In this document: positions 1 through 64,000 of the stretch, one piece after another
Layout: the number at the start of each line of letters is the position of its first letter
How positions within the stretch are numbered: position 1 is the first letter of the stretch
Assembly (NCBI GenBank): GCA_010093605.1
Contig: MU004192.1
Span: forward strand, 66,770 to 130,769
Direction of reading: 5' to 3'
Source of the DNA: Lophium mytilinum
Taxonomy: Eukaryota; Ascomycota; Dothideomycetes; Mytilinidiales; Mytilinidiaceae
Length of the DNA: 64,000 nucleotides
The notes under the pieces: model-generated
What the model saw: the letters and a program-made list of their open reading frames with translations, nothing else
The model's database searches: none
Told to the model about the DNA's origin: nothing
Program-made: the position numbers and the translations under genes

Positions 1-1058
1 ACGCTTGAAACCATTCAGATGCGGCGCGCAGTCCGTCAACGCGGCTGACCACTCGCCCACAAACGTCCACTTGTCCGCACCGTCGTAGCTGCCGGCCGCG
101 TCGCAGACCTGTTGCCTGTGCTGGGCTGGGGTCATCTTGATCAGATTCTTATCAAAAACCTGGTACTCGTGATGGTCCATCACCACACCCTGCGCGTTGT
201 TGTCCGACGGCGTCAGGAAGCCGTTCCAGTAGGCCGGGCCGAAGAAGCCATCATGCAAAATGACAGGAGTGTCGCTGATCTTGCGGAGGTTGTTGTAGCC
301 ATCGCGGTAGAACTTCTTGGTGATAGCGCCGTTCGTGTCAATGACAGGCATCAAAGGTTCGTTGACAAGCTCGATGCCGACGACCACGTCCTGATAAGCC
401 GCTTTGGCATACTTGTTCTCAATCACGGCTAGGACCGCATGCGTCTGAGCAATGCTGTCGCCAGCGCCCCACGTGGGATTGCCGGTATCAAAACGGTGGC
501 CCGAGTTGTCGAATCCGTTTTGCGATTTTGGTGCGCCATGTAAATCAATCAGCACTTTCAGTCCGGTAGACCTGGCCCATCCGATCGCATTATCAAGGTA
601 TGGGGCTGTCCCGGAGGTGTAAGGTCCTCCGTAGTTCTTGTAGGCCCAGTATCCGATTGGAATTCGAACGATATTGAATCCCGCTTTCTTGATCTTCTGG
701 AAATCAGATAGTGAGACCCAACTATCCCAGTGTGGCTTGAGGACTTTCTGGCATCCTGCCGCGCCCAGTTTGGCGCAGAGCGTCCATTCGTCGTGCACTT
801 CGTCGGTTTTTGAGTTCGCCAAGTAAATTGATGGAGTGATAAAGCTTCATATCGTCAGTGAATCGTGTGCAAGTAGATAACAATTTCTATCATTTACGGT
901 TCGGTAACAAGCCATCCTCCGATATTCACACCCCTGACTTTTGTATTACCCCAGTCGAAGGCCACAGCGCGCGAATTGAGGCCTCTGTGATGAACATGTT
1001 CGGCGGCACATGTCGTCACTACCGCGGCCGCGACCACAAAGCAGTTCTGCAGTAACAT
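1..1058 (-). CDS. Secreted exo-beta-1,3-glucanase (GH5, EXG1-like), 3' end cut by window edge
   Basis: Cleaves glucose from the non-reducing ends of beta-1,3-glucan, in wall remodelling or glucan use outside the cell. The model is complement(join(<1..844, 898..1058)). The ATG at 1058 opens a hydrophobic signal peptide (MLLQNCFVVAAAVVTTCAA). It is followed by the family signature GVNIGGWLVTEP, then FITPSIYL across a 53-base intron (845-897) that keeps the frame. Further on lie the acid/base motif LVNEP (Glu) and the nucleophile motif GEWSAAL (Glu), so both catalytic acids are present. The C-terminus lies off the left edge. Family membership is clear from the motifs. Exact substrate preference is inferred. 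Confidence 0.9.
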
Positions 1059-3697
1059 AGCACAAAAAATTGACGCAGTAATGCTTTAGAGTGACTGGAG
1101 TGACATTGAGGGAAAAGAAGTATAAGTATATTAGTCCGGACTGAGCTACCCTTGCATTACGAGCAATGGGATGACACCATGGGTAAAGGAAATAAACTGC
1201 TGCTGTCCCGGAGCAAGGAACCAGGTGGGGCAAGGCGTTCTCCTGAACAAACATATGAGCGAATGACTGATGATGAGTGTTGCATGGGAAACAGCAGATC
1301 ATGCGCGATTCGTTAAGAGACCAATTTCGCCTGGAACGCGACGAACAGAAATATCGACACCGTCGCGCCCTGGTGCCTGTATCAACACCGAGTTTGCCCG
1401 TGATGTGATCTGAAATCAGAGGTCTGCCATACCTCTTTGGGATGTGACGAGCTTCGAGCAGAATTGTCATTGGAAGCTCAAAGGGACTTGGCAAGCCACC
1501 GAGTGAATTGGGATAGATTGATGCGAAAAGTCAGCACCTAGTCAGGCACACCAGGCACACCAGGCACGCCAGGCAGGGGTTGATGAGACCAGGCGTGCCA
1601 GACCACGCCGTCGTGCTCTCAGCTCTCCACGCGAGCGTCGGCGGCGGCGTCGATCCCACAGGGAGGCGGACGTTTGATGTCACGAAGCACTGACATTGCG
1701 AATCGTGGTGTTGAAGGCCGATTAAAATCGTTTGAACTTTGATGCGATTCTCTGCATTATCAGGAAAGGGCTCGGAGATCTTTGCGTCTCTCAAATGAAG
1801 CCACGGCTATCCAGCGGAAAACCGTAGGTTCTTCTCCAATCGGCTCCTCCGAGGTCATGGTTGCCGGTTTTTAAAAAGTGGACCGGCAATTAGACGCCCG
1901 GACGACGCCCCTTAATTCATATCCACGCTACCTCCGCCTATCCTGTCACTGTCTTATCATATCGATACCCCGCAAGCGCCATTGAGTAATCCATATGCAG
2001 GTACGGTACCTGAGAAGCATCACCAGCATGTAATTCGGGTTGCTCGACAACCGTAAATATTCTCAGTGTCTTAGGGCTGCACACCTCTTATCATGAACCC
2101 TTTGAGAGACTAGCTCCTATAATTGAGACCCCGTATTGACCTGCAAGGTAGACGCTGATCTCAGCAGACCGCGAGTCGTTAGCTCTAGAATATGTAATCC
2201 TGGTGCCTATCCTGGTGCTTGGTCGTGTTTCCGAGGTTTGCAACGCAGAGCCGCTAGCATTCCGCAATCAAGATGCTATCGTAGGTCATGTCGAACTCTA
2301 TTACGGTCGTGAATTTGTCCTTGTTGATGCGCATGTTTCTTCTTCTATCACTAAAGTAGTATTGTATCTAGGCTAGTATTCTGTCCACAAGTAGTCGGTA
2401 TCTTCCCGAGTCCTTGCAAGCTGCAACAGCAGCATTAAGCAATCGATGTCAAAACTAAACGCTGGAATCGAGATATTGTCTCTGTCTTTCGATCCCGTCT
2501 TCAGGCACACGTCAAACCCATTTTTCTTATGCGGCGTTGATATTCACGTGATCGCCGTCTCTACCGGAGCCTTCAAAGGGTATTTAATTTACCCCGGGAG
2601 CCACCTTATCTAATGTTTCGTTTTAGTCTCCCCGCGTTTCTCGCTCTTAGATCTGCTTCACTTGTACTCTACAGGAAATTGATAATCAAAGGTTCTAGAC
2701 GCGCTGAGCTACGGTATCTCGCAATGCTTATGAAGATACAGCCCGGCCATTCTCTCCACTCTCTTACTGGCTTAACAAAACTTGGCAAACGTTTATAGAT
2801 TTATTATACGAGGACGCCGGTGGTCAGATCGGACGTAGTGGTGTGAAGCGGTTTAGGTGACTGTTACGTGACACTAGAGTCACTGGGTAAAGTGGTAACG
2901 AACGCGGCGGAATGAGCACAGGCAAACGAAAGGTTACTAGACTCACTTCAGTTACGCTTGCTATTCTAAATACAAGGTAGAAAGGCTTCCGTGTTGCCAT
3001 TACCGTCAAATTTAGCACCCTTTTAAACCTAATCACGAACCTACAGATCGAAAAGAGATAATACGACTTGAGGGAAGAACTGCTGAGTCCATCTTCTATG
3101 CAACATGTGACTAGTAACCTCAGAGGCTGGTCAGGTTAGCCATCCTCCACCTCCACGGCAGGCGTCAGACCGAAAAAAGCCAGAATGTGCGGATAGGTCG
3201 CCATATCAATCGATCTCGAGATTGAAGGTTGCTTCCCGGAGCTTCTACCGGGATTTCTGCCGAAGCCTCCATCGGGGCTTTTGCTGAAGCTTTCCCTAAG
3301 CTTTGGAGCCTCAGGACCCTCTCTACCTATCACATAGCTCCCTATGCATGCATGCTCTTAGTCTTTCTTCGCAATCAGTGTCGGTGGAGCCGAAAAACGA
3401 AGGCGGGCTAACAATCGCATTTCGCCAATCTCCATCTTTGGAAATGGAAGACGATTAGGAATGGAAGAACGCGAATGAAGGAAACATGCTAGAACTTGAG
3501 CTATGAACGTTTCAGCAAATACTAGAACGGATATTATCTTGTCAAAACGTAGCAATAGCTCATCTTAGCTTCATGCAAAATTGGCATGTTGACTGCGATC
3601 CTGAAGTATTGATATAATGAGCGTGAATAACTTTCGAGGAGAGATTGTTAATAGGTGCCCTTTATCACTGTGTCCTTGTATGCAATCGTCTTCACCT
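1059..3697. other. Intergenic stretch between GH5 and GH35 genes, with a 9-bp minisatellite
   Basis: I see no convincing gene here: the open frames are short and their translations look random. The only structure noted is a small tandem array of CAGGCACAC-type units at 1543-1576 (three full and one partial copy, third copy CAGGCACGC). Upstream sequences of the GH5 gene begin at 1059. Confidence 0.5.
1543..1576. repeat. 9-bp tandem repeat (CAGGCACAC)n
   Basis: Three complete units and a partial fourth, with one C/G change at the end of unit three. Small simple minisatellite about 490 bases upstream of the GH5 start. Confidence 0.8.
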
Positions 3698-6600
3698 TTA
3701 AAAAGCATGCGGCCGCAGCACGTACTCTGGCTGCTCAACCTTTGCAACGGGTCCATACGCCCACTGCACAGCTGCCGTACTTTCTAGCGACAACGACGTG
3801 AGCTTACCTCCCTCGGCGTCGAGGGACCAAAGGATAAGTCCTATTGTGTTTTCACCCTGGTGATTGATGATTCCTTCTGGAACGGGGAAGCTTCTTTGCG
3901 GCCCGATGTTTGCAACTAAACGTTAGGGTGAGACTATATCATAATAACGAGTGTCCGCTTTTCTTACTGTAGCGACCAAACTTGTAGCCATTGATGAAGA
4001 GGTTCACTCGAAGACTGCCAGTGCCCTCAAAGTTGACTGATAGAGGAGTATCATATGATGCATCAAGGTCGAGGTCAAACGTGGCTTTGGTATCTAGTCA
4101 ACGCTGCACTGCCAGAATCCATTTCGAACCTCAAGCTTACGTGTAGAACTCGACGCCGGCGTGGTTCAATCCTTCAAATGGGGACTTCACATCCCACGCT
4201 TGTGTCGGAGGATGTGGGTAATGATATCCTTGTAGACGTTACTATGACAAGAAGATCATGTTTGGGACTCGGGCTTAGACTAACCTGATCTCTCTGCGAA
4301 GAAGCCACTTTCTTGAGAGGGCCCCTAACTTTGTCTTCGTACTGTCCGAATTAGACTTATTATTGGTCGGCGGCAATGAACAAGAACTTACATCTTCCCC
4401 TCCCAAATTGCCCGTGACTTTCCAGGTGATGTTCGGAGTTTTGCCGTCGATTGTATAATTCAAAATGCCACGTAGAAACTAAGCACTAGTTAGAAATAGT
4501 GAGGACTATGCTGAGCTGAGATGGAGCTGACCGTAATCCCTCCGGATTCGTTCTCATTGTTCCCCATATGCTCCTAACCGTGGCGTTAGTCTACCACAAT
4601 GCGTCATCTAATGGAGTAATGCCGAACATACGAATAGGACTGTAAAAACATATGGGGTCCCAGCAGTAATGTTTTGAGGCAGCGTGAAAGACTTGGACGT
4701 GTACTGCGTGGTGTTTTGGCCAGTAAATGCGCTAAGATATGTATCGTTGAGCCATACGGACCACCTAAAGGTAAAGCCGCCACTTATTTTAAGGTCTAGT
4801 TTGGTTTGATTGCCAGCTGCAATGAAGTGGCCTCGATATAACTGGTTTCCGACGTGGTACTACACATGATGTTAGTGAGAACTTTTGCATTGCATTGGAT
4901 GAACTCTGAGGGTTACCAACACCATAGGTTCCGGTGTAAAGATTAGTCGGAGTGGAAAGAGCGCGGGCTCCGTTCACGGTGGTATTATTGTCGCAAACTT
5001 CCCAGGCCGAATCGTCGTAAGCTGACTGGATTTCGGGAAGGCTGTCGATTGATCGCTAAGATGGGATGAGCTTCTCCGAGTTCTGCATGTCTATAAGATT
5101 GCCTACTTACCCAGTCTAACTTCTCTAGAGACGGTAAATATACGGTAGGCTGGTCGTACTCGAGGTGACCTTTAAAGGTACCGTAACTCGTTCTAGAGGT
5201 CGGTATATGTCTTCCATTCCAAGTAATAGCCTTTACATTCTTGGGTCCGGCAACTTCTAGATTTGCGGTGCTGTTAAGGTCTTCTGTGAGAGATATCACA
5301 CTGTTCTGAATAGTGGCACTGTGAACAAGGTAGGGACCGCCAACGAGCACGGTATCGTTGCTGATCGTCGGGATTTCCTTACTAGTGGGAAGTTCAGGAA
5401 CCCACCAATTGTACACCGTAGAACGATCTGCAATACAGTTAGATTGGTCTGAAAGTAGGTTTACAAGAGCGTCTTACCCAGTATCAATATGAGGATATCA
5501 GATCCAATCGAGATCGCCGTCTGACCAACGGTGACATAGTTTATGATATACGTGCCATTGTGATTCTCGCACTTGTTGATTGTTCCTTCATTTACGTGGC
5601 ACTGGCGAGAGCCCGAGGCTATAATTGCTGTTTCATGAGTCTCACCGGATGCTCCATACAAGACGAGGATGTATCGAAAATCCAGTTTAAGCCTTCATTA
5701 TGATTGTGAGCTGCTGAGGTAGGACAAAGACTCGATTTGAGACCTACCAAGTGTATATCTCCGCGCTGGAGTATAGAATGCTGTAAGGCCTAACCGCAAA
5801 GTCGGTAACATGGATCTATTGCACGGGTCAACTTGAATGGTCGAGATCAATACTGTAGGATCTTCTACCTTCGAATTGTAGCCCGCTAAGGTAAGGCTAC
5901 CGCCGAGTTGAGGTATTGTGAGTGTTCCTTGAGTAGTCGGAACCTTGAGAAGGTAAGTCTTGTTGGTTGTGGAACGGTAGTCTGCATGTCTTGTGGTCCA
6001 GAACGTCGTGTTCCCACGTAAAACATCCTTGGTTTGCGACACAAAGACATTAGGGGATGTGGAGTAGGCATCAGAGGCACTGTGGATAAGCCTCGAAGTT
6101 CTGTATGCGGGGGCAACCTTGAGAAACTGTGCTTCGAGTTTGATCTCCCCGTACTTCTCCCTGCTTATTGCACGGTTTTCCGAAATAGCAGCTCTGAAAT
6201 CGCAGCTGGTATACACTCGTTGCCACGACATGTGGCCCCAATTAGTACCACCATATATCATGTAGAGGCTCAACTCAGTTACAAACATCGAATAGCGATT
6301 CTTGTAGAATAGACGAGTTATCCCGGCGTCTAGCTGAGTAGGGCAATTGTCGTACCCTATACCTCCCCATTGGTCGTAGAATCCATCACCGCATTCGCCG
6401 ATCAAGTGCGGGTCGTACGAAGAGTATTGTTGATAAAGGGTCCAGTCGTATTGGTCCATAGTCGCAGGTAGCTCGCCGCATGACAGCGGATAGTAATCGT
6501 AAGTGTAAATCTCGGGCTGGCTGACATTCTCGCCGGCAAAGACCCCGCCATGGCTCACATCGTTATGAATAGTTGGGACGACCATACCAGCTTTTTCGAA

Positions 6601-7432
6601 CCGTGATGCTAAGATGTCCATATCTCCATACGCGGGGTATTCAGTTCCGGGCACCGAGGGTGTTGAGAGCTCGTTTTCTATTTGAAGTAGAATTATGGTT
6701 CCGTTATTCGTGATCTGGTGCGGCGCAAGCAGTTTGCCGATTACAACGACATACGGTGCGATCTCGCTGTAGAACGACTCGTTTGAAACACGCCAATAAA
6801 CACCTTCCGGAGCGTGGAATCTCCAGCCGGGAAACCCACCGCCCGTCAGCTCTAAGATCCGTTAGTTCAGCGGATTGCAACTACTGCGAAAGGGCCGAGA
6901 GACTTACCTGCGTTAATGTATCTGTACGTGTCGTTGGTCAGTAACGTTATCGTGTGGAAAAAAATGAGGTATTAATGCTCACGGGCCTGGCCTCACGATG
7001 ACATAGAGTCCAACTTCGCTTGCTGCATGGAAGAAAGCGTGATAGGAGAAAACGCCGTCGAGCCGGAAGTCGCCTTTCTTGGCCTCGATGAGACTCCAGT
7101 TTATGTAAATGGAGATGGTATTTAACCCCATTGCCTTCACTTTCTGGAGAATATCGAGCCAAAGCGACGGGCTTGGGATTCTCCAAGGATGGAACTCTCC
7201 TCCGTAGACCATCAGCCGCTCCCCATTTATTTTCATCGAATACTGATCCTAAGTAACCTGCTCGGCAGTTAGCCTTACACATACTGTCAAATGAAAATGA
7301 TAGACGTACGACATTCTGCAGAGAATCTGTGCCCCTAGTCTGTCTTTGGGATGCATCGGCGAAGCCTACAAAACGGAAGAGGTTAAGGGTCCATAGAGTT
7401 ACTAAAAAGGAGGCAGCAAGTCTCAAGTTCAT
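3698..7432 (-). CDS. Beta-galactosidase, GH35, multi-exon, secreted
   Basis: Hydrolyses terminal beta-galactosyl residues of polysaccharides or oligosaccharides outside the cell. Start ATG at 7432 with an N-terminal hydrophobic segment. Exons I can fix: 7310-7432, 6983-7248, 6908-6921 (14 bases), then a long one from 6851 to about 5735. Several smaller exons follow, ending at the TAA at 3698-3700. Motifs in order: YGGEFHPWR, RPGPYINAE, GGGFPGW, LLQIENELS (acid/base Glu), GECGDGF near the expected nucleophile, MIYGGTNWGH, and C-terminal jelly-roll sequences such as GHFIAAGNQT and FINGYKFGRY. Total is about 1,000 residues, usual for fungal GH35. The junction near 5700-5735 is not resolved: the best frame match, YTLGR joined to LKLDFRY, needs a weak GTCTCA donor. 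Otherwise it looks whole. Confidence 0.87.
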
Positions 7433-9015
7433 GATTGTAGGACGACTCTAACAGACTTGTAGAAGAAGCTAGGCACATTTTGCTGAAACGCCGATACTGC
7501 CTTTATATATTCAGACGTTCCTGCAGCTCCACAGGCGTGATCGCATCTTGCCCACTTGGAGTCAATATCCAAGGATTATCAAAACTGTCAATGTGCATGG
7601 TCCGAGAAATTCCCCGGATTCTGGGGTGCTGCTACGTCGGAATTTTGCTGCTTTACTCGCGCAACAGGAAAACATCTACGCGAGCTACCTCAAGCAGTTC
7701 AATAGCCCCAATGAGGAGACCTTTCCGCATCGGGAGGATCGCCTGTTGCGGACGTCCATTGAGCCTTTTCTGCTGTGCTCCAACTTGCTCGCATGGATGT
7801 ACGGCGTGATGAGAAGGAGGATCGCCAGTGTTCTGACTTTCATACGGCTCAATAACGCCGAAGGGATGGCATTCGAAGGATCCCGTAGTGAGTTCGTGGA
7901 CCATACCTTGCAATGCGGAGCATATTTCCCCTAGAGACAGATGGCCCATTGAGCCGAGCGTTGATCGTGCTGGTCCATACGAAAGACCGTTCGTTCGGAA
8001 TCGAGGCTGGCGAGGATCTTGAGGGTCAGGTGTCTCTAAATGGCTGAGTTGTAGTATCACCTTATGTAAGCCGCCCTCAGCGGTACAACAACAACAAAAA
8101 CTACACGACGGCCCCTAGGTATTGGAGGAATGCGAGAGGTATCCCTCTTTAAGAGAGCACGAAATCCTGGAGCATACACTTGGGTTTGTCTTGACTCCGC
8201 CTACTTCGCAGCCAGAGCACGTGATCTAGAGAACATGCGTAATCTCGGCCATGATTGGGTGGTGTATTTCGTGAGAGGATCACGCTTGGGTAGGCTCACG
8301 GAGTAAAGTAACAACGAAAGCTTCACAACGGGATTCTTCCGCCGCGTAGAATAATGCATTGGGCATATGCGGCTCGATTCCCAGGTATCACACCCTCCCT
8401 ACGAGTGCATGAATGAACCTCAGCTGGTACCTATCGCGCTATTTTTAACCGGCGTGGGTATCGTGGCCCGCACAGACTTGCCATGGCTCGGCATATCGAC
8501 AGCCAGGACTGCCCCTTTCGATCAATCACCGTCAGGGTCCTCCCTCCTCGCGCGCTTTGGCTCGCTCCCTCTCGAACTTCTACCAAAGATGAATCCGAAA
8601 ACATGAGCAACTCTTGCGCTTCTAAAACTGGAAGCAGTCTGAGAAGCGCATTGAAGTCTGTGCTTGTCTTCTGTTGTGCCGCCCTTCAAATGCCGAGCTC
8701 CGACACCCCTTTTATCGTTTTCGCCAGCCAGGCCAGCTCAGCCGCCCTGTGGATTCTAGTTCGCCTCATGGCGCTCTCCCGCGAAGCTTCTATAGACGCC
8801 GCTCGCCTGTTTCTGACGCTTTGGGATTTCATTTACTTTGCCTAGACTCTCGCAGGGGCTTTCAAAACCACCTTCGTGCCCACTGTTTGCTCTCGCCTTT
8901 TTGCTTACGATGCAGTCACTCGCTTTCGCATTTCCTCACCTTCGTTTTTGATTTTATAGAGAGAGCGGTGTTTACATTAATATTATTGTCCAATCATCGT
9001 GCCCTCAACTGAAGC
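7433..9015. other. Divergent intergenic region between GH35 and peroxidase genes
   Basis: Divergent promoters face outward here. Two overlapping frames, plus 7548-7934 (128 codons) and minus 7653-8060 (135 codons), are open, but neither has a recognised motif and each is the shadow of the other. The plus reading has a more protein-like, helical composition, but I would not call it a gene. A pyrimidine-rich stretch at 8870-9015 is likely the 5' leader of the peroxidase gene. Confidence 0.4.
7501..7508 (-). promoter_or_regulatory. TATA box of the GH35 gene
   Basis: TATATAAA on the minus strand, about 70 bases upstream of the GH35 start codon at 7432, a normal spacing for a fungal core promoter. 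Confidence 0.45.
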
Positions 9016-10481
9016 ATGAGATTCGTCACCCTCCTTTCGCTTTCCGCGGCGGCGCGACAAGCATTTGCTGCGACGTACACAGCTGCCAACGGCGAAGTCT
9101 TCAACATCCAGCCTTCCACGGACTACTACGGGGGCGATCTCACACTAGAATGGACCGACACACTGAACCAATGCCTCGACAGGTGCTCGGTCACCACTGG
9201 ATGTATCCTTGTCTCCTTCATCGGACCGGGGAGAGGGCCATGCTATATGAAGAGTAGCTACTACCAAGCCCAAACCAACACGCAGGTTACTGGAGCAAAA
9301 TTGATTGCGTCTGCCACCAGCTTAGCTTCTTCATCTTCGACATCGACATCGAAATCTTCGACTATTACTAGCTCCGCCTTGTCTTCAGTAACGACAGCCA
9401 CAACCAGGGCTAGCACTAGCACCACCTCGGCTTATGTGTGCACTACTAGCGCCTCTGGATGGGAAGTACTTGGAGACTTGAAGAACAATGGCGCGAAAAC
9501 CCCTGTCGGTACAAACATCACTGGCGTCCTGACGGGCGATGCTGCAGAGGCCAAGACGGACTTGGGTTACACTCCTCCAGGGTTACGTGGAAGTGCTGCT
9601 TGCAAAGCGGATACCTGTTGCATATGGTCTTATATTGCCGCGGACCTCAAACCATTTTTCCTGGAAACCGACGGTACATGCAATCAATGGGCTCGTAGAG
9701 CTGTTCGCCTTGGATTCCACGATGCTGCCGGCTGGTCCAAGCCCAATAGTTTGGCAGGAAAGGACTACGGCGGTGCGGATGGAAGCATTGCGCTTTCCGC
9801 GGAAGAAGCAGCGCGGTCAGAGAATCAGGGCCTGGCGGATATCATTGCCAAAGTTCAGGAATGGCAAACCACGTATGGGGTTGGAATGGCAGATCTCATT
9901 CAATTCGTCTCTAATCTCGGTGCCGTGGTCTGCCCAATGGGACCTCGAGTTCGGACCTGGGTTGGCCGCAAAGATAGCTCCACGCCTGCTCCCACTGGCC
10001 TTCTCCCAGATGTCAAGGATAGTGTTGACAAGATCGTCTGTCTGTTCGGGGACAAGACGCTCAGCTACACTCAGCTTGCCGCGCTTATGGGCGCTCACTC
10101 CACATCTCAACAGTTCTTCGTTGATCCTAGCAAGGCTGGCCAACCACAAGATGATACGCCTGGAGTATGGGACACGAGGTACTATGAGCAGCATCGACCA
10201 GGCTCGTCGGTACCATCCGGGGTCTTCCAATTTGCGAGCGATTTGGCAATCGCGAACGACACGCGTACCAAGAGTCAATGGACTTCGTTTGCCATTTCTG
10301 GCCGGGCAGCGTGGGCAGCGGTAAGCCTTTCTTTCAGATAGATTCTGGAGACTCTCACTGACATATCTATCAGAGCTACGCTACCGCATACGTCAGACTG
10401 AGCTTGCTTGGTGTCAACAATATGAACAACCTGACAGAGTGCTCACACGTCTTGCCGAAAGCGGTACTGACGTTTCCCTGA
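9016..10481 (+). CDS. Secreted class II-type heme peroxidase (ligninase-like) with N-terminal PAN/Apple domain
   Basis: Predicted heme peroxidase that oxidises phenolic or lignin-like substrates with H2O2 outside the cell. CDS join(9016..10320, 10374..10481), 470 residues; the single 53-base intron (GTAAGC...TATCAG) keeps the frame and ends at TGA 10479-10481. Order: signal peptide ending near AFA (residues 1-18); a PAN/Apple-like Cys-rich segment at about 40-95 (TLNQCLDRCSVTTGC); a Ser/Thr-rich linker at about 97-140; and the peroxidase fold from about 165. RLGFHDAAGW holds the distal Arg231 and His235, GGADGSI the calcium-site region, and LMGAHS the proximal His361. All key residues are present. 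Whether it truly attacks lignin is not shown by sequence. The PAN module may give carbohydrate or protein binding. Confidence 0.9.
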
Positions 10482-11604
10482 AACCTCGCAGCGATCGGAG
10501 GTTGTTGAACCTGCATTGTACATACATACATTCCCATATACCAAAGATAATAGTAATGTCAAGTCACGAGAGACGCGTCCCTAGACGACCTAAGTTATAT
10601 ACGAGTGCAAGTACTGCTACCTTCCTGTCAGGGCAAATGCACCCACAGCAAGTGCCTTTGCTACAGCACAGCAACTGCGAGTGCAAATCTTGCTTGAGAT
10701 TTCATAACATCTGGAAACTCAGGTTGAAGCGTAAGCTGGCTGCAAAAGACCGAGGTGGGATGTTGAGATCTGTGCGCTGAGGAGACATATGATATGCTGC
10801 CGGAGGATTATTTGTAGAGGTTCCAGGATTTCGTCGCGCTAGCGTTTCACGCACTTTTGCGGACGCTAACTTCGCCAAATATGTTTTGCGCGGTCGCGCG
10901 TTTCCCTGCCTCGTTTGTTACTGATCCGCGATACTAACCCTCTCCGCCATCGGTTTCTTCCATGATTCGGCCACCAACGCATGCCCACCGCTGTCTGTTC
11001 TAAGCGAAAAAGAGATACAGCCATCTATGGCAGTATGTGAGTGGGTCAGCCGAAACGCAGCTGCATGATAAAGCCTGACAAGACGCCTCACGGTGGGCGA
11101 GTGGGTGCGATCGTGGCAGCTCTTCGCGCAGCCGTCAAATGGGCGTTTTGTCAGACCAACGAATGGTCAGGTCCAGGATGAGGCTTCGTACTGGGATTGG
11201 ACGAAGAGGAAGGCTGAGATTGACCGGACTACGATTCTGGTGATCTATTGCAGCTGCCAACGCATCACTTTTGAGATTGATTGCCTTTTGCCTGCTGAAA
11301 ACTAACAAAACGGGTGGTCGACGATAGGCATAAGTTTTGGGCCATGCCTCCTTCAGTCTTATTTAGCCCGCAACTGTGTCGTTCAAGGTCTTATTTTTTA
11401 ATCGCACCTGACACCACATCTCTTATCCCATAAGACTTTCTCTAAACCACAACGTTCACTGCACTGTCATCCCAAGACAATACGTCGGTTCAGTTTCTCG
11501 GTCGGCATTAATTACTGTTCTACATGTCTGCTACCCATCTCAAGCTTCTAGTGCATTCCCTATCTTTCAACCCTTAATAATCAACAACAACAGCCCTATA
11601 GAAG
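10482..11604. other. Intergenic region upstream of the CorA-C2H2 gene
   Basis: No convincing gene. Short frames near 10560-10780 and 11093-11305 lack recognisable features. From about 11380 the plus strand becomes rich in C and T with little G, typical of a fungal promoter and leader, and it runs into the start at 11605. Confidence 0.4.
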
Positions 11605-14600
11605 ATGTCTCCTCGCGATTACTTTGCCAAAGAGTGGCCCACTGCTTTCTCGACGAGGACTATTCAACGGAACGTCGTCAAGGAAGAGAGATCTATCAAC
11701 GCAGAAGGCAAAGGCGCTTTGCTTTTCTTATGCGACACGAAGCACAAAGCACCCTCACGCAGAGTCCAAGCAGTGGGAGATTTCTGTCGAAACGCCTGCC
11801 TAGACGATATCAAACGTGGACTAGGCCCTGGTGGACAATGTCGGACTGCTTGGCTTGATGATAGGAGCTTTCCAAACGAGTTGAATGAGCCGGATGCATT
11901 AGATGCTGGAGAACTCAGAACATGTGCAAACCCACTGACGGCAACTTCACTTTACCATCATCTAAATCAACCGGTATAGGATCACCTGATATAGTTGGCT
12001 TCTGGATCTAGAGTTCAAGCATAGCTGACATTTTAATTAGCGATTTGGGAACGGAAATCTGCCCGATGCGGATAGACGGGTGATGTAAGACAAGTTCCCC
12101 GCCTTCCATCGTTTAGCTTAAGATACTGACTCTTTGTTTTAGTTACATATCCAACTTAGATCCTAGTCATGTTCTCGTGCTCGCAGAGACTGCCGCCTAC
12201 AATCAAGCCAAACCATTGAGAGATGCCTTTGTAAAGCATATGGGATATGAAACATCGATCCGAGTCAACATACCTGTAAGCACTCGAAAAGCCTATTGCT
12301 ATGTTGTTAAACACATGTTCTTATAATGACGCTAATCAAGACTGCGATTGTCTTGTCTTCCAGTATTCCGAATCGTTGCCATCTTTCCAGCTAGAACTAC
12401 ATCTTCCCTTCTTCGCCTTTAAACAGCTCCCATCATCATATGTAGACAGCTGGCACACACAAGGGAGCAACACGATTCCAACGAGATCCTGGATCGACCT
12501 ATCGTTCTTAAGCAACCAGACGTCAAATTTAGAAAAGGAACCACCTTACGGCATATACAAAGCACGGTCTTCCTTTATGATCTGTGGCTCGAATGACCGA
12601 CACTGGACTGGTTACGCTTTCGTAGATCGTGACATGGAAGATGAAGAAGAGTCCACCTACAATGGCTTAGTACAGAATCGAATTACTGGTTCGCCATCTA
12701 ACGTGCCCGTTTGGGACCCAAGAGAGTATTTCCTCATTGTTCTCGACGAAAACCTACTGAAAGTGCAGAATGAATGGGAGGATGTGGTATTCAAGGTTGC
12801 GCAAGGAATAGAGAGTCATGTATGCAATTTGCCTGGACTAAAGCATCTGTTGTACTACGACAAACTCGTACTGACCTTCATGACAGAGATATCACCGCTC
12901 AGATACTATGCCACGTGACCGTGGTATAACGTCACACGGTGATTTTGAAAAGGCTTTGGACTGGACCAACAGGACCATTTCGCTCTTGAGTCACCTCACA
13001 GAGCTTCTCTCCGACACAGTTGATGCTTGGGAAAAATTCAAGAACCTGGATAGAGACATCGACTACTTTTACGACTCCTCTGAGGCATCTCTGAAGTCTT
13101 CGAAATCGAAGTGTAACTTCTCAGAATGGCGTGCCCGACAGTCCGTCCGATCTATCAGCGAGAAGATCCTGGAACTGAAACGTCTGCAAAACAAACTTCG
13201 TTTATTGAGCGAGTCCTGCGACAAGTCTGTCAAAGATGTAAGTCTATATCCATAGTACCCTCTTCTCTAGAAGAATATCGCAACGAGTAGGGCAATGCTC
13301 CTAACTCTTACCTATAGCTTAAACTGCGGCAAGCTATTGAAATCAGGAAAGCGTCACAGCATACCGGACTCACCGCGGAATTCACTGTATTGGTTAGTCA
13401 GTTACATTCACTTCTAATATTCCGCGAGCGCTAATTCTCTCAAGGTGCTATACCCGTTCACGCTTGTACTAGCCTTTTTCTATATGCCACAGGCTTCCGT
13501 CCCTTTCACACTCAGCTTTAAATACTTCGTTGTATCGATCTTCGTTTTCATGGCTGCGATGGTTGCGTTCAAGATATTGTTTGTTACTCTCTCTGGCATG
13601 TTGCAGTCTTGGTGGCGGAAGGGGCCAGTCACCATAACGAAAGGTTTCTTCGAGCGGCTTCTTTTACGAAAGGCCGACGACAGCCTACCTTTCTCGAATG
13701 AAGATTTGCGTGGATGCTTCAACGATTCCATTCATTCGAAATATAGCCAGCACACGACACCAAACTTCGGGGACCCTTTCGATGATAATCAGTATGAATC
13801 ACTGCTCCAAGGAGTGGAGAATGGCGAACCCCCTTTTCTCGATAGTCCTTACCAACGTAACATATCCATAACAACCAAGGCGTTGTCTTCCACGCAAGAT
13901 TATCCTAATCCGAAACGCTCAGAATGTTCATATTACGAGGAACCAAACTCCGGCGATGACGCGACTGAGCTTCAGGAAGGACCTCCTAATCAGTCTTACC
14001 AGACGTCACTAGAACTCGAGAAAGGAACCGAGTGCTCCCCAATAACCAGCGAACCAAAAGCGTCACATGAGAGGCAACCAGCACTTAGCACCACTTCCAC
14101 AATTTGGTCGGGAGTGGATAGCGACTACGATTGTTCCATTGAAGAAGGTCCGTGTGATATATCGGTGCTAAAGGAGGAAATCATCGACCGAGTTATGATC
14201 CAGTTCTATCGAATGTTCTATGCAACACTTGGTAGTCGTGGTGCTGCGTCTGGAGAACCCAATTCCGCACATGGAGACCCACTCAATTACGGTGGCACCT
14301 CGAGCAGCGGATCTTCGCAACACAACACCGGGAAGCGAAAGACCAATAGAGATAGAAACCGAAGAGATAGCGATGAAGAAGATGGCAATTTGCACAAAAG
14401 GAGTAAACCTCACAAGGATGATGATGATCTTGAGTCTGATCGAAGACTTGCATGTCCTTACTTCAAACACAACCCCTCCAAATACCGGGACATCACCCCT
14501 TGTAGAGGGCCTGGGTGGACTGAGCTCTCACGTCTCAAGTGAGTCTAAGCCAAACCTTTCCCCTTACCAAGCGGAAGTATTAACGCAGTTTAGGGAACAC

Positions 14601-15619
14601 ATATATCGCTGCCATTCGCTTCCGCCTCGCTGTACCCGATGCTGTCAAATATTCAAGTCCGAGTCTGATGTGACAGCCCATTCTCGACTGCCAGAAGGGT
14701 GTGAGGTTCGAGACGGAGAACCGCCCGAAGGCATCGATGGCTGTCAGATACAGAAACTAAGATCCAAGAAGAGGGGTCAGTTCAGCAATACCAGAGAGGA
14801 TCGGTGGAGCTACGTGTATTCGGTTCTTTTTCCAAACATGGCGATCCCGTCACCGTGTAAGTAATACATTACTATCAAGATCGCACTTCTGAATTATCGA
14901 TTGACAACGCTCTAGATTACGATTATGAGGAAGACTTCGGTCAAAAACCTACCGATTCCCTAGTCTCTGCAAGACTCGCTCGTTATGACGCTTTTCTGAA
15001 ACGCCATTTGCCAAACATTGTCCGACAAGAGCTTCAAACCGAGATGGAGAAGGAGCTTAGCGTGATAGATGAGAACTTGACGAATAAGCTACCGAACATC
15101 GTTGAGAGCTGTCTAGAACGGCTTTGCCGGATGTTCCAAGGCGTGGCTTTAGCGGAACAGCCCATACAGAACGAAGGTTTAACACATGAGCGAGGGACCA
15201 ACGTGTCAGGCTCTGCCGAAGCGGTCGATGTAACTCCCTTTCCACACCTATCGTGCCAAGCCAACCTGGGGTCCTACCAAATACCCCCGGAGGTCTCCCC
15301 AGATTTCAACGACGAGTTCATGGCTTCATTCGATATGACTGGGAGCGGCCCGCCTGATTCAGCGTACTGGTCTCAGGGATGGCCTCGAGAAACAAATCCA
15401 CCAATGGGGGAGTCCGACATTCTCTTCTCTGGAACAGATCATCCGCGCGAGCTTTCATTTTCAGGTTTCGGGTTAAGGTCCCCAAGGGCCGAAGAAACGC
15501 AGACTTCAACCTATTCTCAAAACGAAGTGCAGAATTTTGAGAGTTTTAATCAGCATAGAAGTTCTCATGTCGGGAAGGGCAAGGGTAAAGCAAAAGGCTA
15601 TGATGCGAGCGAATGGTGA
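11605..15619 (+). CDS. CorA-like two-helix membrane protein fused to fungal C2H2 zinc fingers
   Basis: Nine exons: 11605-11973, 12041-12084, 12143-12275, 12364-12819, 12887-13237, 13318-13392, 13445-14538, 14594-14856, 14916-15619. All junctions keep phase and give 1,162 residues. The N-terminal half matches the Pezizomycotina CorA-like family: RRVIYISNLDPSHVLVLAET, FQLELHLPFFAF, WDPREYFLIVLDENLL. A coiled region then leads to two membrane segments at about 479-500 and 505-530. After about 280 mostly polar residues comes a second known fungal module from about 813: ACPYFKHNPSKY, PCRGPGW, LKEHIYRCH, then RCTRCCQIFKSESDVTAH and PPEGID. The tail is predicted helical and disordered. Exon 7 alone encodes both the helices and the start of the fingers, with no stop between them, so the join is not an artefact of merging. 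Role unknown: possibly a membrane-held regulator. No ion-transport GMN motif was seen. Confidence 0.82.
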
Positions 15620-16574
15620 ACTAAGTAGGAAGTACTGTGATAAGTGGTCACGTCTCCTTTCGGGTTGAGGTGAAGATAATGACGAAGGCATGGAGCGATC
15701 GAATTTTTCAGGGTCACAACCAAGATTATGGAGAACTCTTCTTGTGCATAGTTAGCTAGTAATATCAAGCAGTCTACTCTTCCAAGATTCCTTACTGAGT
15801 TGCGCTTCATCTGATAATAACTACGTATCATTGCGCTTCCGCTGATAAAGGTAAATTACCACCCAGCCGGGCTGCTCTTTACAGTTGTGTCGAGCTAGCA
15901 AGAGACAAATAAGAGCAGTAGTTAAATCATACGCACACCGAGAACAACGGCATGAGGATTTGTTTGCGGGCTGTGCTAGATTCGATACTTTTTGGCCAAG
16001 ACTCGCCCAAAGAGATCATGCATGGTGGTTGATAACTTGTTCAGTCTCTCCGTGGCCAATTTGGCATGGTTCTTGAGAGATCGTATGTGCAACTCTTCAT
16101 CCCTCTTTTTACACGTCTATCAGTACAGAAGAGAACCCCTACGTTTCGTCGAATTTTCCTTGTTCATCCTTCCGGGGTCAAGTTTGACTTGACATGCCAA
16201 GCCCTGCGATGCCGCTCCCAACTCCCGCCCCCCGTCCAAGGTTGTCTCACAAAGCCATCCCGCAGCCGGTGCTACAAAACCTTTATCCTGACTGTTCCCG
16301 CTCTTGCAAGCCACAAAATCCCCCAGCACGCACCGCAATGATTCCAACTTTAAAGCCGATTAACCCACCCGGGAGGGTCCCGCTAGCTCCTCCGTATTCC
16401 GCGGTAGTTTCTTGACTCTTGCTGAACACCTGCCGGGATCCGTGACCGAGCCCCCACCTTGCGCAATCGGAGCCAGCGCCATAGGCAAGCAATATGTTTT
16501 CTGCGCGCTGTCCTCCTAGGCTATGTTGCCTTCGCATTATTACTATCCCAAAGCTTGAGAGTTAAGAGTTGGAT
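15620..16574. other. Intergenic region upstream of the DHA2 transporter
   Basis: No gene supported. Several overlapping short frames on both strands between 15880 and 16540 have no recognisable content. Confidence 0.4.
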
Positions 16575-18525
16575 ATGGGCTTGGAGAAGAAGGGATTATC
16601 GGCACGGTCATCGATCGAGAGGGAGACAGCGCTGGAGACGGAGGACGATCTTGTGCAGTCGCAAAACCCACCAACGGCTGGAGATGGAGAGAAAGAAGCT
16701 GGAATGGAGCCTGGTGGAGAGCAGAGACCTGTGGCGTCGAAGGCACGGTTGATTATACTGGTGCTCACGGTGACGGGTGCTGCGTTTTTGAATGTAGGCG
16801 GATCTTGGGGTTGTCTATGAAAGAGAGCTGACATGTCCAAAGACTCTAGCTGTACAAGCCTGCGTGATTGTCCTCCCGACTATTGGAAAGGAGCTTGATA
16901 TCCCAGAGAGTCGTCAGCAATGGGTCATCTCCGCCTACTCTTTGACATTCGGTTGCTTCCTGGTATGTCGCGTTCGCGCTATACAATACACCACTGGAAT
17001 GTTTTGCTAATTGTTTACAGCTGCTATGGGGACGCCTCGCAGATGTATACGGGAAACGAATGATATTCATATGGGGCTCCGCTTGGGTGACAGCGACAAC
17101 GATTGCGATACCATTTGTGGACAACGAGATTGGATTCGATGTGCTGAGAGGCTTACAAGGACTGGGTGCAGCTGCGAACGTCCCCACAGCTATCGGAATA
17201 CTGGGCGTCACATTTCCTCCGGGTAAAGCAAAGAATTACGCGTTTTCGTGCTATGGTGAGTGACGAATGGGAATGCCAAGACTTTGGCTTTAGTCTATAT
17301 CTAACGCGAAGTAGGCGCTGGAGCTCCGATGGGATCTATATTCGGAAACTTGCTGGTAACTTTACTGAGAGTAGTTTACTGGATAGAGCTGATCTTTTCT
17401 AGGGTGGCCTCATTGGCGCTTATTTGACCTGGAAATGGGTCTTCTGGATCCTTGCCATTCTCGCTGCAATAGTCACTGCGGCAGGCTACTTCCTCATCCC
17501 AGTCCCACCCATTCCTGCAAGCGCTGTGGAAGGACCCAAAGCAGCTGTAGACTGGATTGGCGGAACGCTCATCACGGTCGGGCTTCTTGTCCTCATGTTT
17601 GCTCTCACCGAGGGCAATGTGGTTGGCTGGAGTACGCCTTGGGTGTCCGTACTAATTGTAGTCTCCATCCTACTTATAGGCCTCTTTGTTGTCTGGCAAT
17701 GGTGGTTGGAGATGAAGACTGCGCGACGACCTTTGATGAAGGTCTCGATTTTCAATAATCTGAAGTTTTCTGCGGCGATGGTCACGATGTTGCTTTTTTT
17801 TGCATCTTTCAACAACTACCTTATTTTTGCTACCTACTTGCAAGTCTTACAACACCCTTATATCCTCTGAAGTCTGTCTAACAGAGCTTAGTTTCCAAGA
17901 ATACCAAGGTCTAAGCGCAATCCAAACTACCCTTCGCTTCATCCCCACCGGCGTTTGCGGTGGTGAGTTGCCCTACCATAAACTCTCTAGACATCCACTA
18001 ACCCTCGACCCAGTTCTTGTCGCTTTCGTAACGGCCAATATTCTCTCTCGAATTCGCGGCAACTACATTCTAATATTCGGCACCCTTGCTACCTCCATAT
18101 CTGCCCTCCTTTTCGCTGTCCCCATCCCACCTCACACGATCTACTGGGCCTGGAGTTTCCCGGCCATGATTCTGGCTGTTTGTGGCGCTGATACCGTGTA
18201 CCCTTCTTTGACCCTCTTCACCGCGCACGCTCTACCACAGGAAGACCAAGCACTCGGTGGCGCCCTCGTCAACGCGGTTGGACAGGTAGGCCGTGCAATT
18301 GGCCTCGCGATCGGTACGGCTGTACAGACAGCGGTGGTGGCGAATCGGAGGGGCATCCAGATCAAAGACGTGGGTCGAGATGGCCTGTCAAACAAGCACG
18401 ACGTAGCGTATCTAGACGGGTTGAGAGCGGCAGAGTGGTTCGATTTCGCATTAGGCATCGCAGCATGCGCAGTAGCCGGGTTTGCGATGAAGAACACGGG
18501 CATTCTAGGGGCGAAAAAGCACTAA
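16575..18525 (+). CDS. MFS drug:H+ antiporter, DHA2 (14-helix) type; one unresolved junction
   Basis: Predicted plasma-membrane efflux pump. Exons: 16575-16793, 16843-16962, 17021-17255, 17315-17355, 17403 to about 17843, about 17899-17962, 18014-18525; about 540 residues. Start chosen at the ATG giving MGLEKKGLS, followed by a charged cytosolic tail and then the first helix. Motif A is LLWGRLADVYGKR and the antiporter motif C region is GAGAPMGSIFG. At the fifth junction the family sequence YLQ-EYQGLSA is split. The only GT donor (CAA/GTCTTAC at 17844) is phase 0, while every AG acceptor that restores EYQGL needs phase 1. So either the splice is non-canonical, or there is a frameshift or base error. 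CAAG occurs at both edges of the gap. The gene is convergent with the racemase-like gene. Confidence 0.8.
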
Positions 18526-18613
18526 AATCTCGTCCACATATCATAAAAGTCATATACCTATACCCACCTCATAGAAAAGCATCCCATCCCTCTACTTTCA
18601 AGGCTTTCTCGCC

Positions 18614-19459
18614 TCATAATTGACTGCCCTCATCCCCACCCGCCATCGCCCACTCCGCCACAAATTCCGCATGCACAACCGTCGAATCGTACACCTTTAC
18701 CCCTTTCACCCTCCCCTCCTCCACTTCCCCTTCTAGTAAAGGCGCCAGATCCGTACACGCCAACACCACCGCCTCGGCCCCCTGCTCCCGCAGCCCCTCT
18801 ATAATCCCCAATACCTTGTCCCGCGACTGCTGCGTCACGACCCCTTTCCCTAACTCTTCGAAGATCACATGGTCCACCCACGCCGTCTCTTCCGGGCTGG
18901 GGGTCAGGACGTCGAGCCCATAGCGCTTGCGGAGAGGTGGAACGTAGAAGTCTCCATGGCACACGCCCTTGGTCGCGAGTAGGCCGACTTTCTTCACCCC
19001 CGCGCCGCGCAGCTTTCCACCGACGGCGTCGACGACGTGCAGAATGGGGATGTGGGAAGGCAAGGCGGCTTGCACGGCGGGCGCGGCGGCGTGAATGACG
19101 TTTGCGCAGATGACGATGGCGGAGGCGCCGATTGATACTAAGTTTTTCGCTGCGGGTATCAGGAGGGGGGCGGTGGAGGCCCAGTCGCCGTTTGAGGATG
19201 AGACGCGGGAGAGGAGGATGGAGAAGTCGAAGCTGTGGAGGAGTAGGGACGCGGAGCGAGCCCCGCCGAGTTTAGAGCGAGTGTAGTCGTTTATGGTGGT
19301 GTAGTAGAGGGTTGTGGAGGGGTAGGAGGTGCCGCCTAGGAGGCCGACGGTCTTCATTTTGGGAGTGAGGGTGGTAAATTGACTCTTGTTTGTGAAGGCA
19401 GATGGAAGCTGGAAAATAGAGATTGAGGTTGGTTTGGAAATTGATTTAAAAAGGGACAT
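18614..19459 (-). CDS. Aspartate/glutamate racemase family protein, single exon, possible mitochondrial presequence
   Basis: Family enzymes interconvert L and D amino acids without cofactor, using two Cys/Thr residues as acid and base. 281 residues, no intron. The core starts at Met35 (19357) with MKTVGLLGGTSYPS, the usual start of bacterial homologues. The 34 residues before it are Ser/Thr/Lys-rich with no acidic residue and could target mitochondria, or the true start may be Met35. The second catalytic site is kept (VVLACTDLAPLL, Cys). The first site, normally TNTMH or CNTAH, reads CANVIH: the position just before Asn is Ala, so classical two-base racemisation is doubtful. It lies between a transporter and a dioxygenase gene. 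Confidence 0.83.
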   Translation of the reverse strand: MSLFKSISKPTSISIFQLPSAFTNKSQFTTLTPKMKTVGLLGGTSYPSTTLYYTTINDYTRSKLGGARSASLLLHSFDFSILLSRVSSSNGDWASTAPLLIPAAKNLVSIGASAIVICANVIHAAAPAVQAALPSHIPILHVVDAVGGKLRGAGVKKVGLLATKGVCHGDFYVPPLRKRYGLDVLTPSPEETAWVDHVIFEELGKGVVTQQSRDKVLGIIEGLREQGAEAVVLACTDLAPLLEGEVEEGRVKGVKVYDSTVVHAEFVAEWAMAGGDEGSQL

Positions 19460-19959
19460 AGAGGGTTAAAGCTGGACTCTAGTATCATATAGAGAGACTT
19501 TAGGAACTGCAGAACAAGCGGATCATAAATGACGGGGCGAACATTAGAGTCGAACACAACTGGAGGAAGATGTCGATGTTATAAGCTCATTACAAAGCCA
19601 AGGAGGGATGCTGATTTCTTGCGCCCTGCGCCCTATCCATCAGCTAGGTGCAAACTATGATTTCCCGCTTCATGCGTATGAATGCAATGATGATTCGGAT
19701 GTGGGGGAGGCTTGACTGGGAGATTAGAGGATCGAGATGATATTTGCAAAGCAACTTTCAATACTCTCTTATGAGAATGAAGATTGTTCCAGCCGAGAGG
19801 TAGTATGGATGAAGGTTGAGAATAGGTAGGTGCATGTCAGCGAGTCATGTACCTATCTAAGCGGGGAGGGGTCGATCTCCGCTCACCTCCGCATCTCACT
19901 GCATCCCTCTTTCAACGACTCAAGCTACCACTGGAGGCACATGAATATCGTCTGCTACA
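19460..19959. other. Divergent promoter region, racemase-like and dioxygenase genes
   Basis: Five hundred bases without a gene between two divergent starts (19459 minus, 19960 plus). A pyrimidine-rich stretch at about 19870-19959 is likely the dioxygenase leader. Confidence 0.45.
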
Positions 19960-20927
19960 ATGACATCCTCACCAGCTGGCCTTACGCCTGAACAGCTCGA
20001 ATCTTTCAATACCAATGGCTACCTCATCATCCCTGACGCCCTGTCAGCAGACACCGTGTCGACTCTCCTCGCCGAGACGAACAAGATGCTGGAAGACTTC
20101 TCACTAGACGACCACCCTATGACCAAATTCACGACTGGTGAAGGGGATAATGCGCACGTAGGCGACGATTACTTTCTCACATCTGGCGACAAAGTACGGT
20201 TTTTCTTCGAGGAAGGTACTAAATATCTGCTGCGCTCCTCCTCTAGAATACCAAACCACTAATCTGACCACGTCCCCTAGCCGCTTTCGCTCCAGATGGT
20301 ACGTTATTGAAGCCGAAAGCCCGCGCCATCAACAAAATCGGACACTATCTACACGCCCTCTCCCCCTCTTTTCGCTCCATCTCCCTCTCCCCCGCGAACG
20401 CTGCTATCGCCCGCTCCCTTGGTTTCGCAGATCCTCGCGTGCTACAATCTATGGTCATCTGCAAACAACCCGAGATTGGTGCCGCGGTAGGGTCGCATCA
20501 GGATAGCACGTTCCTGTACACAGATCCGCCCAGCGCCGTGGGGTGGTGGTATGCCCTCGAAGACGCGACGATAGAGAATGGGTGCCTTAGTTTCGCGGCG
20601 GGGAGTCATAAGAGAGAGGAAGTGAGGAAAAGGTTTATCAGGAAGGAGGGAGGAACGGCTTTTATCGAGAATGATGGGGAGAGGTTTCCCAGGGACTTGG
20701 AGAAGGAGGCTGTGAATGGGGAGAAGAAAGAGGAGTATACGATTGGGGAGGTTAAGGCTGGCACGCTGGTGCTCATTCATGGGAATCTGCTGCACAAGAG
20801 CGAGAGCAATACGAGTGGAAAGAGCCGGTTCATTTATACGTTTCATGCGATTGAGGGCGACAATAGGTATGATGAGAGGAATTGGTTACAGCCGCCCAAG
20901 GATGGGTTCTCGAAGCTGTATACATAG
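19960..20927 (+). CDS. Phytanoyl-CoA dioxygenase (PhyH) family Fe(II)/2-oxoglutarate oxygenase
   Basis: CDS join(19960..20215, 20281..20927), 300 residues; the 65-base intron keeps phase (FEE / AAFAPDGTLLKPK). Opens with LTPEQLESFNTNGYLIIPDAL, the typical start of the family. The iron ligands appear as HQDSTFLYT (His-x-Asp) and a distal His in LIHGNLLHKSESN, followed by an Arg (SGKSRFIYTFH) suited to 2-oxoglutarate binding. Family members hydroxylate phytanoyl-CoA or diverse secondary metabolites; the substrate here cannot be told. It is divergent from the racemase-like gene and near a DHA2 transporter, which fits a small metabolic group. Confidence 0.9.
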
Positions 20928-21300
20928 GCTAGGCTAGGACTAGGGTGTTGATGCGCATGAACACCAATAGTACTGTACGTTCAAGTCTCAAGGTTTACTC
21001 ATAGCAGTCATCACTTAGATGGAACAGTATTTACAGCGTTTTCATTATCAGCAGCAAAGAAGATTCGAGTATGTACTGATGAGCATAGCCCATTATAGAA
21101 TACTATTATTCAGTGACGGTTCCCAATGCATTGGTGGAATATGTCCTTCTTCTACGTCAAAAATCTTGAATCTAGCTAATATCACCTCTATAGATTTATC
21201 ATAGCGGGCACTCTCTCTCTCTAACGAGCGAATAAGAATGCAGTAGCCTCAAAGTACGTCTTCACTTGGTCCTTATCAGGCTCCTCCTCCCACAGATCAG
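20928..21300. other. Convergent intergenic spacer
   Basis: Tail-to-tail spacer between the dioxygenase and the unknown minus-strand gene. AT-rich, no gene seen. Confidence 0.4.
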
Positions 21301-22218
21301 CTAAGATCGGAGATTCAGCTTGCTCGAATCATCATCCTCCGCTCCAACTGCGATGAACCTCGCCACGTTCATCAGTTCCGGAAATCGCTCTGAAATCTCC
21401 TCCATGAAATTTTCGCCCATCTGCATCTGGATTTGGTTCTGCGCCTTCTCGCCCCCGCCGGTTGCACTCGAAATGGAGCCAATTGGGGGTCGCTTCTTTT
21501 CTGGCACTGTAATCCAGCCAAGCTCGCGCTCCACATCGGCCACAGCTTTGTGAATTCGAAGTAGGAGCAACGTATTTCCGGACAACCAAGCGCCTTGCTC
21601 GTTCTTGAGGACTAGACTTCGAGGAATCACAGGTTTATTCCAAGGCTCCGCGGATCCAGCCCGGCTAGTGAACTCTCGGCCGTAAGGGTCGAATGCGTCC
21701 CACGGATTGAAAGCCATGGGACTCCCTTCATCCTTGTTACGTTGGAACTCCGCCTTGATCACGGCTTCCAGCTCTATACCCCGAGCCCTGGCGCCCTCCC
21801 GCCATCGTTTGAGGAGTTGTAGAAATCTCTCTGCAGATCCATTTTTGCCTACGTCTTGCAAGCTCGGTACACTACCGAGTTGCTCTTCGAACATTCTCTT
21901 TACTAGTTTATCAAGACCCGTGGTAGTCACGAGAGGGCCCGCTGCCGGTGTTGATTTAGGGAGGCCATCACCCAAGTAGCTTGCGGATACAGGAAATGAC
22001 TCGAAGACCTCATCTGCGAGAGGAAGATCACGTCCGGCGACTCGACCGAATCCCATCATTGCAGGCAGCCCATCTGGTTGACCGCAAGAGGCCCCAAACC
22101 CCCGTGGAGGCGGGATGTGGGCAGCCTTTTCCGACAGCAGAAAGTCGATCAAGTGCCTCTCGTAACGGATACCAGCGCAGACGATGGGCCTCGGAAGTAC
22201 TGGCCCACAAGGCGGCAC
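21301..22218 (-). CDS. Conserved-looking hypothetical protein; 5' end unresolved
   Basis: An open frame of about 305 codons on the minus strand, ending in a Ser/Lys/Leu-rich tail (SSKLNLRS). I do not recognise the family. Visible segments are PRGFGASCG, AFNPWDAFDPYGREF and FPELMNVARFIAVG, with a charged helical middle (ERFLQLLKRWREGARARG). The frame opens at a GTG (22218) and has a TAG just upstream. That TAG could instead be the end of a CTGCCTAG splice acceptor, with an earlier exon above 22230. An overlapping frame at 22149-22385 on the same strand may hold part of that exon. Predicted soluble: no signal peptide or helix bundle seen. Confidence 0.6.
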   Translation of the reverse strand: MPPCGPVLPRPIVCAGIRYERHLIDFLLSEKAAHIPPPRGFGASCGQPDGLPAMMGFGRVAGRDLPLADEVFESFPVSASYLGDGLPKSTPAAGPLVTTTGLDKLVKRMFEEQLGSVPSLQDVGKNGSAERFLQLLKRWREGARARGIELEAVIKAEFQRNKDEGSPMAFNPWDAFDPYGREFTSRAGSAEPWNKPVIPRSLVLKNEQGAWLSGNTLLLLRIHKAVADVERELGWITVPEKKRPPIGSISSATGGGEKAQNQIQMQMGENFMEEISERFPELMNVARFIAVGAEDDDSSKLNLRS

Positions 22219-23361
22219 TTCGCGCTAGGCAGATATTCTACGTGCGATGGATCGGTTGTCATGAACTCTGGTATCAGGAATCTGCATGGATCTATCAGAG
22301 CGTCCTGGATGATCAATTGGAGAACTGTAATAAGACACTGGTAAGTCGCGTTCCACATGAAAATGGTGTCTGAGGGTGGCCTCAAAGCTTTTAATATAGC
22401 ATCTTGCCAAACACTAACACGCTAACGTGCCAGTGAATAGCAAGCTGCCAACATTGAGTTAGCAAATACACTGCTAAAAGTCATATAGGAGTAGCTTAGG
22501 TAATAGCGAGCAACGCTTATATTGAGATTCTGCTCACGTGATCTTGATCTGTTGTGACTGAGATCGGTTTGATCGCGGAGCCTCAGCTTAATGACTAACC
22601 AATTCTTGATCGTATGCATACTGTTTATAGCGGAGAACGATGGATCTAATGTTTTGATAGATAAGAAGCTCACCTGGTGGGATGATGCTGCGACCTATTG
22701 TACCGCACGGCTTCTTTTAGCTTCTTTAGCTAGCATGCAGGCGGATGCAAGGGTAAATACGCCACTACAGCCTCTTCCCACGTCCGGTGGTCTAGCGCGG
22801 AAACTGAGTCAACCCTAGTCAAGGTCCTTTTTCAGTCTATTGCTGAGCTGGTTCAACTACTAATTGGTTAGGAGACTGCTATTCCTCTCTAGAGGGCGTC
22901 CGGGAAGAGTACCTTATACGGTAATTCTGTGGCGTTATTTTAGCGCTGGTTCACCGGACGTGGGAGAAGACTGTAGTTATGGCGAGAAGTCCCTTTTTGG
23001 TCTTGGCAGGGTCCAAAAGGCTTTGTTACGCAGCATCTTCTAGATGCGCTAACCGGAGGATCCGAGAAGAGGCTGTGAATGGGTACGAATCTGCCTCGGT
23101 CTGATCCCTTGTGATTGGTAGGGGTTCAAATGCGTTAGGCTGTGAGTAAGCACCCGCTCATCATCCGCCTACCTTTGTAACCATGCACGGCCATGCAGGG
23201 ACTACTCTGCTGGGTTAAAGTTTGAGGGAACCCCTCCGATCTTTGAGAACGTCTGATCGTCACTTTCATCTCAGATATGACGCTTGGAGGCTGCATTGCC
23301 AGCGCTTTTCAGATTCCATTTCGCGCCTAAGCTCTTTGTTTCCGGCGATTCCGCACTCAAT
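22219..23361. other. Intergenic region upstream of the hybrid histidine kinase
   Basis: No gene supported apart from a possible missing first exon of the minus-strand unknown gene (about 22230-22400). A GGTTCAAAT motif near 23127 resembles a Pol III B box, but no tRNA fold fits around it. Confidence 0.4.
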
Positions 23362-26300
23362 ATGCCAAAATCGTGTTCACCAACGGCGCGGGAGCGCGAA
23401 GTCTATCGGTGTGTGCGGAAGCCACTCCGAACCAGCCCTGGGGGCTTGAGGCTAACAAAATTACTTAGATATTATCAACCCTCAGACGATCCCGTTCCAA
23501 CCGCGAAATCCTATCCAAGGACAGATGTCCCGCGATCATCAAGCGATCCAGTCTTGACAGCCTTCGCTCAGCTGGGTGCTCACAGACTAAGGGCCAAGCG
23601 TGGTCTCATCACGCTTTCTACGAGAGAAACCGAATACATTCTTGCGGAATCAGGAGTAGGCCTCGGTTTGCAGCAAGACGACGATAAAAACGATCCACTA
23701 TGGCACGGAACTGTTGCGCTTCATAACACTACCGGCCTTGGAATGAAACTTTGCCACCATTTCTGTAGTTCCAAGGAAGACCTCCCTTATGCTGCTTTCG
23801 ATGATCTAAGGAATTATAAAGAGTTCAAGGACCAATATGTCGTGACCCACCCTCCGCACATCAGGTTTCTTACTTGCGTACCTCTTCGATCTTCGATATA
23901 CAATGCGATCATTGGTACGTACATCGTGGTGGACGACAAACCACGTGATGGGTTGACCGAGGAGGAGGTTGAGTTCATGATTGATATGGGCGTGACGGTA
24001 ATGGATTATCTCGATGCTCAACGCAACAATCGGAAACAACACCGTGCGGAAAGGATGGTCAAAGCAATTGGCCTTTTCATTGAGGGAAAGTCGACTCTCC
24101 GGGAGTGGTGGTTGCAAGGCGGTCATAAGAGGGAGCAAACGAAGGTGACCAAACGAGCTCGCACTGGCACAACGACGCTGGATGTTCAGGCAGACATCGA
24201 GTTTGGTGTCCAAGACCCCGTAGAACAGACTTTTACCCGAGGCATGGAGAGTCTTTCAGAGCATGATGGGAAACCACTTCTGTCACGATCACCCTCCTCA
24301 TCTACCCTCTCGCACATCGAACGCAAGGGTGACGGACGACCTAAGATCCCCAATAGAGACAGCACGTACTCTGCATCAGACACTACGATTCCGTCTGCCG
24401 TATTCTCCCCAGCGCCCCAAGCAGCCTCCGTAACCACAGCCGACACAACTGAGGGCTCTACTACCGGTCACGTTAGACATACCTCGGTTGCTTTTGACAT
24501 GCCCCAGGAAACCGCCGACGTGTCGAAGGAGCTTCAAGAAGCACTCCTGACGAAAGACTTGAAAGCAGTTTTTGCTCGGGCCAGTAACCTTATTCGGGAA
24601 GCTGGCGGCGTGGATGGTTCCATATTCTTTGATGCTAGCGTGGGATCTTTCGGCGCTGCTTCTGAGAAGGACATCATGGGCCAGAAAGCTCCAGGTACTT
24701 TCCACGTTGATGAGACAATGACAACTAGTGACGATGATTTTGCACGCAAATCCTCGGACCAGGATACTCCTCCCAGGAATGCCAATGATGGTAGCCCGTC
24801 TGAGCAATGCTGCAATATCCTTGGTTTCAGCACCCGGAAACGTTCCAGTCTCAAGGGCCACTCGCCCCCCCCTGAGCATCATACCTTTCCGGAAAGAGTG
24901 CTGAGAACACTGCTAAAACGATATCCGCATGGGAAAGTTTTCAATTTCGATGAAGATGGGTCGTTCTCGTCCAGCGACACAGATAATGCGTACATCGGAG
25001 GCGAGGATGAAGACGGACCGCGCAAACACGTGAAATCTGAAGCAACGATTCGGCGGAAAAAGGTATCGCGAGAAGCAGAAGCGGCCGCGCTTTTGAAGGC
25101 ACTCCCCGGAGCTCGCAGCATCTTTTGGTTCCCGCTCTGGGATCCAACCAGAGAACGGTGGTATGCAGGGTCACTCGTGTGGTCAACCGGTACACGAACT
25201 CTTTGTCCGATTGAGGACCTTGCCTACCTCGCTGCGTTTGGCAATAGCATCATGGCTGAGGTAGCCAGACTCGCCGCCCTGGTCCTCACTCAGATGAAGA
25301 CGGATTTTATTTCAAGTATTTCTCATGAGCTACGGTCCCCGCTCCATGGTGTTTTAGCCAGCGTGGAATTCCTCCAGGAAACCCCCCTGACGGAGGTGCA
25401 AGCAGATATGGTCAGCAATATCAATGCATCCGGCAGAGTGCTTTTAGACACAATCAACCACGTTCTCGATTTCTCAAAAGTTAACAAGAAGGTGAAAGGC
25501 AGGGGAAAAGTCTCAAAGAGAAGGACTGGAAAGAAGCAGAGACTTTCTTTTCAAGACCATGAGAACTTGGATAACACGGCAGAAGATAATGCGGATATGT
25601 GTATCCTATCGGAGGAGGTTGTGGAGAGTGTATGGGCTGGTCGAAATATGAGTAAACTTCTTTACCCAACGCCTGCTAGTCACCAAAGGTCACGCCCGCA
25701 ATCGATGATTGGCGCCCCCGAAACACCTGTAACCATCATCATGGATATTAGATGGCAGCCTAATTGGACTTTCGAGATGGATGCTGGCGCATGGAGAAGA
25801 ATCTTGATGAATCTTTTTGGGAACTCGATGAAGTATACCAAGTCTGGATTCATCAAGGTGTCAATGGCCGTTGAAGAGAATACGAGTGTCAGAGGGAAGA
25901 AAGCACGTTCCATGCTGGTGCTCAAAGTCAAGGACTCTGGCAAAGGGATGTCCAGAGAGTATATGAAGCATCATCTATACAAACCATTTACTCAGGAGGA
26001 CTCGTTGGCGGTGGGAGCTGGACTGGGTTTGAGTATTGTCCGGCATATCATCCAGGACCTCGGCGGAGAAATCAACTTCACCAGTGAGCAAGGAGTTGGA
26101 ACAGAAGCAACAGTCAAGCTGCCTATGGTAGCTGGTCCGCCAACCAAGGATGACATATCGGACCTAGTCGCGGATGTGAAGGGATCGACAAAAGGAAAGA
26201 AATTCCACCTGGAAGGGTTCGACAGATATCCGGATATCTCAGAAACACCCACGGGTATTCTCTCCGCTGATTCCGAGGCCGCCATGTTTCTCAAGTCGTC

Positions 26301-27304
26301 GATTCACGTCATGTTGACCGAATGGTTTGAAATGGACTCATCCACCGCTTGCATCTCGGACAAGACTGCAGAAGTAGTGGTCATTATGGAATCTGGCATT
26401 CCTTCCTTGATGGAGAAGTTGCAATCATATGAGCCTGGTACAGGACCATCGATTGCTATAATTCTCTGTAGCGCATACCCCCCTACCGGAACAGCCACTG
26501 TCATTGGATCACTCCGGGTGTTTTATGTTCCTCAACCGTACGTTAAGCTGTATTGTTTCTAGCCTTCCTGCTAACATAATTTTAGTTACGGCCCTCACAA
26601 AATTGCGAAGACTCTTCACCATGCCTTCACACAGTCATTCCCCCCCGAACCCACCCAAGACACCACCGCTTTGCCTACAACTACACCCTCAACTATTCCC
26701 GAACCGGGCACCCTTTCAACAGGAGCTGAATTTCACACACCTCAATACCACGGTTTCGCTACACCAAAACCACCACTATCCCCGCCGCATCCTGCTCAGA
26801 TCGACCGCAGAACATCAATCGACACGTCTATTATGCAACCCACCGGGATGCGCATTCTCCTCGTCGAAGATAACGAGATCAATCTGAAACTGCTAGTAGC
26901 GTACATGCGAAAGCTGAAGTTAAACCACGCGACGGCGATCAACGGGCTCGAAGCACTAAACACGTATAAGGAAGCCAAGGGGGGTTTCGACGTCATATTC
27001 ATGGGTATGTCTTTTCTTCCGTAACCCTACTTTCTCACGGAATATATCTGACCTCCGCATAGATATCTCAATGCCAATAATGGACGGCATAGAGTCGACG
27101 CGACACATCCGCCGCTTCGAGCGCGAGACATCCATTCAGCCGGTTGCGCTTATCGCGCTGACGGGTGCGGCAAATCCGAACACGAGGCAAGAGGCATTTA
27201 GCAGTGGGATTGACTTATTCTTGACGAAACCGGTGCCGATGAAGAATTTGAAGGTTATGCTTGACGATTTGAAGGTCAATGGACGGCAAGGGTTGATGGC
27301 TTAG
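23362..27304 (+). CDS. Hybrid sensor histidine kinase: GAF - HisKA - HATPase - degenerate receiver - receiver
   Basis: Two-component sensor that autophosphorylates on His and passes phosphate to its own receiver. CDS join(23362..26537, 26586..27004, 27063..27304), 1,278 residues, all phases closed. The open frame begins upstream, but 23362 is the first in-frame ATG. GAF-like region at about 62-230 (LPYAAFDDLRNYKEF, PHIRFLTCVPLRS). HisKA with SHELRSPLHG, phospho-acceptor His655. HATPase: N box NLFGNSMKYT (Asn near 817), G1 DSGKGM, G2 GLGLSIV. At about 1000-1090 a receiver-like segment lacks the acidic pair. True receiver at 1147-1265: LLVEDNE, phospho-acceptor Asp1199 (MDISMPIMDG), ALTG Thr and FLTKPV Lys. 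No transmembrane segment, so it is probably cytosolic. The signal sensed is unknown. The fungal HK group was not assigned. Confidence 0.92.
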
Positions 27305-27828
27305 CTGATGAAGGGAAGGAGAGTGACCAAATGAAATAAAGCACTATGCGAAATATCAAAATCTGCTTGCTGAACGTATCACGGCTGATTTCCGCTAATT
27401 CAAAGTATAGGGACAGGAGTGGAGTGTGTTCTTCGAGCTCATTAGGATTCTCAAAGGCAAAACTACGTTAATCAAGCTGTAACTCGTCTCGACCAGCACT
27501 AAGAGTAAGAATGGAGATGCTGCAATGCTCTGAAAGCGGGTTACTACGGATAGCTTCATGCACTCGACATAGCAGATGATCGTCAGCTCCGTCCACTCCC
27601 CCTTCCAGCCCCAATCCCAAGCCCCACCAACGCTGCAGCAAGTGTTGTGAAACTATCAACCAATCCACCAATATTTCCACCAAACCCAGCTCCAGCATTG
27701 GTTGCTGCAGTGCTTCCAGTAGCAGCGACTCCCGCGCCGGCCGTGGTTGTCTTCGTTGCTCCCACCGCCCCGATCGAACCAGTCGCCATGCAGTACAAAT
27801 TAGCATTGAGTTCCAGATTATCGATGCT

Positions 27829-28281
27829 CTAGGTTGCCGACGGACAGGCTTGCATCATGCAACTGATATGAGCAGTAATTAGACCAAGGTACATCATGGT
27901 TGTACATGCCAGAGCTCCAAATGCCAAGCCGTCGATGGATCGGACAGACGAGAGACCGACGGCTGAAAAGATCCACAGGTTCTTCTCTTACCTAACACTT
28001 CCTTGCAACTGATCGCAAGCACAGCCAGAGGTTGCGGTGGACTTGGCGGAGTCGTGGCTTGAAGGATAAGCGGAGCTGACTGGATCCATGCACGTCTGGT
28101 AACCTTGGTTGTATTGCCCAACGCAGGAGCTCCATTTCTGGGGGTCGTCGCCGTAGTAGACGTAGATGCTGTCTGACATTGTGTGCTCGCAGTTGTCGGC
28201 AGTCAGGGTGGTTTGGGCTTTGGCGAGTGAGAATGCGTGAAGGAGGAGTGGTACAACGGCCGGAAAATAGAGGCGAGGCAT
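27829..28281 (-). CDS. Small secreted Cys-rich protein, possibly with a GPI-anchored longer form
   Basis: Exon 1 is 27992-28281, with a signal peptide (MPRLYFPAVVPLLLHAFSLAKA). The intron runs from the GTAAGA donor to ATATCAG, and exon 2 is 27829-27862, ending in CMMQACPSAT and TAG; about 107 residues with seven Cys after the signal. The same frame stays open past that TAG to 27583 and adds an eighth Cys and a Thr/Ala/Gly-rich tail with a hydrophobic stretch (SFTTLAAALVGLGIGAG), as in GPI-anchored wall proteins. An alternative donor (AGT/GTTAGG) with an acceptor ending exactly at that TAG would join exon 1 to the tail in frame. So either there are two splice forms or the longer gene is broken by a nonsense change. 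Function unknown. Confidence 0.55.
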
Positions 28282-29691
28282 CGTTCTGACGTATGAAGAC
28301 GATAGTCTGCGGAGGAGTGACGTGTGGATGTGAGTTGGGGGATGAGTGGTGAGAGGGAACAGGATGAGAGAATGATTACTGCTCCTCCTTCATAGGAGTA
28401 TTTATGTAGTAAGTAAACTCACCGAGGCCACATAGTTATACGAGCTTTGGATTGGGGCACACTTTACAGCTGCACGGAAGCTGAACCTGGAAAATATGGG
28501 GAGAAACGACGATTGGTTATTCGGTTCAGTACGGAAACCCCAAGAAGATAAAACGAACTTTGAGCTGGAAAGCTGAATGTCTTGGATGCTTCGCGAAGGC
28601 TTGGTAGGCTTAATACCAAGAAATACTGACCGTACCATGCCTGATGTGGAGTGAGGGTTTGGACAGGAGGTAGTGCCCGGGGAAAAGTCGCTCCAGAAAT
28701 CGTCGTCTGGGCCGATTGTATTCAGCCATCTCCAACAGCTGTTATTGTCAGTCTCGGTCCATTCGTCATGAGCTTTCCAATGAGTTCTGTCTCTTTATCG
28801 ACTTAACAGCCTTCATTTTGACTCTTTTCTCTAAGAGCCCCGGAATCTATGAATCTTTGGGGTGCGCTCGCTCTGCCTCTCTGTTTGAGTTAGTCCAAAA
28901 GTAGCTTACTTTCCGTTGCAACTTTCTTTCAATCATTTTTAGCGCTCGGAATCCCGTAAATGTACCTCAGGCAATGGCAAGAGAGACTCCAATCTAATGT
29001 CGTAAGGCTGTGTTGGTAGTGCAAAGATATTGGCGTTGGAGATTTGCGCGCCATTCGAGATCAAGATGCACGTGACAAAAGACTAACGTTAGAGGTAATT
29101 TTGATATAACATCACCACAATCGCCCACCTCTTCTTCTCTCATTCATCAGGCTCGGAGGCGCCCGTTTTAGGGTTGCCGTTTTCTTCCTCAAGGAATTGC
29201 CCACTCCTTTCGTTGAACCGAACTCCCCTACCCCCCTTCCCAACCTAAGTTCTTCATCCTCTTTCAGACTGTCAGAAACCCGAGTTGCCCTCATCTAGCC
29301 CAGTCCAGCGATCGTAGGATCACACCCTCCTAAACCACGCTCCCTCTGCCGGGTCCTGGAGTTCATCTTCGTCAAGCCTAGTCCCACGCATTCCGTCCAA
29401 TCAGCTAGTACATCCTCTACGCCGCTCGATACGAGGTAGCGAAGTATCATGATCTCTTTTCCCCGGCAGACTGGTCCGATTTCCATCGGGCTTCGATTCA
29501 TGAAGGCGCTGCGGCCTACCTGCCGAGTTTTCGTCGTACAGAGTTTACCTGGATAGGCAGGTTTTGGCGTGATCATAGCTTGAACATAGAACGAGTTTTT
29601 GGTCTTAGCCTCCGCACATATGCTGAGACACCAATTCGTATTCACAGGGGCGTAAATTGTTGGGTTGTGACTCGAAATCCGATAATCCGCC
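28282..29691. other. Intergenic region between the Cys-rich protein gene and SPB4
   Basis: About 1.4 kb with no supported gene. Open frames at 29295-29756 and 28402-28638 (minus) have random-looking translations. Confidence 0.4.
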
Positions 29692-31749
29692 TCAATCACT
29701 GAACCCAATAAACTCCTCCTCATCCTCCAGCTTGGTCTGTTTCCTGACCGTCTCAATCATCTTCCTTAACTCCGCCTCCTTTTCCCGCTCCTCGGGCCCT
29801 AGCTTACTCACCCTCTCCTTCTCTCTTTTCGTCTCCTTCTTTTCTCGTCTCACCTCCCTTAGCGCTTTCTGATCCTTCTTCTGCGTCCACGCCTTCTCCT
29901 CCCTATTCATCTTTCCCTTTCGCTTCTCCCGGACCACTATCTTGCCCTCCGCTCTCTCAGCTCTTCGTTGTTCCAATTCTTCTAGCCTTGCTGCTTCCCG
30001 CTTCTTGTCTTTGTAGGGGAACTCATCCATCTCGAACTCGACACCGAGGCTCTTGTCCCCTTCCCACTTCTTCAGCTCCGGCATCTTAGGCAGCTTTAGT
30101 AAACCCCATGCATGCCCCAATTCCTCCCATTGAAGATCCGCAACGCGAAAGATGCTGCTAGCGGTGTGCTTGCTATAGGCCTGCACCCAGCTGACAAAGG
30201 CTCGGTTTTGCTTGTCCCAAATTGCGCGATCTCCTCTTACCAGATCCCGGATCTGTTGGGTCGTGGTCTCAGCGTCCACAACGGAAAATGAAATGGCAGG
30301 CGTAAGGAGCGGGGAAATGGGCGTTTGGCGGACGTTGAGGAAGTCGATGTATTCTTCTTCCCTACCAGGGGTGAGAAAAGCGACGGAGAGACCACGTCGT
30401 CCAGCACGGCCCGCGCGACCGGAGCGGTGGATAAAGGTTTTGGGATCTGATGGGGGGTCTATTTGCAGGACTAGGTCGACGGAGGGGATATCGAGGCCAC
30501 GGGCGGCAACGTCGGTTGTTAGGAGGATGGACGCTGGTATGGTTATCAGCTTCGTGCTGCTATTAGCTTGGAGATTTCAACTTACGCATTATAGAGTCAA
30601 CGAACTTGGTGAAGTTCTTGTGGCGTACTTGGGGCGGATGTTTTCCATGCATCGGCACGATGGTGAAATTCGGGAGGAGAGTGGGAAAGATGTGCTGGAA
30701 GTAGTCCACACCAGCACATGTTGAGAGATATACGATGGACTTCTGAGGGGTGCGAGGGAGATTATTGAGGACAGAAATGAGAGCGGGGATCTTGTGTCGT
30801 GGGGGAGTGACGAGGTAGGACATTTGCAAACTAGCCGGAGTACGTTTGTCCGCAGCCCCTGAAGCAGATTTTACCTTGACGGCAATACGGACGGGGTTTC
30901 GAAGTCCTACGCGCACAATTTGATCGACGGCTTCGCTGACGCTGGCGCTGAAGAGGCCAGTGCGGCGCTGTTTGGGCAGGCGTTGAAGGATCTTCTGGAG
31001 GTCGTCCTTGAAACCTAGGTCGAGAAGTCGGTCCGCTTCGTCGAGAACTAGCACCTCGAAAGAAGATTGCGGACAGTGGACATGAGGGCTCGAAAGAAGC
31101 TCGAGCAGACGGCCGGGCGTGGCAATGAGCAGATTTGGGGATCCTCTGAGGAAAGCGCTTAGGTCTTGCGCGGGAGTAGTACTGCCCCCCAGTAGCAGCT
31201 GGGGCACGACCTTGGGTGTTGATGCTGGAAATGTGGGCTTTTCGAGTTCGACCTCCATATCATCGTCATCTGGTGGTTTGATGAAAGCTGCAGATGGGGC
31301 ATGAAATGCTAGCAACGAGAGCAATACAGCGTGGATTTGAGTAGCCAGTTCTCTACAAAACGTCAGATATGAATCAGAAGAATTTAAAAACTCCCTACCT
31401 AGTTGGCGAGATAATAATCGCGCCCACGTGATGCTTTTTCAGGGACCCGGCACGAAGCAGGCGTTCGATGACCGGAATGAGAAACTGGACAATATATATT
31501 AGGGAAGGCATAATTTGAGATCAAATCGAGAGCACTCACAGCTAGAGTTTTACCACTGCCAGTTACTGCTTCGACGACTACATCTTTGTTGGCAAGAAAT
31601 AGTGGGAGCGTGCTGGCTTGGACGGGGGTCATTTTGGAGAAGCCCATTGCGGAAATGGCCTCTAGAATCCATTGCAACAGAGACGGGGTGAGAGCTTCCC
31701 ATGCCCTAGATGCGCCTTTGACAGGCTCTAGTTTCTGTTCTGGGGCCAT
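29692..31749 (-). CDS. SPB4: ATP-dependent RNA helicase SPB4 (DDX55), ribosome biogenesis
   Basis: DEAD-box helicase needed in the nucleolus for 60S subunit assembly. CDS complement(join(29692..30533, 30586..31352, 31399..31484, 31540..31749)), 634 residues, close to yeast SPB4 (606), all phases closed. Motifs: Q-motif region [29 protein letters not shown]; Ia PTRELA; GG; Ib [25 protein letters not shown] (SAT in most relatives, SAS in SPB4-type); [39 protein letters not shown]. The C-terminus is long and Lys/Glu-rich ([15 protein letters not shown]), as in SPB4. Identity rests on the overall order plus this tail. Confidence 0.93.
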
Positions 31750-32553
31750 TGGGCTGGATTTATGCGGGAGGGAGTCGAGGAAGTTGGAGATGGAAATTTT
31801 GGTATTGAAGATCCCTGTAGGAATTTATGGTCGAGACTGCTAGCACGTGATGTTAGAATGATCATTGACTTGGGCATCATCGACCCTTTCGTCTAGCATC
31901 AAGTTTACACTGACTTTGACTACGGGCACTGCGGCATCCCAGTAGATTTTACAGGCTGACTGCTTGATGCTTTGAAGTATCAAGCCATCAAACTCGCACG
32001 TGATCTTGGAATAGCTCTTGCCGCAAGCACCACCGGCCTCTCTCACCAATAACACGTGTGAAGTAACCTTGTTAAGGCTACGAAGACATTCCTAGCTACC
32101 CAGCAGAGTTCGCCGGCCGATTATATGATTGCTCTGAAGTATCAGGTTCATCAATAATCGTAGCCAGGTGTGACGATTGCGCCAAGACGCACCAAACGTG
32201 CAACACCACAGGAACAGCGATCGTCTCCCTCTTTCGTCTATCCCATCTCTCCCCGGCTACTCCGCGTCGCCGTCTTCACTGTGGCCCAGCCTACTTCTCC
32301 GCCAGACGATGCTGCGCGTCCGACACCTCAGCTCACTCTGGCCCCCGCGAGCCCTGTCCGCTTGACTGCACGTCCGCTGCGCGCTTCCGATGAATCCGCC
32401 GTGATACTGGAACCATCGCCAGGCTTCGACTCGCCCGACACCACCCCACTCCTTTCGTATCTTTCAAATTTCTATTTTCGCGCGCACACAACTCTGACTG
32501 GCCTCATCCGGCCTTCTGCGCTTCCCTCTTTTCCCCTCTGCTGGCGACAGGCC
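31750..32553. other. Divergent promoter region, SPB4 and DGK1
   Basis: The frame of the DGK1 exon stays open upstream from 32170 to 32554 but has no ATG. It is C/T-rich and most likely leader sequence. No other gene seen. Confidence 0.45.
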
Positions 32554-33777
32554 ATGGCATCCTCGAAGCAGTACCAGATCCCGAGCACCCCGCGGGTAAT
32601 ATCTCCATCGCCCACCCCCTCCGAGGCCAGCGCCCGAGATGGATACTTTGGCCCAGTGACGCGCTCTGCGGCCCGCGCCAACCGTCGCGCACCATCGCCA
32701 CCTACAATAGACGAGGACAGCTCCAGCTCAGACCCGGAGAAGCGGGCGCGTACACGGAGCAGAAGTCCTTTACTCGACGGCAAGAAAAGCCGATTGAGCG
32801 GAATGACAGCTATGAAGCCAGGCCTATCCGCAAGAGGTGCTGGGAAGAAGGCAACCTTGACCCTGCAGAACGGCATATCGAACGGCCACCTGTCACCGGC
32901 GGCAGCGAACAAGGACTACTGGCGTGAGATGAGTAGGAGTCCAAGTCCTCTAGGCCTCATTCCCATCCACCAGAAATGGCGGTCATTTGTGAGTCGAGCC
33001 CCTCTATGCCCTCGACCGACATAGTGCAGTCACTGATAAGCCCAGATCCACCGGCATGAGATCCCCCGCAAGATCCTCCACGTCTCCATCGGCTTCCTCA
33101 CCACTTTCCTCTACTGTAGTGGGACGCAAACCTCGCAGATCCACCCAGTCCTTCTTACCCTTCTGGTCCCCATAGCTGCAACCGACTTCCTCCGCCACCG
33201 CTACCATCAAGTCAATCGCTTCTACATTCGGTGCCTGGGCGCCCTGATGCGCGAGTCCGAGGTGGACGGCTGGAATGGCGTTATATTTTACCTGCTGGGC
33301 GCATGGACTGTACTGCGTTTCTTTCCCAAAGATGTGGGAGTCATGGGTGTATTGCTCCTGAGCTGGTGTGACACGGCTGCATCCACTTTTGGCCGTCTTT
33401 GGGGCCACCGTACCTGGCGCGTTCGGAAAGGGAAGAGCCTTGCGGGCAGCATTGCGGCTTGCATCATGGGTGTCATCACTGCCGCCTTTTTCTGGGGTTG
33501 GCTGGCTCCGCTTATGCCGGCGGCATACGATGCCCCGCCTAATTCCTTTGCCTTCCAGGGCACTCTCACCCTTCCTTCCAAAGCAAGAGAGATTCTTGGA
33601 TTGTCTGCGTCGCAAAGCTCAATCGCCGGGCCTCTAGCTCTTGGCGTCATGAGCTTGTGGGCAGGCATCGCGGCCAGCGCGAGCGAGGCCATCGATTTGT
33701 TTGGATGGGATGACAACCTTACCATTCCAGTACTTTCAGCAGCGGGCCTCTGGGCTTTCTTGAAAGCCTTCGGGTAG
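32554..33777 (+). CDS. DGK1: CTP-dependent diacylglycerol kinase (DGK1-like), ER membrane
   Basis: Phosphorylates diacylglycerol with CTP to make phosphatidate at the ER and nuclear membrane. CDS join(32554..32988, 33046..33777), 388 residues. The N-terminal 145 residues are Ser/Pro/Arg-rich and probably disordered and phosphorylated. After the 57-base intron comes the membrane domain, with the family signature HEIPRKILHVSIGFLT and later LLLSWCDTAASTFGRLWGH and GKSLAGSIAA, which are close to CTP-transferase motifs (D-x-A-A-x-x-x-G-R, then GKSLEGS). Several hydrophobic helices follow to the end. Divergent from SPB4. Start chosen at the first in-frame ATG. Confidence 0.88.
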
Positions 33778-34823
33778 TCTAAAGCGTATGTGGACTTGAT
33801 ACCTTCTGGTGTGCTTTTTTTTGTTGGTTATGCTTCGTTATATACACCCTTTTCGTTTTCCTTCAATCTGCATATTCCCCTGAGCGCAAATTTGACTCTA
33901 CAGCTAGACTCTTCCCCTTGTTGATCTCTGTATTCCTTCAACTTTGTTCAGCTTACAGAGAACCTTTGCATTCCCACATTGCCCAAACCTTCCTACTTTC
34001 TATTTTATGACGGCGTATGGATGCATTTGGTGCGTGGGTGGGTTTAGAGAGCTCTTACCTCACTTCTTGCATGCTTAGATGGGACCTATCTCGAGTTCTG
34101 CGGACCGGAAAGGATGCTTGGGGTGGATGGCTTGACGGTGGGAGGAGAGAATGTGCGATGAGGGAAATCTGGATGTGTATGTATGAGTAGACACGATGAA
34201 CGTGTGGTCGTTATGCTATCTAATCATTTCACGATCGTATCCATTTCAGCGATTCTCATCATGCGTAACTCCGTATCTTCTGAGATTATACAGACAGGGC
34301 TCTTGGCAATCCCGCTGATCACTTAGACCTATCTAAGTAAGGCTGGGCTCAAAGTCAGGCTGACAGGCGCCGACAGGCCCACATTTCAGCCCGATAGCGG
34401 CGAGCTGATACGCTGGATCGCATATGCTTAGAACATTGTGCCAAAAGCCCCGTTTCTATAATCTCAGAAGATACGGTAGGCAAACGGCGACCAAAGGACG
34501 CCTCGGCAGCAATTCTTGGAGAGCCGAGTAGTATAACACCTTTTCATTCTCCCACCTTGCTGTTTGGCAAGCCCATCCCACTCTTATAGCCCCGATGTAC
34601 TGGCAGAAACTGAGATATTCACGACTCATCCGGTCAATTCTGTAAACTCTGTCTGGGTGGCTGTTGACGTATCACTCCTCGCCCCAGCCACCATCCACCT
34701 TATTGTAGGTTGAGAGTCAAGAGATGGGAGTTTAATTCGTGGTAGGATAGTGGATATAGTGGTTGTCCACGAGTATTTGTTATTGTTTGGTCTAAACACT
34801 GATCTATGCCGCAAGAATACCCC
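33778..34823. other. Convergent spacer holding a TIR element
   Basis: Tail-to-tail spacer between DGK1 and the DHA1 transporter gene. It holds the inverted-repeat element at 34271-34476 and no gene. Confidence 0.5.
34271..34476. mobile_element. MITE-like non-autonomous element with 38-bp terminal inverted repeats
   Basis: The left end, starting CCGTATCTTCTGAGATTATA, is repeated in inverted form at 34457-34476: 20 of 20 bases are identical. The match continues imperfectly for 18 more bases (34271-34308 against 34439-34476, about four mismatches, both inner ends reaching TTGGCA). The whole is 206 bases with no coding capacity. No clear target-site duplication was seen, so the exact ends are uncertain by a few bases. 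The interior carries a small CTTAGA/TCTAAG palindrome. Superfamily cannot be told. Confidence 0.7.
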
Positions 34824-36510
34824 TCAAGCTGTAGGACTGAACTTTGACATCTTCCGGATTCTTTCACCATAGGCAAAGAAAAGAAAAGGCACAGGTACTA
34901 GGACCAGGCATAAAAACGCTAACAGACTAGTAGCCCAAGGCACACCGAGATTATGGAACCTGAGACAAGTGTTAGGAATATCTCTTACAGCAGCACCAGG
35001 CACACTTACATGGCAGACGCGAAAATTGGGAATCCAGCTCCTGCCAAGGAACGCAACGCCGTATTCGATACTAGGGCGGAGTTGGCGTACCAGAGGTAAC
35101 AATCAATGATATAGTTCAAGCCTTGAAGAAAGATCATCATGAGGCCCATTCCTATAGGTATGCATGAGATTACTTGAGGCACCCAAGAAATGTGCGAGTT
35201 GCTGGTCCATGCAAACCAGAACAGTCCGGCAGGTAATAGTACTGCGCCAAGCATCATCGGGGGCAGACGTTCTTCTGGGATGACTGCGTTATGTTCCTTG
35301 AGCTTGCGAGCGAAGCGGGTCGTCGTGTTCCAGATAACAATGCAGACCCCAAGCAGGACGCCGATAAGGATGCCGAGGAATGGCAGAGATCCGACGCCAT
35401 TGTTCCAACCTCGCTCCTCTTGGAAGGAGATTGGGAATGCTTCGAAGAAGAGATAGAGGTAGCCGTAGACAAGGCCGATGTAGATGTTCATCAGGAGTAG
35501 GATAGGTTCTTGAAACATCATTACCAGCGGTCGAAGAAGCAAATTGTACGCCATGGTACGGCCTGTAATCCGTACCTCTTCCGCTTTGGCGTGGGCGGCC
35601 CAGTTGCCAGTCTCGTGGCGAATACGTCTAGCCTTGTGCTTCAATATGATGTGGTGGGCTGTCTCGGGAAGCACAAGAAGTGCGTAGAGGCCGAAAACAC
35701 CGCTCAGAATGAGTGTGATCCATTGCGTCCAGCGCCAGCCGAGATGGGACTGCGTGATGAATCCTCCTATCACGGGACCTAGTGTCGGACCACCGAATGT
35801 CGCGGCGAAAACAAAGCATACCGCGACACCCCTATGCACTGGCTCCCAAAAATCAGCCAGCGCGCCTCCGCCAATGGCTATAGTGGATGATCCAAAGACG
35901 CATCCGAAAAAGCGGCAGAGCATGATTGTATAGAGGTTCTGAGCTACAGCGACGGGGATCTGAAAAATGGCGAAAACAAAGAAGCCGAATAGGAGGGGGC
36001 CGCGGCGGCCGTAGTGTTCTGAAATAGGTCCCCAGATTATAGGCCCGATGGCGAAGCCCTGAACACTTGATTAGTTTTCGTGACTTCCACCCTTGTCGGT
36101 GTACTTACTAGAACGAATAGAGAGGTCCCGAGCGTTGAGACAACCGTGGAAACGCCATACTCTTGTGCGATGGGCTCGGTTGCGGTACTGAGTATACTGG
36201 ACGAGAACGTTACGCAAAAGTTCAGTCCGCCAAGGGCTATAGTTATGAGCGACCTCCTCATCATCGAGAAGTTCAAAGGATGCCTGGGGTCGGCGGCGTG
36301 ATCCCAATCGACAACATTCACGTCTTTTTCTTGCCCATTTTCCTTCTCGTTCTCGGATTCATCTTGTCCTGTACCATCATTGCCATCTTCAGACTTCGCT
36401 TCAATGTCGGCCAGCGAATTACGGTGAGATACCCGTTGCAAAGTCGGACGCTGGAAAGCGCGGTGGTCTTGCTCCCCAAAGCTGCTAGGTGGGTTTCCAG
36501 GACTAGCCAT
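34824..36510 (-). CDS. MFS drug:H+ antiporter, DHA1 (12-helix) type
   Basis: Predicted multidrug or metabolite exporter of the plasma membrane. CDS complement(join(34824..34959, 35010..36058, 36109..36510)), 528 residues, all phases closed. Long acidic N-terminal tail, then VNVVDWDHAADPRHPLNFS, the usual lead into helix 1 in fungal DHA1 pumps. Motif A is GPISEHYGRRGP after GFAIGPIIWG; motif C region is FGGPTLGPVIGGF; PETAHHIILKHKARR lies in the central loop. It stands head to head with the Zn2Cys6 gene at 37282 across 771 bases, which suggests shared control. Confidence 0.92.
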
Positions 36511-36583
36511 GCTCTTTAAGTCAATGACTGCAAAGTATTGATTGTCAGAATGTACAGTTGATCATCAAGAAGCGAGACCTATT

Positions 36584-36593
36584 CTATATATAC
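36584..36593 (-). promoter_or_regulatory. TATA box of the DHA1 transporter gene
   Basis: A GTATATATAG stretch on the minus strand about 75 bases upstream of the ATG at 36510. Confidence 0.4.
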
Positions 36594-37038
36594 CCAGTCA
36601 CAGTCCCTAAAAGCTAGCTATCTTGCTAGCAGACATTTTCGGATATACAGACGCCACAGGGTAGCTGGGAATAGAGACTGCTGAAAAATGCCTGTCGATC
36701 CGAGTGGAAGCCATGAAGCTTGCTGCTTTTGGGTGCATTTCAGATTTTTCATGGGTATGCTAGCATCATTGAAGTGCTGAGCGAAGCTGTTTGTCATGTC
36801 CGGAGCTGCCAATCCGAAGAGCTTCATCCGATCCTCAATCGGCTGTGAGACGGTTGCCACCTGAACATGGCGGCGGCTGAAGAAAACAAAAGGATGTCTT
36901 TTCTCATGTTTCAGACCTGCGGCGGCTACTTTATCTTAGAAACGTTTGAGTGCCAAGGGCCAGCTTCATATGACTATTTCGAAGAGGGTATCTGGAAGCA
37001 TTGGGATAGAGTCTGTGCCTGGGAGTGGAGCTGATCCT

Positions 37039-37110
37039 CGGATATGTGTTTCGGATGTACAGGCTCGGATCTACGTCGGATCTATAATGTCGGATCTACG
37101 TAGGTCGGAT
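37039..37110. promoter_or_regulatory. Cluster of six CGGAT repeats in the shared DHA1/Zn2Cys6 promoter
   Basis: CGGAT starts at 37039, 37052, 37066, 37077, 37091 and 37106, with steps of 13, 14, 11, 14 and 15 bases, all in the same direction. Three copies extend to CGGATCTA, the others to CGGATATG or CGGATGTA. Zinc-cluster regulators bind CGG triplets, so this may be an operator for the adjacent regulator or another one. Inference only. Confidence 0.55.
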
Positions 37111-37281
37111 ATGCAGTATGCGCGCCACATTGTGACTCTCGAAAACTCTTCCAAACGTCTCATTCTCAGCCCTCGGACGCGTAGTCCGCCCTATTTTCCT
37201 CTTTCTGCTAGCCAGCAGTGAGATCCTGCCGATGTTAGTCGTCGTAACAACATAGCAACGGATACAACAGGGGTTGCAAAT

Positions 37282-39525
37282 ATGATGATTCAGCGTCGAA
37301 CGAAAGGTGTGTGCGATCCCAGCAGTCTAGTCTTGGCAATGCTCTCACTCCATTCGAGACCTCATTAACATTTCTTTGCTGCAGAAGGCGAAAAATACCA
37401 GCGCCTGCCACGAGCTTGCGAAAGCTGCCGATTGCGTAAAATAAAGTGCAATGGAGCAAATCCCTGCAGAGGCTGCTTGAACCACAATGAGGCGTGCCAA
37501 TACCGTGTGAAGCCTCGCAATCGAAGGACGAAAGACGAACTGGCATCGCCTATACGACACACCACAACGTCGCAGCCAAATCTCCCTAACGCCAGTTCCC
37601 AGATTGACCCACTCCAGAGCAGAGAGGCGATTCAGAGTGTAAGCGCAACTGATCATGTATCTCCGATGGGGACCATCCAACTGTACTATGGCCCGTCTTC
37701 CAACTTCTCTTTTCTTCAGCATATCTATCGTAGCCTTGTTTGTCCATCCTCTCGAAAGAATCATATCTCGCCGGAGGTTCAGGAAGGTGGTCCTGGGCTT
37801 GACTTTTTTCAGCAGCGACAATCTTACTTCGCGCTAGCGCCCGAATATCCGCCATATGATATGAACATAAGTTTCCTTACATTGGACTGTGCCAAGAGGC
37901 TCGTTCAGTCGTATGCGACTACACTGGGCCATCTGGTACCGATCTGGTCCGAGGCTGAGCTGCTGTGCAGGTTGACGGCTCTGTATTGTCAATTGCAGCG
38001 GAATGACGGGTCGTTCTCTCCTGACAAAACTATACTCCTCTGTATACTTGCCATTGGCGCCGCTACTGCTGAAATGCTCGATTGGGCTGAAATATTGTAT
38101 ATTCGAGCGAAGTCTGAGTGTATCATGTTCGAAGACGTCATGAATCTGCAGGCTGTTCAGATACCGTTGTTGATGGTATGCCTCGCCGGAACAGCCGTAT
38201 GTTGACATGTGACTCACTTTTACAGGCCCAGTATCAAACGAATATGGGGCGCTCAAACTCCTCCTATATTTACCTCGGCACGGCTGCTCGGAAAGCCTTA
38301 GCAATTGGCCTTCACAGAGGCATCGGCGCGCACGACGATGGCAGTGACAGCTCCCTTGTCCAAGAAACCCGGACAACGTTGTGGAGCCTGTATTTCTTTG
38401 AAACGCAAGTCTAGTCCTATTTCTTGTGATTTTCAGCTGCTGACGACCACATCCAGCTGGACCTCTTTTGGGCTGGGGCGCATCTGTTCTCTTGATGCTG
38501 ATGATATATCATGCCCATATCCAGACAACCAGGAGTTCCTTGCTTCTATCTGCCAACTTTCGGCGATCATGTCTCGCTGCTCCAAAAACCTATACTCCAA
38601 ACGGCAAAACACTTTGAAACAGATGTGGAAAGCGGCATCAACAATAAATGACGAGCTACGTGTGTTTGCAACCAAGGTCGGTATTGGAACAACGGATCAA
38701 TCCCGTACCTCCACACCTAGCGAATCACAGAGCGTGCAACGGTTTCTTCTCAACAATTGTAAGACTCCCTACGAAGACTCTTGCGTGATCGGAGCTGATA
38801 GTTCTAGTATACTATCAAACAGTCATCCTGACTTTCCGGCCGTTCCTTATAGTCTGGGCAGCCAACCAGCAAGCCAACATGGGAGGAGACAGCGGTGGAG
38901 ATTATCCAATAACTCCTTTGAGCGTCGAGCAAAAATGGCTCCGAGAGGCCCGCAGGAATGTGGTTGACGCAGCTCAGGATCTTATTGCACATCTTGCACA
39001 CGCTCATACCGAGCTACCAGTAGTCAAGGTACGCGCAGCGTTGTTTGCCCATCTAGATCAATTACACTAAACAGGCCACAGAAATTCAGGTACCATGCAT
39101 TTTACGTTGAGTTTGCATGCTGCCTTCTACTGTACACATACATCTGGGAGGAAAGGCTCTTGTACACCGACTACATAAAGACTGGGTTGGCATGCTTGAG
39201 AGCTATGCAACCCGGCGAGCCGGTCACAAGCTCGATCGTCTGCATTGAGCGCATGCGACAAATTGTTCAGCAGAGCTCTGATTCCGTGTCTGTAGTAACA
39301 GGTGGAGAGCAACCGTGCTCTGCACAGACTTTGGACACAACAAATCCTTTTGCCTTTCCAACCGGTCCTCCTACATCGAATGATCCATCGAGAGATTTCA
39401 TGAGTCTATGGCAGCCGGAGCTGATTAGCTCTCGACCGTCGACGGATTTTGGAAGTATGAGCTGGATTTTCGATGTTGCGGCATCCAGTCCGTCTAGCAT
39501 TTTCCCTATAGACATGCTAGATTAA
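37282..39525 (+). CDS. Zn2Cys6 transcription factor with fungal-specific (fungal_trans) domain
   Basis: Six exons: 37282-37306, 37385-38175, 38226-38404, 38457-38758, 38853-39028, 39082-39525; 638 residues, all phases closed. The first exon is only 25 bases (MMIQRRTK). The zinc cluster ACESCRLRKIKCNGANPCRGC has the normal C-x2-C-x6-C-x5-C-x2-C-x6-C spacing. The middle domain shows LGTAARKALAIGLHRG, ETRTTLWSLYFFET and DISCPYPDNQEF. The third intron uses a GC donor (AC/GCAAGT) with a CCAG acceptor; only this choice restores FETWTSFGLGR. Divergent from the DHA1 pump, so a pathway-specific activator of that pump is the natural guess. Confidence 0.9.
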
Positions 39526-40177
39526 CAGCGAGGGCTGTAGAATAGCGGCTGAATACTAAGTGGGCCTAAAGACAGGGCGCTTAGCTCTTGGAAAGAGTGC
39601 AACTACAGCAAACTCCTTTAAAAGCGGTTGCAAGGTGCAGAAGATGTCCCCGTTCAGATCACCGTTGCCTCTCTCCAATATCTAGTATCATCCAGCTTCA
39701 AGAGCAGGAGAAGTACGGAGGGTAAAGCGGACATAATAGACTGCTGAATGCGATATAGTACTATAACATGTTTGAACTTTAGTAGGGGTACTGCCTGCCG
39801 TGGGTTTGGGAGGGATGATACTGCGATAGAGACGCAAGGCAGAGACTAGGGGTACGCCGCGTCTGTAGATGTAACCGCTGCGTTTTGCGTATCATCAAGG
39901 TCTAGGGGAATAAAGCAATCCACACCACAGCATCAACATTCCAAAAGAACGCCATATTTTTCCTCCTCATTACGAACCGCACTCAATCCCACGACTCGAA
40001 AGACAGAAGAGATGGGTATACAATCATGATCGTAATCACACGACCCCGTTCAGCCCTACCATTTATGCGACCATGCACCCCACCCATACCCGCTTTTCCT
40101 TCACATAGCCCACCCATATGCACAACCTCGCTGTCCCTCGTACCCTTACTTACTGAGTGACGACGCACTAATCTTTT
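39526..40177. other. Convergent spacer between two Zn2Cys6 genes
   Basis: Tail-to-tail spacer of about 650 bases. No gene seen. From about 39920 the plus strand is C/A-rich. Confidence 0.45.
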
Positions 40178-43100
40178 TTACAACCCACCACCGCTGCCTC
40201 CCTGTCCACCCCCGAAGAAGAATCCATCGAACAAGTCAAACCCACTGCCATCGCTCCAATCGTGGTTCCCATCGAAGCCCATTCCAAAACCGAGATCCGC
40301 GAGCCCGCCTCCTCCAGGTCCTGCCTCGCCCCCATTCACAGCCGCGCCCTGCACGGGAAACGAGTCCAAGAAATCAAGCTCCGAGAATGCGCCCATATCA
40401 GGATAGGCCGAAGAGATGTTTTGCGCGAAATTACTGTACGGCATCTGGTTACTGAGAGCGTACGGCGATATATTCGGATTCTGGCCTTGCTGTGTAGGCG
40501 GTGAAGTAGTGGCAATGGCGTCAGATTCGGCAGAGGACATTGAAGAGATAGGGGGCCGGAGGGCCGGGTCGAGGGCGAAGGCGTGCTGATGGCGTAGTTG
40601 AGGAGAGATATTTCGAGGGTCCTGCTTGTTGAATTGTTGCTGCTGTAGATTTTCCTGCTTGATGGCGTGGGAAGTAGGTTGGGGAGGCGGCGGAGGCCGC
40701 ATGCTGCTAAGCTGGCTACTAATGCGGCTGAAGGAGCGGGCGTCGGTTTCGTCGTCGCTGAAGAGATCGCGGAGGTTCATGTCAAAGCGGGGAGTCGGCC
40801 GTCGGCTGCTTTGGAAATAGCTGTGTTGGTAGCCGGTTGAGAGTTCGGTATCCGAGCGTGCGTCTTGATCGGAGGTGTAGGTGCTTGGGGAATGGAAGTT
40901 GGACATGTTGGCTTGGGAGGCAGTGCCCAAGGCCTGGGGCCCAAAGCCGGTAGTCGACATGCACATTTGGATCGTAGCTTTGCTCATGCGGTCAAAAGCG
41001 TCTCGACAAGCTTCAGCGGGTGGGCATTTCTCGATGAGATCTCCAAGAACGGATGTTGCTGCCAGGACTGTAAAGTCGACGTCGTCTAGGGACTTTCGTA
41101 CGTTAATGCTTGAGTCAGAGATAGATCGAGCTATAGCTTACTAGATGACTTCGTACGACTGGCGAGTGCCAGACGGCATACAAGAATGATATCCCTGCTC
41201 TGGTCAACCACGAATTTTATTTCTACAAGGGCATATAACTTACCAGCCATGAATAGATGATGTGTTGCAAGGAATGTGTAATTTACGAGATGTACTCGAT
41301 GAAGCTGCCGATACAACTTAAGCACCTTCTGCCCAGCTTCTGCAACCTTGAGGAAGACCCGCTCTTCATCTTCGCGTTCTTCAATGTTCAAGACCGAAGG
41401 ACTTGCAATGTCTCCATTAGTTGCGCCCAGCTCGCCGGCCAATACTGGAGGGACAGATAGGCTTTGGCGATACAACATGATGATAGCTTGCCAATAATTA
41501 AGTTCGAGGAATAACGGCGAGAATTGCACTCCCGTCTCCATCTGATTCGGCGCAGATTCCTTCCACTCCCATAATCGGCGATCGATATCAATCCGCCAAG
41601 ACCTAAAAGAGTCGAATCTCGCTAAGAACGGGGAGGGAAGCTTCGTGTGCATGAAGTCGTTTCCTTGATTTGCTCCACTGTCTCTTGCTTGTTGAGCTTG
41701 CCGGTGTTGCAGCACTTGCAGGATTTCGGATTGCAACAGCCGTAATCTGAAGTAGTGTTGAGCTACCACCTTGTAACTTGGCTCGGCGCCTCGAGGGGGG
41801 TTTAGGAAGCCTTCTTTGGTGATGTACTTGTCGTCCAGCATGGAAGGGAATTCCGTGGTGACGACCTGATCCGTGATTCCGAAAGGCCTACCAACACACG
41901 TACTGACAAGCCGGTCGAACGAGTAGACACACCACCACAGTCGTCTACGGAGGTCCCGCACCCATTGCCGACGGCCCCTCTCTTTCGCATCAATCTTGAT
42001 GCCATTGCTAGCACCTGCAGTAGTTTCCGGATTCTCCTCAACCTTCCCGAAAGGATGCTCGTCTCCGTTGGAGCCGTCAATGCCTACGCCGTCTTCATAA
42101 TGTAATCCTAGGTCCACTCCTAGTCGAACCGCCACACCGACAATATACCACAACCCGGGCGCCACTGGTCGGAGTAGCGCGAATCCCGCGAGCAACAGCA
42201 CGGCTTGTAGCTCTTCCAGACCGCCTCCAAAGCCGTCGGGTCGGTCTGCTGCTGGCGAGGAGCCAAGGAAGGTTTCGAGATGCACAATGGCTGAAGCATG
42301 GTACTCTTCGGGCTGGTGCTGCTGGCTTGCAAGCTTGCGCTTCTTGTGGCTTGGCGGAGAGAAAGTTGGTGCGTTGGAGTGGTCGGATGTGGGAGACTCT
42401 TGAGGGTCAGAGCTGCCCATGATAATGCCAGCGCCAATAGCAAATACAATGTTAAGCATGTAGGATTCGCGTGACGTTCTATGCCGTCCTTCGGCGGTAT
42501 ATGTCCTTTCAAACATCTCCATAAATTCTCCGCGGTGTAGAATAGGGATTTGGGGGTTTGCATGCTCGAAGTAGAGCTCGACGAGCTTTAGGCCCAGCTC
42601 GTGGTCAGGAAATGGTGCTTGGCGTATAGTTGGCTTGGTATGCAGGCCGAAGAATGAGTCTCTCATGGACGTGCCCCCATCGGCGACATTGCCGGGGATC
42701 GTTTTGGCTCCCCGGATGCTTCCGCGCTCAGACGAGGCGCCCGAGACAGAGCTCTTCACGGCGGCAAAGACGACGCGCGCAAACGAGATGCCCGACGTCG
42801 ATCCCAGATATCTGGGGTCGCTGGCGCCCTGGACCGACACCATTCCGATGTTGGATACAAGCTTCGTAAGCTTTTCTCGATCATACTTCTCGTTCTCCTC
42901 CTTTATAGCGCTCTCTGATTTCTTAGCCCCTCCATTGCGGTGGGCATCACCACCGGCAGACGACGTCGGCTTGTGCGAGGGGAGGCCATTCCCAGACGGA
43001 TAGCTCGGCTCGAAGTGCTCGGGCGGGGCAAAGGCAATGGAGTTGTCCTGGAGCAGCGATTCAAGGTAGGACACGCGGGTCTCGAGGTAGTAGACATAGC

Positions 43101-43447
43101 TGGGCGCGGGTCAGTATAGGATTGCTGGGACGAAAGACAGAGCTTCGCATAGGCACAGTGCGGCGCAACACACACCTTCGAGGGATCTCGCGCTTCGTTA
43201 TCGGGTCGTATCCCACACAGCGCACATTGGCCTTCTCGCAGGAGGCACAGGCGGGCAGGTTCTGATCACAGCGGTTCTTCCGCAGCCGGCAGCGATTGCA
43301 GGCAGAGACATTGCGGAACGAGGATGCTGACGCGCTGGAGGCGGCAGAGGCCGCGGGCGACGAAGCTTTCCCGAGAAGTACGTCGGTGGGCGAGGGGCCG
43401 TCGCCGTCAATAGAGGAGTCCTCCAGGGAGCGCTTGAGGCCGGTCAT
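40178..43447 (-). CDS. Large Zn2Cys6 transcription factor (Ppr1-type zinc cluster, fungal_trans domain)
   Basis: CDS complement(join(40178..41092, 41142..41194, 41244..43099, 43176..43447)), 1,031 residues, all phases closed. The zinc cluster at about 50-78 (ACNRCRLRKNRCDQNLPAC, then CEKANVRC) runs directly into GYDPITKREIPRSYVYYLE, the linker and coiled-coil style of Ppr1 and related Gal4-class dimers. The middle domain has ALLRPVAPGLWYIVGVAVRL, RRRLWWCVYSFDRLVS and GRPFGITD. A conserved stretch SLDDVDFTVLAATSVLGDL, with EKCPPAEACRDAFDRMSKAT, precedes a disordered Gln/Pro then Gly/Asp/Phe-rich C-terminus, a likely activation region. It resembles regulators of plant-cell-wall degradation such as CLR-1, but I cannot confirm that. 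Confidence 0.9.
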
Positions 43448-44568
43448 CGAGGCGCATGGCAGGACGTCGAGGTCATACGTTTTCGCTGGAGCTTCAGCTC
43501 GGGAGCTCAGTCACAGTATTGAAAACGAAGTCGGTCCCCACGCTGAGGGCTGCTAATTCCAATAGGCACGGGAGTTGGGGGCGACGAGAGACGGGTCGGT
43601 CCCGCATTGCATAAAAAGCAAAGCAGGCTGCTCAAGGTGCGCAGGCCCCGCAAGCATTGGATATGGCGGCTCTCTTATCGTGAACCAGGTGCTTGCTGAT
43701 AGGCAAGCTGCCCGAGTCTTGTCACTACCTATTCCCGGTCGTAACTCGGCGCCTCTGATTTAGCCACCAACCGGTTAGAAGTGGACGGGCTAGAAGGGCT
43801 AGGGCGACGGCTAGGACAGCTACAGCTACGAGGCTACGAGGGGGCTACCTTTGCACGAGGGGCACCACTCCTGACGCTGCCCCGTCACGATGCCCAGATG
43901 CTGGACGGCTATCACGCCCGGACCTCGCCATTGGGTGCGCATGCGGAAGGTCCCCTAAGCCAGCCTGAACAAGCCAGCCTTTTCGCTGCTGATCGTTAAG
44001 AGCGGGTAGCCTTAGCCCTCATTGCGCCAAGCACTAGCTATCTACTATCCACATCTCGGCTACAGAGCTCCAACCGCATTCCACGAGAGAGGGAGCAAGA
44101 AACGGTATATGTACAGCGCAAGTAGCTTTGTGGATCGCTAGTTCTAGGGCTCCCCGACACCCTGCCATCCGACATGTGAAGGTGCTGTAAATCCAGGGGA
44201 AAAGCCAAGACGGTCCAGACAAGGTGACGATAGAGTCAGCTGTAGCGATGAGTATAGAACTGTATGCGTACATGAAGGCTTTGCAGTATATGCTTCCACG
44301 GTAACGTCATTTTCCTTGCCAATTCTTTATAATTACATCGGGCGTCTTGTGTCAAAGTGCTTGCATCAGATCTCCTTTCAATTCACTCTCAAACGGTTGT
44401 AGTTCCATTTGAAACTATTGTCTGCATTCACTGAAGTTCTCGCAATCTCTCAGAATCACCGTTTGCATGTATCCGCACTGTCCTGGAATCACCGTCTATG
44501 TATCACTGTCCGAGCGCCAATCGCCAGCCGAAGAACGAAAAAGGTCAATCCACCGTCCCTGGTCCATC
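43448..44568. other. Promoter region of the large Zn2Cys6 gene
   Basis: No gene supported. A G/C-rich run at 43790-43860 repeats CTAGG and CTACG-type words but has no clear unit. Confidence 0.4.
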
Positions 44569-45762
44569 TTATACATCCTTGACTTTGAACATCATACTGG
44601 GGTCCTGCGCCACCCCCTCCTTGCCGTCCCACTCAAACACTGTTACCGACTCGACCGTCTTCAGCCCCAGTTGAGCCTTGTGGTTGATAAGAAACCAACC
44701 AAGGCCGTTCCCATTCGCAGTTCCCAGCAATGCCTTCCCCTCCTCGGAATCCATGCTCAGTGTTACACCCGGCCATTTTGACACAGGCCGCCCGTTGAGA
44801 GCCCGAGCCATGGCTGCCTGCGATGGGGTGTTCTTCACCGGAAGCTGGAAGTAGTATCGAAGATTCTTGATGTCAGTCTTCTGGAGGTCGGCCTGGTGCT
44901 GCCATTCGAGGAAGAGCACATCTGACAGTTTATCGCCCAAGGCCGGGGCGTCAAATACCGGAGGAGATTGTTGTTCGCCTTTGAAACGTGGACCGTAGAC
45001 GCCAAGGGCATAGATTACACCCTCCATGTTGTTGTATATGACCGTGTGGAAGGCATTGGTAGGCTTGGAGCAGTGAGTTGGCGTACTTTTGCGCAGAACT
45101 TCTAATGTTTGTCTAGCCGGCTGCAGTAGGATCATACTTACTTGGAACCTCTTCCCGTCAACTGTGTACGGTTCCTCATGTTGCCAGGTCATATGCACAT
45201 TTCCTCCAGACCAGACGCCGTTCCTCTCCCTACGAGAAGCTGTCGAAAGACCCAGCTCTCTAACAGTACTCCTCATAGGCATTGAGATATCGAACCATCC
45301 ACGACATCCCGGCACCGTCTCCAGCATGTACGTCCCGTCCGCTGATTTCCAACCGTACCTCTTTAACTGCGTATACTCGGTATACGGGCTCTGCGACTGG
45401 AACCCCAAGAAAGCGGTAGCACCAGTGCTATCCTCCTTCGCAGCTCTCAGCAGCTTCCATCCCCTCGCAACTAGCTTGTTCCATTCGTTGTCACTTGTCT
45501 GTGGCGGGACCTCTCGCTTGACCTGGGTCTTCGAACTCGGACTCTCCAACTCAACTCCAATCGACGAGTTCCCTCGCGCCCGGTTCTCGTATGGATGACG
45601 GATTGGCTGCACGATGTGGCGAAGGTTGTAGCTAGGGGGTGGGAGCAAGCACAATTGATAGTGGGCTAGGCCGATGGCTAGCGCGGCCGGAACGGCGGCC
45701 ACAGCAAAAGTCGTGAAGTATCGCTCGCGACCGGCTTTGCGGTAATTCTGGTTCATGCCCAT
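44569..45762 (-). CDS. Single-pass membrane protein of unknown function
   Basis: 397 residues if read straight through. One N-terminal membrane segment (TTFAVAAVPAALAIGLAHYQ, residues 17-36) is preceded by a basic stretch, so it is probably anchored with the bulk of the protein on one side. I do not recognise the family; a mitochondrial or ER membrane protein is possible. Segments seen: GTYMLETVPGCRGWFDI, HTVIYNNMEGVIYALG, LGWFLINHKAQ. Within it, 45064-45141 looks like a 78-base intron (GTAAGT donor, CCAAG acceptor). It is a multiple of three with no stop, so the protein is 397 or 371 residues depending on splicing. The removed part (VSMILLQPARQTLEVL...) looks less protein-like, so I favour splicing. 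Confidence 0.7.
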   Translation of the reverse strand: MGMNQNYRKAGRERYFTTFAVAAVPAALAIGLAHYQLCLLPPPSYNLRHIVQPIRHPYENRARGNSSIGVELESPSSKTQVKREVPPQTSDNEWNKLVARGWKLLRAAKEDSTGATAFLGFQSQSPYTEYTQLKRYGWKSADGTYMLETVPGCRGWFDISMPMRSTVRELGLSTASRRERNGVWSGGNVHMTWQHEEPYTVDGKRFQVSMILLQPARQTLEVLRKSTPTHCSKPTNAFHTVIYNNMEGVIYALGVYGPRFKGEQQSPPVFDAPALGDKLSDVLFLEWQHQADLQKTDIKNLRYYFQLPVKNTPSQAAMARALNGRPVSKWPGVTLSMDSEEGKALLGTANGNGLGWFLINHKAQLGLKTVESVTVFEWDGKEGVAQDPSMMFKVKDV

Positions 45763-47905
45763 GGCTTGTACAACGGGCAGCTAGATTATCGCCATGTAAA
45801 AGCCGAGGTGTCGGAACAATTTCCGTCGCTGGGTGTCTTGAGGTGTTTCTGATGGAGACTGATTAGAGAGTTTGGACTAGGTAGGAAGAACGATGTAATA
45901 AATGAGCTCATTTGATTTTCGACAGCTGAATCCGCTATCTTGATCCGTCCTTTTTACTGACCGCTGCAAGTCTTGGAGAGCAGGTTCTTTTCTTAGATTG
46001 CGTTCGCTCATTGGTCTAACATGGAAAGGGTTGTAAGAAAACTGCCGTACGAGGTTTGTCAAGCACCATCATTGGTTTATCGGAAAAACCATGCGACTTT
46101 ACAACGGTTAGAAGACATCCGTATGATACTCGTACGACTACTGAGTGCCGGAGCCTTCCCGACATAATATAAAGATGACTTGAAGTCCCGAGAACGGTTA
46201 TCTAAAGCTGTGGCGATGTTATACCGGAGCAACTTCATGATCCAATATCCGTCTTCAGCCTTCCGAAAACCACGCCCATTCTTCTAAATGCGTCCATACT
46301 CTCATTCAGACTCTCCGAACGCCATCAATAGCTTACTCCTCCTTTCATTAGCATCGCTGCCCGGGTCTTCGACTTTATCTAGAACATTGTCCACCTCACA
46401 GCACTATATCTTCAGCCTCACCTGGCCTCCTTTCTTTCGAACATAACGTCCTGCGACTTCGTCTTGCTGCAATCGCGTCTTAACCTAGCTACAAAGACTC
46501 GGTCAAATGTCTTGCGTCTCCCATGCGGTGTTATTGCTCGAGGTCACCACCAAGCGTTTCGCCTGCTGCGTCTTCGACTTTACCCACTACGTCTGGTCAC
46601 AGATATCTGCATACGCTTCTACCACCGCTTATGTTGCCTCTTGGTATTCTCAGAGTTCCGAATCGTACCGAAGTCTCTGCTTTCGAACGTCTGCTGAACT
46701 CGTTAGGCCACCCCAAGCTGTGACAGAGGGATGCGCACAGGTTGGAAGCGTGATCCGTCGTCCTGGATTATTGATAATATCATGAGGCTCCACAAGCGGT
46801 GGCAAAAGGTGTGCGGACATCTTTGGCAACGCTTTGTACTGGCCCCAGCCCGGCTTAGTAACGACATTTCCCATAACGTACCCACATATTGACCACCATT
46901 GGACTTGCCGGCGGTCATACTACGTCGAACCCAAGGTTTTCGCGAAGGTTGTAGCGCCCATAGGTTCGATTTGCAATTTGCAGCATGTCACACCGTTTTC
47001 AAACGCTCCACGACAGGGTTCTGACGCTGGAGCACGAACAATTTGCAAGAAACTCAATCGACCGCTCGGAGATCTTCTCGGTCAGGTAGGTCATTGGAAC
47101 TTCCTTTACTAGACGGCGCCAAGTGCTCTCTCCATGGCATTGTACGCCCGCCGTTGCAGCTGGTAGTCGCCGTCCTGGACCCATGTCTCCGCAAGAAGAC
47201 TTTCTTGGAGCGATAGAGGACTCTAGGAAAACAAGGTCGATAATCGTGACTATGAATGTCAAGGAACAATCGAAAGCGAGTGCGAAGACGTTGGTGTTGC
47301 TGGTTACGTTTCAAAATTCGAAATATAAGTAAGGGTCTCTCTGCACTCACACGAAGCCACCAGTGTTCCTCATCTGTTCTTTGGCCCAAAGCTTCTACTC
47401 CCCGTCCGTTAGGGTACTCCTCACAAGAGGATCAGGCAGGCGAACAAACTTGCAGATTGTATCTTCCACCATGCTAATCTGTAGGTCGGCTTAAAGGAAG
47501 AACTTCTAGCCTACTACTTCTAGAACCTCTGTATTGCCCGGCAGAGATACCGATAGGCCAAAATTCCCGGCCGTCTTTCGTGCCGCCAGGCTATGGCTTC
47601 CGGTCTGCATGCCCGTTTTGAAACGTGATGCGCACGAGCTTTTGCACCGCGGCCACCTGCACGCTGCTGGTCTTAGAAATGTTTTCGAATAGCAGACTTG
47701 GTATACCTGTGAGTCTAGTACAAGAGTCCGGTTCACCAGCCACTTGTGCAAGCCAAAATTGATACCAAAGCAGATGACTTGGTCATACGTGCGTGGTGCA
47801 GGAGGAACGGACGAAGAAGGCCAGGGAGAGCACGTGAGCTTACTATTACCTCATAAGGTAGATCCGAGTGTAGAGATCAGAGGCCAGAATAGTAGTAAGT
47901 AAACG
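45763..47905. other. Gene-poor region with a weak plus-strand candidate and a possible split minus-strand gene
   Basis: A C/T-rich plus-strand leader at 46250-46500 runs into an ATG in good context at 46507 (frame to 46785, 92 codons, MSCVSHAVLLLEVTTKRF), with no known motif. On the minus strand an ATG at 47472 (MVEDTICKFVRLPDPL) and two later pieces, KLWAKEQMRNTGGF and LQESLLAETWVQDGDYQLQ, look protein-like and sit beside plausible splice sites. I could not join them into one frame. Either could be a poorly conserved or decayed gene. Confidence 0.3.
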
Positions 47906-49700
47906 TTGCCTCCTCTTGTTGTTGCGCATATATCCAGTGAACATGGGGTCATTGATGGGCTGGTGATAGCGCATCCTGTTTTTCGCAAGGAAGATAGCAA
48001 TAAGGTCGACATTTTTCCTCGGAAGTTTTCATCGGTCGATGCATCTCACACCAGCCTGATGGTCTTTCGCAGCCCTCGGCAGCTTCGGTTCACTCGTAAT
48101 CAACTTCTTCTCATGTGTCGTCCGGTGGCGGAGCGCCCACTTGATCTCGGTCTTCAGCCTGCGCTTCCTATTGATGAACCGCTCCGTCTCAGACCCTTTT
48201 TGCCCTCAACCTTCTTTATGGCCTTTAACGTCTTTATCTTCAATTACTTCATGTACTCCCATTACTCCCATTACTCCCATTACTCCCATTACTCCCATTA
48301 CTCCCATTACTCCCATTACTCCCATTACTCCCATTATTGCTATTGCTCCCAACACTGCCACCCCTCGCACGTAAAGTAGACACTACTCCCCTGGTGCTCC
48401 AGGTAATCATTTGCATGCAAACCTAAACGGCTTTGCGTCTCGAAGACGCAGCAACTAGGCTCATCTACTACACTTCCTATCAAACTACACGTTTCTATTC
48501 CCATGAAAATTTCGTGGATCTAGCAGGGTTCGGGTATCTCGAAGCTATTTCGAGGGCTCAGTCAGGCTTTAGTGCATTCCAGACTCAGCACCTGGAGCGC
48601 TTTGAAAGTGCGGAGACTTGTCGTTTCCCATCGGTTATGGCAAAGTAGATTTTGGTACCATTTCTAAAAGTAGGAGGGTTGGAGGCGTCGAGATTCCCGC
48701 GGGGACTTGGAAGCCTCCAGTATTAACAAGATTCAATAATCTTAGGCAGCCGAGCGGTAGTGGGCGGAGCGGGAGCATCGAGACCTGAAGGAGTTGGGGT
48801 GGAGATGGTGGATTGCGTTCATTGAAAAGACTGGTGTCGGTTGATGGTGTGGGAGTTACGCAGAGCATTTCCCGATCACCAGAGAAGATCCCGCAGGGCA
48901 GATCATTTGTATCGTTGTGCTCGTTTACTTTTCGTTCGCTTCCCCTTTTGTCGCCGAGTGTCGCTGCGTTGAGCTGTGGACGGTGTTCCTTTTTTATGAG
49001 GGTTGCCGGGGACTAATTTAAGATGGTGGGGTTGGTGATAGTGAGAGAGGGAGCTTACAGCACGCTGCTCCGGTGGCTTCAGGGATGAAAGCCTTGCGAT
49101 TGGAAACTCCTGTTACATATCTACTCACCTTCCGCAAGCCTACGGTTTCTTCGTGTAGAACCTTCAGTCCGATCTTATGCTAGTATTTGGGCTAGCATCG
49201 AAGGTGTTCTAAGAATCGAGTCAAACGTCGTGGGAACTGTTCATATGATGTCACTTTGAGTTCAGGATAATGCGCTGTGGAAGCTGGTAGGCAACAAGAG
49301 ACTGAAGCAAGGAAATGAGGAAGTATAGAATTGGAGAAAGAGATGCTAATAAGAAGAGATTCAAGCCGTTTGCAGAGAGTAAGTGTCGGGCCTGTGTCTG
49401 GCTGCATTGAGTGAATGGAGCCTAGTCCAAGCGCCTGGCAAGCAAGTAAACAGGCTCTTACGTAAACGCTTCTGGGGGTATATATTTTACTTAGTTTTCT
49501 TGAACCGCCATGTACACTATGGGTACCGCCCTCATGGTCCTGCATATATACCCACCAACCAAATAAACCAAATCATTACTATCTCTGTCTGAAAGACCTA
49601 CTAGTTCTACACGGGTTCGAGTCGCGATCAGGCTGAAGAAAAACCAATCTAATTGGCGTTTCTTTTGGCATTTTGCTAGGGGCCATTCACCCACGTGACC
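47906..49700. other. Gene-poor region with a 9-bp minisatellite
   Basis: The plus frames at 47906-48379 and 48141-48374 are open only because they cross the 9-bp repeat (coding Tyr-Ser-His or Thr-Pro-Ile). They show no other feature. Nothing else is supported. Confidence 0.4.
48255..48335. repeat. Perfect 9-bp minisatellite (ACTCCCATT)9
   Basis: Nine uninterrupted identical copies of ACTCCCATT, 81 bases, followed by a degenerate ATTGCTATTGC stretch. Perfect identity suggests recent expansion or strong turnover. Confidence 0.95.
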
Positions 49701-49904
49701 GCGCTCACATGTCTGTTTTTGCTTGGTCGACTGGACAATGTGTGTCGCTTCTCAATCGTTTCGCAGGCTTATCCGTCTCTTGAGGGACAACTATGAAACG
49801 TCAATCAAAACCACGCTCACACAGCAACGTATTGAGAGCCGACCACCCAACCCTGAAAAAGCTCAATCAACAACGACTGGAGTCCCCAAACTCACAAAGA
49901 ATTG

Positions 49905-50250
49905 CAAACCAGCCCAACCCAGCTGTCAGAAACCCAGTGGTATATCAACTCGAAACCACGTATCGCGACAGACTTACGTCGCCGACACTCACTGCCTCTC
50001 CCTCCAATCTCGCCCACCTCAAACAAGCCCAACCCAGCCGGCAGAATCCCCAAGAATCCCGCCACCATGGCGCTCAGAAACCGTGCCTCCGGAGAAAAGT
50101 CACGTCCTCACAGCTTACCACGACGTTTCCTCTGCCCACAAGCAAGCCAACCCCAACCGGCAAAAAACCCATCCTGGCCCCCATCTCCATCCTGCGGACT
50201 CCCCACCAGCATAACCCCCGCGCTGATCCACCTCTTGCGCCACTCACCAC
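49905..50250. repeat. Three diverged tandem copies of a unit of about 117 bases
   Basis: The words CAAACCAGCCCAACCCAGC, CAAACAAGCCCAACCCAGC and CAAGCAAGCCAACCCCAACC start at 49905, 50020 and 50139, each followed by (T/C)(G)(G/T)CA(G)A-type text. Between them lie partly similar ACGTC...CACAGCTTACC stretches. The steps of 115 and 119 bases suggest an old tandem duplication. The region is A/C-rich on the plus strand and open in all three plus frames, which reflects composition rather than coding. Confidence 0.45.
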
Positions 50251-52353
50251 GGCCCTCGATTGCGCCTTGCGCGCGCGATTCGACTCAGCCTCGTCCCAGG
50301 ATTGCCACGTTTCAACTATTCCACTCTAGAATCCCACGTTTCACACCCCTTCCCGAAATAGTCCTCGGAGAATATCCACCTGCCCGGTTGATGGATCGCG
50401 GTCCCAATCGCCCAGGATCCGATAAGAGTACATACAGTACGTACTGTAGTAGCATCCCTCCGTCTTAACAGGAATTGCGGAGCAGCAAGGCTGAGCCCCT
50501 AGAGCGCCCCTCCGCGCGAAGGAACGCAGAGCACACGTCGCCGACGTTCCACCAGCATTACCCCAGCCTGTCAGGCCTACCATGTTTCAAAAAGCCGATG
50601 ACGCGCTGAGACATGTGGTGTGGTACGCTGAGTAGCGGGATTGAAATAGATTAGAAAGGAGCGGGCAGGAAGATGCTATGTATCTGACGAAGGAAATAGA
50701 ATATGTGTATGCTCCACTCTCTTGCGATATTTGACCGCCGCAGATGTCGTATGCCGACCACGTGGGAAACGAGTAAGTAGTAGTACACGAATGCCCCGAG
50801 TCGATAGGGGGCCTTGGCTTTGGGCTAGCTGGCCGGCAGAATCAGAGTCATGGCGCTCATTCCAGAAGGCTTCGTAGAAGTATCCTGAGTCGTTAGCCAG
50901 CCATCCTAAAACGAATCCGTGCAAACATCATTCGACCAACCTTCTAGAAAGCCGTCTAAGACGAAAACACGATAACGGCGGACTAATTCCAGTGTCATGA
51001 TGCCAAACCCACCAAATCTCCGCTTCGTTCCATCCTCGGTGATCGCAATGAATTAGAGAAACGAAGTCATGAGATCGGCACGGCGGGCTGAAGGTGGTCA
51101 TGAATCTGACTTTTTTGCCTTGCCCCGCCCCGCTGGCGACATCGTCAAACGTCAGAAAAGATACCCATACCAGATCGGCAGTATCGGATCCTCCTGCCCC
51201 TATTCCGGAGCGACGTCGGCGCTTCATGCACCACCAAACCTTGCATCTCATCCCCCATCCCAAAAGGACCCACCAGCAGTGCCACCCCCCACCTGCCACA
51301 CTCGCCACTTCAAACCGCTTGCCACATGGCAAAAACTGCCATGCCCACGTCAGGCATGTCCACCCACTCACCGCACTCTCTCCACACCTGAGAACGAAAT
51401 CCTGGGGTCATGTTTCAGAACGCCAGCCTTGCAAGGCGTGCACGCAATCCGATTGCTCGGAGCTGCTTCCGCGGTAGCGGACGCCCTGTCAGATGACAGT
51501 GCAGGGCCTCATTGGCTTTCGGATATCGGGGTCACATGGGGCTCTGCGCCATCTTGCCTGCAGAGGATGAACTCCAATGACAACGCAGTAGAAAGTGTGA
51601 AATGCGGTCATCATGGTATGATATGCTACATACATGGAAACAATCACATCGGTACCTTTTTAAAGTTCAGCCTCACACAAGTAGTAAAAAGTGATGATGA
51701 TGAGATGATGTGATGTGAGTGTGATTGTGATATATAGCTTTCGAAATACGGGAAATGTGACACGTAGTCTTCTATGTTTGGATATCGCGAAATAAAGTTT
51801 CCCAGTAGTTTCCCATTCCCGTTCCCTTTCGCAAGGTATTTGGTATTTCCCTTAATGCTCGTCCTTTTTCTTCTCCCAGCGCCTAGCAAATAAGCAACGC
51901 GTAAAAATTAAAAATGTCCCAAAACTTAGAAGAAATCCAATCCTGCTACAGCAAAACCACCTAACTCAGTCAGACGACAGAGAGGAGGAAGTAAAAAGAA
52001 AAACAACTAAACTCCCAACATGGAAATGAGACTCGTGAGATCCCTCATGGACTGCGCCAAAGCTATGCATGCAATGTGATTAAAAAAGTGATGTGGAGGT
52101 GTGACCAAGAAAAAAGCGAGAAAAAGAAAACCCATCGCAGAACTCCAAATGTTCCCGTGGCCCATCTAGCTACTTTTTTTGCTCCGACACCGGACCCTAG
52201 GATAATTGAAGGAAAAGAAAAGAAAACGGTCGTAGGAGACCTCCGTCGCCGGCGTTTGAGGTCTAGATTGGGTGGAGGTTGGAAGCGGATCCGAGGTGGA
52301 TACGACTGATTGCATGATCAGGAGCGTGGAAGCACGACAGTGGCCGAGCCATG
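50251..52353. other. Gene-poor region, 3' side of an MFS gene
   Basis: No gene supported; minus 50928-51371 and plus 51069-51713 are mutual shadows with odd composition. There is a perfect 16-bp palindrome TACAGTACGTACTGTA at 50433-50448 and a simple GATGAT/GTGAT-rich stretch at 51690-51730. Confidence 0.4.
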
Positions 52354-54338
52354 TCATAAGCCACAGTTTCTCTCCAGATCCATGGCCTTGACTGCTTCAG
52401 CCTCCGTCTGCTCCTCCTCCTCACCAGTGAGCGTGATCACGCTCTCCATGTCCTCGTCATCATCATCATCCTCGTCGGAGTCCACAAGCGTCGACAATGC
52501 TGCCTCGTCATCCGTGTCATCTTCGAGGGCACGCGCCATGGCGCTCTTGCGCTCTTCCTTCATCATCGCACTGGGTACGCATGCGACGAGTGCCACGCTG
52601 GCGCACATCCACCACGCGAGGCCGGAATAGCCTATTGTTTGGCCCGTGCTCTGGATCATACCCGAAAGAGTGGGACCAAAACCCCTGCAGACACTGGCGG
52701 AGGAGGCAGCTGCGCCATTGAGCGTGCCCAAGACTTTCCAGGCGAGGATAGCAAAGACACCTGGGAGGCGAAAACTATGCGGGAGAAGAATCAAGTAGGG
52801 TGTGATGACGTAGAGAAGAGGATAGGTGAAAATCCCGAGCCAGAAGGTGCGGAGGGTCCCGAGACGGAGATTGATCCAAGGGAAGACGATGAGTTGAGCA
52901 AACATTTGGTAGATTCCCTGAACAGATAGAATCATGCCGATCGTCTTGGTGGACAAAGCGAAGCCGCCCTCAAATTTGAGTGGTAGCTGCGGTGGGACAT
53001 CGGATTCAGGAAGAGACATGAGGATCGGCATCAACTGCTCGAACGAGACTGTGTGACTGTATGACAATTAGCCAAGAAGTGCGATGAGCGCTGGGTGCAC
53101 CTACAACGCGAGGAAGCCGTAACCGATAATTGTCAAGCAGACCTGCCGGCTGAAAGCGTTGCGCCAGCTGGGTTGCTGGACTTGCAGCTTTTCGGCTGCG
53201 CCAATAGAGTATAGCGGAGGTTCCGCGAGGGAGGTTCTAGAGCTACACAGCGTAGGTGAGCTTCCAGGGCTGTGGAACGCAGCCAAGTTGTCTTCGTTTA
53301 GCATCGACCGTGTCTCCTCGAAGTTGGCATCCTTGTCGCTCAAGGGCTCTTCCCCGCCGTTCTTCCGGATCTTCCGTAGTAGCCACCTGCCCGCCTCAAG
53401 CCCGCGGTCTCGCTCATGTTTGATGTCTTCGTGTGTCTCTTCCAAAAAGAGGAATCCCACGACTAGCGCGAAAGCCACTACGAATGTGCAGACCAAGTTC
53501 GGGAGAAGGTATGGGTAGGAGTCGAAGATTGAGCCAGGAGAGAATATTGAGGGGTAGTTCTTGACAGGCTCCGTAAGCAGTCCGCCAAGCCCGGATCCAA
53601 AGATGGTGCTGAAGAGGATTAGTCTGCGGTCTGGATAAGGCTGTGGTGTTGCATACCCAAGACACCAGATTGATGGCATAATAGAAAACGCGCGGGCTGT
53701 TTGCACATTTATTAGGCGATTTCCTGCGGATTCAGAGCGGAGATCTTACGTCGGTGTTTTTCGTCAGTGACCAGCTCTGCGACTGTGGTTTGTAGTACTG
53801 CAACGTTCCTGTGACGTGTGAGTGGTCGCTCGCTAATCGCTGCGAGGATCATCACGTACCCGTTCAACAATCCACCCATTGCGCGCGCGAACAGCGCCAT
53901 TGGCAAACTCTTTGCAAAACCGAAGAGACACATGCTCAAGCCAGTGCCAAACAGACCTCCGAGGAAACAACTCTTGCGCCCAATCTTATCACTCAGACGC
54001 CCCCAAAGCATGCTCGATGCACACTCGGCAAAGGCAAAGGCGGAGGTGACCATGCCAACGTACATGGCGACTTGCGCCTTGTCTTCGGTGACGTGGAACG
54101 ACTGGACCATGTAGTAGGCGTAGGGGAAGATGGAGGTGAAGGCGATTGGCTCGCATATGCGGCATAGTGCTGTTGAAGTAAGTCATTTGAACACTTAAAG
54201 GTGCAGTACAGCAGGCAATGCTGTAATTGAATGGGAATGGCGGGGCAGCATACCCAATATGGCCATCTGCTGGGTGGGAAAGGGCGTCTTGTCCCTCATT
54301 ATGGTGGCGGCCCCGCGCTTGCGAGCCAGAGAAGGCAT
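52354..54338 (-). CDS. MFS transporter, 12-helix, tetracycline-resistance/DHA1-like
   Basis: CDS complement(join(52354..53056, 53105..53608, 53657..53696, 53750..53808, 53860..54169, 54254..54338)), 566 residues, all phases closed. Start at the ATG giving MPSLARKRGAA; the frame is open upstream but without an ATG. FPTQQMAILG joins ALCRICEPIAFTSIFPY, the usual opening of this subfamily. Motif A is GRLSDKIGRKS and the substrate region RAMGGLLNGNVAVLQT. A long hydrophilic central loop (ETHEDIKHERDRGLEAG...) separates the halves. The C-terminus is very acidic (DSDEDDDDDEDMES). The substrate is unknown; vacuolar or plasma membrane. Confidence 0.9.
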
Positions 54339-56430
54339 GGTGTATGGAGGAAGAAGAGCAGACGGAATGGTGTCAGTCAACTCGGTCAGTGACGAGTTCG
54401 TAGAGGGCGGCGGCGGTCAGGTTTAGTATGAGAGCAGGAGGATTCGAGCCACTTTTCATAGGGCGGTCAGGGGAGGCTTGTTTGATATTAACGTGGGCGT
54501 CACTCGAAATAAAAGTAAGGCAAGATTTCAGTGGCGCTCTGGAGGCGGTAGGCCTTGCTCCGGCGGACAAGGATGATGGCAGCGGGGAGGAGGCGGAGAA
54601 TAGCGGCGACGATTGCTGTGGATAGTCGGCACGGCAGCACACTGACGGGCGTCGACAGGGCGGACGGTCAGGCATTTTGAGCACATTGGGGCGGGTGGGC
54701 TGCTTCTGGCGGAGCAATTGACTGTGCGATGTGATAGGCGCGTTGGCAGGGCGGGCAGCGGGCAGCTGGCAGACAGGCAGACAGGCCGTGACTCCACGAT
54801 GGGGCTTTTCCAAGGTTGGTGACCAGCACAGGCATGCATTTCCCCCCTGAGGTTGGGCACGGCCGGGCGTTTGGTGGTACAGAATCTCGCGGCGTCGCTG
54901 GCGGGGCACGACGGGGCCCGTGGCAGTGGGAAGCTAGCCGGCGCAAAACAGGCAAGGCTTTGGAGCTTGAGCGGCAGCGGAGGAGGAGGACAGGAGGACG
55001 GAAGGGGTGGGATGTGCTCGGCGTGCCTGTGGATTCTGCCCACTAGAGGCCACATGTTTTGCCCGTGTGGTGCCCATGACGGCCGCCAGCCCAGACGTCG
55101 ATGAACACGACCCGGCAAACCCTCGCGGGCTGCGCTAGCCCGCGCTAACCACTGCTTCCGGCTCCCCGGGTTTGGCTCAGGACCGCGGCCAGTGCGCATC
55201 CACTTTGATCCTCTCCCTGCGCAGTGATCTGCTGTGCGTCCCACCCAGATTCCACGCCCCCCCTCCCCCCTGGGTCCTGCTGCTGGCAAGGCGAACCCGA
55301 CATCCATCACCACCATCCGGCCCAGAAGCTGCTCGGCCTCTTGCCCGCCAGCCGCAGCCGCACGGCTTCAAAACCACTTCCCCGCCGACCGCGAGCGCAA
55401 CGACTGCTTCTTGCTTCTTTGCACCAGGCTCAGGGGCGCCAGGGGCAGCGAGCATCGAGATGCTTCCGTGTGCTGGCGGCGAGTCAGAACCTCGTGCTGG
55501 GGCAAATTGGAGCGCGATCAGCTGCGCGCACGAATAGCAGCTTCGGGAGCCGCGATAGTCCCGGGCGCATCAAATGGCGGTGAATTGCGGGCGTCGCCAG
55601 CAGAGGCCCGTACAAAGGCCTCGTTCCCCCCGGCTCCCGGCAAGACGTCGCAGTGATTGGCACTGCCAGCGCGGGCTCAGCACAACGTCGCGGTGCCGCC
55701 TTTGCGGGCGGCCTGAGGATGCGATGGATGTGGCCAGCGCGGTGGGCCTCGGGAGGATGCCATGGATGCCAGCAGCTGGGCGTGACGACGGCGATGATGC
55801 AACTGTCTGATCCGACAGCCCTGTCACTCCTGGCGGGAGTGGACGCGTTGCCTCAACACCACGGAGCCGTGTCGCGGACGGGTCCACTGCGACTCAATGG
55901 CGAGGCGTGAGAGGCCGTGCTGGCACCATGAATGGAGGCCGGCAGCCCGGATGTGCGCGCAAACCGTCATCAGCTGACTCTTTCTACTGGTGCGTGGTTG
56001 AACGGAGCGTGGGTCCGGGAGAGCTTCCGTCGCATGTCGAGCGAGTCGTAGACGCCGTCTTCGGGTTGCCGACGCTGGCCATGCAGCGGACCCAACGGCC
56101 GTGGCATGGCCACAGCATGTGTGATGTCTGGTGCGTGAACCCTGTTCCCTACCCTCGAGGGCGGTGAAGGCTGATTTAGGGCTGGGGGCTGCCAATTGGC
56201 CCAAGTGGCTTGCATATTCCCACGCGAGATTGACACGATGGACAGGGGCAAGCTGCACGTTGAGACGACCGGCCTTCGTAAGCGCCTTCAAGTGCCGCGC
56301 AGCATCGGGCTCCTGAACGTTGATTGCTGCGCTGCCAGCGACGACGCTGCCAGTGGTAGCGCCCCGACCATGCCCTGCGAGCCGGCACCACCGTTGAGAC
56401 CAGCGTCCGGGGCTCCTGGCAAGTGGACTC

Positions 56431-57155
56431 CAGGGGGGCTACAGTTTGGATTGCCTGTATCTTGGCGGCAAACGTTCTACGATGCCTGAAAACGCCACGC
56501 AGACGCTAGAGGCGTCGAGCGATGCCAAATTCAGTGTAGACCACTGCAAATCAGCACCACACCCCGGCCCTCAGCGTGCACAACTCAGCAGGGCTGCTCA
56601 GCCATCACGTGATAGCCGAAAGCACCCGCCAGCGACACGCCGCTTGGGAATTCCACCTTGCAGCAGCTGGTTTCCCCGGTCGCATGTCCTCTATATGTGC
56701 CTGTGAGGTGTGTAAGAGGGAGAGAAGAGGGCGGGGGGAGGGTAGAAGATAAAGGGGAGGCGTGCACGTGCATGGCACGTGCTGAGTTGGCCGAGCAACC
56801 ACCAGATAACATAATACTCAGCCGCCCCCCAACCCTCTTCTCTCCCTCTTGCACACCTTACACCTTACAACTTGCGCAACCGAAATGAAGCACAGCCTCA
56901 CTAAGAACGTTTATAACTGTGTCGCTGGCGAGTGCTTTTAACCTTCACACCTAATTTCTCTAGGTCACGTGAGCGTTAGCCCTGCGCACGCCGTGTGAGT
57001 TGTGCATGCCAGAGAGCGTTGCATAGACATGGGTGCTCGAAGCTACAGCCATTTCTGGCCTGAAGCGAGAGCGCTAATGTCCGGGTGGCGTTTGTAGGCA
57101 TCGTGAAACGTTTGCCGCCAAGATACAGGCAATCCAAACTGTAGCCCACTCCAGG
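56431..57155. repeat. Large imperfect inverted repeat (foldback), arms of about 310-330 bases
   Basis: The left arm is read on the plus strand, the right arm in inverse. ACAGTTTGGATTGCCTGTAT... at 56441-56476 is identical over 36 bases to the complement of 57107-57142. Further matches fall in the same order: 56571-56590 with 57000-57010 (GCACAACTCA), 56619-56638 with 56919-56938 (AAAGCACYCGCCAGCGACAC), and 56706-56731 with 56833-56858 (one mismatch in 26). All pairs share a centre near 56780-56790. The loop is about 80-100 bases and holds GCACGTGC twice. The arms have diverged by substitutions and indels between these blocks. Confidence 0.8.
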
Positions 57156-57181
57156 GGCTCCAAGGGCTCCAAGGGCTCCAA
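57154..57181. repeat. Short 9-bp tandem repeat (GGGCTCCAA)3
   Basis: Three consecutive GGGCTCCAA units at the outer edge of the right palindrome arm. The left arm has no matching array. Confidence 0.7.
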
Positions 57182-58254
57182 GGCCTCTCGAAGCGGCCAG
57201 GCGAAACAATGGCCCGCGTCGTGAATTGAGCAGGTGACCTGTCGCTGTCCCGGGATCGTGGGTCAGATTTCTCCGATTGATCTCCTCCCACACTCCAATT
57301 CAGACGTCACCCTAGCCCAGCCGCGACCCACAGCCTGCGCAGTCTGGCAGCAGTGCACACAAAAATGCTGCTGACCGCCACTGCAGTTGCCTTGGGCTAC
57401 TGTGGGCATCCGTTGCCCGACGCTGCGAGGTCGTGAGAGGCAGTGGTGCCAGCTCACATTCACTGTGACACAACGTCTCTTGGGTCCGCCTGCTGCTGTT
57501 GTGACACCGTCCGGGTCCTGTTCGAGCCCGAGACACAGGACGCCCGCCGTTTACGGTGTGAGAAACGTTCCAATGGACCGCCCGCATGCTGCCCGCCGTC
57601 CGCGCCGTTATCGCTCCCAGTCCAGCGGCCGCTGTGCAACTGGACCGAGCCCAAGTGGATGGCAGCAGGCTCGATATAAATTGGCGAATGCTCGTGTGCC
57701 CGACTTCTCTGGCTTCTCCCGCGCTTCGATGACTGGACTGTCGCATTCTCACACCTCGCTCCACTTCCTTGGGACGGCCGGTGAAGCCGGGCGTACAGAG
57801 TGCAGCGCCTGCACCTCAGTCAGGCTGCCCATGAGCCCTTTGCGCGAGCCCATCTGACTGCTCTGGCGCGCTGTCGGATTCTTCTCCGAGCCCGCAGTGT
57901 CGTGGTCCCAATCGAGAGCTGGCATGTCTTCCCGTGGCCCTACGAGTTATTGAATCTGACTTAACGCGTAACGCTGCATCGCCCGCAACAATCTCGAGCT
58001 TACCACAAGGCCGCTGCTGCCCGTCGCTGCCCGATCTGCGATGCCACAAATCAGACTGTGTGTTTCTTGTTGAACGAGGACCAGAGATGACGCCATCAGG
58101 GTGCTCACTGTGCGAGCGATCGTGAGACTTTTGGTGTTTTATGGGGACGAGCATCGCCTACTCTTAGCGGCCAATCATCGCCTCGCCCGCCGGCTAGCGC
58201 TTGCTCAAACCCTCCGCTGGACATCGTGAAAGTGGACCATCGCGACTCAACGAT

Positions 58255-59471
58255 ATGTCTGTACCCGACTCCCACCCGGCACTCCTGTCATTCTGGAAGC
58301 AAAACTTGCTGGTTGAGTTGTAAGTTAGTCCCATTCGTGGGGCGCTGGCTCTAAATGTGCCCAGTTCCAAGCTACGCGTAGCTCGTCTGGACGGCATTTT
58401 CGTGAGCATCACGCCAGGCGATCCCGCGCTCTGGGTAGGCGTCATATTCGTTCGGAAAGGTATCTATCCTTGTGCGCTGTGCAGCTCTCCGAGTGCAAAA
58501 TTCTCAGCACCAATCCACCATTTCGGAGCCTGTCCGAGAAATCTGCAGCACCCACGCTCTCAGACCAAGTCAGCTAACGATCTCTTCACGCAGGGCCGTA
58601 CTCGCCAGCTGTTCTGCGGTTCCAGATCTCGTTTCCCCCCACGTATCCTGCATTGCCCCCGCTAGTGACGTTCTCGACCGATGTTTTCCACCCTCTCTTG
58701 ACCCCGTTGACCACCTACACCTACACAACTGGATCGTCAGAGACCGACACCGTAAGCGCGACCGACGAGGAGAGACTGCCCCCCGGCGGCTTCAGCCTAC
58801 GCCATGGCTTCTCGCACTGGTTTGGGCGGGCGCGGAGGAGTGCAGCTAGTTCGCGGAACGTCAGTGGGTCTGGCGTGGGGACCACTTCGCGGAGCGAAAC
58901 ACCAGTCGTGAGCGAGTCAAAGGGTGATAACGCGGTCGCAGGAGGCTCGTCCCTGTCGGTGGCACCTCGCGGAGGGGTGCCCGTAGCTGCAATTCTACGA
59001 TACGTCCAGTCGACGTTCAGCGATGAGGCGATATTGGATTCCATCCCACTGGAAGCTGCCGCAAACCCAGGCGCATACCATGCTTGGCGGACGTACCGAG
59101 CGGAGGCCTTGCACTCAAACATCACGCCACCGCCGACGTCCCCATCTGCAGAGTCCCATACCAGTAGCGTTGGAAGCGGTGGGCGGTCGGGGGACGCGGC
59201 AGGTGCGGCTCGAGCACGGCGGCCCGGGGAGTGGAACTGGGAGGGCGTCTGGGAGGAGCGTGTGAGAAAGGCGGTCAGAGCAAGCCTGTCTGAACCCGTC
59301 CTTTACGGAGGCCTGGGCGGAGGCGAAGACATGGTACGACAGATCTCGATTCCGTGACTTTTCGCAGTGGACTGATGTCGACAGATTCGCTTTCTGGACG
59401 CAGATGATGAGAGCATCACGAAGATGACGAAGCAAATGCAGGCACTCGTTGCGGTCTCGGGTGAGACCTGA
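58255..59471 (+). CDS. UBC-like protein without active Cys, FTS/AKTIP family (endosomal Hook complex type)
   Basis: CDS join(58255..58319, 58365..58459, 58594..59333, 59385..59471), 328 residues, all phases closed. The UBC fold is read across the exons: LLVEFSKLRVARLDGIFVSI, LWVGVIFVRKGPYSPAVLRF, ISFPPTYPALPPLVTF, STDVFHPLLTPLT. The layout WVGVIFVRKGPY...FHPL matches AKTIP/FTS, in which the active-site Cys is missing; none is seen after FHPLLTPL here either. A later helix, AAILRYVQSTFSDEAILDSIP with AANPGAYHAWRTYR, fits the C-terminal part of that family, and a Ser/Gly-rich insert lies between. Known relatives (A. nidulans FtsA, human AKTIP) link dynein to early endosomes through Hook proteins. 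The family call is strong; orthology is an inference. Confidence 0.82.
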
Positions 59472-59690
59472 AACAGCTTGAACCCTAGCTTACCCAGTAG
59501 CCACTAATACTGACGTTGAATGAATACAAGATTGACCATGGTGATTGCTAATGAGTTAGAGAAAGAGTAGACGTGCTTCTGGTGAGGCCGTTGAGTGTAG
59601 TGAATAAAGATGTAGATTTAGGTGGTTGAGAACTTCCCAACGTCAAGATTGAGCCAGGACTCAACTGCGGCAAGAGCCGTAGCTTCCACA

Positions 59691-60107
59691 ATGGGCAGCC
59701 ATCACTTTCCAGTCCCAGAGCCTCCTGATAAACAATCCCAGCTGCCATTTGTCCCATCCTTTGGTTTCACCCAACAGACGACAGCAAGCTTCGATATCAG
59801 ACCTCGTGCTCCCATTGCTGAGCATCCATCGGCCATGAACCCGCTCGCGCTTTCGACCCCCCAAGACGACAAAAGTCCAGCTCTACTTTTTCTGTCCGTT
59901 GCGCTGTTCGTATTCCTCCTCTGCTGCTCTGTTTTCATTGCCATAAAGCTGCACGCCCTCAAGAGCCAGACTTCACGGCACTCCTCTCCCGACACGCTTC
60001 GAGCCGGGAATCCTCCGGGCTTCCCACCCACGTCAAGCCGCCGTTCGTCTGATAGCTGGACGGATACGTCGTCCTCAGTTGGTCAAGAAGCTGCCTTATT
60101 TGACTAG
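59691..60107 (+). CDS. Small single-pass membrane protein of unknown function
   Basis: 138 residues from the ATG at 59691 (MGSHHFPVPEPPDKQ). Pro-rich N-terminus, one clear membrane helix (ALLFLSVALFVFLLCCSVFI), then a basic and Ser-rich tail (SSRRSSDSWTDTSSS). Not recognised. It ends only 36 bases before the ATG of the next gene in the same direction, so the two may be one gene joined by an intron I could not define, or a short upstream frame on a shared transcript. Confidence 0.45.
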   Translation: MGSHHFPVPEPPDKQSQLPFVPSFGFTQQTTASFDIRPRAPIAEHPSAMNPLALSTPQDDKSPALLFLSVALFVFLLCCSVFIAIKLHALKSQTSRHSSPDTLRAGNPPGFPPTSSRRSSDSWTDTSSSVGQEAALFD

Positions 60108-60143
60108 GCCCGAAACGGCTAGTCTCCGCTCGCACGACCAATC

Positions 60144-63110
60144 ATGATCCTTCATTCCAGCCCTCACCAACTACAACCTCAACCTCTCCACCTCGTCAAG
60201 CAAACGCCCGTGAGAGGATTCAGACGGCGGCCTACGTCTCGCAGACCATCAGACGCCCATTCGTATCCGCAAGAGGCATCTCAGTTCAGGCTAGCCTCGT
60301 CTACTCGGGCTTCGCCAGCATTCTCAGTCCCATCCCCTATCAATGCATCCGGTGTGATTACGGCTACCAATCGTGGTACGTTCGGACTCGAAGCACAAGA
60401 TATAATCAGCCAAAAGCCTAGCGATACCCCGCTCAAGGTTCGCAAAGTACGGGGCCGTGGAGCATCTAGATCCGACTCGGCGCAAAGCATTGCCAGCAAC
60501 TCTTCTTACGCAAATCCTACTAATCCTATATCTTCTTACGCAACCCAAGAGCCCCATGCGGTAACTGTATGCAGGTCGATGCAGTCCCTCCCGAGGTCCT
60601 CCAGTGTCTCCCTGGAGAACTCCGACCCCAGTTTGCACAGTCAAGCAGTACAATCTACCAGTACGCTTGGGGAACATTCAAACACAATATCTGGTGGTCA
60701 GATCACTCCAAAGCAGACTACGAGTTCGCCAAGGATAACTCCAAAAAGACGCACGTCAACGAAAAGAAGAGTCCTTACGAGAATGCTTGGAGGCTTTCAG
60801 ACAAAGTCGAAAACTCCACCTCGGCAACGCAGCGGTCAATCTGAGAGCAGTCTTTCTCGTAGGCTTTCGGGCAAAAGCGAATCCACTGACACGAGCTGTT
60901 CCAAGAGCCCCACTACCGTTGCTCAATCCACCAGTACACTGATAACCAACCAGTCGAGTTACAATCTACTCGAGAGGTATTTCCTCTCCCCAGCACACAG
61001 CTATGCTAGGGAATCACACTGTGAAAGGATTCTACCGACAGTGACTAGTTTCTAGTCTTTATTCTTACTACAGCAACACATTCTTTGCTACGGAATTATG
61101 TTAACATCACTTTCAGTCCGCGAACACCAAAAAGCGACCGTGTTACTTCCGCACCTCCGCCTTCGCCTTCAACTCCAAGCGATGTCGGATTGTCAAATGC
61201 TGGCAATGCCCATTCGCAATCCGTCCCTCCTTTCAACAAGCCTGAATACCCACCTCTACTGAACTTGGAGCTGAGCTTCATCGCCGAGGTAGAGAGCCTT
61301 GATTGCAAAACGGAGAAAACTATATGGGTAGCCATAGAAGGGAAGGGAGCAGCTGAGCCTCCTATATCTGGGGCTAGGAAAAGGCTACTCGGACTCGATG
61401 TTGTCATAGTTATCGACAATTCGTAAGTTAGATTATTCTCTCCGAGCCATGCCTTGCGTGAGAAATATCGCCAACATCTGCAGTCATACTTCCTCTCAAG
61501 ACTGTCTCGACAACGCACACAAAAATGTCATCGTTCTGGCAGAGCTATTGAATCGTCCCAACGATCGACTCGCGGTATTTTGCACGCATTGCCAGCACCG
61601 GGTCCAGGATTCAGAAAGTCTCACCGGATGCCACCTGCACCCTCTCCAGGAGCCGTGCGTGCAAGCTTTGAGAGAGGAGCTACAGTCCATCAAAGACCGT
61701 CCGATACGGCCCTTCAGACGTTCCCCGCCACTTGACGAGATTGTCGGTGCTGCTATACGAGTTCTCGCTCAGTCGGCTAGCTCGAGAATGGAATCATTGC
61801 GGGACGGCGCAACTCATGTTTTCGTGTTCTCTGCTGCACCTGCAGAGTGCTTCCGCATAATCCCGGACTTTCCATATGTCCACATTCACCTTGTTAACCC
61901 GAGCTCGATTCCATTCCCCTATCAGCAAGCGTCACGAGGAGCCTGGATAGTGCCAACGCTTATCACCGAACTAGTCAATTGGAGCACCTTGAATTTGGAC
62001 ACATACGAGGACGTTTCAGATCGGCTGCGACAGACTGTTCTCCATGCAAGGCACGGTGCTATTGTAGGCAATATGACAGACATCAAACTCAAGATGACAC
62101 AAAAGCCAGGGTGCCGTATCGACGGCGTGGTCGGAGAATTGTCCAAGACATTCCTTAGACATGATCAAAGGTTTGCCTTGGTTGCTCGCCTGAGGGTGGT
62201 TATGGCGTCGACGGGGATACCAGTACCTCAGACTTCACCCGACTCAAAAGAAACAGCACAGTCTAGGCTTGAGGATGCCATGGCTGAGCTAGAAACGTGT
62301 CTTGGAGAGGTTGAGGTGCCCCTTTTCACCGTCCAAGCCACCTATCGGCACTCTCTCTTGCCAGACCACAGCTCCATAGTCACAGAACAAACTTACAAGA
62401 TCCTCAAGACCGATAGCACCGCTCTTTGGGGTTTGCCAACTCCTGCTACTATCTCACCGCACACCGATTTCGCGAAGACGGAACTTTACAAGCGTCTAGC
62501 ATTCTTCATAGCAACTAGGAGTACACCGGAAGAAGCGCTTCAAGAGTTGGACGCCTTCTTCAGACCCATTCATCGTGGTGCTGCTTGTCCGGAGTTTGTC
62601 AGCGCTGTTCGCAACGAGCTCCATCACCAGCTCTTGGCCATTGAGTATTGCGCAAACACCGCATCGCCGACGAAGCTGTCCTCCACCACGTTAGAAAATC
62701 CTTTCCCCTGCCTCGGTCGCTTCTCTTTCGAGGCAAACGAAAGACAGCAAACTTTCGCGCTCGGCCTAGAGCTCTCCCGGGGTCGCTCTGCCTCGGACTC
62801 TCCAGCAACGGTTATTCACCAGCGTACCACAGAGCGCATCACCGAACACACCGAGCCGGATTCCTCCGTGGACGAGGCGGCGCAAATTTGGAGGCATATG
62901 CGCAGAGACTCAAAGAGCCGCCGTCGGCCGCCGAATGGGTCGCATGAGAGTCTGGAACGAATACAGTCTACGGATGATCATCTGAGGGAGCTGAGGAAAA
63001 GAGCGATCCAGAATAAGAGGAGTATTGGCGCGGATACGCTGAGGAGCCTGAGTTTGGCGTTGACGATTCCAACGACACCGGAGAGTGGGGGATCTGCACC
63101 TTGGCTTTGA
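60144..63110 (+). CDS. Von Willebrand factor A-type domain protein with long disordered N-terminus
   Basis: CDS join(60144..60976, 61117..61422, 61484..63110), 921 residues, all phases closed. The first 340 residues are Ser/Thr/Pro/Arg-rich and probably disordered (ITPKRRTSTKRRVLTR). At about 372 begins a vWA-like fold: LLGLDVVIVIDNS joins HTSSQDCLDNAHKNVIVLAELL, with a MIDAS-like Asp-x-Ser-x-Thr. Then come DRLAVFCT, ATHVFVFSA and further beta/alpha strands. The C-terminal part (RLRVVMAS, WGLPTPA, LYKRLAFFIATRSTPEEAL) resembles the beta-rich half of other fungal vWA proteins. Function unknown; it could be a scaffold or ubiquitin-system cofactor. No signal peptide. Confidence 0.75.
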
Positions 63111-63664
63111 GAGGAGGATAATATAGGTGTCAGCATCGCATGTCCCTATCCCAACGACTCTAGGCGTATCGGGTGGTTCTCTCGGAGAGACATAAGGCTT
63201 AGGCCTTCATCGTTGTGGAAAACATAGGTAAGCATTATTTCCCTATTGCTTTGCCAAAAGGTCTTCGCGGGGAGGAGCTGTGACAAGCGGGTGGTATACC
63301 ACAGCATATAGAAAGACACGGCATCACGTGTTGTCATAAAGCCCCCTCCATACTATCAATTGGCTCAAGAAGGGTACATCCCTACCCTCAATACACATTT
63401 TGTTCAGCAGGCTTCTTCCCGCCATCATCATATGACGGCTTCCTCCAGTTCTGTTTGCGCTGCACTGAACGTGTGTGAGCGTTCCAAATGCTACGAGCCA
63501 CTTCCTCCACACTACTTGTGTCTAACAATCTACAACAAGCGGTTTGAGCTGTACAAACCGCCAATCAATCCCTCTTAAAAACACGGTCTGCTCTCACCGT
63601 TGCTGAGTCACACTCTTCCCATCCCATTCAGTTCCTTGACCCTTACCCTAAGAGATCACGCACA
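63111..63664. other. Promoter region of the right-edge gene
   Basis: About 550 bases without a supported gene. C/T-rich from 63590, consistent with the leader of the gene starting at 63665. Confidence 0.4.
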
Positions 63665-64000
63665 ATGTCGACCGGCTCCTTTAATTTCCCGAGTGACAAA
63701 TCGAAACCTGATCCCCCTACCAAGGGCTCCGGGACTCCCAAACCGGAGCGTACAACACCAGCGAACGAGCCTCCCGCTCCCTCCCCCCAAGTCGGCAGAG
63801 AAGCGACGCCGCACAACGATGTGAAGTTTGCACCGAACGATGCCGAGGCGGAGGCGCCCAACACCCCGAATGACGCTCTGCAGTCTGTTGTCGACCGAGC
63901 TGCAACGCCGCATCCGAGTAAGCACAAGAAGTCGCCGCCTTCAGCGGAAAAGGAGCGGATGCAGAAAGTGGTTCGGAGGGATTCTCCAAGCCCGGAAGCT
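63665..64000 (+). CDS. Pro-rich protein, 5' part only (cut by window edge)
   Basis: 112 codons open from the ATG at 63665 (MSTGSFNFPSDKSKPDPPTK) to the right edge. Rich in Pro, Thr, Ala, Asp and Lys, predicted disordered, with repeated ATPH and TP motifs (REATPHND, RAATPHPS) that could be proline-directed phosphorylation sites. The opposite-strand frames over the same stretch are shadows. Family cannot be told from this part. Confidence 0.65.
   Translation, partial: MSTGSFNFPSDKSKPDPPTKGSGTPKPERTTPANEPPAPSPQVGREATPHNDVKFAPNDAEAEAPNTPNDALQSVVDRAATPHPSKHKKSPPSAEKERMQKVVRRDSPSPEA

Follow-up and report, generated by a model that had tools for sequence, protein, structure and literature searches.

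Organisation of the locus

In a 64,000-nucleotide stretch of Lophium mytilinum DNA (C12:66770-130769; hereafter the window), which belongs to the searched genome (24 contigs, 43.2 Mb), a gene model joins a CorA-like membrane module to a pair of putative C2H2 zinc fingers (Table 1). The relatives, introns and codon usage of the window suggest a fungal character. The eight introns of this fused gene are all GT-AG, measure 52-88 bases each, and none has a length that is a multiple of three. Splice-aware self-alignment returned the same exons, the query being that same model, so this agreement is not independent. The initial annotation had given the gene the span 11605-15619, an exon at 13445-14538 and a first finger at about residue 813, all of which we recovered; the two membrane helices that it set at residues 479-530 are present as well, and are placed by hydropathy at about 473-490 and 503-524. 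Helix 1 is split between the end of exon 6 and the start of exon 7, the latter exon encoding most of this helix, all of helix 2, the linker and the first half of finger 1, which is divided by intron 7 (14539-14593).

Table 1. Features of the fused gene, in positions of the window
Feature	Position	Strand	Basis or remark
Fused gene, nine exons, 1162 residues	11605-15619	+	Model, GT-AG introns
Exons	11605-11973, 12041-12084, 12143-12275, 12364-12819, 12887-13237, 13318-13392, 13445-14538, 14594-14856, 14916-15619	+	Last exon includes stop
CorA-like module, residues 1-556, encoded by exons 1-6 and the first part of exon 7	11605-13684	+	L052 alignment, distant CorA profile similarity
Membrane helix pair, residues 473-490 and 503-524, with YMP at the GMN place of CorA	13381-13588	+	Hydropathy, charges, alignment
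Linker with join, residues 557-701	13685-14119	+	Shuffle test; weak L054 N-terminal similarity
Beginning of finger module, including the helix common to relatives, and acidic/basic stretch	14120-14452	+	Alignments, sequence
NLS-like basic clusters	14333-14416	+	Judged by eye, without prediction tool
Finger 1: C813, C829, H843, H848 (C-x15-C-x13-H-x4-H)	14453-14615	+	Ligands invariant in 12-copy alignment
Finger 2: C854, C857, H870, C877 (C-x2-C-x12-H-x6-C)	14631-14702	+	Ligands invariant in 12-copy alignment
Remaining finger module to C-terminus, split by intron 8 (14857-14915)	14703-15619	+	L054 alignment to residue 1162

Upstream of the fused gene lies a peroxidase frame (window 9013-10338; PF00141, E 9.9e-23), and downstream an MFS-type frame (17764-18522) whose match to PF07690 (E 1.2e-7) is slightly below the cut-off. 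A frame of 1093 codons at 23281-26559, with HisKA and HATPase_c domains, is a histidine kinase candidate. Only short repeats were found around the fused gene.

The claim that the two modules are fused through one uninterrupted exon is borne out by stop counts, by shuffling and by the shared intron positions described below. Over its 364 codons, exon 7 contains no stop in its own frame, compared with 7, 30, 15, 18 and 12 in the other five, and the whole exon was open in none of 5000 dinucleotide shuffles, which rules out a chance open frame; the 145-codon linker taken separately was open in 14 of 5000. Codon usage weakly favours coding by exon 7. The score of the exon 7 frame was positive in all 13 sliding windows and the highest of the three forward frames in 12 of them, a reverse frame exceeding it in three and equalling it in one, and it stood clearly above the intergenic 95% level (0.06) in only two of the 13. 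This measure has little power, the known exons 1, 2, 3 and 8 not being best in their own frame.

Separate relatives of the two halves and the origin of the join

Searches across the genome with each half of the fused protein, from which all copy counts are lower bounds, led to different places for the CorA-like half and the finger half. The initial annotation had taken the two modules for separate families, and this holds to the extent that each is encoded by separate genes elsewhere in this genome. The CorA-like half identified at least four other loci (L052, L053, L060 and L061), none of which is at a finger place among the matches listed. L052 encodes a full-length CorA-like relative, which aligns over residues 2-556 of the fused protein and ends 40 residues past the shared part. 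The match at L053 (L053:2095-3685) reaches residue 450 only, the membrane pair not being found by alignment, and L061 is a distant CorA-like relative. At L060 (C19:861 kb, minus strand) the match within 7 kb was confined to the two final CorA-like exons, and this locus is possibly a remnant.

The finger module is present in at least 14 copies including the fused gene, and among the matches listed the fused gene alone adjoins a CorA-like module. The nearest of the other copies, which number at least 13, is L054, a protein of 704 residues with a different N-terminus, in which the shared part extends to the C-terminal region; the C-terminal end of the fused protein resembles that of L054 (GKGKGK..DA.W). 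The N-terminal parts of the finger relatives are unlike one another. No second fused copy was found: the CorA module had best scores of 40-61 at the 12 loci that hold the 13 other finger copies, whereas the whole fused protein scores 753 on L053 and 1109 on L052, and none of the 19 PF01544 places in the genome lies within 60 kb of any of these 13 copies, among the matches listed.

Several finger-module loci have features of their own. An open frame of 920 codons at L055:1815-4574 (minus strand; C2:1531-1534 kb) matches DUF3295 over residues 90-269 (E 1.5e-68) and also holds a finger module (about 394-691), and is possibly another finger fusion, or two genes in one frame; it was the one ORF to pass the Pfam cut-off out of ten scanned beside finger copies. 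Three finger-module copies lie in a row at C13:26-34 kb (L063, L067), near the end of a contig whose first 3 kb are very AT-rich. The copy at L065:4021-4787 contains internal stops, one of them at a ligand position, and looks decayed.

Intron placement is the strongest support for the join that the sequence comparisons provide. All six of introns 1-6 interrupt the same residues in the same phases as those of L052, the nearest CorA-like relative, and both introns 7 and 8 likewise coincide in residue and phase with those of L054, the nearest finger relative; at L053, three of four introns are identical and the fourth is one residue off. An artefact of assembly or gene modelling is unlikely, as either half has its introns exactly where a separate relative has them. 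From the agreement of six introns with L052 and two with L054, a CorA-like gene was apparently joined through its last exon to the opening exon of a finger gene, and the simplest history appears to be one in which the CorA-like exon lost its stop and the junction was in frame.

The position of the junction can be narrowed by comparison of the linker with both relatives. The linker weakly resembles the N-terminal part of L054, with a score of 55, against a shuffle mean of 38, and this score was reached by 23 of 1000 shuffles. No similarity was detected between residues 557-602 and residues 1-135 of L054 (999 of 1000 shuffles reaching the score) or between the L052 tail and the linker (745 of 1000). 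The linker from residue 603 (13823) may thus belong to the finger gene, and these alignments are suggestive of a join point within residues 557-602, with residue 701 as its latest position.

Character of the membrane half and of the zinc fingers

The relationship of the N-terminal half to CorA is distant. When the whole fused protein was compared with Pfam nothing passed the cut-off; there was no match to PF01544 for the fused protein at E up to 5, nor for L052 or L061 at E up to 10, and the fused gene is not among the 19 PF01544 places of the genome. A profile of the CorA-like module matched no CorA protein in the PDB (best E 0.078), NCBIfam returned only two weak matches below cut-off, and no relatives were found in viral or prokaryote contigs, as expected of a fungal gene. 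With hhalign, a profile built from five relatives was aligned to six CorA proteins that are encoded in this genome and carry GMN, and it scored 33.3 at helix 1 (probability 41.6%). These six represent six of the eight CorA loci, L002 and L006 being left out for having no segment under the search pattern. Controls reached at most 15.6 for 60 column shuffles, 13.5 for the reversed profile and at most 16.8 for 23 unrelated segments, which were taken from seven other ORFs of the window, two of them MFS-type; the shuffle and segment controls used the query stretch 335-540. Against the single CorA sequences the scores were 39.8, 28.7, 22.4, 22.0, 16.7 and 13.8, the last two at control level, with hhalign probabilities from 0.2% to 81.3%. 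The profile similarity spans helix 1 and the helix preceding it and lies above all controls.

The GMN motif is important for transport by CorA proteins. At its place the fused protein has YMP, L052 and L060 have AMP, and L061 has SMP. The label 'CorA-like' used in the initial annotation is thus upheld by a profile similarity above all controls, but as a distant likeness only, with neither a Pfam match nor GMN. The membrane half would be CorA-like in build, and a role as an ordinary magnesium channel is unlikely since the GMN signature is missing; a plain Mg2+ transporter, with no GMN and no Pfam match to point to it, was set aside.

According to the positive-inside rule, basic residues are enriched on the cytosolic side of membrane segments, a principle that can be read together with the known topology of CorA. 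The 36 residues past helix 2 contain six K/R (and three D/E), and the 12-residue loop between the helices contains one K/R, from which we infer that both ends of the protein, and hence the fingers, lie in the cytosol.

Fungal C2H2 fingers, as originally proposed, are supported by ligand conservation and by profile comparison. Of the 13 other copies, 11 have the full set of eight ligands, the exceptions being L065, with a stop at one ligand, and L066, in which the last cysteine is displaced. A single-sequence Pfam search with the fingers remained below cut-off (E 0.26). A profile of 12 copies, from which L065 and L066 were left out, matched 11 distinct C2H2 sequences of solved structure with E no higher than 0.001, the best being Aart, a designed DNA-binding protein (8.4e-10), a consensus zinc finger (9.8e-6) and CTCF (4.4e-5), and the solved proteins so matched are DNA-binding C2H2 proteins. 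From the conserved ligands and these matches the fingers look real, and the finger part would be predicted to bind zinc and nucleic acid.

Possible roles of the fused protein and comparison with known systems

Taken together, the locus probably contains a single fused gene that gives rise to a zinc-finger protein anchored in a membrane. Anchoring would be by the two helices of the CorA-like part, with both ends of the protein in the cytosol, where the fingers would be presented on a linker of at most about 150 residues, and the anchor would control where the fingers act. In the idea of a tethered regulator put forward in the initial annotation, the arrangement of fingers after two membrane segments is retained, and their side fits the cytosol by charge pattern. 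As the leading mechanism we suggest, more tentatively, that of a tethered regulator in which nuclear action of the finger part requires either cleavage or separate synthesis from an internal start at 14195, a step that we hold to be less likely than not. It is improbable that the protein works as an ion-sensor-to-gene switch, in which membrane state or cations sensed by the CorA-like domain would decide the access of the fingers to the nucleus.

Transcripts that end within exon 7, with a separate start for the finger part, had been named beforehand as a finding that would speak against the fusion. In-frame methionines occur at residues 490, 512, 515 and 528 and then at 727 and 733, so that after the membrane pair a finger-only product could start in the exon 7 frame at 14195 or 14213. 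As no in-frame ATG lies between 528 and 727, the whole finger module has no start of its own in this frame, and either of the two available starts falls inside the helix that precedes the fingers and is common to the relatives; a product from either start would nevertheless retain both fingers, and the methionine positions speak only in part against separate transcripts.

In the strict form of a membrane-tethered transcription factor, regulated cleavage would be followed by nuclear entry by way of the basic clusters and by control of genes through the fingers. The predicted cytosolic side of the fingers and the resemblance of their profile to DNA-binding C2H2 proteins argue for this, as do the NLS-like clusters, counterparts of which are seen by eye in several separate finger relatives, but there are two fingers only, one with an unusual 15-residue cysteine gap, and we consider the strict form doubtful.

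The chief rival to an anchored protein with nuclear release would be a protein of recognition or immunity type, in which the CorA-like part serves as effector or sensor and the fingers as a binding module or decoy, with the nucleus optional. This analogy draws on mimpvic32, a CorA-like gene of Morchella importuna described as a vegetative-incompatibility candidate with eight introns, 765 residues (in the text; 773 in the table) and allele differences that are mainly C-terminal (PMC8940278), and on the NLRs of Sordariales, zinc fingers being described in 57 of these, at the C-terminus in 52 of the 57 and of C2H2 type in 34 (PMC12258605). Pfam matched no NLR part in the fused gene, which counts against a recognition role, and we regard such a role as unlikely.

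Distinctly unlikely is a recent neutral fusion that has no function of its own and has stayed open through lack of time. A single fused copy in the genome, among the matches listed, would be expected of such an event, and L052 and L054 are not close enough for the join to be dated; against it, 1162 codons are open and every splice site and ligand is kept. Two products from one locus, whether as separate CorA-like and finger transcripts or through an internal start, with the whole frame rarely or never translated, would be compatible with the ATGs at 14195 and 14213 and with a stop (14540-14542, inside finger 1) that is reached when intron 7 is retained, but the CorA-like part has no in-frame stop before finger 1 and an internal start would cut the shared helix, and we judge this improbable.

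If the membrane-anchored zinc-finger protein is expressed as modelled, it would be a clear example of how a fungal finger module acquires a membrane anchor while separate, parent-like genes persist in the genome. Release of the fingers would add a membrane-to-nucleus route in fungi, and without release the gene may connect recognition proteins with C2H2 modules. Failing this, it would be one more combination from families with varied partners.

With the CorA metal-transporter superfamily (PF01544) and fungal CorA-like proteins the fused protein shares a pair of helices close to the end of an extended helical region, the pattern FxxxxxxPxxxxxxFxMx at helix 1 and a charge pattern that fits both N- and C-terminus inside, whereas it differs in having no Pfam match, YMP in place of GMN and a long C-terminal extension with fingers. 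With C2H2 proteins it shares two adjacent fingers with all ligands, and it differs from them in the wide cysteine spacing of finger 1, in a finger 2 of C2HC type and in the membrane anchor upstream. SREBP/Sre1 and Mga2/Spt23 are membrane-held regulators, and the fused protein would resemble them in carrying, next to a membrane anchor, a putative DNA-binding part that faces the cytosol, although the domains and anchors are unrelated. Likened by description, mimpvic32 is also a fungal CorA-like gene with eight introns, shorter than the fused gene, and the term 'zinc finger' does not occur in the main text of the paper describing it (PMC8940278). A CorA-like protein described from accessory chromosomes of Fusarium oxysporum also combines a CorA-like part with another domain, the partner there being ankyrin repeats, and is again likened by description (PMC12345182). 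At the level of titles and the opening lines of abstracts, a pairing of CorA with C2H2 fingers is not reported in the papers that literature searches aimed at it returned, and the fused gene is a new combination of known modules, each of which occurs with varied partners.
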